Positions 1 to 38,061 of a stretch of DNA of 38,061 nt are shown in pieces. Position numbers and translations under genes: made by a program. Origin of the DNA: Pseudomonadota bacterium (GTDB lineage: Bacteria > Desulfobacterota > Desulfobacteria > Desulfobacterales > Desulfobacteraceae); assembly GCA_018821715.1 (NCBI GenBank), contig JAHJLN010000222.1:1-38061 (forward strand), in the 5' to 3' direction. Below the pieces are notes generated by a model that saw only the letters and a list, made by a program, of their open reading frames with translations, was not told the DNA's origin and searched no databases. Position 1 is the first letter of the stretch. Every line of letters starts with the position of its first letter.

Positions 1-1329
1 CTCTGTTATGTTAAATTTTTCCAAAGTCTTTTTTTCACCCAAAGTCCTGCCGGCAATCAGTGCCGGCTTTTGATTTCTCAGGCAATGAACAAATCCGCCT
101 GCCATACTGTTGAGGGGGATTTCAATTGCCTTTAAATCCATTTTCGTGTCTGTAGAATCGAGGAGTTCAACCACTCTAAGGCCCCTGAGCTTTTTTATCA
201 CCCTCATGATATAAAGCCTGTCAAACTTGAAATCAGTATAAATCGCCTTCAGGGTGGAGGTGATAATCTCCTCAGGATCAAGGCTGTGGTGAGGGGTGGT
301 GATACTTGCTTTTATCGGCGAAACCACAACGGTTTTATCCTGCTGAAGGTTTTCATGATAATAATAATGCGTATTGATATGGCACAGCTTAAGATTTGCC
401 CGGAACAGATTCTCCCGGAACTGATTGGCGGAAGGGAAAACAAAATTATAAAATTTTGACGTATTTTCCATTTCCCTGTCCATGCGGCGGATCACTTTTA
501 TAAAATCAATCGTGTTTAAGTCTATATTTTTTTCAATTTCAGGCTGAAGAATGGGGAGGCGGACAATATCAACAGATCCCATTCCCTGGGTCCAGGACAA
601 AAAATTGGCAAGGGAAACAATGGAGATCAGATGTGCCTCTTCCCTGGTAAGATCCAGGTGTTCATATCGCTGATGATGGTATTTTATGGTCAAAGAAAGA
701 GACTCGGGCAGATGCCACAGAGAACTGTAATAGGCGCCCAGATCATCATGCCCCATCCCCATGAGTTCTCTCTCCTCTGTGATCATCTGTCCTGTTGATT
801 TTGCCACACTGAAAATAAAGTCGCCATAATTAACGCGCCCCTGGAGATCAAAAAAAATTTTCCCGAAATCATGCAAAAGCCCGCTGATATAAGCTTCTCC
901 AGGATTTGGATACCGGGTTTCCTCGGCAATGGCCATACTCAGGGTCGCCACACTAAGGCAGTGCCGCCAGAAAAAAATCCTGTCAAACAGTTTCTGCTTT
1001 TTGGATTTAATCATTTTCTCAAAAACCGTGGCCCCCAGCGCAAGCCTTGTGACCTCATCAAACCCGAGATAGACCACAGCCTCCAAAACAGCTGTTACTT
1101 TTTGTCTCAGGCCATACAATGCAGAGTTTACGATGCCCAGCACTTTGGCGGAAATTCCAGGATCTGTTTCCACAAGCTTGGAAAGGTCTTCCATGGAAGC
1201 ATCCTTATCCCTGCTGATTTCCAGCAGTTTTACCATGACAGGAGAAAAGCTTGGAAGCGCTTTGACGTCAAGCTTTAAAACCCGTTTAATGTCGGATTCC
1301 AGAGGCAGTATGAGTTTTTTATCCATCAT
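1..1329 (-). CDS. HDOD/GAF-domain signalling protein (partial, C-terminus beyond window)
   Basis: The reading frame is open from the ATG at 1329 (tandem Met at 1326) to base 1 without a stop, so at least 443 residues are present and the C-terminus is missing. The N-terminal ~270 residues match the HDOD family: residues 25-75 give the opening helices (PSFSPVMVKLLEI, then DPGISAKVLGIVNSALYG), and an HD pair lies at residues 153-154 (LLHDFGKIFF), followed by GMGHDDLGAYYSSLW. The remaining part, about residues 300-443, reads like a GAF-type sensory region. HDOD proteins are cytoplasmic regulators of c-di-GMP, motility or stress signalling and mostly lack phosphodiesterase activity; the role here is unknown. 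No strong ribosome site was seen directly before the start. It is transcribed divergently from the next gene and appears monocistronic. Confidence 0.85.
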   Translation of the reverse strand, partial: MMDKKLILPLESDIKRVLKLDVKALPSFSPVMVKLLEISRDKDASMEDLSKLVETDPGISAKVLGIVNSALYGLRQKVTAVLEAVVYLGFDEVTRLALGATVFEKMIKSKKQKLFDRIFFWRHCLSVATLSMAIAEETRYPNPGEAYISGLLHDFGKIFFDLQGRVNYGDFIFSVAKSTGQMITEERELMGMGHDDLGAYYSSLWHLPESLSLTIKYHHQRYEHLDLTREEAHLISIVSLANFLSWTQGMGSVDIVRLPILQPEIEKNIDLNTIDFIKVIRRMDREMENTSKFYNFVFPSANQFRENLFRANLKLCHINTHYYYHENLQQDKTVVVSPIKASITTPHHSLDPEEIITSTLKAIYTDFKFDRLYIMRVIKKLRGLRVVELLDSTDTKMDLKAIEIPLNSMAGGFVHCLRNQKPALIAGRTLGEKKTLEKFNITE

Positions 1330-1612
1330 GCTGGTTTAATAAACAATCCTTGATATTCAGGTTAAAAAATTACAGATCAGAAATAGTTTCAAAAACTTAA
1401 CATAAATTTTACCAGGTATGCAAGAAATCCTTTTTCTGCACAGATCTCTTATTCTGAAAAGGACTTTTTCAAGCACATCATACATGGAACTGGTTGCCAT
1501 CCAAAATCCAAGTGCTTGACAATATTCATCAAATAACAATACATACAATAAGAAAAACTTTTATTCACTGTGCACAATTATATTGAAATTTTCATTTTAA
1601 AGGAATTGAGTT

Positions 1613-2038
1613 ATGAAGAAAATTATTGGCGGCGCCCTATCAATTATTCTGGGATTAATTTGTTTTTCAATCTTCCCCCAGGCATTTTTTAACCTTCTGA
1701 CCGGCATCATCCCTTTAATACTGATAACTGCCGGATGCCTGGCCATTTATCTTAAACATGAGGACGAATCAGATGGTGAAGAAGAGACAGACAGTTGGAA
1801 TAACACAGACGCTTCAGAAACGATGCCACCTGCCGTGCCGGCTGAAACCGGGCTTGAAGAAGCTGTCATAACCGCTCCAGCAGATGATAGCCTTACCTTA
1901 TTGGGTAATACAGGCTCTCTTGTTTTTCACACTTCTGACTGCAATTTTTCGAAAAGTAAACACTGCACTGAAGTTTTCACCTCAAGGGAAAAGGCGATTC
2001 AAGAAGGGTATAAGCCTTGCGGGATATGTAACCCATAG
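1613..2038 (+). CDS. Small membrane protein with C-terminal Ada-like Cys (zinc) domain
   Basis: This 141-residue protein has two hydrophobic segments near the N-terminus (about residues 4-22 and 27-47), then an acidic, low-complexity linker (50-95), then a compact C-terminal domain with Cys110, Cys118, Cys136 and Cys139 in the pattern VFHTSDC...FTSREKAIQEGYKPCGIC. That pattern resembles the Ada-type zinc-binding module often found as a stand-alone or membrane-anchored domain. The ATG is preceded by AAAGGA with suitable spacing. Function is unknown; a metal-binding domain tethered to the membrane is the inference. It stands alone between a divergent HDOD gene and a convergent cupin remnant. 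Confidence 0.75.
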   Translation: MKKIIGGALSIILGLICFSIFPQAFFNLLTGIIPLILITAGCLAIYLKHEDESDGEEETDSWNNTDASETMPPAVPAETGLEEAVITAPADDSLTLLGNTGSLVFHTSDCNFSKSKHCTEVFTSREKAIQEGYKPCGICNP

Positions 2039-2086
2039 ATCCGGCTGTTAATATCAGGATTTGATGATACATTGAAAAAGCCTGTT

Positions 2087-2115
2087 AACTGTTTAGTCCT
2101 TTTTTAACAGTTTTT
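2087..2115. terminator. Possible weak AT-rich hairpin terminator
   Basis: Inverted repeat AACTGTT (2087-2093) and AACAGTT (2106-2112) followed by T residues lies 50 bases after the stop of the 1613-2038 gene and overlaps the end of the convergent cupin remnant. The stem is only 7 bp and AT-rich, so this is tentative. Confidence 0.3.
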
Positions 2116-2404
2116 CCGGCCATTTATTTCTAACGTTTTGCTCTCCTGTGTAATAGGGGACTTTTGATTTCTCCTCAAATATATCCATTGCCGGCAGAAT
2201 GTTGATTTTTCTGGAATCCGGATATTCACAGACATCAATATTGGCCTTAGTGCGCAGGTCAATGTAGATAAACGGCTCATCGCTATGGTTGTAAAGTTGA
2301 TGCGTCCCCAAAGGGCCTTCTTCAAAAAAGATGATATCCCCTTTTAATATTGTCTGGAATCCCTCGGGTGACCGTAAGGTGGCTTTAAAAAGATAGTGAC
2401 AAGA
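2093..2404 (-). pseudogene. Truncated cupin-domain gene remnant
   Basis: The open frame from 2404 to the TAA at 2093 encodes the C-terminal half of a cupin: a beta-strand run around ATLRSPEGFQTILKGDIIF, then EEGPLGTHQLYNHSDEPF, ending in a tail rich in D/E/K. It opens right after an in-frame TGA (2405-2407) with no ATG, GTG or TTG start at a plausible place, and the usual first cupin half with its metal-binding HxH motif is absent: only a lone CHY remains before the next strand. I therefore read it as an N-terminally deleted remnant rather than a working gene. A later start inside it (2311 or 2325) would give a fragment unable to form a full barrel. Confidence 0.6.
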
Positions 2405-2512
2405 TCACTTTTAACGGCTATCAAAATAACTTGGGGGTTGCAACCATATTCTTAAACATTCAATTGGGAAAGCTATTTATCAGCGATGCCTTTAAGCTTA
2501 CATGAGTTTTGC

Positions 2513-2542
2513 TTGACATTCAAACCCTTGTCTGTGCAAATA
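2513..2542 (+). promoter_or_regulatory. Possible sigma-70-type promoter for the EamA-DDAH operon
   Basis: A perfect TTGACA at 2513-2518 is followed, 18 bases on, by CAAATA (2537-2542), a poor -10. It lies about 35 bases before the TTG start at 2574. Position supports it; the -10 does not. Confidence 0.35.
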
Positions 2543-2573
2543 CGAAAATTATTTTCAATAAAAGGAAACGCTT

Positions 2574-3461
2574 TTGACCTATTTCAAGTTGCTATTGACG
2601 GCTGTTTTCTGGGGGGGAACCTTTATTGCGGGAAAATTCATCTCCCACAATGTTGATCCTTTTTCAGCAGCTTTTTTAAGGTTTTTAATCGCTTCGTTTT
2701 TTCTTGTCTTTTTAACCATAAAGATAGAAGGACGTCTGCCAAAGCTTGCACCCGATAAAATATTCATTGTGTTTTTATTGGGGTTTACAGGTATTTTTTC
2801 CTATAACCTGTTTTTTTTCTCAGGCCTTAATTATATTCAGGCCAATCAGGCGTCTTTGATTATTGCCAGCAACCCTATTTTTATCAGCCTCTGTTCTGTT
2901 ATTTTTTTTAAGGAAAAACTGAACTTCATAAAAATTACAGGGCTTTGTCTGTCCGTCACAGGGGCTTTGATTGTTATTTCAAATGGAACTGTTTTTAAAC
3001 TATTCACCCTGGGATTTGGAAAAGGTGAATTGCTTATTTTCGGGTGTGTTGTAAGCTGGGTGGCCTATTCAATCCTGGGGAAAAAAGCCATGAATGATTT
3101 ATCCCCCATTGCCTGTGTTTGCTATTCATCCATTGCCGGAACCTTGCTGCTGTTTTTGCCTGCCCTTTTTAAAGGCGTATTTGTAAAGATGGGGAACTAC
3201 ACTCCCATGGAATGGGCAAGCCTTTTCTATCTTGGCTTTTTTGGAACCGTACTTGGCTTTTTCTGGTATTACGAAGGCATTAAGCAGATCGGCCCTATGA
3301 AAGCCGGGGTTTTTATCAACTTTGTTCCCATCAGTGCCATTGTTCTGTCTTTTTTTATCTTAAAAGAACCGATCACTCTCTCTTTAATAATCGGAGCAAT
3401 CTGTGTTATTGCAGGGGTATACTTAACCAATACTGTAAATTTAAAAAATAAGGAGAATTAA
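2574..3461 (+). CDS. DMT-superfamily (EamA) transporter
   Basis: The 295-residue product is a ten-helix inner-membrane protein made of two EamA repeats (about residues 3-135 and 148-285). The first repeat has the family signature AVFWGGTFIAGKF near the N-terminus and the second contains WVAYSILGKKAM. EamA carriers export or import amino acids and other small metabolites; the substrate cannot be read from sequence. Translation starts at a UUG preceded by AAAGGAAA (2561-2567), since no ATG fits. The stop codon is separated by one base from the next start, so it is co-transcribed with the DDAH-family gene, hinting that an arginine- or citrulline-related compound could be moved. Confidence 0.88.
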   Translation: MTYFKLLLTAVFWGGTFIAGKFISHNVDPFSAAFLRFLIASFFLVFLTIKIEGRLPKLAPDKIFIVFLLGFTGIFSYNLFFFSGLNYIQANQASLIIASNPIFISLCSVIFFKEKLNFIKITGLCLSVTGALIVISNGTVFKLFTLGFGKGELLIFGCVVSWVAYSILGKKAMNDLSPIACVCYSSIAGTLLLFLPALFKGVFVKMGNYTPMEWASLFYLGFFGTVLGFFWYYEGIKQIGPMKAGVFINFVPISAIVLSFFILKEPITLSLIIGAICVIAGVYLTNTVNLKNKEN

Positions 3462-3462
3462 T

Positions 3463-4224
3463 TTGTTTACCACCGCCATCGTTAAAACACCCTGCCGGAA
3501 TATGATCAATGGCATCAGCACGGCAAACTTGGGAAAACCGGATTACGATCTTGCCTTAAAACAGCACAAAACCTATATCCATACGCTGGAAAAATGCGGT
3601 CTTAAGGTGATGGTACTTGATGCGGATGAGATGTTTCCTGATTCAACCTTTATCGAGGATGCCTGCCTGATAACGCCTCGATGTGCCATCCTGACCAATC
3701 CGGGTGATGCTTCAAGAAGAGATGAGCCTCTCCGACTTTCTAAAACCATCCAAGGACTTGGCCTGCCTGTGGAAAGCATTCAAACTCCCGGGACCCTTGA
3801 TGCAGGAGATATTATGATGGTAAAAGATCATTATTTTGCAGGGCTGTCGGATCGAACAAATGCACAAGGCGCTTCACAATTAGAAACAATTTTAAAAAAA
3901 TATGACTACACCTCCTCAACCATTACGCTTGAAAGCGTTCTTCATTTAAAAACCGGAATTTCATATTTGGAAAATAATATGTTGCTTGCCTTTGGAGAAT
4001 TTTTAACAAAACCAGAACTAAAAGGCTTTAATATTTTAAAAGTCGATGCAGATGAGGCCTATGCAGCCAACTCTGTCTGGATCAACGGCAATGTGCTGGT
4101 CCCCAAAGGATTTTTTAAAACAAAAAAGATGATCCAGGATTCGGGATATAGGGTTTTTGAAGTGGATGTATCTGAGTTTCAAAAACTTGATGGCGGGTTA
4201 AGCTGCCTGTCGCTGAGATTTTAA
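3463..4224 (+). CDS. Dimethylarginine dimethylaminohydrolase-like amidinotransferase-fold enzyme
   Basis: This 253-residue protein belongs to the guanidine-modifying (DDAH/arginine deiminase) superfamily. Expected features are visible: FIEDACLI (residues 63-70, acidic pair binding the guanidino group), LDAGDIM (112-118), LSDRTN (128-133), catalytic His161 in VLHLKTG, and the nucleophilic Cys248 in the final LSCLSLRF. The active site therefore looks intact. DDAH enzymes hydrolyse methylated arginines to citrulline plus methylamines; in bacteria some members act on other guanidines. Translation starts at a UUG with AGGAGA at 3451-3456, one base after the transporter stop, and the operon ends at the hairpin at 4241-4280. 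Substrate is inferred only at family level. Confidence 0.85.
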   Translation: MFTTAIVKTPCRNMINGISTANLGKPDYDLALKQHKTYIHTLEKCGLKVMVLDADEMFPDSTFIEDACLITPRCAILTNPGDASRRDEPLRLSKTIQGLGLPVESIQTPGTLDAGDIMMVKDHYFAGLSDRTNAQGASQLETILKKYDYTSSTITLESVLHLKTGISYLENNMLLAFGEFLTKPELKGFNILKVDADEAYAANSVWINGNVLVPKGFFKTKKMIQDSGYRVFEVDVSEFQKLDGGLSCLSLRF

Positions 4225-4240
4225 TAACAGATGGAATTTA

Positions 4241-4280
4241 AAAAAAATGCCGGATATGATGTCATACCCGGCATTTTTTA
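4241..4280. terminator. Bidirectional Rho-independent terminator between convergent genes
   Basis: A nearly perfect hairpin, AAAAATGCCGG...CCGGCATTTTT, with one mismatch and a short loop, is flanked by A-run and T-run. It sits between the convergent DDAH-like and ferredoxin genes and can serve both. Confidence 0.85.
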
Positions 4281-4308
4281 ATTCTATTGCAAGACGTTTG
4301 CTTCTTGC

Positions 4309-4497
4309 TTAATCTTCCTCAACTACAATAGCGTCTTCTTCACAGACTTCAACGCAGCTTTCGCAGCCCATGCATTCTTCAGCATTTACTGGAACGGATT
4401 TGTCATCTTCCATTTCAAAAACTTCTACTGGACACACGTCTACACACTCTTCGCAACCAACACATTTTGATTGATCAACAATTGGATTAAATGCCAT
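4309..4497 (-). CDS. 2[4Fe-4S] bacterial-type ferredoxin
   Basis: The 62-residue protein has two classical cluster motifs, CVGCEECVDVCP (residues 12-23) and CMGCESCVEVCE (about 42-53), and is strongly acidic, as in clostridial and sulfate-reducer ferredoxins. It is a soluble, low-potential electron carrier, probably serving oxidoreductases such as pyruvate or other 2-oxoacid oxidoreductases. The ATG is preceded by a strong AAGGAGG ribosome site. A promoter is seen at 4575-4602, and the gene ends at the shared bidirectional terminator, so it appears monocistronic. Both motifs carry all four cysteines; the final residue after the second is Glu rather than Pro, a common variation. Confidence 0.95.
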   Translation of the reverse strand: MAFNPIVDQSKCVGCEECVDVCPVEVFEMEDDKSVPVNAEECMGCESCVEVCEEDAIVVEED

Positions 4498-4574
4498 TTT
4501 AATAGCCTCCTTAAAAAATTAACAATAGTATATTACAAATTCATTTTTTAAATATTATCTGTATAAAAAACGCT

Positions 4575-4602
4575 TTTATAACATGTCATTAATTAAAATC
4601 AA
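4575..4602 (-). promoter_or_regulatory. Probable sigma-70-type promoter of the ferredoxin gene
   Basis: On the minus strand TTGATT (4597-4602) and TATAAA (4575-4580) are separated by 16 bases, about 80 bases before the ferredoxin ATG. It lies just past the end of the upstream 320-aa gene, consistent with independent transcription of the ferredoxin. Confidence 0.5.
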
Positions 4603-4610
4603 GTTTTTTG

Positions 4611-5573
4611 TCACTTTAATTTGATCAGACATACAGATATCTGTTTGTCTGACATTTTAAAGAGCTTGTTAATAGTATTTCCGGAAAAAAGATACAATTT
4701 AATTTGCCCGGAAAGCGAACATCCATCTTTCACTTGTGGCAAAACATTTTCCCGGTTGCCATTTCCTTGAATTGCACCCATCAGACCATCACAAAACCGA
4801 TGGTGCCATTCATCTTTATTTTCACATTCATTCTCATGCACTTTTATCTTATCGATGTCAAGGGCATTTACAGCATCTTTGCAATTAGACTCAAGATAGT
4901 CAAAAACAGCTGGGCTGGTAGTGATAAACAATGGGCTGTTCCTGTCTTGTTTTGCCCGTTTATTTTGAGCCAGGCACCCTGACCATGCCCTGATCCGTTC
5001 CTGGGTCATCATGGTTCCAGGATCTTTAGTGTCAAAGGTTTTGCTGCCCTGTGCAGCACTCAAGGGATTTTCTAATCCGCGCAAAGCCGACATAAGGGTT
5101 TCTCTATTTTTTTCCAGATCTCTAAGTTCCAAATCTATGCGCTCATTTTGTTCATCACACAATTGCGCCATCTTTAGAAACAATAAATCGTGATGCAAAT
5201 CAGGGGGGGAATCTAACGGCGCAGCTTTTTCATCTTTTATCCCTTTGATCTGTGATCTAATGGCTGCCACATTCGTGTCACTTGTGAAATATGGATTATC
5301 CTTTAAAAGTAATTTAAGGTTTACTTTGTTTCCCCTATGGATTTGAGCCCATTCAAAATATTGTTTGACGGTTTGTTCAACCGATACAAGCGCTTTAGCT
5401 GATGGGAATAATGGATCGATTTTGCCTTGTTCCGCCAATTTTTCCACTGTTTGATGATCCTTAAGATCAGCGCTGACCGGTATATATTGGAATGAGGGAA
5501 AAAAAGTCAAAAGAGTTCTCAACTGGTTTTGGGTAATATGGGTGAAGGGGAAAAATATAAATTGATTTGTCAT
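4611..5573 (-). CDS. Conserved hypothetical protein, translationally coupled to the CysK-CysRS fusion
   Basis: I do not recognise this 320-residue protein. It has no signal peptide or membrane helix. Visible traits are an N-terminal segment rich in aromatic and beta-type residues (FIFFPFTHITQNQLRTLL), a central charged helical stretch around residues 135-175 (QLCDEQNERIDLELRDLEKN), likely coiled coil, and a Cys/His-bearing C-terminal part (CKDAV, NECENKDEWHHRFCDG, DGCSLSG). Its ATG overlaps the stop of the CysK-CysRS fusion (ATGA), with no independent promoter seen, so it is made together with that enzyme. A role beside cysteine metabolism is inferred from this coupling only. Confidence 0.7.
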   Translation of the reverse strand: MTNQFIFFPFTHITQNQLRTLLTFFPSFQYIPVSADLKDHQTVEKLAEQGKIDPLFPSAKALVSVEQTVKQYFEWAQIHRGNKVNLKLLLKDNPYFTSDTNVAAIRSQIKGIKDEKAAPLDSPPDLHHDLLFLKMAQLCDEQNERIDLELRDLEKNRETLMSALRGLENPLSAAQGSKTFDTKDPGTMMTQERIRAWSGCLAQNKRAKQDRNSPLFITTSPAVFDYLESNCKDAVNALDIDKIKVHENECENKDEWHHRFCDGLMGAIQGNGNRENVLPQVKDGCSLSGQIKLYLFSGNTINKLFKMSDKQISVCLIKLK

Positions 5574-7873
5574 GCATCCACCTTTTTGTCATGAACATTA
5601 ACACCTAAAGTGATTAACTGTTCCCGAATTTTATCCGCCAGGTCCCAGTCTTTTTGATGTCGTGCCTGTTCACGTTTTTTCATAAGATCTTGGGCCTTGC
5701 TTGAATATTCCCTTTTTTTATCAAAATTAAAAATCTTGAGAACCGAATCAATTTCTTTAAAGCAGTTCACAAGTCTTTTTGCACCGTCTGGATTGATTTT
5801 GCCCTTATTAATCAACGCATTGATGATTTTGACATTTGCCAGCAATGAAAAAACCACACCGGAAATCTTTAAATCATCTTCCATTGATTGGTGAAATGCT
5901 GATTTTATATCATATAATAGTTGATCCATTCCTTCAAAATCTTTTCCAACCTTAATGGCGCACAAGGTATCAATACATCGGTTGATTTTATTGAGCGTAT
6001 AGTGCGCCTGTTTCAAGGACTGCTCTGATAAAAGCAGGGTTTTTCTATAATGATTGGAAATCAGCCAGAATCGAATCGTTTCAGGCTCCCACCCCTGATT
6101 GAACAAATATTCAAGGGTCAACGCTTCAATATTTTTTGGACCCAGAGAGCCGTCATAATGAACCGGATCACAATGCAGCCAGTACTTTGCAAGGGTTGCC
6201 CCTTTTGCTGCTCTGGCAATGGCAACCTCGTTCTCATGATGGGGGAAAATAAGCTCCCTGCTTCCGGTTTGAATATCAAACGTGTTCCCTAAAAACTTCA
6301 TGGCAATGGCGGCACACTGCAAATGAAGAGAAGGCCGCACATTGCCCCATTGGGTTTTAACGCCCACCCCTCTTTTAAGCTCTGAAAGACGAACCCGTTT
6401 TAACAATGTAAAATCCTTGGGATTGCGTTTTTCATACTCGTCAAGGTCCACGGTTGCCCCAAGTTTAATCTTATCCAGGTTGGTACTGGAAAATTCACCA
6501 TACTCAGGCAGGTTGGCAATATCAAAATAAAGAGAATGCAGTTTTTCATAGGCATGCTGTTTAGATTGAAGCTGTCTGACTATATCAATCATTTCTTCAA
6601 AATGGTCTGATACTTTTGGATAGGCTTCGGCTTTCCTGACATTCAATTTTTCAAGATCATTTTTAAAAAAATCAAAATAAACTTGTGTAAACTCAGGCAG
6701 CGTCATTCCTGCTTTCTGAGACCCCTGTATGGTCTTGTCATCATAATCGGTTATATTGACAACATGATTGACGGCAATGTTGTTATATTCAATGTATCTG
6801 ATGAGCAGATCCGTAAACATATATCTTCTGAACTGACCGATATTGAGTCTTTCATGAACAGTGGGACCGCAGGTATAGACAGATACTTTCCCTTTTTCAA
6901 TGGGTTCAAACCGTATTTTTGATTTTGAAAACGTATTAAACAGGGACAAGGCAATATGGGTATCCACAGCAAACAGATTGGTGGACAGATACCGCTCACC
7001 ACTGTCCGGAAAAATGGCCACAACAATCCCTGTTTTGATCTTTACGGCTTCATCAACGGCAGCCGCCATTGCAGCGCCACTGCTCATTCCCACAAAAAGT
7101 CCCTCTTTTACCGCAAGCTTTCGGGCCATATCAAAGGCTCTGTCATCTTCAATGTTGACTTTTTCATCCAGGCGGTCCTTATCCATGATCTCAGGGGTAT
7201 AGGACTCTTTCATATTCTTAAGTCCCTGGATTTTATGGCCCAGATACGGCTCGGCACAGATAATCCTGATATCCTTGTTGTGTTCTTTTAATCTCCTGGA
7301 AAGCCCCATCAGGGTTCCGCTCGTCCCAATGGTTGCGACCAGTGAAGAAACTTTGCCTTTGGTCTGCTCAATGATTTCAGGCCCGGTGGTGTAATAATGG
7401 GCTTTCCAATTGGCTTCATTATTATACTGGTCCGTTAAAAAATATTTGCCTGGATTTTCTCTGGCAAGCCGGTAGGCTTCCTCAATGGCACCGTCAGATC
7501 CCAGATGTTTGGGGGTTAAAATGATCTGGGCACCCCTTGCACGCAGGATACTTTTGCGCTCTTCACTTGCATTTTCCGCCATGGTCAGTGCAATCTTATA
7601 CCCTTTGACGGCGCAAATCATGGCAAGACCGATACCGGTATTCCCGCTGGTGGCTTCGATAACGGTTTTATCTTTGGTCAATTCGCCGGATTTTTCCGCT
7701 TCGTTGATCATATAGAGCGCTGCTCGATCTTTAACAGAACCGCCGGGGTTCATATATTCAAGCTTGGCAAATATTTTAACTCCCTTTACAGGATTCATCT
7801 TTGTTATTTCAATAATAGGGGTATTACCAATGGAATCAATAATTGAAAATGTCATTTTTTTGCCCTTTGCCAT
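5570..7873 (-). CDS. Cysteine synthase fused to a CysRS-like domain lacking HIGH and KMSKS
   Basis: This 767-residue protein (from ATG 7873; a TTG at 7882 is also possible) joins two enzymes. Residues 7-~312 are an O-acetylserine sulfhydrylase-type PLP enzyme: PLP lysine K48 in GGSVKDR, EATSGNTGIGLA (73-84), GTSGTLMG (183-190), and SSGAA. Residues ~320-767 follow cysteinyl-tRNA synthetase from YTCGPTVH through FPHHENE to the C-terminal helical part (KKREQARHQKDWDLADKIREQL in shortened form). Zinc ligands C335, C520, H545 and E549 are kept. However HIGH is NIGQ (344-347), and where KMSKS should follow the WLHCDPVHYDG strand the sequence is SLGPKN. The usual HGGG before FPHHENE is QTGS. ATP-dependent aminoacylation is therefore doubtful. 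It may be a cysteine- or persulfide-handling enzyme. The downstream gene overlaps by 4 bp. Confidence 0.85.
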   Translation of the reverse strand: MAKGKKMTFSIIDSIGNTPIIEITKMNPVKGVKIFAKLEYMNPGGSVKDRAALYMINEAEKSGELTKDKTVIEATSGNTGIGLAMICAVKGYKIALTMAENASEERKSILRARGAQIILTPKHLGSDGAIEEAYRLARENPGKYFLTDQYNNEANWKAHYYTTGPEIIEQTKGKVSSLVATIGTSGTLMGLSRRLKEHNKDIRIICAEPYLGHKIQGLKNMKESYTPEIMDKDRLDEKVNIEDDRAFDMARKLAVKEGLFVGMSSGAAMAAAVDEAVKIKTGIVVAIFPDSGERYLSTNLFAVDTHIALSLFNTFSKSKIRFEPIEKGKVSVYTCGPTVHERLNIGQFRRYMFTDLLIRYIEYNNIAVNHVVNITDYDDKTIQGSQKAGMTLPEFTQVYFDFFKNDLEKLNVRKAEAYPKVSDHFEEMIDIVRQLQSKQHAYEKLHSLYFDIANLPEYGEFSSTNLDKIKLGATVDLDEYEKRNPKDFTLLKRVRLSELKRGVGVKTQWGNVRPSLHLQCAAIAMKFLGNTFDIQTGSRELIFPHHENEVAIARAAKGATLAKYWLHCDPVHYDGSLGPKNIEALTLEYLFNQGWEPETIRFWLISNHYRKTLLLSEQSLKQAHYTLNKINRCIDTLCAIKVGKDFEGMDQLLYDIKSAFHQSMEDDLKISGVVFSLLANVKIINALINKGKINPDGAKRLVNCFKEIDSVLKIFNFDKKREYSSKAQDLMKKREQARHQKDWDLADKIREQLITLGVNVHDKKVDA

Positions 7874-7901
7874 GGTGAACAATCCAAATCCTATTCTTAA
7901 C

Positions 7902-7931
7902 TTGACTTTTAAACTATAAAATGGCTTTATA
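7902..7931 (+). promoter_or_regulatory. Possible lptD promoter
   Basis: TTGACT at 7902-7907 is followed after 18 bases by TTTATA (7926-7931). The same hexamer read on the other strand is the -10 of the divergent promoter. The -10 match on this strand is weak, but placement 40 bases before the ATG at 7974 fits. Confidence 0.35.
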
Positions 7932-7954
7932 CAGTAATTTTAAACGATGTGCAA
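7926..7954 (-). promoter_or_regulatory. Probable promoter of the CysK-CysRS fusion operon
   Basis: On the minus strand TTGCAC (7949-7954) and TATAAA (7926-7931) are 17 bases apart, upstream of the start at 7873. It faces the lptD promoter and shares the -10 hexamer position with it. Confidence 0.5.
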
Positions 7955-7973
7955 TTTTTTTACTGGAAAGAAC

Positions 7974-10196
7974 ATGTCCTGTTTGTTGAAGAAAAAGTAT
8001 CTGCCGCTTTATGTGGCTGCTGCTTTTTTTTACATATTTATTTCAAGCAAGGGGTTTGCAACCGCGGACGTTCTCCCTCAAAATCCCAAAGAGATTCCCT
8101 GGCATGTCTCTGCCCAGGTTATCACCTATGATAACAAAAGAAATCTTTATATTGCCGAAGACAATGTGGTCATCACCGGCGGTAAAACCCGCCTTGAAGC
8201 CGACTATGCCGAATTTTCAAATAAAACAAAAGATGCGTTTGTGCAAGGCAATGTTCTGTTGATTTCCGGTGAAGACTCCATCTCCTGCAATGCTATGAAT
8301 ATCAATCTTACAACAGAAATCGGCACTATAAATAAAGGCACCATTTACATACAGAAAAATAATTTCTATATTCATGGTGAGAATATCAAAAAGACGGGTA
8401 AATTTTCCTACAGTGCTGACAAAGGGTCCATTACCTCCTGTTCAGGAGAATCTCCGGACTGGAAAATAACAGGAAGAAAAATCAAAGTTACGATTGAAGG
8501 ATACGGAACTGCAACCCATCCGGTTCTATGGGCAAAAAAGGTGCCCGTGGTTTACAGCCCATTTCTCGTCTTCCCTGTTCAAACCAAACGACAGACCGGT
8601 CTTTTAGCCCCAAGACTTACCTCATCTGACCGGAAGGGATTTGAATATGAACAGCCTCTTTTTATTGCAATTTCAAGGAATACGGATGCAACGGTTTATA
8701 CAGATTACATGTCTGACAGGGGAACAAAGATAGGCGCTGAATACAGATATGTTCTGGATAACAAATCAAAGGGTTCCATGATGTTTGATTATCTTGAAGA
8801 TGAAAAAAAAGATGATGGAACTGACAATACAAAACTTTATAGTTTTTCTTCAACGCCTCAAAGAACCAACACGGATCGATTCTGGTTCAGGATGAAACAC
8901 AACCAGGATCTTCCCCAGGAGTTTACAGCCAAGCTGGATATTGACGTGGTCAGTGATGAAGATTACCTTCAAGAGTTTCAAGACGGATTTACAGGATTTA
9001 ATGCAACCCAGGAATATTTTGAAAAAGAATTCGGCAGAAGCCTTGATGCATATGACAACACAATCCGTAAAAACTGGCTGAATATCAGCAAATCATGGTC
9101 TACTTACACCTTTAATGTTGATGCTCTTTGGTATGATAATATCACTGCCCGTCGCCAGGATATTGATGATACAACCTTACAGACACTTCCAAGCATTCAA
9201 TTTGATGCGTCCAAACATCAAATCGGTCCTTCACGCTTTTATTATGCTCTTGATTCCGAGTATCGATCCTTCTACAGGCAGGATACAACAACAACGCTTG
9301 TGAACGGGCAGCGGGCAGATATCTATCCCAAAGTTTTTCTGCCGTTAAAACTTGGCAAATTTTTTAATTTTGAACCATCAATCGGCTTAAGAGAAACCAT
9401 ATGGTATGCCGATGATTTTACAGATATTAACGGCAATTCAGACAGCTTTCGAACAAGAGAGATGTATGATATCGGTGCGACGTTATCCACAAAACTGATC
9501 CAAATATTTAATCCTGACAATTCATTTGCAGATAAAATCAAACACGAAATCATCCCGGAACTTGGATATGTTTTCACACCATATATCAGCCAGGATGAAT
9601 TGCCTTCCTTTGATTCTATAGATAGAATTGCGGAACAAAACCTGGTCACCTGGTCTCTTACGAATTATTTTATTTCAAGGAAAGTCGGCAAAACACCAAC
9701 AGGAGAAGAAAAATTAACCTATCATGAATTTGCTTATGCTAAAATTTACCAAAGTTATGATATCAAAAAAGAAAGAGACAATGATCCAAAACCGTTTTCA
9801 AGCATTTTCCTTGATACGGAACTGAATCCAAATACCTTTATCTCATTTGATGTGGACCTTTCCTGGTCTCCCTATGGCAATAACTTTCAAACCATGAACA
9901 TTGGAAACACTTTGAAAGATAACAGAGGGGATTCTTTAAGGACGGAATATCGGTACACCGAAAATATATCAGAAACCTTGTATTCAAAAATTGATGTGTG
10001 TTTGACCGATGAATTATCAGCATATTACTCGATTGAAAGAAATCTAAAAGAAAAGAAAACAGTGGAAAACCAGGCCGGACTTGCCCTGGTAAAATCCTGT
10101 TGGAGCATCAATCTTTATTTCTCAGAATCAGGGGGCGAAAAGAGTATCGCCTTTCTGATAAATCTTCATGGAATCGGAGAGTTCGGCACAAAATGA
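7974..10196 (+). CDS. lptD: LPS-assembly outer-membrane protein LptD
   Basis: The 740-residue protein (from ATG 7974, chosen because GGAAAG lies at 7965-7970 and gives a clean signal peptide; an upstream ATG at 7947 has no ribosome site) starts with a basic n-region and hydrophobic core ending near FATA-D. An OstA/LptA-like beta-jellyroll follows (about residues 40-150: VSAQVITYDNKRNLYIAEDNVVITGG), then a long stretch of amphipathic strands with frequent Tyr/Phe (about 190-740), the LptD barrel, including the family segment PVVYSPFLVFPVQTKRQTGLL in part. It inserts lipopolysaccharide into the outer leaflet together with LptE. The stop overlaps the start of a NusG-like gene, an unusual partner. 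Confidence 0.9.
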   Translation: MSCLLKKKYLPLYVAAAFFYIFISSKGFATADVLPQNPKEIPWHVSAQVITYDNKRNLYIAEDNVVITGGKTRLEADYAEFSNKTKDAFVQGNVLLISGEDSISCNAMNINLTTEIGTINKGTIYIQKNNFYIHGENIKKTGKFSYSADKGSITSCSGESPDWKITGRKIKVTIEGYGTATHPVLWAKKVPVVYSPFLVFPVQTKRQTGLLAPRLTSSDRKGFEYEQPLFIAISRNTDATVYTDYMSDRGTKIGAEYRYVLDNKSKGSMMFDYLEDEKKDDGTDNTKLYSFSSTPQRTNTDRFWFRMKHNQDLPQEFTAKLDIDVVSDEDYLQEFQDGFTGFNATQEYFEKEFGRSLDAYDNTIRKNWLNISKSWSTYTFNVDALWYDNITARRQDIDDTTLQTLPSIQFDASKHQIGPSRFYYALDSEYRSFYRQDTTTTLVNGQRADIYPKVFLPLKLGKFFNFEPSIGLRETIWYADDFTDINGNSDSFRTREMYDIGATLSTKLIQIFNPDNSFADKIKHEIIPELGYVFTPYISQDELPSFDSIDRIAEQNLVTWSLTNYFISRKVGKTPTGEEKLTYHEFAYAKIYQSYDIKKERDNDPKPFSSIFLDTELNPNTFISFDVDLSWSPYGNNFQTMNIGNTLKDNRGDSLRTEYRYTENISETLYSKIDVCLTDELSAYYSIERNLKEKKTVENQAGLALVKSCWSINLYFSESGGEKSIAFLINLHGIGEFGTK

Positions 10197-10717
10197 TGGA
10201 ACAATTAAACTGGTTTGCGCTTCTGACAAGAAGCAACTTTGAGCAAACAGTGCATACGAGTATTGTTAATAAAAAAATTGAGGCCTTTCTGCCCAGAATA
10301 AAGCGTAAAAGCAAACGCAAAGATAGAAGTCTCATGATAGAAGTTCCGCTTTTTCCGGGATATCTTTTTGTGAAATCAACCTTTGAACCAGCAGACCAGC
10401 TGAATATTTTAAAAACCACCGGCGCGGTCAGACTATTGGGCAATCAGACAGGACCCGTACCTGTACCTGTGTCACAGATTGAGTCCTTGAGAATCCTGAC
10501 CAGTACGAATATGGATCTGGTTACAGGGGCAAATATCCTTTTAAAAACAGGAGACCTTGTTATGATTTTAGAAGGCCCCCTGGCAGGGGTAAAAGGGGAA
10601 TTTACAAGATATAAAGGCAAAGGACGGGTGGTGATTAAAATCGATGCATTAGGCCAATATGCAGGGGTTGAAGTCCAAGAAGAGAATATTGAAAAAATCT
10701 CTAGCCTATTGTCATAA
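10193..10717 (+). CDS. NusG-family specialised antitermination protein (RfaH/LoaP/UpxY-like)
   Basis: From the tandem ATG at 10193/10196 this is a ~174-residue NusG paralogue. The NGN domain covers residues ~5-105: NWFALLTRSNFEQTV at the start, FLPRIKRK, and VPLFPGYLFVKS, the classical NGN signature. A KOW motif follows near residues 120-150 (LLKTGDLVMILEGPLAGVKG). Such paralogues bind RNA polymerase and act on chosen operons, usually large cell-surface ones. The start overlaps the lptD stop (ATGA), so translation is coupled; GGAGAG lies just upstream. The housekeeping nusG normally sits with secE and rplKA, so this copy is a specialised one. Its targets are unknown; control of envelope polysaccharide operons is the inference. 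Confidence 0.82.
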   Translation: MMEQLNWFALLTRSNFEQTVHTSIVNKKIEAFLPRIKRKSKRKDRSLMIEVPLFPGYLFVKSTFEPADQLNILKTTGAVRLLGNQTGPVPVPVSQIESLRILTSTNMDLVTGANILLKTGDLVMILEGPLAGVKGEFTRYKGKGRVVIKIDALGQYAGVEVQEENIEKISSLLS

Positions 10718-10721
10718 CTCC

Positions 10722-10750
10722 TTGACTTTTTATATAATTTTCATTAGAAC
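10722..10750 (+). promoter_or_regulatory. Possible promoter for the HU-holB-ricT-metG operon
   Basis: TTGACT (10722-10727) and TAGAAC (10745-10750) are 17 bases apart in the 81-base AT-rich gap before the HU gene. A TATAAT at 10779-10784 is too close to the ribosome site to be the -10 of this gene. Confidence 0.35.
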
Positions 10751-10798
10751 CGTTTAAAAAACAATAAAATTGTACCTGTATAATATTAAAGAGGAAGT

Positions 10799-11074
10799 AT
10801 GAATAAACTTGAATTAATTTCAACATTAAAAGAAAGAGCAAACCTTACAAAATCTGAAGCGGCAGAGGTTATTGCAATATTTTTTGACTCGCTTTCCGAT
10901 GCCTTTGCAAATGGAGAAAGGGTTGAAATAAGAGGCCTGTGCAGTTTCCATATCAAAGAGTATGAAAGCTATACCGGCAGAAATCCGAAAACCGGGCAAA
11001 AAGTCACCATTCCTCCCAAACGGCTGCCGTTTTTCAAATGCGGAAAAGAGCTAAAGGAGCGGGTGGATTATTAA
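10799..11074 (+). CDS. HU/IHF-family DNA-binding protein
   Basis: The 91-residue protein matches the bacterial histone-like family over its whole length: N-terminal helices (NKLELISTLKERANLTKSEA), a central strand (VEIRGLCSFHIKEY), and the DNA-bending arm GRNPKTGQKVTIPPK with the intercalating Pro in the usual place, then FKCGKELKERV. The IRGLCSF form is closer to IHF than to HU. It bends DNA and could also help sigma-54 or antitermination complexes. GAGGAAG precedes the ATG. It is followed after 3 bases by holB, so it heads an information-processing operon. Confidence 0.9.
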   Translation: MNKLELISTLKERANLTKSEAAEVIAIFFDSLSDAFANGERVEIRGLCSFHIKEYESYTGRNPKTGQKVTIPPKRLPFFKCGKELKERVDY

Positions 11075-11077
11075 CAA

Positions 11078-12106
11078 ATGAGTATTGATCAAACCATGTC
11101 TGATTTTGATCAACTGCAATACCAAGCCAAAGCCGTTACAGAATTAACACACATCATTCAGACCAATAAAATTCCAAATGCCCTTCTTTTCTCCGGAAAT
11201 GAGAATACAGGAAAAAAAGAAGCGGCATTTTTCTTTGCAAAGGGATGTAATTGTTTGAGTGATCGGCAGATAGCCTGCGGCAATTGCAAGGCTTGCCGTA
11301 AGATAGCAGCGCAAAGTCACCCTGATATCCTGTGCATCAATATTGAAAAAGGGAAAAAAATAATTTCCATATCCCAGATTCGTGAAATGGGACTTGCCAT
11401 ATCTTCCAGGCCCAATGAGGCCAAATTCAGGATGGTCCTTATTTTAAATTCAGATTTAATGAACAACCAAGCCCAGAATGCATTATTAAAACTGCTGGAA
11501 GAACCGCCTGAAAAAACATTTTTTATTCTCACAGCCACCTCAATATCCCTGCTGCTGCCAACCATTATTTCAAGATGCCGTAAAATCAGATTTCGACCAT
11601 TGACCGATGCCCTCATTAAGGAACGGTTGATCAATAAATTTATGGTTGACGGGCAGCAAGCCCATATTGCAGCCAAGACAGCCGATTCTGATTTAAAAAA
11701 GGCGTTGATTTACTTGAATCTGGATGATGAAACAAAAGATGTTGACTGGATTAAAAAACGGCAATGGTTGCTTGACACCCTTGCAAGCATCATTACAACT
11801 GACACAAACAAAAGCATCTCAAAAGGATTGATGCTGTCACAGCAGCTAAGCTGTGATCCCGACCATATAGATAATGCCTTTTCCATTATGACAACATTTT
11901 TCAGGGACTTAATGATTTTTAAACTTCATCCAAAAAAAATAGTTAACCTTGATTTTTTTGATACTTTTACAGATATTAATCAAGTGGTGCCATCACATAA
12001 ATTTTTTGACTGGGTCAAAGAACTTTATGAAACACAAAAAAGGATTGCATCAAATAGCACACTAAGGTTAACCTTGGATAGATTTTTCCTTAAAATCCGG
12101 GTGTAA
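11078..12106 (+). CDS. holB: DNA polymerase III delta-prime subunit
   Basis: The 342-residue clamp-loader subunit shows a P-loop-like segment GNENTGKK (residues 40-47), the zinc module CGNCKACRK with upstream cysteines (C58/C60, C67, C70, C73), the HPDI motif (81-84), and the sensor region QNALLKLLEEPPEKTFFILT...TIISRCRKIRFRPL, which is diagnostic of delta-prime/gamma proteins. It works in the cytoplasm loading the beta sliding clamp. The C-terminal third is divergent but of normal length. It starts 3 bases after the HU-like gene; no close ribosome site is apparent, so coupling to the preceding gene is likely. The holB-ricT order is like the holB-yaaT order of Firmicutes. Confidence 0.92.
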   Translation: MSIDQTMSDFDQLQYQAKAVTELTHIIQTNKIPNALLFSGNENTGKKEAAFFFAKGCNCLSDRQIACGNCKACRKIAAQSHPDILCINIEKGKKIISISQIREMGLAISSRPNEAKFRMVLILNSDLMNNQAQNALLKLLEEPPEKTFFILTATSISLLLPTIISRCRKIRFRPLTDALIKERLINKFMVDGQQAHIAAKTADSDLKKALIYLNLDDETKDVDWIKKRQWLLDTLASIITTDTNKSISKGLMLSQQLSCDPDHIDNAFSIMTTFFRDLMIFKLHPKKIVNLDFFDTFTDINQVVPSHKFFDWVKELYETQKRIASNSTLRLTLDRFFLKIRV

Positions 12107-12123
12107 CAAAGGAACATTGATTT

Positions 12124-12936
12124 ATGATAAAAGTTGCTGGTGTTAAATTTAAAACAGCAGGAAAAATATATGACTTCAAAAGCGATGCCTTTGTCCTGAA
12201 AGAGGGCGACTGTGTCATCGTAGAAACCGAACAGGGCCTGGGATTTGGTAAAATTGCCGTCCCGCCTGTTGAAGTTGAAACTGTTGAAAAAAAATTAAAA
12301 CAGATTGTTCGTATTGCAACCATAGAAGACTTTGCCAAGCGGGAAGAAATTCAAAAACTTGAAACCCGTGCCTTTGATTTCTGTATCCGGAGCATCACTG
12401 ATTTAGGTCTGTTCATGAACCTGTTCAGTGTCGAGAGTACATTTGATCGAAACAAGTTGACGTTTTTCTACACCGCTGACGGCAGGATTGATTTTAGAGA
12501 ATTAATCAAGCTTCTGGTAAAAGAATTCAGCATTCGGATTGAGATGCGCCAGGTGGGTATCCGCAATCTTTCAAAACATTGTGGCGGTGTCGGCAAATGC
12601 GGGAGAGAACTGTGCTGCTCCTCTTTTATGCACTCGTTTGAACCGGTTTCCATCAAAATGGCAAAAGAGCAGGGGCTCTCATTAAATCCCACAAAAATTT
12701 CCGGGGTCTGCGGCAGGTTAATGTGCTGCCTGACCTTTGAAAATGAAACCTATAAAAGTCTGAAACGCAAGATGCCCAAACTGGGTAAAATAATTACGTT
12801 AAAAGAAGGCAAGGCAAAAGTCGTCCGACAGAATGTATTGAAAGAAAGCATTACTCTTCGTTTGGAAGATAATACGGAAATAGAAAAAACCATCCGGCAA
12901 CTGGAGACTTTAACAACAGGATCTACCCAAGAATGA
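12124..12936 (+). CDS. ricT: PSP1-domain protein RicT (YaaT)
   Basis: The 270-residue protein carries the PSP1 C-terminal domain with its Cys set: C153, C159, C164, C165 in KHCGGVGKCGRELCC, and C196, C201, C202 in GVCGRLMCCLTFE. In Bacillus RicT, with RicA and RicF, binds [4Fe-4S] clusters and affects RNase Y and phosphorelays; in other phyla its job is less clear. The N-terminal half has the usual GDCVIVETEQGLGFGKI strand pattern. AAAGGA lies before the ATG. Its stop overlaps the metG start. RicA and RicF partners are not seen in this window. Confidence 0.88.
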   Translation: MIKVAGVKFKTAGKIYDFKSDAFVLKEGDCVIVETEQGLGFGKIAVPPVEVETVEKKLKQIVRIATIEDFAKREEIQKLETRAFDFCIRSITDLGLFMNLFSVESTFDRNKLTFFYTADGRIDFRELIKLLVKEFSIRIEMRQVGIRNLSKHCGGVGKCGRELCCSSFMHSFEPVSIKMAKEQGLSLNPTKISGVCGRLMCCLTFENETYKSLKRKMPKLGKIITLKEGKAKVVRQNVLKESITLRLEDNTEIEKTIRQLETLTTGSTQE

Positions 12937-14861
12937 ATACCAAAAAGCAATTTTTTACAACCCCTATATATTATGTCAATGCAAAACCCCATCTGGGACA
13001 TGCATACACCTCCATTGCGGCTGATGTTGCAACCCGGTTCAAACAGATGGATGGAGTTGAAACCTTTTTTCTGACCGGAACCGATGAACATGGAGACAAG
13101 ATTGTTCAGGCAGCCCAGGCTCAGGAAACAACGCCCAAAGAATATGCAGATAAAATCAGCCGGCTTTTTCAGGAACTGTTACCTGTTTTAAATATTAAAA
13201 ACAACCAGTTCATCCGAACAACAGACCCCTCGCATATAAAAGTTGTTAAAGCTGTGCTTTCAAAAATTTATGATTCAGGGGATATTTATTTTTCAAGTTA
13301 TGAGGGCCTCTATTGTTTTGGATGTGAGCGGTTTTACCAGGAAAGGGAACTTGTTGACGGCAAATGCCCGGACCATGGTGTTGCCCCCCAGATTATCAAA
13401 GAATCCAATTATTTTTTCAAGATGAGCAAATACCAGGAATGGCTTATTGATCACATTAAAACCAATCCTGATTTTATCACACCCACACAGTACAGGACTG
13501 AAATCCTTTCTTTTCTAAAAGAACCATTGGAAGATCTTTGCATCTCCAGACCCAAATCCCGTCTGACCTGGGGAATCACCTTGCCCTTTGACGAAAATTT
13601 TGTCACCTATGTATGGTTTGATGCCCTTGTAAATTACATTTCAGCGCTTGGATACCCTGATGGAGAATTGTTTAAGAAATTCTGGCCGGGCGCCCGTCAT
13701 TTTGTTGCCAAAGACATCATAAAACCCCACGGGATTTACTGGCCCATCATGCTGAAAGCTGCAGGCATAGAAATCTATAATGGATTGAATGTCCACGGGT
13801 TCTGGAACGTCATGGGAAGCAAAATGTCAAAAAGTATCGGTAATGTCACAGATCCCATAAAAATGACGGATATTTACGGTGTTGACCCGTTCAGATACTT
13901 TCTCATGAGGGAAATGGTCTTTGGCCTGGATGCCAATTTCACAGAAGAAATCATTGTGTCAAGAATCAACTCTGATCTTGCAAATGATCTGGGTAATCTT
14001 TTTTCAAGAGTTCTTTCCATGAACCAGAGATATTTTAAAGGTGAGGTAAGAGGGCCGGATACCAAAATTGAGAAGGAAAAGAACCTCTCCCTTGCCAGTG
14101 AAGCAAAAAACACCATTGATGAATTCAAACAGGCCATGTCCCAGTATGAATTTCACAAAGGAATCGGGGCTATCTGGCACTTTATCAGTGTCATGAATAA
14201 ATATATTGACACCAATGAACCCTGGACACTGGCCAAGGATGAAAATAGCACGACCACTCTTGAGACAGCTCTCTACCATCTGATCGAAGGGTTAAGGGTT
14301 GTTTCCTGCCTGATTTATCCCATTATGCCGCAAACCGCTTTAAAAATGCAGAAAACCCTATGCATGGCAAAAGAGGAAAACAACTTTTATACCCTTAAAG
14401 AAATATCACCATGGGGGCAGATTAAAAAAGGAACCATCATTGAAACGCCTGAAATTTTATTCCCGAGGATTGATACGGACAGCATCAAACCCAAAGCAGT
14501 TGTCACAACTGCTAAGCCCTTTAAACCTGCATTAAAACAAGAAATCAGCATTGATGACTTTGCTAAAATTGATTTAAGAACCGGGATCATCATAACTGCT
14601 GAAAAAATTGAAAAATCCAATAAACTCTTAAAGCTTAAAGTAGATCTTGGCGCTGAGACAAGACAGATCATTGCAGGGATTGCAAAGGATTATACACCTG
14701 AACAGGTATTAGGAAAACAGGTAATCGTTGTTGCCAACTTGAAAGAAGCAACCCTTATGGGAGAAATATCTCAAGGGATGATTCTTGCTGTTAATCATAA
14801 AAAAAAGCTGGTGCTTTCCGGGTTTGATAATGAGATCGTGCCTGGAAACCCGGTAAAATGA
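12933..14861 (+). CDS. metG: Methionyl-tRNA synthetase
   Basis: The 642-residue class I synthetase is complete: HLGH at residues 20-23 and KMSKS at 297-301, both canonical. The zinc knuckle uses C128, C131, C145 and probably H148 (CFGC...CPDH). The anticodon-binding helical domain follows (about 350-480), and a C-terminal tRNA-binding (EMAP-II/Trbp111-like) dimerisation domain occupies about 540-642 (DDFAKIDLRTGIIITAEKI). It charges initiator and elongator tRNA-Met. The ATG overlaps the ricT stop by 4 bases. Its intact HIGH and KMSKS contrast sharply with the degenerate synthetase domain at 5570-7873. Confidence 0.97.
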   Translation: MNTKKQFFTTPIYYVNAKPHLGHAYTSIAADVATRFKQMDGVETFFLTGTDEHGDKIVQAAQAQETTPKEYADKISRLFQELLPVLNIKNNQFIRTTDPSHIKVVKAVLSKIYDSGDIYFSSYEGLYCFGCERFYQERELVDGKCPDHGVAPQIIKESNYFFKMSKYQEWLIDHIKTNPDFITPTQYRTEILSFLKEPLEDLCISRPKSRLTWGITLPFDENFVTYVWFDALVNYISALGYPDGELFKKFWPGARHFVAKDIIKPHGIYWPIMLKAAGIEIYNGLNVHGFWNVMGSKMSKSIGNVTDPIKMTDIYGVDPFRYFLMREMVFGLDANFTEEIIVSRINSDLANDLGNLFSRVLSMNQRYFKGEVRGPDTKIEKEKNLSLASEAKNTIDEFKQAMSQYEFHKGIGAIWHFISVMNKYIDTNEPWTLAKDENSTTTLETALYHLIEGLRVVSCLIYPIMPQTALKMQKTLCMAKEENNFYTLKEISPWGQIKKGTIIETPEILFPRIDTDSIKPKAVVTTAKPFKPALKQEISIDDFAKIDLRTGIIITAEKIEKSNKLLKLKVDLGAETRQIIAGIAKDYTPEQVLGKQVIVVANLKEATLMGEISQGMILAVNHKKKLVLSGFDNEIVPGNPVK

Positions 14862-14899
14862 AGGCGGTGTGATATAGTGTCAATTGCCATTGCATCCTA

Positions 14900-16312
14900 T
14901 TGCTCAAGGCCGTTACTGAGTTAGGTATTTATTTGTATACACAAAAAAAAGAGAATTCCTGGCGGGATTTTCAATCTGAATATATTGTTAAAAAAAAGAA
15001 GAAAGCTCTTTTTTTAAACACAGCAAAAGCAATAACAGGACTGCTGGCCATCCTGCTGTTGATTAGCGGCCTGTATCTGGTAAAAACAAAGGCCCCGGAA
15101 AATAAAGATGCCCGTCATAAAGCCGTACCCCAGGAGCTTGCAACAGGACCACAGGACACCCCGGAAGAACAGGATCAGCTGTCAAAAAATCAAGTAAATG
15201 CCATTATCAGCAATACAAAATTTTCCAAAACAGATAAAAACATTTTTTTTGTGGACACGCCTGAAAACAGTTATAAAATTACCACCAGCATTGATATTTA
15301 TCTTCAAGAATATGTATTGTCTTTGATGGCACAACTCAAAGGCATGACCCGTGGGAAACCGCAACGGATTGCCGTTGTTGTCATGGAAGCCGATACCGGA
15401 AAGATCCTTGCCATGACAGGGTTTGATCTTGAAAACCCTGAATCCAACCCCTGTATTGAATCAGACTATCCTGCTGCAAGCATCTTTAAAATCATAACGG
15501 CTGCGGCTGCTGTTGAAACACTGGGGTACACTCCTCAGACGCAATTGTACTTTAACGGGAATAAGTATACATTATATAAGCGCCAGCTTAAGGATGTTAA
15601 GAATAAATACTCCTATAAAATAACTTTTTTCAGGGCTTTTGCAGAATCGGTAAATCCAATATTCGGAAAAATCGGGAAAAATTATCTTGGGAAAGAAAAA
15701 CTTGAGTTCTATGCCGAAGCCTTTGGTTTCAACAAAGTCATCGACTCGGAACTTCCCTTTGTATCCGGCACCTTTGAAACAAACAGCATTGACTACCATC
15801 TGGCTGAGCTTGGATGCGGTTTTAACAATGATACTACAATCTCACCATTATTCGGTGCCATGCTCACATCGGCCATGATCAATTCAGGCAACCTCATGCT
15901 GCCAAGTATTGTGGAACATGTGACCAATGCGGATGGCCAGATCCTTTATCAAAATAAAAAATCAACCTATAAAACAGCCATAAGCTCTGAAACAGCCGCG
16001 ACAATGATCCAGTTGATGGAAAGAACCATATCAAACGGGACTGCCAGAAAATCCTTCAGAGGCACTTCAAAAGATGCCGTACTCTCCAAGCTTATCATTG
16101 GCGGAAAGACCGGATCAATTTACAACAAGGCACATACGGTAAAATATGACTGGTTCACCGGTTTTGGAAAAGAGAAAAAAACAAATAAACAGATTGCTTT
16201 ATCTATTGTTGTCGGCCATAGAAAATATATCGGGACAAGAGCAAGCACCTATGCAAAGATGATTTTAAAAGAGTATTTTAAAAAAAAAAATGAAGCAACT
16301 GCTCAATTATGA
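14900..16312 (+). CDS. Penicillin-binding transpeptidase-like protein, no glycosyltransferase
   Basis: The 470-residue protein has a basic cytoplasmic tail, one membrane helix (about residues 40-62), a linker, and a periplasmic transpeptidase domain. The three active-site motifs are SIFK (194-197), SVN (250-252) and KTGS (403-406), so catalysis looks possible. No glycosyltransferase domain and no PBP dimerisation domain of normal length is present; the region before the serine is short. It may be a small class B-like PBP or related DD-peptidase. No ATG fits: the frame opens after a TGA at 14870-14872 and TTG 14900 is the only early start, without an obvious ribosome site, so the start is uncertain (a TTG at 14933 is another option). 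The next gene follows after 32 bases. Confidence 0.78.
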   Translation: MLKAVTELGIYLYTQKKENSWRDFQSEYIVKKKKKALFLNTAKAITGLLAILLLISGLYLVKTKAPENKDARHKAVPQELATGPQDTPEEQDQLSKNQVNAIISNTKFSKTDKNIFFVDTPENSYKITTSIDIYLQEYVLSLMAQLKGMTRGKPQRIAVVVMEADTGKILAMTGFDLENPESNPCIESDYPAASIFKIITAAAAVETLGYTPQTQLYFNGNKYTLYKRQLKDVKNKYSYKITFFRAFAESVNPIFGKIGKNYLGKEKLEFYAEAFGFNKVIDSELPFVSGTFETNSIDYHLAELGCGFNNDTTISPLFGAMLTSAMINSGNLMLPSIVEHVTNADGQILYQNKKSTYKTAISSETAATMIQLMERTISNGTARKSFRGTSKDAVLSKLIIGGKTGSIYNKAHTVKYDWFTGFGKEKKTNKQIALSIVVGHRKYIGTRASTYAKMILKEYFKKKNEATAQL

Positions 16313-16344
16313 TGCAAAAAAAAATTTGAATAGCGGAGGAAATA

Positions 16345-19300
16345 ATGATTCTGAAAAGAAAACCTTTTTTTTATTGGATGAAAAAAATATTTTCAATCCC
16401 TGTTGAATTCGGAAAATCAATAGCTCAGGCAAAAGAAAATACCATCATATTCTTCCCCTATCAATCCAACACCTTGTCATGCGGGATTTCAGCATTTGTA
16501 GCATTTAAAGGCAGTACAACACAGCAAAATTTTGATTTAAACCAGCTTCAAACAATGGTTCTTTTGTTAAAAGAAAAATGCCTGCCTGCTGATGACCTCT
16601 CCATCCAGAACGATTATCTGGGCGGAGATGATTTTTTAAACCAGGTTTTTGATCAATGCCAGGGACTCAAACAGGAAACTCTTTTTTCCGATCTGTTTTT
16701 CAACACAGATAATAAAGAACAGCTTTCTTTAATTGCAGACGATCTGGAACAATTCATTCTTGGCCAGACCCATGTCTTTAAAAAAGAGGTCTCCAATATT
16801 CCCTCCCTGGATGTTGACATCATTTCCCGTCGCCTTGAAAAGCTTGAAGATATCTGCTGGTGTATTAAAAAGGAAATCTTAGATAACATCACTGCCATTG
16901 GCAATCTTGCACTTGGCCTTGAGAATTCCGGCAACATACAGGGATTAAACGTATTCAAAAGAATAAATGCCGTGTTGAACAGCATTGACCGGCTTGAAGT
17001 CAGGGGAAGGGATTCTGCAGGAATATCCGTTATTTTCACCTTTACCAAACCTGAATTTGAAAACTTCAGGGAGGGCCTTATAAAGGCCGGACTTTCGGAA
17101 AGGTTAAAACAAAGAACAAATCACCTGGTGCTCTCCAATAACAGCCTTACGATCAATGATACCTTTCCGGAAAACGCAGATCATCTGGTAACCATTTCTC
17201 TGGTGTATAAATTTGCTGCTGAAATCGGTGCGCTGGGAGACAATGTATCCTTTATCAGAAGCCAGATTAAAAATGATCTCATGCTTCAATTGCTGACCCA
17301 TTATCCATTTGTTGCCAATTCCGTATCTGCCCACACAAGATGGGCTTCTGTGGGAGACATCACTGTGGCCAACTGCCACCCCCAGGACAACACCCCTACA
17401 GACAAGGAAATCGGAAAAACAGGCATTATTCATGTCTGCCTGAATGGAGATATTGACAATTATCTTGAATTAAAAACAGAGTATGAAGCAAGATATGATA
17501 AGATCCATGAAGATATTAATACAGACACCAAACTGATCCCGCTACAGATTGAGCACTACCTGAAACAAAATCATCCTATTGAAGAGTCTTTCAGGCTGGC
17601 TGTCAATGACTTTGAAGGCTCCCACGCCATCAGCATGCACGCAGATCTTGCTCCTGGAAAATTATTTCTTGCCCAGAAAGGCAGCGGCCAGGCCATTTTT
17701 GTCGGAATTGCCAAAGACCATTATATTGCCGCTTCCGAACTCTATGGGATTGTCGAAGAAACTCAGGATTATATCAAGCTCAATGGAGAAAACCGTGGCC
17801 AGATTGTCATTCTTGATCAGAATTCTTCTGGTGGTGTATCAGGAATTAGATCTTTCTACTATGATAACACGCCCATCGACATCGGAGAAGACAAGGTGCT
17901 GACAAGCAAAATTACGTCCCGGGACATTGACAGACAAAACTTTCCCCACTATTTTTTAAAAGAAATTTCAGAATCTCCGAACTCGGTTGAAAAAACCCTG
18001 GAAAACAAAGTCAAACTATCTCCCAAAACGATGTTTTTTACTACAAATCTTGATGAGACGGTGATTCCAAAATCTTTGGAAGATGATTTTAAAAACAACC
18101 GGATCAAAAAGGTCTGTTTTATCGGACAAGGCACTGCAGGAGTTGCCGCTCAAGGCTGTGCCGACTTGTTAAACTTCTATCTGGGTGATAAGGATATCGA
18201 TATCAGAGCCTATAAATCATCAGAGCTTTCCGGGTTCAGTATTGTTGAAGGGAAGAAAGGTCAGGACACCATGGCCAATACCCTTGTTATTGCCATCAGC
18301 CAGTCCGGAACAACAACCGATACCAACCGGACCGTTGACATGGTGAAAGCCTGTGGTGCCAAAACTCTGGCCATTGTGAACAGGAGGGATTCCGATCTGA
18401 CCTTTAAGACTGACGGTGTTCTGTATACCAGTTCCGGCAGGGATATAGAAATGTCTGTTGCCTCAACAAAAGCATTTTATTCGCAGCTGACTGCCGGCGC
18501 TATCTTAGGTCTTCACATTGCAGGACTGGCTCAAACAAGATCAGCTGATTTTATTACGGAACAGGTCAACGAAATTATGAGCCTGCCGGATAAGATGAGA
18601 ACCATTCTTGGAATGAAAGATCAAATCAAAGACTCTGCTTTTCGGCTTGCCGTATCAAAACATTATTGGGCAACCGTCGGATCAGGGTCAAACAAAACTT
18701 CTGCTGATGAGATCAGGATCAAACTCAGTGAACTCTGCTATAAAACCATTTCCTCTGACTTTATTGAAGATAAAAAACATATTGACCTGTCAAGTGAACC
18801 CTTAATCATCATTTGTGCTGCCGGAACAAGGGAAAGCGTATTGGGGGATATCATAAAGGATACAGCTATTTTCCATGCGCACAAGGCAACGCCTGTGGTC
18901 ATCACCACCATTGGAGAGGACCGGTTCGATCTTTATGCCAAAGATGTTTTCAAAATCCCGGAAGTAAAGGAGCATTTTGCCCCTATCCTGAATACGCTTG
19001 TCGGACACATATGGGGGTATTATGCAGCCCTTGCCATCAATGAGGGGTCCAGGTTCATGTATGAAGGAAGGGCCGAAGTTCAGGATCTTTTAGATGAATA
19101 CACCGCCATGGGACATGATGTATATGAAGTTCTCCTGGAAAAAAAATTCAGGGAAACCATTGCTCTGTTTTATAACAAATTTTCAAAAAAAAGACGGCAA
19201 GGCGGATTTCCTGCTGCCATGGGACTTGACAATGTGGCCAATATCACCTTGCTGCTGAAATATCTGTCCGGCAGATTGCCGGTGTCGGATTTTGAAATTG

Positions 19301-20043
19301 ATTTTGAGACAAAGGGCACCCCTTCCAACATGCTGCAAACCTTTTTTGATAACATCGGCCATGCCATCAACACTATGGCAAGACCGGTTGATGCCATCAA
19401 ACATCAGGCCAAAACCGTTACGGTCGGCACCAGCAGAATCAGTGAAAAGTTTGAAGGTATTGTCTTTGATGAACTTGCTGCCAATAAAATTCAAATCTCC
19501 CAGATTACCAATAAAAATGTCCTGGTCATCAGGAACCTTCAGGAGGTTATCTCCATCATCAATGGTGCTTTTCTTTACCAGATATCGGGATTGAGCCTTT
19601 TGGGCGAAGTTACCCGAGAAACCAAAATAAAAATAGTAAATAAAACCGGAGCGTTAAAAGATGAGCCGTCAAGGATTGAAACAGATCCCAGACTTAAGGG
19701 AACTAAAAATATCATTGTCAGGGAAGGAAATGTATATATTGGGAAAGGCAGGAAAGACAACAAGAACATCCTGGTCATCCCGGTCATTTCTTCAAATCCT
19801 GCCACACCCAACATTATTGAGTATATTCTGTCCTTGAATATCAGCTTTAAAACATCAAATGAGGTACCGCTCTTAAAAAAGATCAAAGCCCTTGGCGGCA
19901 AGTACAACCGGCTCAAAGACTGGATACTTGAAAGTGATAACTTACAATGGGATGACAAATATCTTAACCTTATAGAAGTTGAGACTCTGTTTGGGGATAC
20001 AGCAGAAACAGTTGTTGAAAAGATTCTTGAAAAAATGAAATAA
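16345..20043 (+). CDS. Giant GlmS-like amidotransferase/SIS protein (1232 aa)
   Basis: This protein is twice the length of GlmS (~610 residues). The glutaminase half has CGISAFVAF (Cys46), VRGRDSAGI (219-227), HTRWASVGD (330-338), LNGDIDNY (366-373) and TDTKLIP (393-399), so its catalytic and glutamine-binding residues look conserved. About 150 extra residues lie between Cys46 and RGRDSAGI. Two SIS domains follow: CFIGQGTAGVAAQG and ISQSGTTTDT...STKAF (591-711), then a second with KLSELCYKTISSDFIEDKKH. After the second SIS (ending near GYYAALAINEG) there is a ~200-residue extension. The nucleophilic Cys is not at the N-terminus, which Ntn amidotransferases require, so removal of a 45-residue propeptide or loss of glutaminase activity must be considered. 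GGAGG precedes the ATG. Product and substrate are unknown. Confidence 0.8.
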   Translation: MILKRKPFFYWMKKIFSIPVEFGKSIAQAKENTIIFFPYQSNTLSCGISAFVAFKGSTTQQNFDLNQLQTMVLLLKEKCLPADDLSIQNDYLGGDDFLNQVFDQCQGLKQETLFSDLFFNTDNKEQLSLIADDLEQFILGQTHVFKKEVSNIPSLDVDIISRRLEKLEDICWCIKKEILDNITAIGNLALGLENSGNIQGLNVFKRINAVLNSIDRLEVRGRDSAGISVIFTFTKPEFENFREGLIKAGLSERLKQRTNHLVLSNNSLTINDTFPENADHLVTISLVYKFAAEIGALGDNVSFIRSQIKNDLMLQLLTHYPFVANSVSAHTRWASVGDITVANCHPQDNTPTDKEIGKTGIIHVCLNGDIDNYLELKTEYEARYDKIHEDINTDTKLIPLQIEHYLKQNHPIEESFRLAVNDFEGSHAISMHADLAPGKLFLAQKGSGQAIFVGIAKDHYIAASELYGIVEETQDYIKLNGENRGQIVILDQNSSGGVSGIRSFYYDNTPIDIGEDKVLTSKITSRDIDRQNFPHYFLKEISESPNSVEKTLENKVKLSPKTMFFTTNLDETVIPKSLEDDFKNNRIKKVCFIGQGTAGVAAQGCADLLNFYLGDKDIDIRAYKSSELSGFSIVEGKKGQDTMANTLVIAISQSGTTTDTNRTVDMVKACGAKTLAIVNRRDSDLTFKTDGVLYTSSGRDIEMSVASTKAFYSQLTAGAILGLHIAGLAQTRSADFITEQVNEIMSLPDKMRTILGMKDQIKDSAFRLAVSKHYWATVGSGSNKTSADEIRIKLSELCYKTISSDFIEDKKHIDLSSEPLIIICAAGTRESVLGDIIKDTAIFHAHKATPVVITTIGEDRFDLYAKDVFKIPEVKEHFAPILNTLVGHIWGYYAALAINEGSRFMYEGRAEVQDLLDEYTAMGHDVYEVLLEKKFRETIALFYNKFSKKRRQGGFPAAMGLDNVANITLLLKYLSGRLPVSDFEIDFETKGTPSNMLQTFFDNIGHAINTMARPVDAIKHQAKTVTVGTSRISEKFEGIVFDELAANKIQISQITNKNVLVIRNLQEVISIINGAFLYQISGLSLLGEVTRETKIKIVNKTGALKDEPSRIETDPRLKGTKNIIVREGNVYIGKGRKDNKNILVIPVISSNPATPNIIEYILSLNISFKTSNEVPLLKKIKALGGKYNRLKDWILESDNLQWDDKYLNLIEVETLFGDTAETVVEKILEKMK

Positions 20044-20054
20044 CAGGCCGCTTG

Positions 20055-21197
20055 ATGCCTGAATATAAAAAAGAGCTGATGTATGCCTATCTCATCGTTC
20101 TGACCATCTGTTCCACAGCGGGACTGCAGTGCTGGCGAACTCTTTTTGACAATTTCAGCGTTCATGTTGTCCGGCTTGACGGGTATCATGTCGGTGTGCT
20201 GCAGTCGGTCCGTGAAATCCCCGGTTTTCTGGCGCTGCTGGTCACCTATGTGATTTTAATCATCAAAGAGCACAAATTGTCCGCTCTTTCCATTCTCATC
20301 ATGGGAATCGGTGTGTTTCTCACCGGTCTTTTACCCAGCTTTTCCGGCCTTATTTTTACCACACTGGTCATGAGTTTCGGTTTCCATTATTTTGAAACAA
20401 CCAATCAGTCTCTGACACTCCAGTATTATGACAAACTGACATCACCCCTTGTTTTCAGTGCCCAAAGGAGCTATGCCGCTGCCGCCAATGTTGTGGTCGG
20501 CATCCTGATATTTTTGATCGCCCCTTTTTTAAGCTATACCGCCATGTACATCCTTTTTGGCACCCTTATCATTGCCGGCGGTATCTGGGCATTCACAAAA
20601 AACCCGGTCAATAAAGACCTTATTGTCCAAAAAAAACAGATGGTGCTAAAAAAACGATACTGGCTTTTTTATTTTTTAACCTTTATGGCAGGTGCAAGAC
20701 GACAGATTTTTATGGCATTTGCTGTATTTTTGCTGGTAAAAAAATTTGAATTTTCCATTCAGCAGATCACGCTGCTTTTCATAGTGAACAATATCATCAA
20801 TTTTTTCATCAATCCATATATTGGAAGATTTATTGTAAAATATGGAGAAAGAAAGCTTCTTTCAATTGAATATTTTTCCCTTGTTCTGGTTTTTATCTCT
20901 TATGCGTTTGTGGAAGCAAAGCTGATTGCTGGTTTTTTATACATCCTTGATCATATATTTTTTAATTTTTCCACGGGTATCAGCACCTATTTCCAGAAAA
21001 TTGCAGACCCCAGGGATATTGCTTCCAGTGCGGCCGTAGGATTTACCATCAATCACATTGCAGCCGTTGTTCTACCGGTCTTAGGCGGGCTGTTATGGAT
21101 GATTGATTACAAAATTCCCTTTATTGCCGGCGCGGTTTTCAGTTTTATCTCCCTTTGCCTGGTCCAGCTTATCAGGACAGATAAGACCGCTTCATAA
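20055..21197 (+). CDS. MFS transporter
   Basis: The ~380-residue protein has about twelve hydrophobic helices in two halves with a basic central loop (VQKKQMVLKKRYW) and reads as a major facilitator superfamily carrier of the inner membrane. Loop 2-3 signature is weak. The start is ATG 20055, 11 bases after the GlmS-like stop; a TTG lies directly before it. The close spacing suggests co-transcription with the transpeptidase-like and GlmS-like genes, so a sugar, amino-sugar or muropeptide substrate is a reasonable inference but not shown. Its last codons (LIRTDKTAS) and the bases after the stop recur in part at 29794-29845. Confidence 0.8.
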   Translation: MPEYKKELMYAYLIVLTICSTAGLQCWRTLFDNFSVHVVRLDGYHVGVLQSVREIPGFLALLVTYVILIIKEHKLSALSILIMGIGVFLTGLLPSFSGLIFTTLVMSFGFHYFETTNQSLTLQYYDKLTSPLVFSAQRSYAAAANVVVGILIFLIAPFLSYTAMYILFGTLIIAGGIWAFTKNPVNKDLIVQKKQMVLKKRYWLFYFLTFMAGARRQIFMAFAVFLLVKKFEFSIQQITLLFIVNNIINFFINPYIGRFIVKYGERKLLSIEYFSLVLVFISYAFVEAKLIAGFLYILDHIFFNFSTGISTYFQKIADPRDIASSAAVGFTINHIAAVVLPVLGGLLWMIDYKIPFIAGAVFSFISLCLVQLIRTDKTAS

Positions 21198-21346
21198 AAT
21201 TACCGATCACAAATGGCACCACTCAGAACTTCATTGCCAACCGGTATGCCACCACTGAGGCAAACTTGCATAACTGGATGAAAAAACGCAAGATTCAAAA
21301 AGACAATCCCATGACAGATTTACCCAAACTGTTTAATTCCGCCTAA
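21197..21346 (+). pseudogene. C-terminal remnant of an unrecognised gene
   Basis: Directly after the MFS stop, an open frame without a start codon encodes about 45 residues ending at TAA 21344-21346: TNGTTQNFIANRYATTEAN then LHNWMKKRKIQKDNPMTDL and PKLFNSA. Composition is protein-like and it reads as the tail of a longer gene whose front has been lost. I cannot name the family. The rest of the 456-base gap to the toxin gene (21347-21617) shows no gene or clear structure apart from AT-rich stretches. Confidence 0.4.
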
Positions 21347-21617
21347 GAATGTCTGGAAATGATGCCTGCGGCGCATATATTTGAATAGATATTTAAAAAC
21401 TGAAAACTGTCACATACAATATGTGGGGTTGTCAAAAATTTATCCGGACTGAGCCCTATAATACAAGTCTTGACCGGCCGTATTTTTATTCCAGGCAGCA
21501 TTACCAAAGGAAGTCAACGCCTTTGAGTTGAATGCTTCCAGCGACTGTATTAGACATATAACCCCTTTTTGTCTATAATCTAAGCGGCTCGATTTTAATA
21601 TCCATACAATCCATGGG

Positions 21618-21646
21618 TTGACACCTGGTCATAGCTGGGTTACAGT
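21618..21646 (+). promoter_or_regulatory. Probable promoter of the higBA-type operon
   Basis: TTGACA (21618-21623) and TACAGT (21641-21646) are 17 bases apart. The toxin ATG is only 7 bases after the -10, and no ribosome site precedes it, so the transcript may be leaderless or nearly so. Confidence 0.45.
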
Positions 21647-21653
21647 ATAGTTC

Positions 21654-21932
21654 ATGATAAAATCTTTTAAGCATAAAGGATTAAAAAAGCTTTTTGAAAC
21701 CGGAAATCATAGCGGTGTTAACCCTGATCATGTAAAACGCTTGAAGCTTATACTGGCAAGGCTGGATGCAAGCCAGACACAAAACGATATGAATCTTCCG
21801 GGTCTCGGTCTTCATCCACTAAAAGGTGATTTAAAAGATTTTTGGGCGGTTGTTGTCTCCGGGAATTGGCGTATCATTTTTAGATTTAAAAACAATAACG
21901 CCATTGAAGTAAATTACGACGATTCTCATTAG
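21654..21932 (+). CDS. higB: HigB-type toxin (RelE/ParE superfamily)
   Basis: The 92-residue protein follows HigB: MIKSFKHKGLKKLFETG at the start, a helix KRLKLILARLD, the LPGLGLHPLKGDLKDFWAV segment, and the strand GNWRIIFRFKNNNAIEV. HigB toxins are ribosome-dependent mRNA endonucleases. The conserved Arg of NWRIIFRF is present. It precedes the antitoxin by 25 bases, toxin first, as is normal for HigBA. The ATG has no ribosome site and lies just behind the promoter. Confidence 0.9.
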   Translation: MIKSFKHKGLKKLFETGNHSGVNPDHVKRLKLILARLDASQTQNDMNLPGLGLHPLKGDLKDFWAVVVSGNWRIIFRFKNNNAIEVNYDDSH

Positions 21933-21957
21933 TTTCATATAAAAAAGGATTTAAAAA

Positions 21958-22263
21958 ATGGTTATGTTTGATCCACCACATCCAGGAGAAGCAATAAGAG
22001 AATTTTGTATTGAACCTCTTGGATTGACAGTTACAGCGGCGGCAAAAGGACTTAATGTATCCCGTAAAACTCTTTCCGCCCTGCTTAATGGTCGTTTCGG
22101 GATATCTCCGGAAATGGCTATAAGATTATCAAAGGCATTTGGCGGGAGTGCAGAAAGTTGGTTGATACAACAAGCGCAATATGATCTCTGGCAGGCAAAC
22201 CATCGGGGAACAGAATTTAAAGTAAAATCTTTTATTCCAATCTCCCCTGAGTTTAGCCATTAA
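21958..22263 (+). CDS. higA: HigA-type antitoxin (XRE family)
   Basis: The 101-residue protein has the HigA opening [20 protein letters not shown], a helix-turn-helix ([19 protein letters not shown]) and the C-terminal [12 protein letters not shown] segment. It neutralises HigB and normally represses the operon by binding its promoter. AAGGA precedes the ATG with good spacing, giving the antitoxin a better ribosome site than the toxin, which fits the need for antitoxin excess. Confidence 0.93.
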
Positions 22264-22484
22264 CCCAGGATCTCTAAATGGGCTTTGACTTAAGGCCTTT
22301 TTCGCCATTTTTTTGCTCGCAAGCACTTATGGTATAAAAGCGGACGAGTAAAAATTAAAATTTGGTGAGGACTTCCAAAACAAATATTGGGTAGTTTGCT
22401 TCAAGACCGGGGGGAGTTTTATAACGTATAGGGCTCTCTTTTTTAAAATTTCTCACAATACCACATCTGGTATAGATAAATCTT

Positions 22485-23606
22485 TTATGTATTTAAGGCA
22501 AGCCACTTTTTTAAAAGGAGATCCTGAATTATATATTTTCCGTTCTTTACCAAAATCTCTTTTTCAGACAGACTTTTCAAGCATCGGGTGACAATGGATG
22601 CTGTCTTTATATTTACAATGATTAACGCTTCTGCTGCAAAAAGGTTTTGACCATCATTAATTAATACAAGCTTCATGGTTTTTTTCTGATTGATCGACAG
22701 GTTATCCCACAGCGTCTGATATTCAAGATGTTTTTGGTCAATCATTGACCTTTCAATGGTATCTATCGTCTCGTCAGTCCAGGAATTGTGCTGTAAATCC
22801 CGCCACAGAAAAAAACAGAACAATTGAATATACATAGGATGATTTTTAAATCGCTCAATAATTTTTTTTAAATTTTCTTTTCCAACCGAAAAATTCCCAT
22901 CATCAAATAATTTTTCCATCCAGGGGATATAATGTTTTGTCTCAATCTGTTTTAGCGGGTAGCTTGCTGCCTGTTGATAAAAAGCTCTGTTTTGGGACTG
23001 GAACATAGCTGTCAGCAAATGCTGCTGACTTCCGGAAAAGATGTAGCAGATATTTGAGTGGTGTTGAATAAAAGACCTTAACTGTTTTTCAAATGAATCC
23101 GCATTCGTATATTTTGCTACTTCCTGAAATTCATCCAGAGCAATAACAATTTTTCGTTTTGCTGAAAACTTTTCAAGCAACTCCATGAGGTTTTTCAGGA
23201 CCAGGTTCTCATTTGCGGATTTAAATGCTGGTGTAATAATCGGCGAGCTGGTGTTAGGATCGATGCTGATCTGGAATGAGAACTTATCAATGCTGCCTTT
23301 TAATAATTTTAACAGTTTATCCGTATTCGTCTCTAAGACATTCAATTGTTGAAAAATCCGGGTCATCAATTCTTTTTCAGATGTCGTACCATAAAGATCG
23401 ATATAAAGTGTCCCGATTTCTGGCGAATGATGTTTTATATTAAGAAAGACTTGTTTGATCAAAGAACTTTTACCGGTTCGTCTATGAGAATACAGCAATA
23501 CATTTTGGGAGGATCTGATAAATTCCAATAGGTCTTCTTGTTCTTTTTTTCGATTACAAAAATATGGGCCGGTGACGATGTTGCTAAAGGTGAATGGATT
23601 TTCCAT
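22485..23606 (-). CDS. AAA ATPase (archaeal-type ATPase family, PF01637-like)
   Basis: The 373-residue protein (ATG 23606, with GGAG five bases upstream; an earlier start at 23627 lacks a site) opens with NPFTFSNIVTGPYFCNRKKE, has a Walker A of form SHRRTGKSS (40-48), Walker B IVIALDEF (153-160), a sensor region around IFSGSQQHLL, and a C-terminal winged-helix-like part (KTMKLVLINDGQNLFAAEALII). These are typical of the archaeal ATPase/MSP family, whose functions are mostly unknown and often linked to mobile or defence regions. The stand-alone gene has a remarkable palindrome in its promoter and sits beside higBA. The first Gly of the P-loop consensus appears replaced by Ser. Confidence 0.75.
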   Translation of the reverse strand: MENPFTFSNIVTGPYFCNRKKEQEDLLEFIRSSQNVLLYSHRRTGKSSLIKQVFLNIKHHSPEIGTLYIDLYGTTSEKELMTRIFQQLNVLETNTDKLLKLLKGSIDKFSFQISIDPNTSSPIITPAFKSANENLVLKNLMELLEKFSAKRKIVIALDEFQEVAKYTNADSFEKQLRSFIQHHSNICYIFSGSQQHLLTAMFQSQNRAFYQQAASYPLKQIETKHYIPWMEKLFDDGNFSVGKENLKKIIERFKNHPMYIQLFCFFLWRDLQHNSWTDETIDTIERSMIDQKHLEYQTLWDNLSINQKKTMKLVLINDGQNLFAAEALIIVNIKTASIVTRCLKSLSEKEILVKNGKYIIQDLLLKKWLALNT

Positions 23607-23651
23607 TTTAACTCCAATATTACACAAATCGCTATAATTATATTTGCGTAT

Positions 23652-23693
23652 AAAATATTACACATCCTGTGTAAAGTCAATATGATCATATTG
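23652..23693 (-). promoter_or_regulatory. Promoter with palindromic spacer (operator) for the AAA ATPase gene
   Basis: Minus-strand TTGACT (23675-23680) and TATTTT (23652-23657) are 17 bases apart, and the spacer (23658-23674) is itself a perfect palindrome, TTACACA-GGA-TGTGTAA. A second perfect 16-bp palindrome, CAATATGATCATATTG, covers 23678-23693 over the -35. The half site TTACACA recurs at 23620-23626. Arrangement suggests repressor or MerR-like control; the regulator is not identified. Confidence 0.6.
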
Positions 23694-23860
23694 AATTAAT
23701 TTGTCAGACATAAAAGGAATTATGTCCAACAGAATGAAATTGAACAGCCAACTATACATTAGCCACCGTTTTGGAATGGTCTTCCTGATAACTATATCGA
23801 TTTTCTTCCCCTTAATTTCTTAACGCCTGTATTCAGATTAAGGTATTAAACGAAATGGCT

Positions 23861-25471
23861 TTAAAATTCAGAAAGGCGTATTCCCCGTCTTTCCAACAGA
23901 CTGCCCTCGGCGAGAAAAAGTTTTACAAGGGCTTTTTTGTAATCAATGACAGCTTCCTTTTCCCGGATATGTGATGTCAGAAGATCTCGCTGGGCCTGTG
24001 CCACCATAAGGCTGGTACTGGTTCCGGCTTCAAACCGTTCCTGTTCTGCCTTTAGCGATTCCTCCTGGTGCATGCGCGTCACACGGGTCGCCGCAATCTG
24101 CTGGTTCACCCGGTCCAGATTATTCAATGCAATGCGGACATCCCTTTCAATGATCTGCCTCAAGTTTTCCAATGCCTCCCGGGTCTGTATAAGAGTAACC
24201 CTTGCCGCACGGTCAGTGGCATAGGCACTTCGATTGCCCAGTGGCCGGCTGAACTTAATGCCGGCTGAAAGGTCATAAAAAGAATCGCCCATGGCCCTGA
24301 AAGAACTGGAAAAAGAATCGGCATACCCTGACTTTCCAAGGGTGATGAACAAATCCAGGCGGGGAAGGATGCCGTTGCGGGTTTTAACGATTTCCAGCCG
24401 GTTCTGTTTTATGCGCAGCCGGGCTTCCTGTAGATCTGATCTGAATCGATCCGCCAGTTCAATATGATCTGAAGGCATCCCCAAAGGTTCAGTTTCGGAT
24501 TGAGCCCTGGTGGTTGCCTGGATCTCAAGGTGATATTGCTCATCCCTGCCCTGATGAATATAGAAAAGAAGCCGCAGCCGACTCTCCTCAAAGGCGCTTT
24601 TTGCATTGATCAGATCCTGATCCCGCAGCGCAACCTCGACCCTTGCAGCAGCAGCTTCAACCGGCGGCAGGGTTCCGATTTCAATGCGTTGTACAACCTC
24701 GGACAATTGCTTTTTGGCAACATCCATGGCAGTTTTAAAAATATCGATTTCCTGTCTGGCAAGAACATGGTCCCAGTATGCTGTTTCCGTATCGGCCAGG
24801 AGGGCTTCCGTGATCCCCCGAAGCTCCTGAAAACTGACTTTTGTATCCAGCTCGGCCTGGCGGATACTGGCCAGGTTAACAAAAGGGTCATACCCCTGCA
24901 AAAGCGCCTGGGTAATCGTCATTCCAATTCTAGACGTCTGTTCTTGAGATTCATCATGGGTATCGTCAATCCTGTGGGAAAGACCCACCTCGATATCGGT
25001 TCCAGAAGGAAACTTTTCAGACATGCCGATACCGGCAGTATGGTTTTGTTCCCCTGCTGTCTTCCATGTGCCTGAATCCAGTTCCCGGGTCCTTTCACTT
25101 GAAGTTGTGAACTCGGAGAAGACCTGTGGATCAAACTTGCCCCGTTCTATGGTTTCATTAAGACCGGCAAGAACAGGATTGTATTTAACGACCCGGATTC
25201 CGGAGTTGGTTTCCAGGGCCATGACCAGGGCCTGGTCCAGAGACACAGCAAGGCTGTTTCCTGTCACAACTGCAACTGGCTGCGCCTTATCCTTGAGAAT
25301 TTCAACCGTCTCTTTTTGTGACAGGGAAAAAAAATTGTCTTCCAAATCCGATGGGCTTGATGGAGACTGAAAAACAGGCCAGTGATCCGGATGGATACAG
25401 CCCGTTCCCATGACCAGCAGGAAGACCATCATAACGCTGAATCGAATTTTTAATACTAGTATCCTGTTCAT
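23861..25471 (-). CDS. TolC-family outer-membrane efflux lipoprotein
   Basis: The 536-residue protein has a lipoprotein signal with lipobox MGTGC (Cys25) and two OEP repeats rich in long helices (about residues 75-280 and 310-520), including [18 protein letters not shown] near the start and a C-terminal [27 protein letters not shown] region (shortened here). It forms the outer-membrane channel of an RND pump. The start overlaps the permease stop by 4 bases (ATGA), making it the last gene of the tripartite operon. Confidence 0.9.
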
Positions 25472-28400
25472 TGATCCCGGGGTGTCCTTTGAGGATGAAA
25501 AAGTGAATAAACAGCTGGAATCAGTATCAGCGTTATGACCGTTGAAACGGCAAGTCCGCCGATTACAGCTCTTGCAAGCGGGGCCTGTGTTTCAGCACCC
25601 TCTCCCATACCCAGGGCCAGGGGAACAAGGGCCAGAATAGTGGTGAGTGTTGTCATCAGGATGGGGCGGAGGCGTCTGCGGCCGGCTTCTGCTATTGCGT
25701 CCCGCACCGGCAGCCCTCCCTTTGCAAGTCCGCTTGCCTGATCCACCAGAAGGATGGCATTATTTACAACAATACCGCCCAGCATGATACAGCCGATATA
25801 GGACTGAAGGTTCAGGGTCGTTTGGGTCAAAAAAAGCGTAACCAGCACTCCCACTGCGGCAAAGGGCACCGACATCATGACCACCAGCGGATTGATCAGG
25901 GATTCATACTGGCAGGCAAGGACCATATAAACAAGAATCAGGGCAAGGACAAGGGATATCATCAGTTCGTTAAAAGACTTTTGCTGTTCTTCCCAGGCGC
26001 CTGACACCTTAAGATCATACCCGGCAGGCCTGGGAATCTGATCCAGGCGTTTCTGAGCTTGGGCCGCCACAGATCCCATATCCCTTCCGGCAACATTGGC
26101 CACAACCTTCACCTGTCTCTGCTGATTCCTGCGATCAATCAGAATCGGCCCAAAACCAGACCGGGTGGTCACAAAACTTCTCAGGGGAACCGGGTCACCC
26201 GCAGCTGTTGTCAGGGTCAGGTCAAGAATTTCCTCAATCGATCGTTTCTCGGCATCTTTTAGCTGAATAAAAATTCGATAGGAGTTGCCTTCAGATCTGA
26301 ATTCCCCGGCTGTTGATCCTGCAATTGCAGTTTCTATGGCTTTTGCCACATCGCTGACATTCAGACCCAGATCCCCAATTTTTTCCCTGTCTATAAGGAT
26401 TTCCTGCCGGGGGATGCCCTCCAGTTTGTCGGTTTCAACATCTGTAACACCGCTCAGCTTTCCAACGGCTTCTGATACCTGCCGGGCAAGCGTTTCCAGT
26501 ATGGGAAGTTCAAAACCGCGGACCTCGATGGTCAAGCCGTCATTGCTTCCCAGAATCCGTTCCAAAAGGAACTGACCCTGGGGTGCCCGGGTCCGTATTT
26601 TCATGGCCGGGACCTTTCCTTCCAGGCGATTGCGAAGGTCTGCCGCAATCTTTGTATTGGAGCGCTGACGTTCCTTTATGGGTTTGAGGGAAAGATTAAT
26701 TTCAGACCGAGACATGGCATTTGCCCTCCGGCCGCTGGACCCGACACTGACCACCGATGACACAGCTTCCGGAACCGAACCTGCTACAATGCCTTCCATG
26801 ATACGGCTCTGGCGATCGATGATATCCAGGCGGGTTCCAAGCGCCATCTCCCCACTGACCCGGACTTCGCCTTCGTCGCTGGGGGGAAGAAACTCCGTAC
26901 CGATATGGGGGGCAAGAAACAGACTGGCTGCAAGGGCGGCAACAGCAGTAAGAACCGTAAAAATCCGGTGATCCAGAACCCATAATAAAAAATCCCGGTA
27001 CCGGGTATTAAATTTTAGGTATATTCGCTCGGACCGGGCAGACAGACGATCTGCAAAACTGCATTCCGCCTCTGTTTCCCTGGGTTTAACCGTCATAAAA
27101 CGGGCAGACAGCATTGGCACAAGACTCAAGGCAACCAGAAGAGAACAGATCAAAGAAAACATAACCACATAGGCCAGTTCCTGGAAAAGCACGCCTGAAA
27201 CACCGCGGACAAAAACAATGGGCAGAAAAATCACCAGGGTGGTAATCGTACTGGCAACAATAGCAGGACAGACCTCCATGGCTCCCTTTACCGAAGCATC
27301 AAAAGGAGATTCACACTCTTCATTCCATCGACGGAAAATATTCTCTAAAACCACAATGGAACTGTCCACCATCATCCCCACCCCAAGGGCAAGACCGCCA
27401 AGACTCATGATATTCAGGGTGAAACCGCCAAAATAGATCAGGGCAAAGGTTGCAACCAGTGAAATGGGTATGGATACAGAAATAATCAAGGTGCTCAGGA
27501 TGTTTCGCATAAAAAAGAGCAGGACAACAATGGCAAGGCCGCCACCATAAAGCACCGACTGGATGACATTGGCAATGGACCGTTCGATAAAATTTCCCTG
27601 ATTTACCACTGGAATGATGTCTATCCTTGGGAAGGCCTTATTGGCAGATTTAATTTCAGAAAGTATCTGTTTTGCGACTTCAACGGTATTGGCATTGGCC
27701 TGCTTACGGATGGCCACACGGATACCGCGCTGGCCATTCACCCGGATGATGCGCCGAAGCTTTGTATAGGTGTCCTTTACCTCTGCAATCTGACCCAGAC
27801 GAATCAGGGTACCATCCCGACGGAAAATGACGGTATTCCGGATCTGGTCCATGTCAGTGAATTCCGACGGCAGGCTGAGGGTCACCTCAAATCGTCCCTT
27901 CTCAATTCTGCCGGCCGGCAGTTCCATGTTGGCATTGCGCACTGCCTCGATAACTTTGTCAAACGGCAGTCCCAAAGATTTAATCCTTTCCGGGTCCAGC
28001 TCAATGCGGACCTCCCGGTCAAACCCGCCCCATACATCGACCTGGGCTACCCCGGGAATACGGGCAAACCGGTACCGGATCTGATTCTCCACAAGCTGGG
28101 TCAGTTCGACTGGATCCAGATCACTGGATATTCCCAAAAGAACAACAGGAAAACTGTTGATATCGAATTTCCGGATTCTGGGCCGTATCACATTGTCCGG
28201 CAGCTCATTGATCTCGTCTTCGATCCGTGATGTGACATCCAGTGCAGCCGTATCAATATCCGTGTTCCAGGCAAATCTTACAGTGATGTTGCTGTTGCCT
28301 TCAGAGGACTGGGACGTCATTTCCTCCACACCCGGCACAGTAGCGACAATTTCTTCCAGAATCTGTGTCACCAGACGTTCCATGACTTCAGGACTGGCAC

Positions 28401-28557
28401 CCTCATATTCGGTTCGAATATCCAGGGTCGGCAGTTCTATGGTGGGAAGAAAATCTATTCTCAGGCGGTTCAGGGACACACTGCCGATGATCACAACGAT
28501 TAAAAAAACCATGGTGGTAAAAATCGGGCGTTTAACACTGAATCCAGGCAGGTTCAT
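25468..28557 (-). CDS. RND-family (HAE1-like) efflux permease
   Basis: The 1029-residue inner-membrane pump follows the AcrB/MdtB pattern: first helix ([20 protein letters not shown]), periplasmic porter loops with internal duplication, and helix 4 with [15 protein letters not shown], where one of the two AcrB aspartates is kept and the next residue is Ser. The second half has [13 protein letters not shown] and [12 protein letters not shown]. It uses proton motive force to export drugs, lipids or metabolites. The ATG overlaps the membrane-fusion gene stop, and its stop overlaps the TolC-type start, so the three are translationally coupled. Substrate unknown. Confidence 0.95.
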
Positions 28558-29768
28558 TTATCGCTTCCAGTGTTTTCCAAAGGAGTGGCTATATCTTTTG
28601 GGGCCGGGATATGGATGGCGGATCCGTTTTCCAGCAGATGCTGCCCAAGAATGACAACCCGTCCGGACAACTGTGGGTCACCCTCCACCTGAGCACGGGT
28701 GTTTTCAGTAATCCCCACGGTAACCGGTTGCCAGGATACGGTCTGCTCCTTTTCATTGACCATGAAAATCCCGGTCTGGTCATTTCGTGTTGTAACCGCC
28801 ATCTCAGGGACAAGGGTGGCATTGGAAAGGGTTCTGACATCGATCGTGGCACGGATGAACATGCCGGGCTTAAGCTTGATCTCCGGGTTGGCAATAACCA
28901 GTTCAACCCTGGCCTGACGGGTGGTCTTGTTGAAAACCGGTGATATCCGGTCAATTTTACCGTAAAAAACATCCAGGGGATAGGCATCTGTTGTTAATGA
29001 GACCCCCTGACCCGGACTGAGGCTGGCATAATCTTTTTCCGTGACATGAACGATACCGGTAATCGGTTCAAGCCTGGTAATCAGAATCAGGGGGGTGTTG
29101 GCCAAAACCGTCTGTCCTTCATCAACATAACGGTCAGCGACCCTGCGTTGGTCATCACTGCCCGGCCAGTCTGCCGTTACCCGGGAATATCCCAGCCGGA
29201 TGTTGGCGATCTCCAGCAGGGCTTCCCCCCGCATGACTTGGGCTTTGGCCACCTCAAGCCGGGACTGCTTTACCAGCTGGTTCGCCATGGCTGCATCATA
29301 TTGGGAATCTGATGCAATCCCCCTTTGTTTAAGCCGTTTGATCCGTTCAAACTCCCGATCAGCTATTTTTAAGGAGCTTTCCGCCTCAATCTTTGTGGCT
29401 GAGGCAACGGCAAGATCTGCCCTGGCCTGCAGAACGGCCTGGAAAGACTCTTCACTGTCAAGCACGGCAACCAGTTGTCCTCTGTGTACGTTATCTGACA
29501 AATCCACGGCCAGAGACTGAATCCTGCCCCCGACCTTGGGGGCTACAACAAACTCTGCCCCGGCTTCCAGGGTGCCGCTGAAGGTCAGTCGCAAATGGAT
29601 GGAACCCTTTTCTATGGCAGCCACCTCAACGGGTACGGATTTTAACGGACTGCTGTTTTTCAAGATCGCAGACGTATTCCGGGATGATGAAAAATATAAC
29701 CAGACAGCACCGACAAACCCTGCCAATGCAAGGAGAAGGATTATCAACAACAATGGCTTATTTTTCAA
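28554..29768 (-). CDS. RND periplasmic membrane fusion protein
   Basis: The 404-residue protein has an N-terminal membrane anchor ([22 protein letters not shown], residues 4-25), a lipoyl-like hairpin ([30 protein letters not shown]), a long coiled-coil hairpin (about 110-190), and the beta-barrel/MP domains ([22 protein letters not shown]). It links the permease to the outer-membrane channel. Translation probably starts at a UUG (29766-29768) behind an AGGGGAAAAG stretch. It follows the histidine kinase gene after 74 bases, in which an MFS-tail-like sequence lies. Confidence 0.92.
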
Positions 29769-29793
29769 AATCTTTTCCCCTGTCGTTGCAACA

Positions 29794-29845
29794 CCTGGAC
29801 CTGCTTATCCGGACAGAGCAGACCGTTTCATAGAATTACCGGTCA
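29794..29845. repeat. Dispersed 52-bp repeat: MFS 3'-end-like remnant
   Basis: This segment matches 21158-21209, the end of the MFS gene plus bases after its stop, at about 44 of 52 positions. In the plus frame it ends LIRTEQTVS-stop, against LIRTDKTAS-stop in the MFS gene. It lies between the membrane-fusion gene and the kinase stop codon. It could be the tail of a lost MFS gene or a small shared element. Confidence 0.45.
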
Positions 29846-31051
29846 TTGTCCGGGCAGGGATAATGTTGAATCTTTTTTATTTATATCCAGTTCCTGGAAA
29901 AGCGTAATGGAAAACCGGGTTCCTTTCCCTGGTTCCGAATCCACATATAACTGGCCGCCATGTTCCTTGATAATCCCGTATACCACCGACAATCCAAGAC
30001 CCACGCCTTTTCCCTTTTTCTTGGTGGTAAAAAAGGGTTCAAATATCCTTGAAATCGTATCCTGGGGAATTCCAGTGCCGGTATCATGAATTTCAATCCC
30101 AACGGCTTTTTTCTTTTCTTTGCTGTAAGTTTTGATGATCAGTCGTTTTTTGGGAACCGTGGTCATGCTTTCCACTGCATTGGAGAGCAAATTCATGATT
30201 ACCTGCTTGAACTGGTCCTCGGAACCGCTGATTAACGGCAGGTTGTGCTCTAACTCTTCTATTACCCTTACTTTATTGATTTTCAACAGATTTGAATTCA
30301 GCATCAATGTCTGTTCAATCGATTCATTCACATCAAACTTGACCACCTCAATTTTGGACTGCCTGGCAAAAACCAGAAGATTGCTGACGATCCGGCCGAT
30401 CCGGCGGGTTTCTGTTTCCATTAACCCTAAGTATTGACTGAACAGATCCAGCTCGCTCTGCTGAATATCATCTTCCTTTAGAATCCGTTGGGACAGCATC
30501 ACCAGGTTTAAAATCCCTGCCACAGGATTGTTGATTTCATGTACAACAGAAGAAGAAAGCTTTCCAAGAGATGCCATTTTGTCCTGGTGAAGCAGTCGTT
30601 CATGGGTCTCTTTTAATTGTCGTGTGCGCTCCTCCACCATCTTGACCAGATACTCCTGGGTCTGCTTTTCATCAAACTTGCGTTTAGTGATAATCCGGCT
30701 GATTTCAATGAATTTTGAAATTTTACCCTTCTGCTCCCAGATCGGAAACATTGTAATCTCCATATACCTGGGGTTGCCGTCATTATCGTGGCGGATCAAT
30801 TCCTCCTGGCAGTGACGTTTTTCCTTGATCACCTTTTCTAAGGGGCATTTTTCATGGCAGTTGCTGCCTTTCCGGGTGAGCTCATTAAAGACATCATAGC
30901 ACTTGCGGCCAATGACTTCCTCTTTGGTATAATTCATGTGCTTTATAAAGGCATCGTTGGCCTCTAAAATCTCCCGGTCAGGAGATATGATCAAAATAAA
31001 ATCCCGGATACCATTTAAAATGGTTTCCATTTCATGTCGAGGAAAAGTCAC
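29843..31051 (-). CDS. Cys-rich PAS sensor histidine kinase
   Basis: The 402-residue kinase has no membrane helix, so it is probably cytoplasmic. An N-terminal PAS domain (about 7-125) carries Cys51, Cys65, Cys69 and Cys81 (KCYDVFNELTRKGSNCHEKCP), a pattern common in sulfate-reducer PAS domains. A coiled linker (ERTRQLKETHERLL) leads to HisKA with phospho-acceptor His171 in VVHEINNPVAG, then HATPase with N-box, GTGIPQDTISRIFEPFFTTK and GKGVGLGLSVV. The start is GTG with AAAGGA seven bases upstream. It is transcribed away from the sigma-54 operon, with the likely partner NtrC-type regulator at 33962-35305. Confidence 0.9.
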   Translation of the reverse strand: MTFPRHEMETILNGIRDFILIISPDREILEANDAFIKHMNYTKEEVIGRKCYDVFNELTRKGSNCHEKCPLEKVIKEKRHCQEELIRHDNDGNPRYMEITMFPIWEQKGKISKFIEISRIITKRKFDEKQTQEYLVKMVEERTRQLKETHERLLHQDKMASLGKLSSSVVHEINNPVAGILNLVMLSQRILKEDDIQQSELDLFSQYLGLMETETRRIGRIVSNLLVFARQSKIEVVKFDVNESIEQTLMLNSNLLKINKVRVIEELEHNLPLISGSEDQFKQVIMNLLSNAVESMTTVPKKRLIIKTYSKEKKKAVGIEIHDTGTGIPQDTISRIFEPFFTTKKKGKGVGLGLSVVYGIIKEHGGQLYVDSEPGKGTRFSITLFQELDINKKDSTLSLPGQ

Positions 31052-31238
31052 CAGAATATCCTTTGGAAACGGGTAAAATAATTATTTGAAATATGAATGA
31101 AACCTACCACAAGATTTGTCATGGGTGCAAGGGATAGTTCATTTTTAACACTAACCGATGAAGGTAAAATTTGATTTATTGAAAGACCAGAGGCTTATCC
31201 CCACTTATTGGGAGGATTGTAGAAAATATAGACTGCTT

Positions 31239-31340
31239 TGCCGTAAAAACCGACACCTTGCTTTAGGTGAACCTGGCAAGGGTTTTCAACGCAAACAGGG
31301 TTCCAGCAGAAAACCGTCTGCCGCAAAACACCACACTTTG
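31239..31340. promoter_or_regulatory. Two imperfect direct repeats, candidate enhancer sites of the sigma-54 promoter
   Basis: Segments 31239-31260 and 31319-31340 both begin TGCCG, then an A-run, then a CACxTTG end, and agree at 17 of 22 positions, spaced 80 bases apart. They lie about 200 and 120 bases before the -24 element, a usual place for NtrC-type activator sites. The rest of the 478-base gap (31052-31529) contains no supported gene. Confidence 0.4.
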
Positions 31341-31436
31341 TCTATGGCATTGTTTTTTTTTGCATCCAAGGGGGCAACATAGGAAAAAGCCCATGAAACA
31401 AGGCCCATCATATATATTTTTCCCTTTAAAAAACAA

Positions 31437-31452
31437 TGGCACCCTTCTTGCT
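31437..31452 (+). promoter_or_regulatory. Sigma-54 (-24/-12) promoter
   Basis: TGGCAC-N5-TTGCT gives the invariant GG and GC dinucleotides exactly ten bases apart. Transcription would start near 31463, leaving a leader of about 65 bases before the ATG at 31530. It fits control by the NtrC-type regulator encoded nearby. Confidence 0.88.
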
Positions 31453-31529
31453 TTATATAAACATAAAAAGACATGAAACAAAATAAACATTTTAATACAT
31501 TAACCGGAATTCAAAAAGGAGACTTTAAA

Positions 31530-32456
31530 ATGACTGCAACCTCAAAAACCCAATCAACAAAACAAAATTATTCAAAAACCCAGACCTTGTGGCAATCCGG
31601 TAAGGATAAAAATGAACGTCCCTGCATCTGGATGCAGGCCGGCGTGGTCTCCCAAAAAAACTGCAACCATTATTATGACTGTACCTCATGCAAATATGAT
31701 ACAGCAATGGGAAAACAGGCAACTGCGGGTAAACACATTTCCTGGCAGGAAGCTTTAAGAAAAAGAGACAGCATAGACAGAACATGCCGCCATGCCCTGA
31801 CCGGCAGAGCCGACCATAGGACCTGCCCCATGAATTACAATTGTTACAAGTGTGATTTTGACCAGATGTTTGAGGACACCCTGTCACCCGGCCAGGGCCA
31901 TATCAGGTTGGAGATGAAGGATGTAAAAGGTTTCAAAATTCCAAATGGGTACTATTTTCATTCCGGCCACACCTGGACCAGCATTGACAGTGGCGGCTTC
32001 ATCAGAGTGGGCATGGATGACTTTGCATTCAAGGTTTTGGGCGGACCCGACGGCTTTGATCTCCCCCTGATGGGACAGGAGCTGAATCATGATAAACCGG
32101 GCTGGGGCATCAAGCGAAACCAAAACCTCGGGGATGTCCTCTCTCCCATCAACGGTGTAATCACAAAGGTGAACCAAGCTGTCGCAACATCACCGGATAT
32201 TCCGGAGAAAATGCCCTACCAGGACGGCTGGCTGTTTACAGTTCATAATTCAGATATCAAAGGGGCGATGAAACACCTGATGGCGGATGAAGACAGTGAA
32301 GCATGGCTGAACGGTGAGGTTACCACCCTTGAAGAGATGATAGAAAACGTCACAGGCCCATTAAGTGCGGATGGTGGTCTTTTAACCAGAGATATCTTTG
32401 GCACCCTTCCTGCTCTTGGATGGAAGAATCTTACCAACACATTTCTCAGGACTTGA
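31530..32456 (+). CDS. Cys-rich GcvH-like protein without lipoyl lysine (first of pair)
   Basis: The ATG at 31530 has GGAGA at 31518-31522; an earlier in-frame ATG (31473) has no site. The 308-residue protein has two copies of C-x12-C-x5-C-x2-C-x2-D (Cys32/45/51/54 and Cys86/99/105/108) in the first 115 residues. A GcvH-like domain follows (about 135-215): HSGHTWTSID, IRVGMDDFAFKVLGG, LPLMGQEL and LSPINGVITKVN. Where H-protein has the lipoylated Lys (ESVKAxSD), this one has RNQNLGD, so Gln replaces it. It probably cannot carry lipoamide; the eight Cys suggest two metal or Fe-S sites. Function unknown. Confidence 0.8.
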   Translation: MTATSKTQSTKQNYSKTQTLWQSGKDKNERPCIWMQAGVVSQKNCNHYYDCTSCKYDTAMGKQATAGKHISWQEALRKRDSIDRTCRHALTGRADHRTCPMNYNCYKCDFDQMFEDTLSPGQGHIRLEMKDVKGFKIPNGYYFHSGHTWTSIDSGGFIRVGMDDFAFKVLGGPDGFDLPLMGQELNHDKPGWGIKRNQNLGDVLSPINGVITKVNQAVATSPDIPEKMPYQDGWLFTVHNSDIKGAMKHLMADEDSEAWLNGEVTTLEEMIENVTGPLSADGGLLTRDIFGTLPALGWKNLTNTFLRT

Positions 32457-32484
32457 TCAAGGACTCTCTAAAGGGATGATTCCA

Positions 32485-33405
32485 ATGAAAACAGCATTAA
32501 AACAGATAACCACACCTGACTGCCTCTGGATGCAGGCAGGTGTGGTCAAACAAAAGCACTGCCATAAAGACTTTTTCTGCAATGGCTGCCGGTTTGACCG
32601 GGCAATGACCAAGGTCTGCCTTGCCAATGAAGAAATGAAACAACAGGGAACACCATTAAAAGGCAAGCGCGCTAACTTTGTTTTCTGGAAAGAGCGCCTC
32701 CAGAAAATGCCCCTTGCCAAGCGGCCCTGTATCCATCATATGAAAGGCAGCATTGAATTTAAAAACTGTTCAAAAGCCTATCACTGTGTTGATTGTGAAT
32801 TTGATCAGTATTTCCATGACCAGTTCAAGGTCCATACCGTGTTAAAACCGGTAAGTTTTGATGATATCAACGGAATTTCCCTGCCAATGGGGTATTATCT
32901 TCATTCCGGCCACTCGTGGATCAAAATAGAAGACCAGGGAATGGTTCGTGTGGGTATTGACGATTTTGCCTGCAGGCTTTTGGGAAAATTTGATAAATTT
33001 GAAGCGCCCCTGATGGGGAAAAAACTGGAACAGGGGAAGCCTGCCTTTACCTTGTCGCGGCAGGGGCATGAGGTGTGTTTCCTTTCTCCTGTCAATGGTG
33101 TCATAACCGAAGTCAATGCCCAGGTCAGAAAAACACCCGGCATGATCAATCAGGAACCCTATACAAACGGCTGGGTGTTTATGCTGTATTGTCCCAACCT
33201 GAAACAGGATCTGAAGCAATTGATGTTTATGGACACGTGCAGGGGATTTATGGGAAGCGAAGTCAAACGCCTATATGCATTCCTTGAAGAAGAAACCCAG
33301 GTCAAGGCAGCTGATGGCGGCACACTGGTGTCAGATCTTTATGGCAATCTTCCCGGGGTTTTGTGGGAAGACCTGTTAAAGGCATTCATACCCCAAGCGC
33401 CTTGA
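32485..33405 (+). CDS. Cys-rich GcvH-like protein without lipoyl lysine (second of pair)
   Basis: This 306-residue paralogue (ATG 32485 with AAAGGG eight bases upstream; ATG 32476 also in frame) repeats the architecture exactly: Cys13/26/32/35 and Cys82/95/101/104 with the same spacing, CLWMQAGVVKQKHC against CIWMQAGVVSQKNC, then a GcvH-like domain with HSGHSWIKIE, VRVGIDDFACRLLGK, APLMGKKL and LSPVNGVITEVN. The lipoyl-lysine position lies in SRQGHEVC and has no Lys. The gene starts 28 bases after the first copy and is in the same sigma-54 operon. Its 3' end overlaps the convergent archaemetzincin gene by 20 bp. The pair probably arose by tandem duplication. Confidence 0.8.
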   Translation: MKTALKQITTPDCLWMQAGVVKQKHCHKDFFCNGCRFDRAMTKVCLANEEMKQQGTPLKGKRANFVFWKERLQKMPLAKRPCIHHMKGSIEFKNCSKAYHCVDCEFDQYFHDQFKVHTVLKPVSFDDINGISLPMGYYLHSGHSWIKIEDQGMVRVGIDDFACRLLGKFDKFEAPLMGKKLEQGKPAFTLSRQGHEVCFLSPVNGVITEVNAQVRKTPGMINQEPYTNGWVFMLYCPNLKQDLKQLMFMDTCRGFMGSEVKRLYAFLEEETQVKAADGGTLVSDLYGNLPGVLWEDLLKAFIPQAP

Positions 33406-33934
33406 TACTGTCGGCTAAAAGAATCTTGCAGTACCGGCAGAACCGATCTGTTTTTTGGTCCACATCCTCAAGCTTGCGGCAATAATGCATGATACAACGG
33501 TCATCTTCACAATGTCGAAGATCAAAGGTGTGTCCCAGTTCATGGGCCGCTTCCTTGATGATCCGGTCATGACCTTTTTCCAGGGGCCCGGACTCGGGGT
33601 ATGCAAACAGCCGTGATATGGAAATAATACTGGCTATGCCACCGAGCTGGGCTTCACCATAGACATGGGTTAAAATGGGAATAAACAGATCCTCTTTTGT
33701 CACTGCCAGAAGCTTTATGCAGTCCTTTGGTGCTCTTGCCGCAAGTTCCTCTAAAATCCGGGTGGAATAATACTGGTTCCGCTTCTCTTCATAGGCAAAG
33801 GAAATATCATCCAGTAATGGACTCACCCGCGTCTTGAATCCAAAAGCATTTTGGATGTTCTCGGCAATAGTGGTGTTGATCCAGGCAGGAATATTACCCA
33901 CCGGTGAAATAACAATCGTGTCAGGCTGGTTCAT
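33386..33934 (-). CDS. amzA: Archaemetzincin-family zinc metalloprotease
   Basis: The 182-residue protein has the archaemetzincin core HELGHTFDLRHC (His131, Glu132, His135, His141, Cys142), then Cys147-I-Met149 and Cys166/Cys169, the second structural zinc site. The family normally has Gly where this protein has Asp (HTFGLxH to HTFDLRH), a change in the metzincin signature. Archaemetzincins are soluble peptidases of unknown physiological substrate. It lies tail-to-tail with the second GcvH-like gene and 27 bases upstream of, or in line with, the regulator gene on the same strand (regulator 33962-35305 precedes it), so regulator and protease may be co-transcribed. Confidence 0.88.
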   Translation of the reverse strand: MNQPDTIVISPVGNIPAWINTTIAENIQNAFGFKTRVSPLLDDISFAYEEKRNQYYSTRILEELAARAPKDCIKLLAVTKEDLFIPILTHVYGEAQLGGIASIISISRLFAYPESGPLEKGHDRIIKEAAHELGHTFDLRHCEDDRCIMHYCRKLEDVDQKTDRFCRYCKILLADSIKALGV

Positions 33935-33961
33935 ATGGCTTAAGCCTTGAGATCAGGCGGT

Positions 33962-35305
33962 TCAATCCGGTTTCAGCTCGTACCGCTTGATCTTATTGTA
34001 AAGAGTGGACCTGTCAATACCAAGGATGACTGAACACTTGGAAACATTCCAGCCGGTCTGATACAGAATTTTCAGAATATGCTGTTTTTCCACATCGTTC
34101 AAAGAAAAATACCGAACTTTCAGATCCTCTTCCTGGGAAGCACCAATGGGAAGGTCCTGGGGGGTTATGGTACGGGTCTTACAGACCACCACAGCACGCT
34201 CAATGGCATTGGACAGTTCCCTGACATTTCCAGGCCATTCATACAGCATCAATTCATCCATTGCATCCCGGCTGATCCTTTCCACTCCGCGATTTACCTC
34301 CTGGGTGAATTTGTTTAAAAAATGCTCTGCTAAAAGCGGGATATCTTCTTTGCGTTCCCTTAAGGGCGGCATGGTAAATGAAATCACATTGAGGCGGTAA
34401 TAAAAGTCCTCTCGAAAGGTTCTGTTTTTTATAGCCTGTTCAAGGTCTGCATTGGTCGCGGCGATAACCCTGAAATCTGCTGTAATGGGTTGGGTTCCCC
34501 CGACTTTGTAAAATATCTTATCCTCCAGCACCTGGAGCATGTCAATCTGCATGCGCATGGTGATTTCACCGATTTCATCCAAAAAAAGGGTTCCACCGGA
34601 TGCCATTTCAAGTCGACCTTTCCGGGTTTCCTTGGCATCGGTAAATGCGCCTCTCCTGTGGCCAAACAGCTCGCTTTCCATGATATGTTTGGGAATGGCA
34701 CCACAATTCACGCTGACAAAGGGACCGGCCATCATCCGGCTGTTGGAATGAATGGCCTTGGCAGCCAGGCCTTTTCCGGAACCGGTTTCACCGGTAATCA
34801 AAACAGATGAATCAACCTCTCGTATGTCTTCAATTAACCTGAAAATCTCCTGCATAGGTTTTGACTGCCCTATCATGCTTTCAAACCGGGTCCGGTTTTC
34901 ATATTCTTCTTTTAAAAAAATATTCTCTGTTTTCCTTGCCCGGTGGTCTATCAGTTTCTGGATCAGCACCCCGAGTTCATCGGGATCAAAGGGCTTTAAA
35001 ATATAGTCAAATGCATGGGATTTCATGGCCTGCACTGCCGAGGGGATTGATCCGAATGCCGTGATCATGATCGCATCAATATCAGGATATTCCTCCTTTA
35101 CATGAATGAGCACATCCAGGCCGCTGATTCCGTCCATCTGAATATCCAATAGCAGGATATCAAAACTTTCCTGTTTTAATATTTCCAGAGCCTCCTCTCC
35201 GCTTGCTGCGGTACTGATGTGATATCCGTCCCTTCTCAGCCATCCGGCAAGCGATTCGCGGATCACCATCTCATCATCCACTATAAGAATCCTTACCTGT
35301 CCCAT
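33962..35305 (-). CDS. NtrC-type sigma-54-dependent response regulator
   Basis: The 447-residue protein (ATG 35305 behind a strong AAGGAGG; the longer frame upstream lacks a site) has a receiver domain with phospho-acceptor Asp54 and Lys104, an AAA+ domain with Walker A GETGSGKG (172-179), GAFTDA (219-224) in place of the usual GAFTGA sigma-54 contact loop, Walker B TLFLDEIGE, and a Fis-type helix-turn-helix at the C-terminus (WNVSKCSVILGIDRSTLY). It should activate sigma-54 promoters, the nearest being at 31437. The likely kinase is the PAS kinase at 29843-31051. GAFTDA is a known minor variant but can alter sigma-54 contact. Confidence 0.93.
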   Translation of the reverse strand: MGQVRILIVDDEMVIRESLAGWLRRDGYHISTAASGEEALEILKQESFDILLLDIQMDGISGLDVLIHVKEEYPDIDAIMITAFGSIPSAVQAMKSHAFDYILKPFDPDELGVLIQKLIDHRARKTENIFLKEEYENRTRFESMIGQSKPMQEIFRLIEDIREVDSSVLITGETGSGKGLAAKAIHSNSRMMAGPFVSVNCGAIPKHIMESELFGHRRGAFTDAKETRKGRLEMASGGTLFLDEIGEITMRMQIDMLQVLEDKIFYKVGGTQPITADFRVIAATNADLEQAIKNRTFREDFYYRLNVISFTMPPLRERKEDIPLLAEHFLNKFTQEVNRGVERISRDAMDELMLYEWPGNVRELSNAIERAVVVCKTRTITPQDLPIGASQEEDLKVRYFSLNDVEKQHILKILYQTGWNVSKCSVILGIDRSTLYNKIKRYELKPD

Positions 35306-35385
35306 ACCTGCCTCCTTATAAGATTGTGCCCAATGGTGAAACAACACAGCCCATGCCATATCCTTTACGCCGCTTTTTTAGCATA

Positions 35386-36009
35386 TCAGCGATACTCTAT
35401 CAGGGTTTCTTTGGTGTGACGTCTTCGGGGAGGTTGCTCTCCGGCCCTGTAACCGAGGGCCACAAGAACGGCAACCTCATATTTTTGCGTATCAATTTTA
35501 AGAATGGTTTCCACCCTGTCCTTTTCAAATCCTTCCATGGGACAGGAATCAATTTTCATGGATGCCGCAGCTGTCATGATATTGGCCAAAGCAATATAGC
35601 ACTGCTTGGCGCACCATGCATAGGTGCTCATCTCAGGGAACACCTCTGTTTCCATATACCATTTATATCGATCAATATAGGCAAGGGTGGCATCTTCAGG
35701 CAGTCCTCTCCGCATGAAACTGTCTTTTACATATTCATTGCCGGGTGTGACAAGCTCTGGCCGGGCAAGGATGACAATCACATGGCTGGCATCGGTTATC
35801 TGGGCCTGATCCCAGCAGGCAGGCCGAAGTTGCTGCAGAACCTGTTTTGATTCAAGGACTAAAAATTTCCAGGCCTCCATGCCGAATGAACTGGGAGAAA
35901 GACAGCCTGCCGCAAGGATGGTATCCAGATCCTGACGGGATATTTTTTTTTCTGGATCAAATTTTTTACAGGCATGACGAAACGTTAAGGCTTCAATAAC
36001 CGGATTCAT
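35386..36009 (-). CDS. Nitroreductase-family flavoprotein
   Basis: The 207-residue protein follows the FMN-dependent nitroreductase family: ALTFRHACKKFDPEKKIS with the FMN-contacting Arg near the N-terminus, LSPSSFGMEAWKFLVL, the MKIDSCPMEGFEK segment, and a C-terminal VALGYRAGEQPPRRRHTKE. It is probably a cytoplasmic, dimeric NAD(P)H oxidoreductase; natural substrates are unknown. GGAGAT precedes the ATG. It stands 80 bases upstream of the response regulator on the same strand, so partial read-through is possible, but no operon link is proven. Confidence 0.9.
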   Translation of the reverse strand: MNPVIEALTFRHACKKFDPEKKISRQDLDTILAAGCLSPSSFGMEAWKFLVLESKQVLQQLRPACWDQAQITDASHVIVILARPELVTPGNEYVKDSFMRRGLPEDATLAYIDRYKWYMETEVFPEMSTYAWCAKQCYIALANIMTAAASMKIDSCPMEGFEKDRVETILKIDTQKYEVAVLVALGYRAGEQPPRRRHTKETLIEYR

Positions 36010-36239
36010 CTGGATCTCCTCTGGTTTGATTCCATTTGTATAAAATGATCAGAGTATAAATAATTCTTCACACAAACAAAAGGAATTATTGAAAAACTTG
36101 AGATTTATTTTTAACCGGGTTTTAAAATTTCTATGGACATAGGTCTGAATGAAATCTGATAGCATGATTTTCAATACACCAATTGGTTGGCGTTTGCCAG
36201 AAAAAATGGGCTTTTCTCAAACAATTCGAGGATGCAAAC

Positions 36240-36285
36240 AAAAAAGTCCCTGAACAGAATTCTGTCCAGGGACTTTATTTTTCAA
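36240..36285 (-). terminator. Strong Rho-independent terminator after the cold-shock gene
   Basis: A 10-bp outer stem, AAAGTCCCTG (36243-36252) with CAGGGACTTT (36267-36276), encloses an inner ACAG-AATT-CTGT stem. On the minus strand a T run follows, about 45 bases after the stop of the gene at 36328. Confidence 0.85.
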
Positions 36286-36327
36286 GTCATCAAGATGACT
36301 TTATTAATTAGCAAATAAAACGGTTAA

Positions 36328-36531
36328 CTAAACCACGGTTACATTTGCTGCTGAAGGTCCTTTTTGACCTTCTTCGATGTCAAAGGAAACTCGGTCCCCT
36401 TCATTAAGGGATTTGAAACCTGTTGTGTTAATTCCTGAATGATGCACGAATACATCTTTTCCGCCGTTTTCCTGTTCGATAAATCCAAAACCTTTTGAGT
36501 CGTTAAACCATTTTACGATACCGCTAGCCAT
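36328..36531 (-). CDS. cspA: CspA-family cold-shock protein
   Basis: The 67-residue protein is a single OB fold with RNP1 (KGFGFIEQ) and RNP2 (DVFVHHSGI) in place, starting [14 protein letters not shown]. It binds single-stranded RNA and DNA as an RNA chaperone. GGAGAT precedes the ATG. A promoter is seen at 36663-36690, giving a leader of about 120 bases, as is typical of cold-regulated csp mRNAs, and a strong terminator follows. It is therefore a single-gene transcript. Confidence 0.96.
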
Positions 36532-36662
36532 GTTGGCAATCTCCTAATAAAAATAAAAAATATTTGTTTCTAACTTTGGGGGGTAACCACATTTGAATAT
36601 TGGGGATATACGCCTTAAAGAGGAAACATTTGCGCGTCACTTATATCAGCGCAACTTCACCC

Positions 36663-36690
36663 ATAATATAGAAATTAAAATTAAAGTCAA
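36663..36690 (-). promoter_or_regulatory. Promoter of the cold-shock gene with long leader
   Basis: Minus-strand TTGACT (36685-36690) and TATTAT (36663-36668) are 16 bases apart. Transcription would start near 36655 and leave about 120 untranslated bases. The nearby 36532-36765 gap holds no gene. Confidence 0.6.
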
Positions 36691-36765
36691 GCATTAAATT
36701 ATTTTTTTATTTTAATCGGCATTTTTTTTGCATAATGCCCATCACTATTTTGGGAAATTGTACGA

Positions 36766-37635
36766 TCAATTATTTTGAATAAACGGCAGGATCGTCTCTA
36801 TTGTCCTGTCCGGATCTTCCATCATCAAAAAATGACCCAAATCTTTTAATTCAATAAAGGTACAGTTCTTAATTTTTTTTGTCAGTTTTATGCCCGCCTG
36901 CTTATGGAACAGATCAGAATTTTCCCCCCTGACGACCAGAACCGGAACGGTTATCCTGCCTGCATGCTGCCAGGTGTTGACGGGCACGGTTTCATAAATC
37001 TGTGCCTCAAATTCAGGATTACAGCACAGTTCAAAGGTGGTTGCCGTATCTTTTTCAATAGCGGTATTCACATAAGCTTCAACATATTCCGGCTTCCAGG
37101 ACTCGAACATTCCCTTGCCTGAATAATGATCCATGGCCTCCTTTATAGAAAGAAATTCAGATTTTTTGGTCCGGGTCCTCTTTGGAAGTGACAGATTTCC
37201 GGCAAGCCCCATTTTCCTGATCAGATCGGCTAACCAGACAATTTTAAAGGGAAATATAACAGGGTCCAGCAGGATTATTTTTGAAAAAAGATGGGGGAAT
37301 AAGGCTGCGGCCGCATAGGTAAAATATCCGCCGATGGAATGACCCATGCCGATAACCGGAGGATTTGTAATACTTAAAACAACCTGTTCAAGATCCTTGA
37401 TAAAGATATCCCAGTTTTTAACCGGTGCCGTGTTCTCCTTTGTGGAAAAACCGTGTCCCCTGATATCGGCTGCATAAACTTTAAGGTTATGGGAACAAAG
37501 CTTTTCTAAAAATGGCAGATAGGTGCCGGCACTCAAAGAATTGCCGTGACAAAAATGAATTTGATCCCCGGATTCTCCCAGGGCATGGTAATGAAAAAAA
37601 CCCTGGCTGGTATTGATGAATTTTTCTTTTATCAT
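36766..37635 (-). CDS. Alpha/beta-hydrolase
   Basis: The 289-residue protein has the hydrolase fold with nucleophile elbow GMGHSIGGYF, an oxyanion-region HGNSLSAGTYLPFL (HGN near residue 30), catalytic Asp in VVRGENSDLF and His in LGHFLMMED near the C-terminus. It is probably a soluble esterase or C-C hydrolase of unknown substrate. The gene follows the ComF-type gene by 53 bases on the same strand, so it may be co-transcribed. A weak stem (GGCATT/AATGCC near 36720-36740) lies downstream. Confidence 0.88.
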   Translation of the reverse strand: MIKEKFINTSQGFFHYHALGESGDQIHFCHGNSLSAGTYLPFLEKLCSHNLKVYAADIRGHGFSTKENTAPVKNWDIFIKDLEQVVLSITNPPVIGMGHSIGGYFTYAAAALFPHLFSKIILLDPVIFPFKIVWLADLIRKMGLAGNLSLPKRTRTKKSEFLSIKEAMDHYSGKGMFESWKPEYVEAYVNTAIEKDTATTFELCCNPEFEAQIYETVPVNTWQHAGRITVPVLVVRGENSDLFHKQAGIKLTKKIKNCTFIELKDLGHFLMMEDPDRTIETILPFIQNN

Positions 37636-37688
37636 TATGTTTTTCTTTTTGCCTTTATTCTCTGATGAATGAATCTGTGAATGATGGT

Positions 37689-38061
37689 TCAGGTTCTGGC
37701 CAGTACCAGGGCATCCACTTTTTGGGCCCCATGTTTTAATAATTGCAAGGCGGCTTCATTGCATGTAGCCCCTGTGGTAAACACATCATCAATCAGGAGA
37801 ATGTGCTGATCTTCAATTGCCTTTAAATTTACAACCTTAAAGGCATTTTTCAAATTGGCTTTTCTGTGTTCAATGTCAAAACCTGTTTGCGGCTGTGTTT
37901 TTTTTACCCGGACAAGTGAACCGCTGTCAATCTTCCATAAAGGCGATTGTTCCATATTTTGTCGATAAAATGTCACAAAATTTCTAATGAGTAAAAATGA
38001 TTGGTTAAATCCTCTTTTCCTCAATTTTACAGTATGCAACGGCACGGACATTATCAGGTCA
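37689..38061 (-). CDS. comF: ComF-family phosphoribosyltransferase (partial, N-terminus beyond window)
   Basis: The frame is open through the window end: residues DLI precede MSVPLHTVKLRKRGFNQS, so the ATG at 38051 is internal and the true start lies outside. The segment PLHxxKLRxRGFNQS and the PRPP-binding loop ILLIDDVFTTGAT identify ComF. ComF proteins assist DNA uptake in competent bacteria and are also kept in many that are not known to be competent. The N-terminal zinc-ribbon expected upstream is not visible. Confidence 0.9.
   Translation of the reverse strand, partial: DLIMSVPLHTVKLRKRGFNQSFLLIRNFVTFYRQNMEQSPLWKIDSGSLVRVKKTQPQTGFDIEHRKANLKNAFKVVNLKAIEDQHILLIDDVFTTGATCNEAALQLLKHGAQKVDALVLART

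Follow-up and report, generated by a model that had tools for sequence, protein, structure and literature searches.

Why is an enzyme that makes cysteine joined, in a single polypeptide, to a relative of cysteinyl-tRNA synthetase (CysRS) whose catalytic signatures are gone? The question is raised by a gene of the contig JAHJLN010000222.1, from a member of the Desulfobacteraceae; what we call the window is the whole stretch of DNA that was analysed (38,061 nucleotides). A preliminary description of this gene proposed a new role for the CysRS-like domain: cysteine channelling or sensing at a zinc site, or the formation of persulfide. We tentatively favour the idea that the domain reads tRNA-Cys on behalf of the enzyme to which it is attached.

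The fusion gene and its distribution

The fusion gene lies on the minus strand (5570..7882) and its open frame, read from a TTG codon, translates into 770 amino acids. Residues are numbered here from this TTG. The preliminary numbering began at M4 (nucleotide 7873), so that its K48, C335, C520, H545 and E549 become K51, C338, C523, H548 and E552. The real start is likely to be M10 (ATG at 7853-7855, minus strand, giving a product of 761 amino acids), since in close relatives (L006, L009 and L078, among others) the open frame starts one codon ahead of that methionine. Residues 13-304 (6971..7846, minus strand) form an N-terminal cysteine synthase, a CysM/CysK-type PLP enzyme matched by TIGR01136 and PF00291; residues 312-767 (5582..6949, minus strand) form a C-terminal CysRS-like domain matched by PF01406, PF23493 (CysS_C) and, below its cut-off, TIGR00435. 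Each set of coordinates was verified by translating the part concerned. Domain profiles and conservation in relatives thus confirm that a CysM/CysK-type enzyme and a CysRS-like domain occupy one gene, and the fusion is not due to chance: the frame is single and open, the domain scores are high, and relatives conserve it. In the predicted model of the fusion (pTM 0.62) the arrangement of the domains is uncertain. We reject an assembly artefact or a contamination, because genomes of the same genus carry the fusion, with an identity that reaches 82% across the whole domain; the contamination figure of the source genome is 5.85%.

Under strict E-values, the fusion is found in 130 of the 147 genomes sampled in the class and in 74 of the 198 sampled in the phylum, and the fusions cluster as one group on the tree. 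Its carriers form a large group in which most bacteria metabolise sulfur, and the nearest named relatives, among the matches listed, are Desulfobacula-type bacteria. One long frame of 810 amino acids (L118) is a canonical CysRS without a PLP motif ahead of it. The dN/dS of the CysRS-like half ranges from 0.06 to 0.20 (40 listed of 82 pairs), on which ground a pseudogene or decaying remnant is rejected; the sequences indicate that both halves are under purifying selection.

The alignment keeps 246 of 266 rows, after removal of identical rows and of domains of 380 amino acids or less. Motifs were counted in 132 fusions, including two that are cut by contig ends (L050 and L083); the alignment of the PLP half holds 126 of them (without L050, L083, L169, L188, L192 and L259). 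Retention is given for 129 fusions (without L050, L083 and L192) and for 113 canonical sequences (without L024, which was mislabelled). Many rows are close relatives, so that a thinned tree gives the fairer count.

The cysteine synthase half

The fusion passes the cut-off of TIGR01136 (cysKM) with 363.7 bits against 344.15, and stays below those of the narrower cysK and cysM equivalogs. The solved chains nearest to the PLP half are those of cysteine synthase B (2v03, 2bhs and 2jc3), and the fold comparison of the predicted model gives a Z of about 35. The PLP lysine K51 (7730..7732, minus strand) and the SGNT loop of residues 79-82 (7637..7648, minus strand) belong to a site that is invariant in all 126 aligned fusions: K51, S79-G80-N81-T82, G186-T187, G189-T190, G265 and S267. 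The PLP enzyme had been described as intact (K48 and EATSGNTG), and this is borne out; such a site would be that of a working enzyme. All 126 fusions have K222 in the CysM-type loop; the residue at this place is an arginine in the CysM fragment of M. tuberculosis and also in E. coli CysM, so that K222 is no guide to whether O-acetylserine or O-phosphoserine is the substrate. The mean pairwise identity over the 126 fusions is 66% in the PLP half and 47% in the CysRS-like half.

The catalytic motifs of the CysRS-like half

With TIGR00435 (cysS) the window protein scores 322.4 bits, under the cut-off of 340, while many distant fusions score above it; the predicted model of the C-terminal half matches the CysRS fold with a Z of about 49. 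The alignment places an eroded HIGH motif at N347-I-G-Q350 (6833..6844, minus strand), and the lost KMSKS loop at about residues 580-584 (LGPKN; 6131..6145, minus strand), where the window reads GSLGPKNIE. The preliminary statements that HIGH has become NIGQ and that KMSKS is gone therefore hold for this protein, which is one of many CysK-CysRS fusions in which both motifs have repeatedly decayed.

In E. coli numbering, H37 is present in 113 of the 114 canonical rows; the one row without it, L024, is a fusion truncated where its contig stops. From canonical sequences (n=113) to fusions (n=129), retention falls from 1.00 to 0.40 for H37, from 1.00 to 0.33 for M267, from 0.99 to 0.03 for K269, from 1.00 to 0.00 for Q241 and from 0.99 to 0.00 for W184; that of S270 is 0.18 counting gaps and 0.43 without them. 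When the 51 thinned fusions are placed on a tree, H37 requires at least 12 changes, and the KMSKS-like motif, tested on four columns (266-269), at least 5. The domain has very probably lost its ATP chemistry. A few lineages retain HLGN together with KMSRS, so some activity is possible there.

A signature of the family, R352-R353 (6824..6829, minus strand), lies next to the eroded motif: R352 occurs in 132 of the 132 fusions and R353 in 130, while canonical CysRS have an arginine followed mostly by S, P, T or A. The new arginines R353 and R496 are nearly invariant (0.98 and 0.99 of 129 fusions). The pair was recognised in at least nine loci (L078-L086) of the 80 matches listed in a wider search, all of Desulfobacterota type, and distant fusions could hide among the canonical matches of that search.

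The zinc site and the anticodon-reading tail

As first described, the window protein has all four zinc ligands, encoded on the minus strand: C338 (6869..6871; E. coli C28), C523 (6314..6316; C209), H548 (6239..6241; H234) and E552 (6227..6229; E238). The site is not complete throughout the family. The individual ligands are found in 121, 124, 131 and 106 of the 132 fusions, respectively, and the four together in 100 of the 132 and in 32 of the 51 thinned fusions, on whose tree the complete site changes at least six times. In the window protein the cysteine pocket is also altered (L519 in place of W205, E543 of D229, Q538 of H224), and T378 is present. Since several lineages have lost ligands and the pocket has changed in the lineage of the window, the proposal that zinc holds a cysteine thiolate is not supported as a shared role.

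What is constant in the CysRS-like half, and was missed in the preliminary description, is a set of anticodon-reading residues. The element comprises R737, R741, W746, D750, R753 and D765 (5588..5674, minus strand), equivalent to E. coli R423, R427, W432, D436, R439 and D451. In 1U0B, according to an excerpt of PMC12684709, R427, D436, W432 and, through a water molecule, R423 touch G34. The PF23493 match together with R737, R741, W746 and D750 identifies an anticodon-binding domain in the window protein. None of the 128 rows with data (129 fusions, one gapped) departs from R423, D436, R439 and D451; in these rows position 427 is R in 125 and K in 3, and position 432 is aromatic in 128. The six positions are intact in 16 listed members, most of which lack at least one zinc ligand, and the set undergoes no change on the thinned tree (50 of the 51 fusions with data).

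Some of this conservation may be structural, since 29 of the 69 columns that are at least 95% conserved in canonical CysRS are also at least 97% kept in the fusions. The chance that the four tail columns (R423, D436, R439 and D451) would all be kept is P = 0.027 by random choice, in a test whose cut-off R427 missed. Of the four, only R423 and D436 are documented contacts of G34. The conservation of the anticodon-reading residues in all 128 rows moves the weight away from the zinc–cysteine and persulfide ideas.

Other cysteine genes and the downstream neighbor

The source genome has a separate canonical cysS, and the hypothesis that the fusion is its only cysS is rejected. The preliminary description had regarded the lack of another cysS as an argument against a new role; in fact, 39 of the 40 fusion genomes tested have a full separate cysS, and in the remaining one the copy is a fragment, located where a contig ends. 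Because the ATP chemistry has very probably been lost and a canonical cysS is present besides, we consider that the CysRS-like domain has a new role. The first proposal of such a role thus stands as far as the real fusion, the lost motifs and the separate cysS are concerned, while its zinc-thiolate version is not supported as a shared role and its persulfide version is weakened (see below).

Elsewhere in the source genome a canonical cysK adjoins a cysE-like gene, and for this reason the need to control the fused enzyme is not obvious. The gene downstream of the fusion (4611..5573, minus strand; 320 amino acids) overlaps it by 4 nucleotides and is directly 3' of it in 17 of the 20 class loci examined; we propose that it is a partner of the fusion. 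It has no NCBIfam match and no Pfam match up to an E-value of 1, and its predicted model (mean pLDDT 40.7, from 4 sequences) is too poor to be used. Rfam at the gathering score and a tRNA scan give no matches in the window, hence no T-box-like leader at threshold.

Possible functions of the CysRS-like domain

We suggest, from the sequences and by analogy, that the CysRS-like half may be a non-charging paralogue that reads tRNA-Cys and serves as a permanent accessory, regulating or tethering an intact cysteine synthase; this is our preferred reading, which we hold tentatively. The domain would bind tRNA-Cys, and its occupancy, perhaps by uncharged tRNA when cysteine is scarce, would switch or position the attached synthase, so that the supply of cysteine would track translational demand. 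The logic would resemble that by which HisZ controls HisG, or the HisRS-like domain of Gcn2 its kinase, here with both parts in one covalent chain; in the lineage of the window, the zinc–cysteine pocket may add product sensing. This is consistent with the fusion itself, an intact PLP site and lost adenylate-forming motifs, and with selection, the anticodon residues and the separate canonical CysRS. The sensing idea of the preliminary description comes close to it, tRNA-Cys being the more likely ligand.

A sensor of cysteine or thiol, in which tRNA plays no part and the attached synthase is under feedback from product bound at the zinc site, is unlikely in our opinion. The four ligands and T378 of the window protein, the complete site in 100 of 132 fusions (32 of 51 thinned) and the precedent of HisZ, which mediates the inhibition of HisG by histidine (PMC9437257, in part), speak for it, but several lineages drop zinc ligands while retaining the anticodon residues, the pocket of the window has L519 for W205 and E543 for D229, and the retained tail is left unexplained. 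It is somewhat less likely still that the domain is a simple tether that gathers tRNA-Cys, and perhaps the canonical CysRS, near newly made cysteine, with no allostery: the covalent link to the cysteine producer, the anticodon residues and the absence of catalytic motifs would all fit, but a small diffusible product would presumably gain little. We give little credit to a tRNA-dependent synthesis, in which the dead CysRS half would hold a tRNA-Cys bearing a serine-type group and present its 3' end to the PLP half. The latter would swap the side-chain oxygen for sulfur to give Cys-tRNA-Cys, in a second, bacterial route without SepRS, and would be the bacterial counterpart of Sep-tRNA:Cys-tRNA synthase. 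The joining of a beta-replacement PLP enzyme to a tRNA-Cys-type reader and the nearly invariant R353 and R496 argue for this route; against it, the active site of cysteine synthase normally accepts free amino acids, a canonical CysRS is also present, and no O-phosphoseryl-tRNA synthetase is above the TIGR00470 cut-off in any of 58 relatives. The SepRS pathway is rejected on the same search, its weak matches being mostly frames of about 340 amino acids that are probably PheRS alpha.

Even less probable is the production of persulfide, as reported for CysRS proteins that form cysteine persulfide with PLP and whose PLP-binding lysines lie in 73-KIIK-76 and 266-KMSK-269 (PMC10655014, in excerpt). 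K73 is kept in the window (K383) and the nearest named relatives, among the matches listed, are of Desulfobacula type, but K76 and K266 are replaced by Q386 and L580; the K269 column holds K583, at a place where the alignment of the loop is uncertain. Of the 129 fusions, 64% retain K73 and 3% retain K269, and the persulfide proposal of the preliminary description is thereby weakened. That the fusion still charges tRNA-Cys with unusual motifs is the least probable of all. The predicted model preserves the CysRS fold, some distant members retain HLGN and KMSRS, and many pass the cysS cut-off, but the window protein lacks both HIGH histidines and KMSKS and scores below that cut-off, next to a canonical cysS.

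If tRNA-Cys is indeed sensed by the accessory domain that we favour, the fusion would connect translation directly to amino-acid synthesis at the level of protein, with no transcription in between, in bacteria that are central to the sulfur cycle. Selection maintains it over much of a bacterial phylum, the chemistry having been shed and the anticodon-reading residues retained. There is also a risk for annotation, since the many fusions above the cysS cut-off could be miscounted as tRNA ligases.

Comparison with known systems

We found no description of a fusion between cysteine synthase and CysRS in the open-access literature, whose silence is not proof, and the CysRS entries of Table 1 of PMC9437257, in the part available, are CysRS* and MshC only. 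The PLP half has all the key residues of the cysteine synthases CysM and CysK, to which the fusion adds the CysRS-like domain. The CysRS* of Desulfobacterales, a noncanonical CysRS of related bacteria, is active, charges a SelC-like tRNA and has no anticodon-binding domain (PMC9437257, in part), whereas in the fusion this domain is kept and the catalytic motifs have disappeared. MshC, the mycothiol cysteine ligase, is a paralogue of CysRS and apparently functions with no tRNA (PMC2922099, in part). It shares with the fusion this paralogy, a non-translational role and the fold (Z 45), but the fusion scores 161.9 bits with the curated MshC model, against a cut-off of 485.1, and the match of MshC to the CysRS profile stops at position 326 of 459, short of the anticodon region. 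MshC is thus a mirror case of the fusion, which lost catalysis and kept the anticodon residues.

The SepRS/SepCysS pathway, like the fusion, ties PLP-dependent cysteine formation to tRNA-Cys (PMC5424206, in part), although no SepRS is over the cut-off in the 58 relatives. Repurposed synthetase paralogues have precedents; here one is fused to the producer of its own amino acid. The PLP and synthetase families of SepRS/SepCysS differ from those of the fusion. The HisRS-like domain of Gcn2 does no charging, is joined to an effector enzyme and presumably reads uncharged tRNA, but its effector is a eukaryotic protein kinase, whereas that of the fusion makes the cognate amino acid. HisZ is a HisRS paralogue without adenylation activity, which regulates HisG in histidine synthesis (PMC9437257, in part) and, like the CysRS-like half, serves the biosynthesis of its own amino acid; it is a separate subunit mediating inhibition by histidine, whereas the fusion carries a class I CysRS in one chain, with its anticodon tail kept.

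Architecture and genomic context of the fusion

The fusion gene (window 5570–7882, reverse strand) encodes 770 amino acids from a TTG codon, from which we number the protein; the preliminary description counted from an ATG at 7873. The ATG at 7853–7855 is more likely to be the start, because the open frame in close relatives (L006, L009 and L078) begins one codon before the equivalent methionine. Residues 13–304 form a cysteine synthase domain (TIGR01136, 363.7 bits for a cut-off of 344.15) whose nearest solved chains are cysteine synthases B (2v03, 2bhs, 2jc3). Residues 312–767 match PF01406 (E 8.6e-74) and the anticodon-binding domain CysS_C; this CysRS-like half scores under the NCBIfam cysS cut-off (322.4 vs 340 bits). 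The AlphaFold model (mean pLDDT 86.3) is good inside the domains and uncertain in their arrangement (pTM 0.62). Its predicted N-terminal part resembles cysteine synthases (Z about 35), and its C-terminal part CysRS, including that of the tRNA-Cys complex 1U0B (Z 49.0, 438 residues, 3.2 Å).

A divergent lptD adjoins the gene in the window and near relatives; in many other loci of the class, surE-, yhaM- and tmk-like genes lie upstream (judged by eye from translations). The downstream gene (4611–5573, reverse strand), which shares 4 nt with the fusion gene, belongs to a family with no match in a Pfam search; it is weakly conserved (an FPFT start, a W, FL..A..D and R..W patterns) and its predicted model is too poor for use. 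A member of one such gene cluster lies downstream of the fusion in the window and in 17 of 20 loci of the class (L058–L077), and this cluster is present in 21 of 54 clustered loci; its profile matches 80 of 275 loci, many of which are same-genus repeats or overlap one another. Elsewhere in the window, the longest frame of a NusG-type gene (10100–10717, forward strand) begins before the LptD gene (7947–10196) has ended, so that the two overlap, and a 1232-residue frame (16345–20043, forward strand) has SIS domain and glutamine amidotransferase matches slightly below the cut-offs.

Distribution and companion genes

The CysRS-like half, used as a query, finds matches in 130 of the 147 class genomes sampled (E 1e-90) and in 74 of the 198 phylum genomes sampled (E 1e-80); the two samples overlap, and both include the window's own genome. 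Of 58 close relatives, 49 are matched at E 1e-80 or better. Nearly all class and phylum matches lie in frames of about 700–930 amino acids and are fusions; a few are shortened by contig ends, and two frames exceed 1,200 amino acids. Named carriers, among the matches listed, include MAGs of Desulfobacula, Desulforapulum autotrophicum, Desulfocapsa and Candidatus Desulfobulbus rimicarensis. The fusions form a single group (support 100) in a quick tree of 95 rows, 12 of them unusual in composition; of its 92 inner branches, 40 are open. Only one row labelled "canonical", L024, falls within the group, and it proves to be a fusion truncated at a contig end. One same-genus genome carries, besides the usual fusion, another that is divergent, at 39% identity (L225 and L258, G002:C239); two matches each are also found in genomes G096, G108 and G111.

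According to the preliminary description, the lack of any other cysS in the genome would count against a new role; the window's genome does carry a further, canonical copy, which has both HIGH and KMSKS (contig C390). Among 40 genomes with a fusion, 39 have a full separate copy and one a contig-end fragment. A different CysRS is found at L256:3963-6188 and L257, in genomes (G195, G232) that also carry canonical cysS and the fusion; L256 reads HLGN and KMAKS, and a C-terminal glycosyltransferase family 2 domain is seen there (Pfam, L256 only). The window's genome also has a canonical cysK on contig C114 (440.8 bits, exceeding the cut-off). The gene preceding it resembles a serine acetyltransferase; at 157.3 bits it falls short of the 210.65 required for cysE, a value reached in none of the 58 genomes tested. 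A third cysteine-synthase-like match (G000:C433:7628-8311) is below the cut-off and contains one internal stop codon; a weak additional one lies on contig C184.

Losses in the CysRS-like half

As described previously, the window protein reads NIGQ in place of HIGH, lacks KMSKS and keeps the zinc ligands C338, C523, H548 and E552. Column by column, from 113 canonical CysRS to 129 fusions, retention (E. coli numbering) falls from 1.00 to 0.40 for H37, 1.00 to 0.69 for G39, 1.00 to 0.33 for M267, 0.99 to 0.03 for K269 and 0.97 to 0.18 for S270, gaps being counted. In 6 of 132 fusions there is still a motif resembling HIGH (H37 and G39, with H or N at 40). Judging from these motifs, the adenylate chemistry is predicted to be lost. 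Five class-wide residues (R168, W184, W194, G201, Q241) are altered in nearly all fusions, even in members whose two motifs seem nearly intact, such as those with HLGN and KMSRS, which suggests, but does not prove, that the family ancestor had already changed in function. Long Ser- and Glu-rich insertions stand at the site of the former KMSKS loop in the fusions L223 and L224 (genomes G026, G080).

Purifying selection acts on both halves. No PLP residue varies among the 126 aligned fusions, whose mean pairwise identity is 66% in the PLP half and 47% in the CysRS-like half; dN/dS of the latter is 0.06–0.20 (closest 40 of 82 pairs).

The predicted anticodon-reading tail

In the E. coli CysRS–tRNA-Cys complex, Arg427, Asp436 and Trp432 touch G34, and Arg423 does so via water, according to PMC12684709, which quotes Hauenstein et al. 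2004 and an analysis of 1U0B. The window equivalents are R741, D750, W746 and R737, respectively. Of 129 rows, one has a gap; the other 128 fusions all keep R423, D436, R439 and D451, carry R (125) or K (3) at position 427, and have an aromatic residue at position 432. These residues are retained also in fusions lacking zinc ligands, HIGH and KMSKS. On the tree of 51 thinned fusions, the minimum number of changes is 12 for H37, 5 for the KMSKS-like motif and 6 for the complete zinc site; it is 0 for the anticodon set (50 thinned fusions with data). Since 29 of 69 columns conserved in canonical CysRS are kept at ≥97% in fusions, four columns drawn at random would all be retained, as the tested tail columns are, with a probability of 0.027; two of the four are G34 contacts documented in the literature consulted, R439 and D451 not being among them. 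The conserved tail residues may have structural roles.

Possible functions

The most likely reading of these alignments is that the cysteine synthase half would be the active part, and the CysRS-like half a non-charging, tRNA-Cys-binding module. The latter would bind tRNA-Cys through the anticodon, and tRNA-Cys occupancy would control or position the attached synthase. In the window's own lineage, the main rival is a product sensor based on the zinc pocket. All four ligands are present in 100 of 132 fusions (C28 in 121, C209 in 124, H234 in 131, E238 in 106), but the window's pocket is altered, W205 being replaced with leucine and D229 with glutamate. Persulfide formation, also proposed in the preliminary description, involves four CysRS lysines according to PMC10655014. 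The window protein keeps one and a second falls in uncertain alignment; the idea is weakened because the other two are missing and K269 is almost gone from the family. The boldest reading, tRNA-dependent cysteine synthesis by the fusion, is improbable; none of the 58 relatives has a SepRS over the cut-off.

Comparison with known systems

Gcn2 is the nearest precedent for the reading of uncharged tRNA. In amino-acid synthesis the nearest is HisZ; this paralogue of HisRS has no adenylation activity and mediates the inhibition of HisG by histidine (PMC9437257). Among CysRS paralogues, MshC is apparently tRNA-independent (PMC2922099), and it matches our family profile only up to position 326 of 459, whereas CysRS* of Desulfobacterales charges a tRNA without an anticodon-binding domain (PMC9437257). 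The fusion is the reverse of both. No description of it was found in the open-access literature searched, and Table 1 of PMC9437257 names only CysRS* and MshC as CysRS paralogues. We class the fusion as a repurposed synthetase paralogue joined to the pathway that makes its own amino acid.
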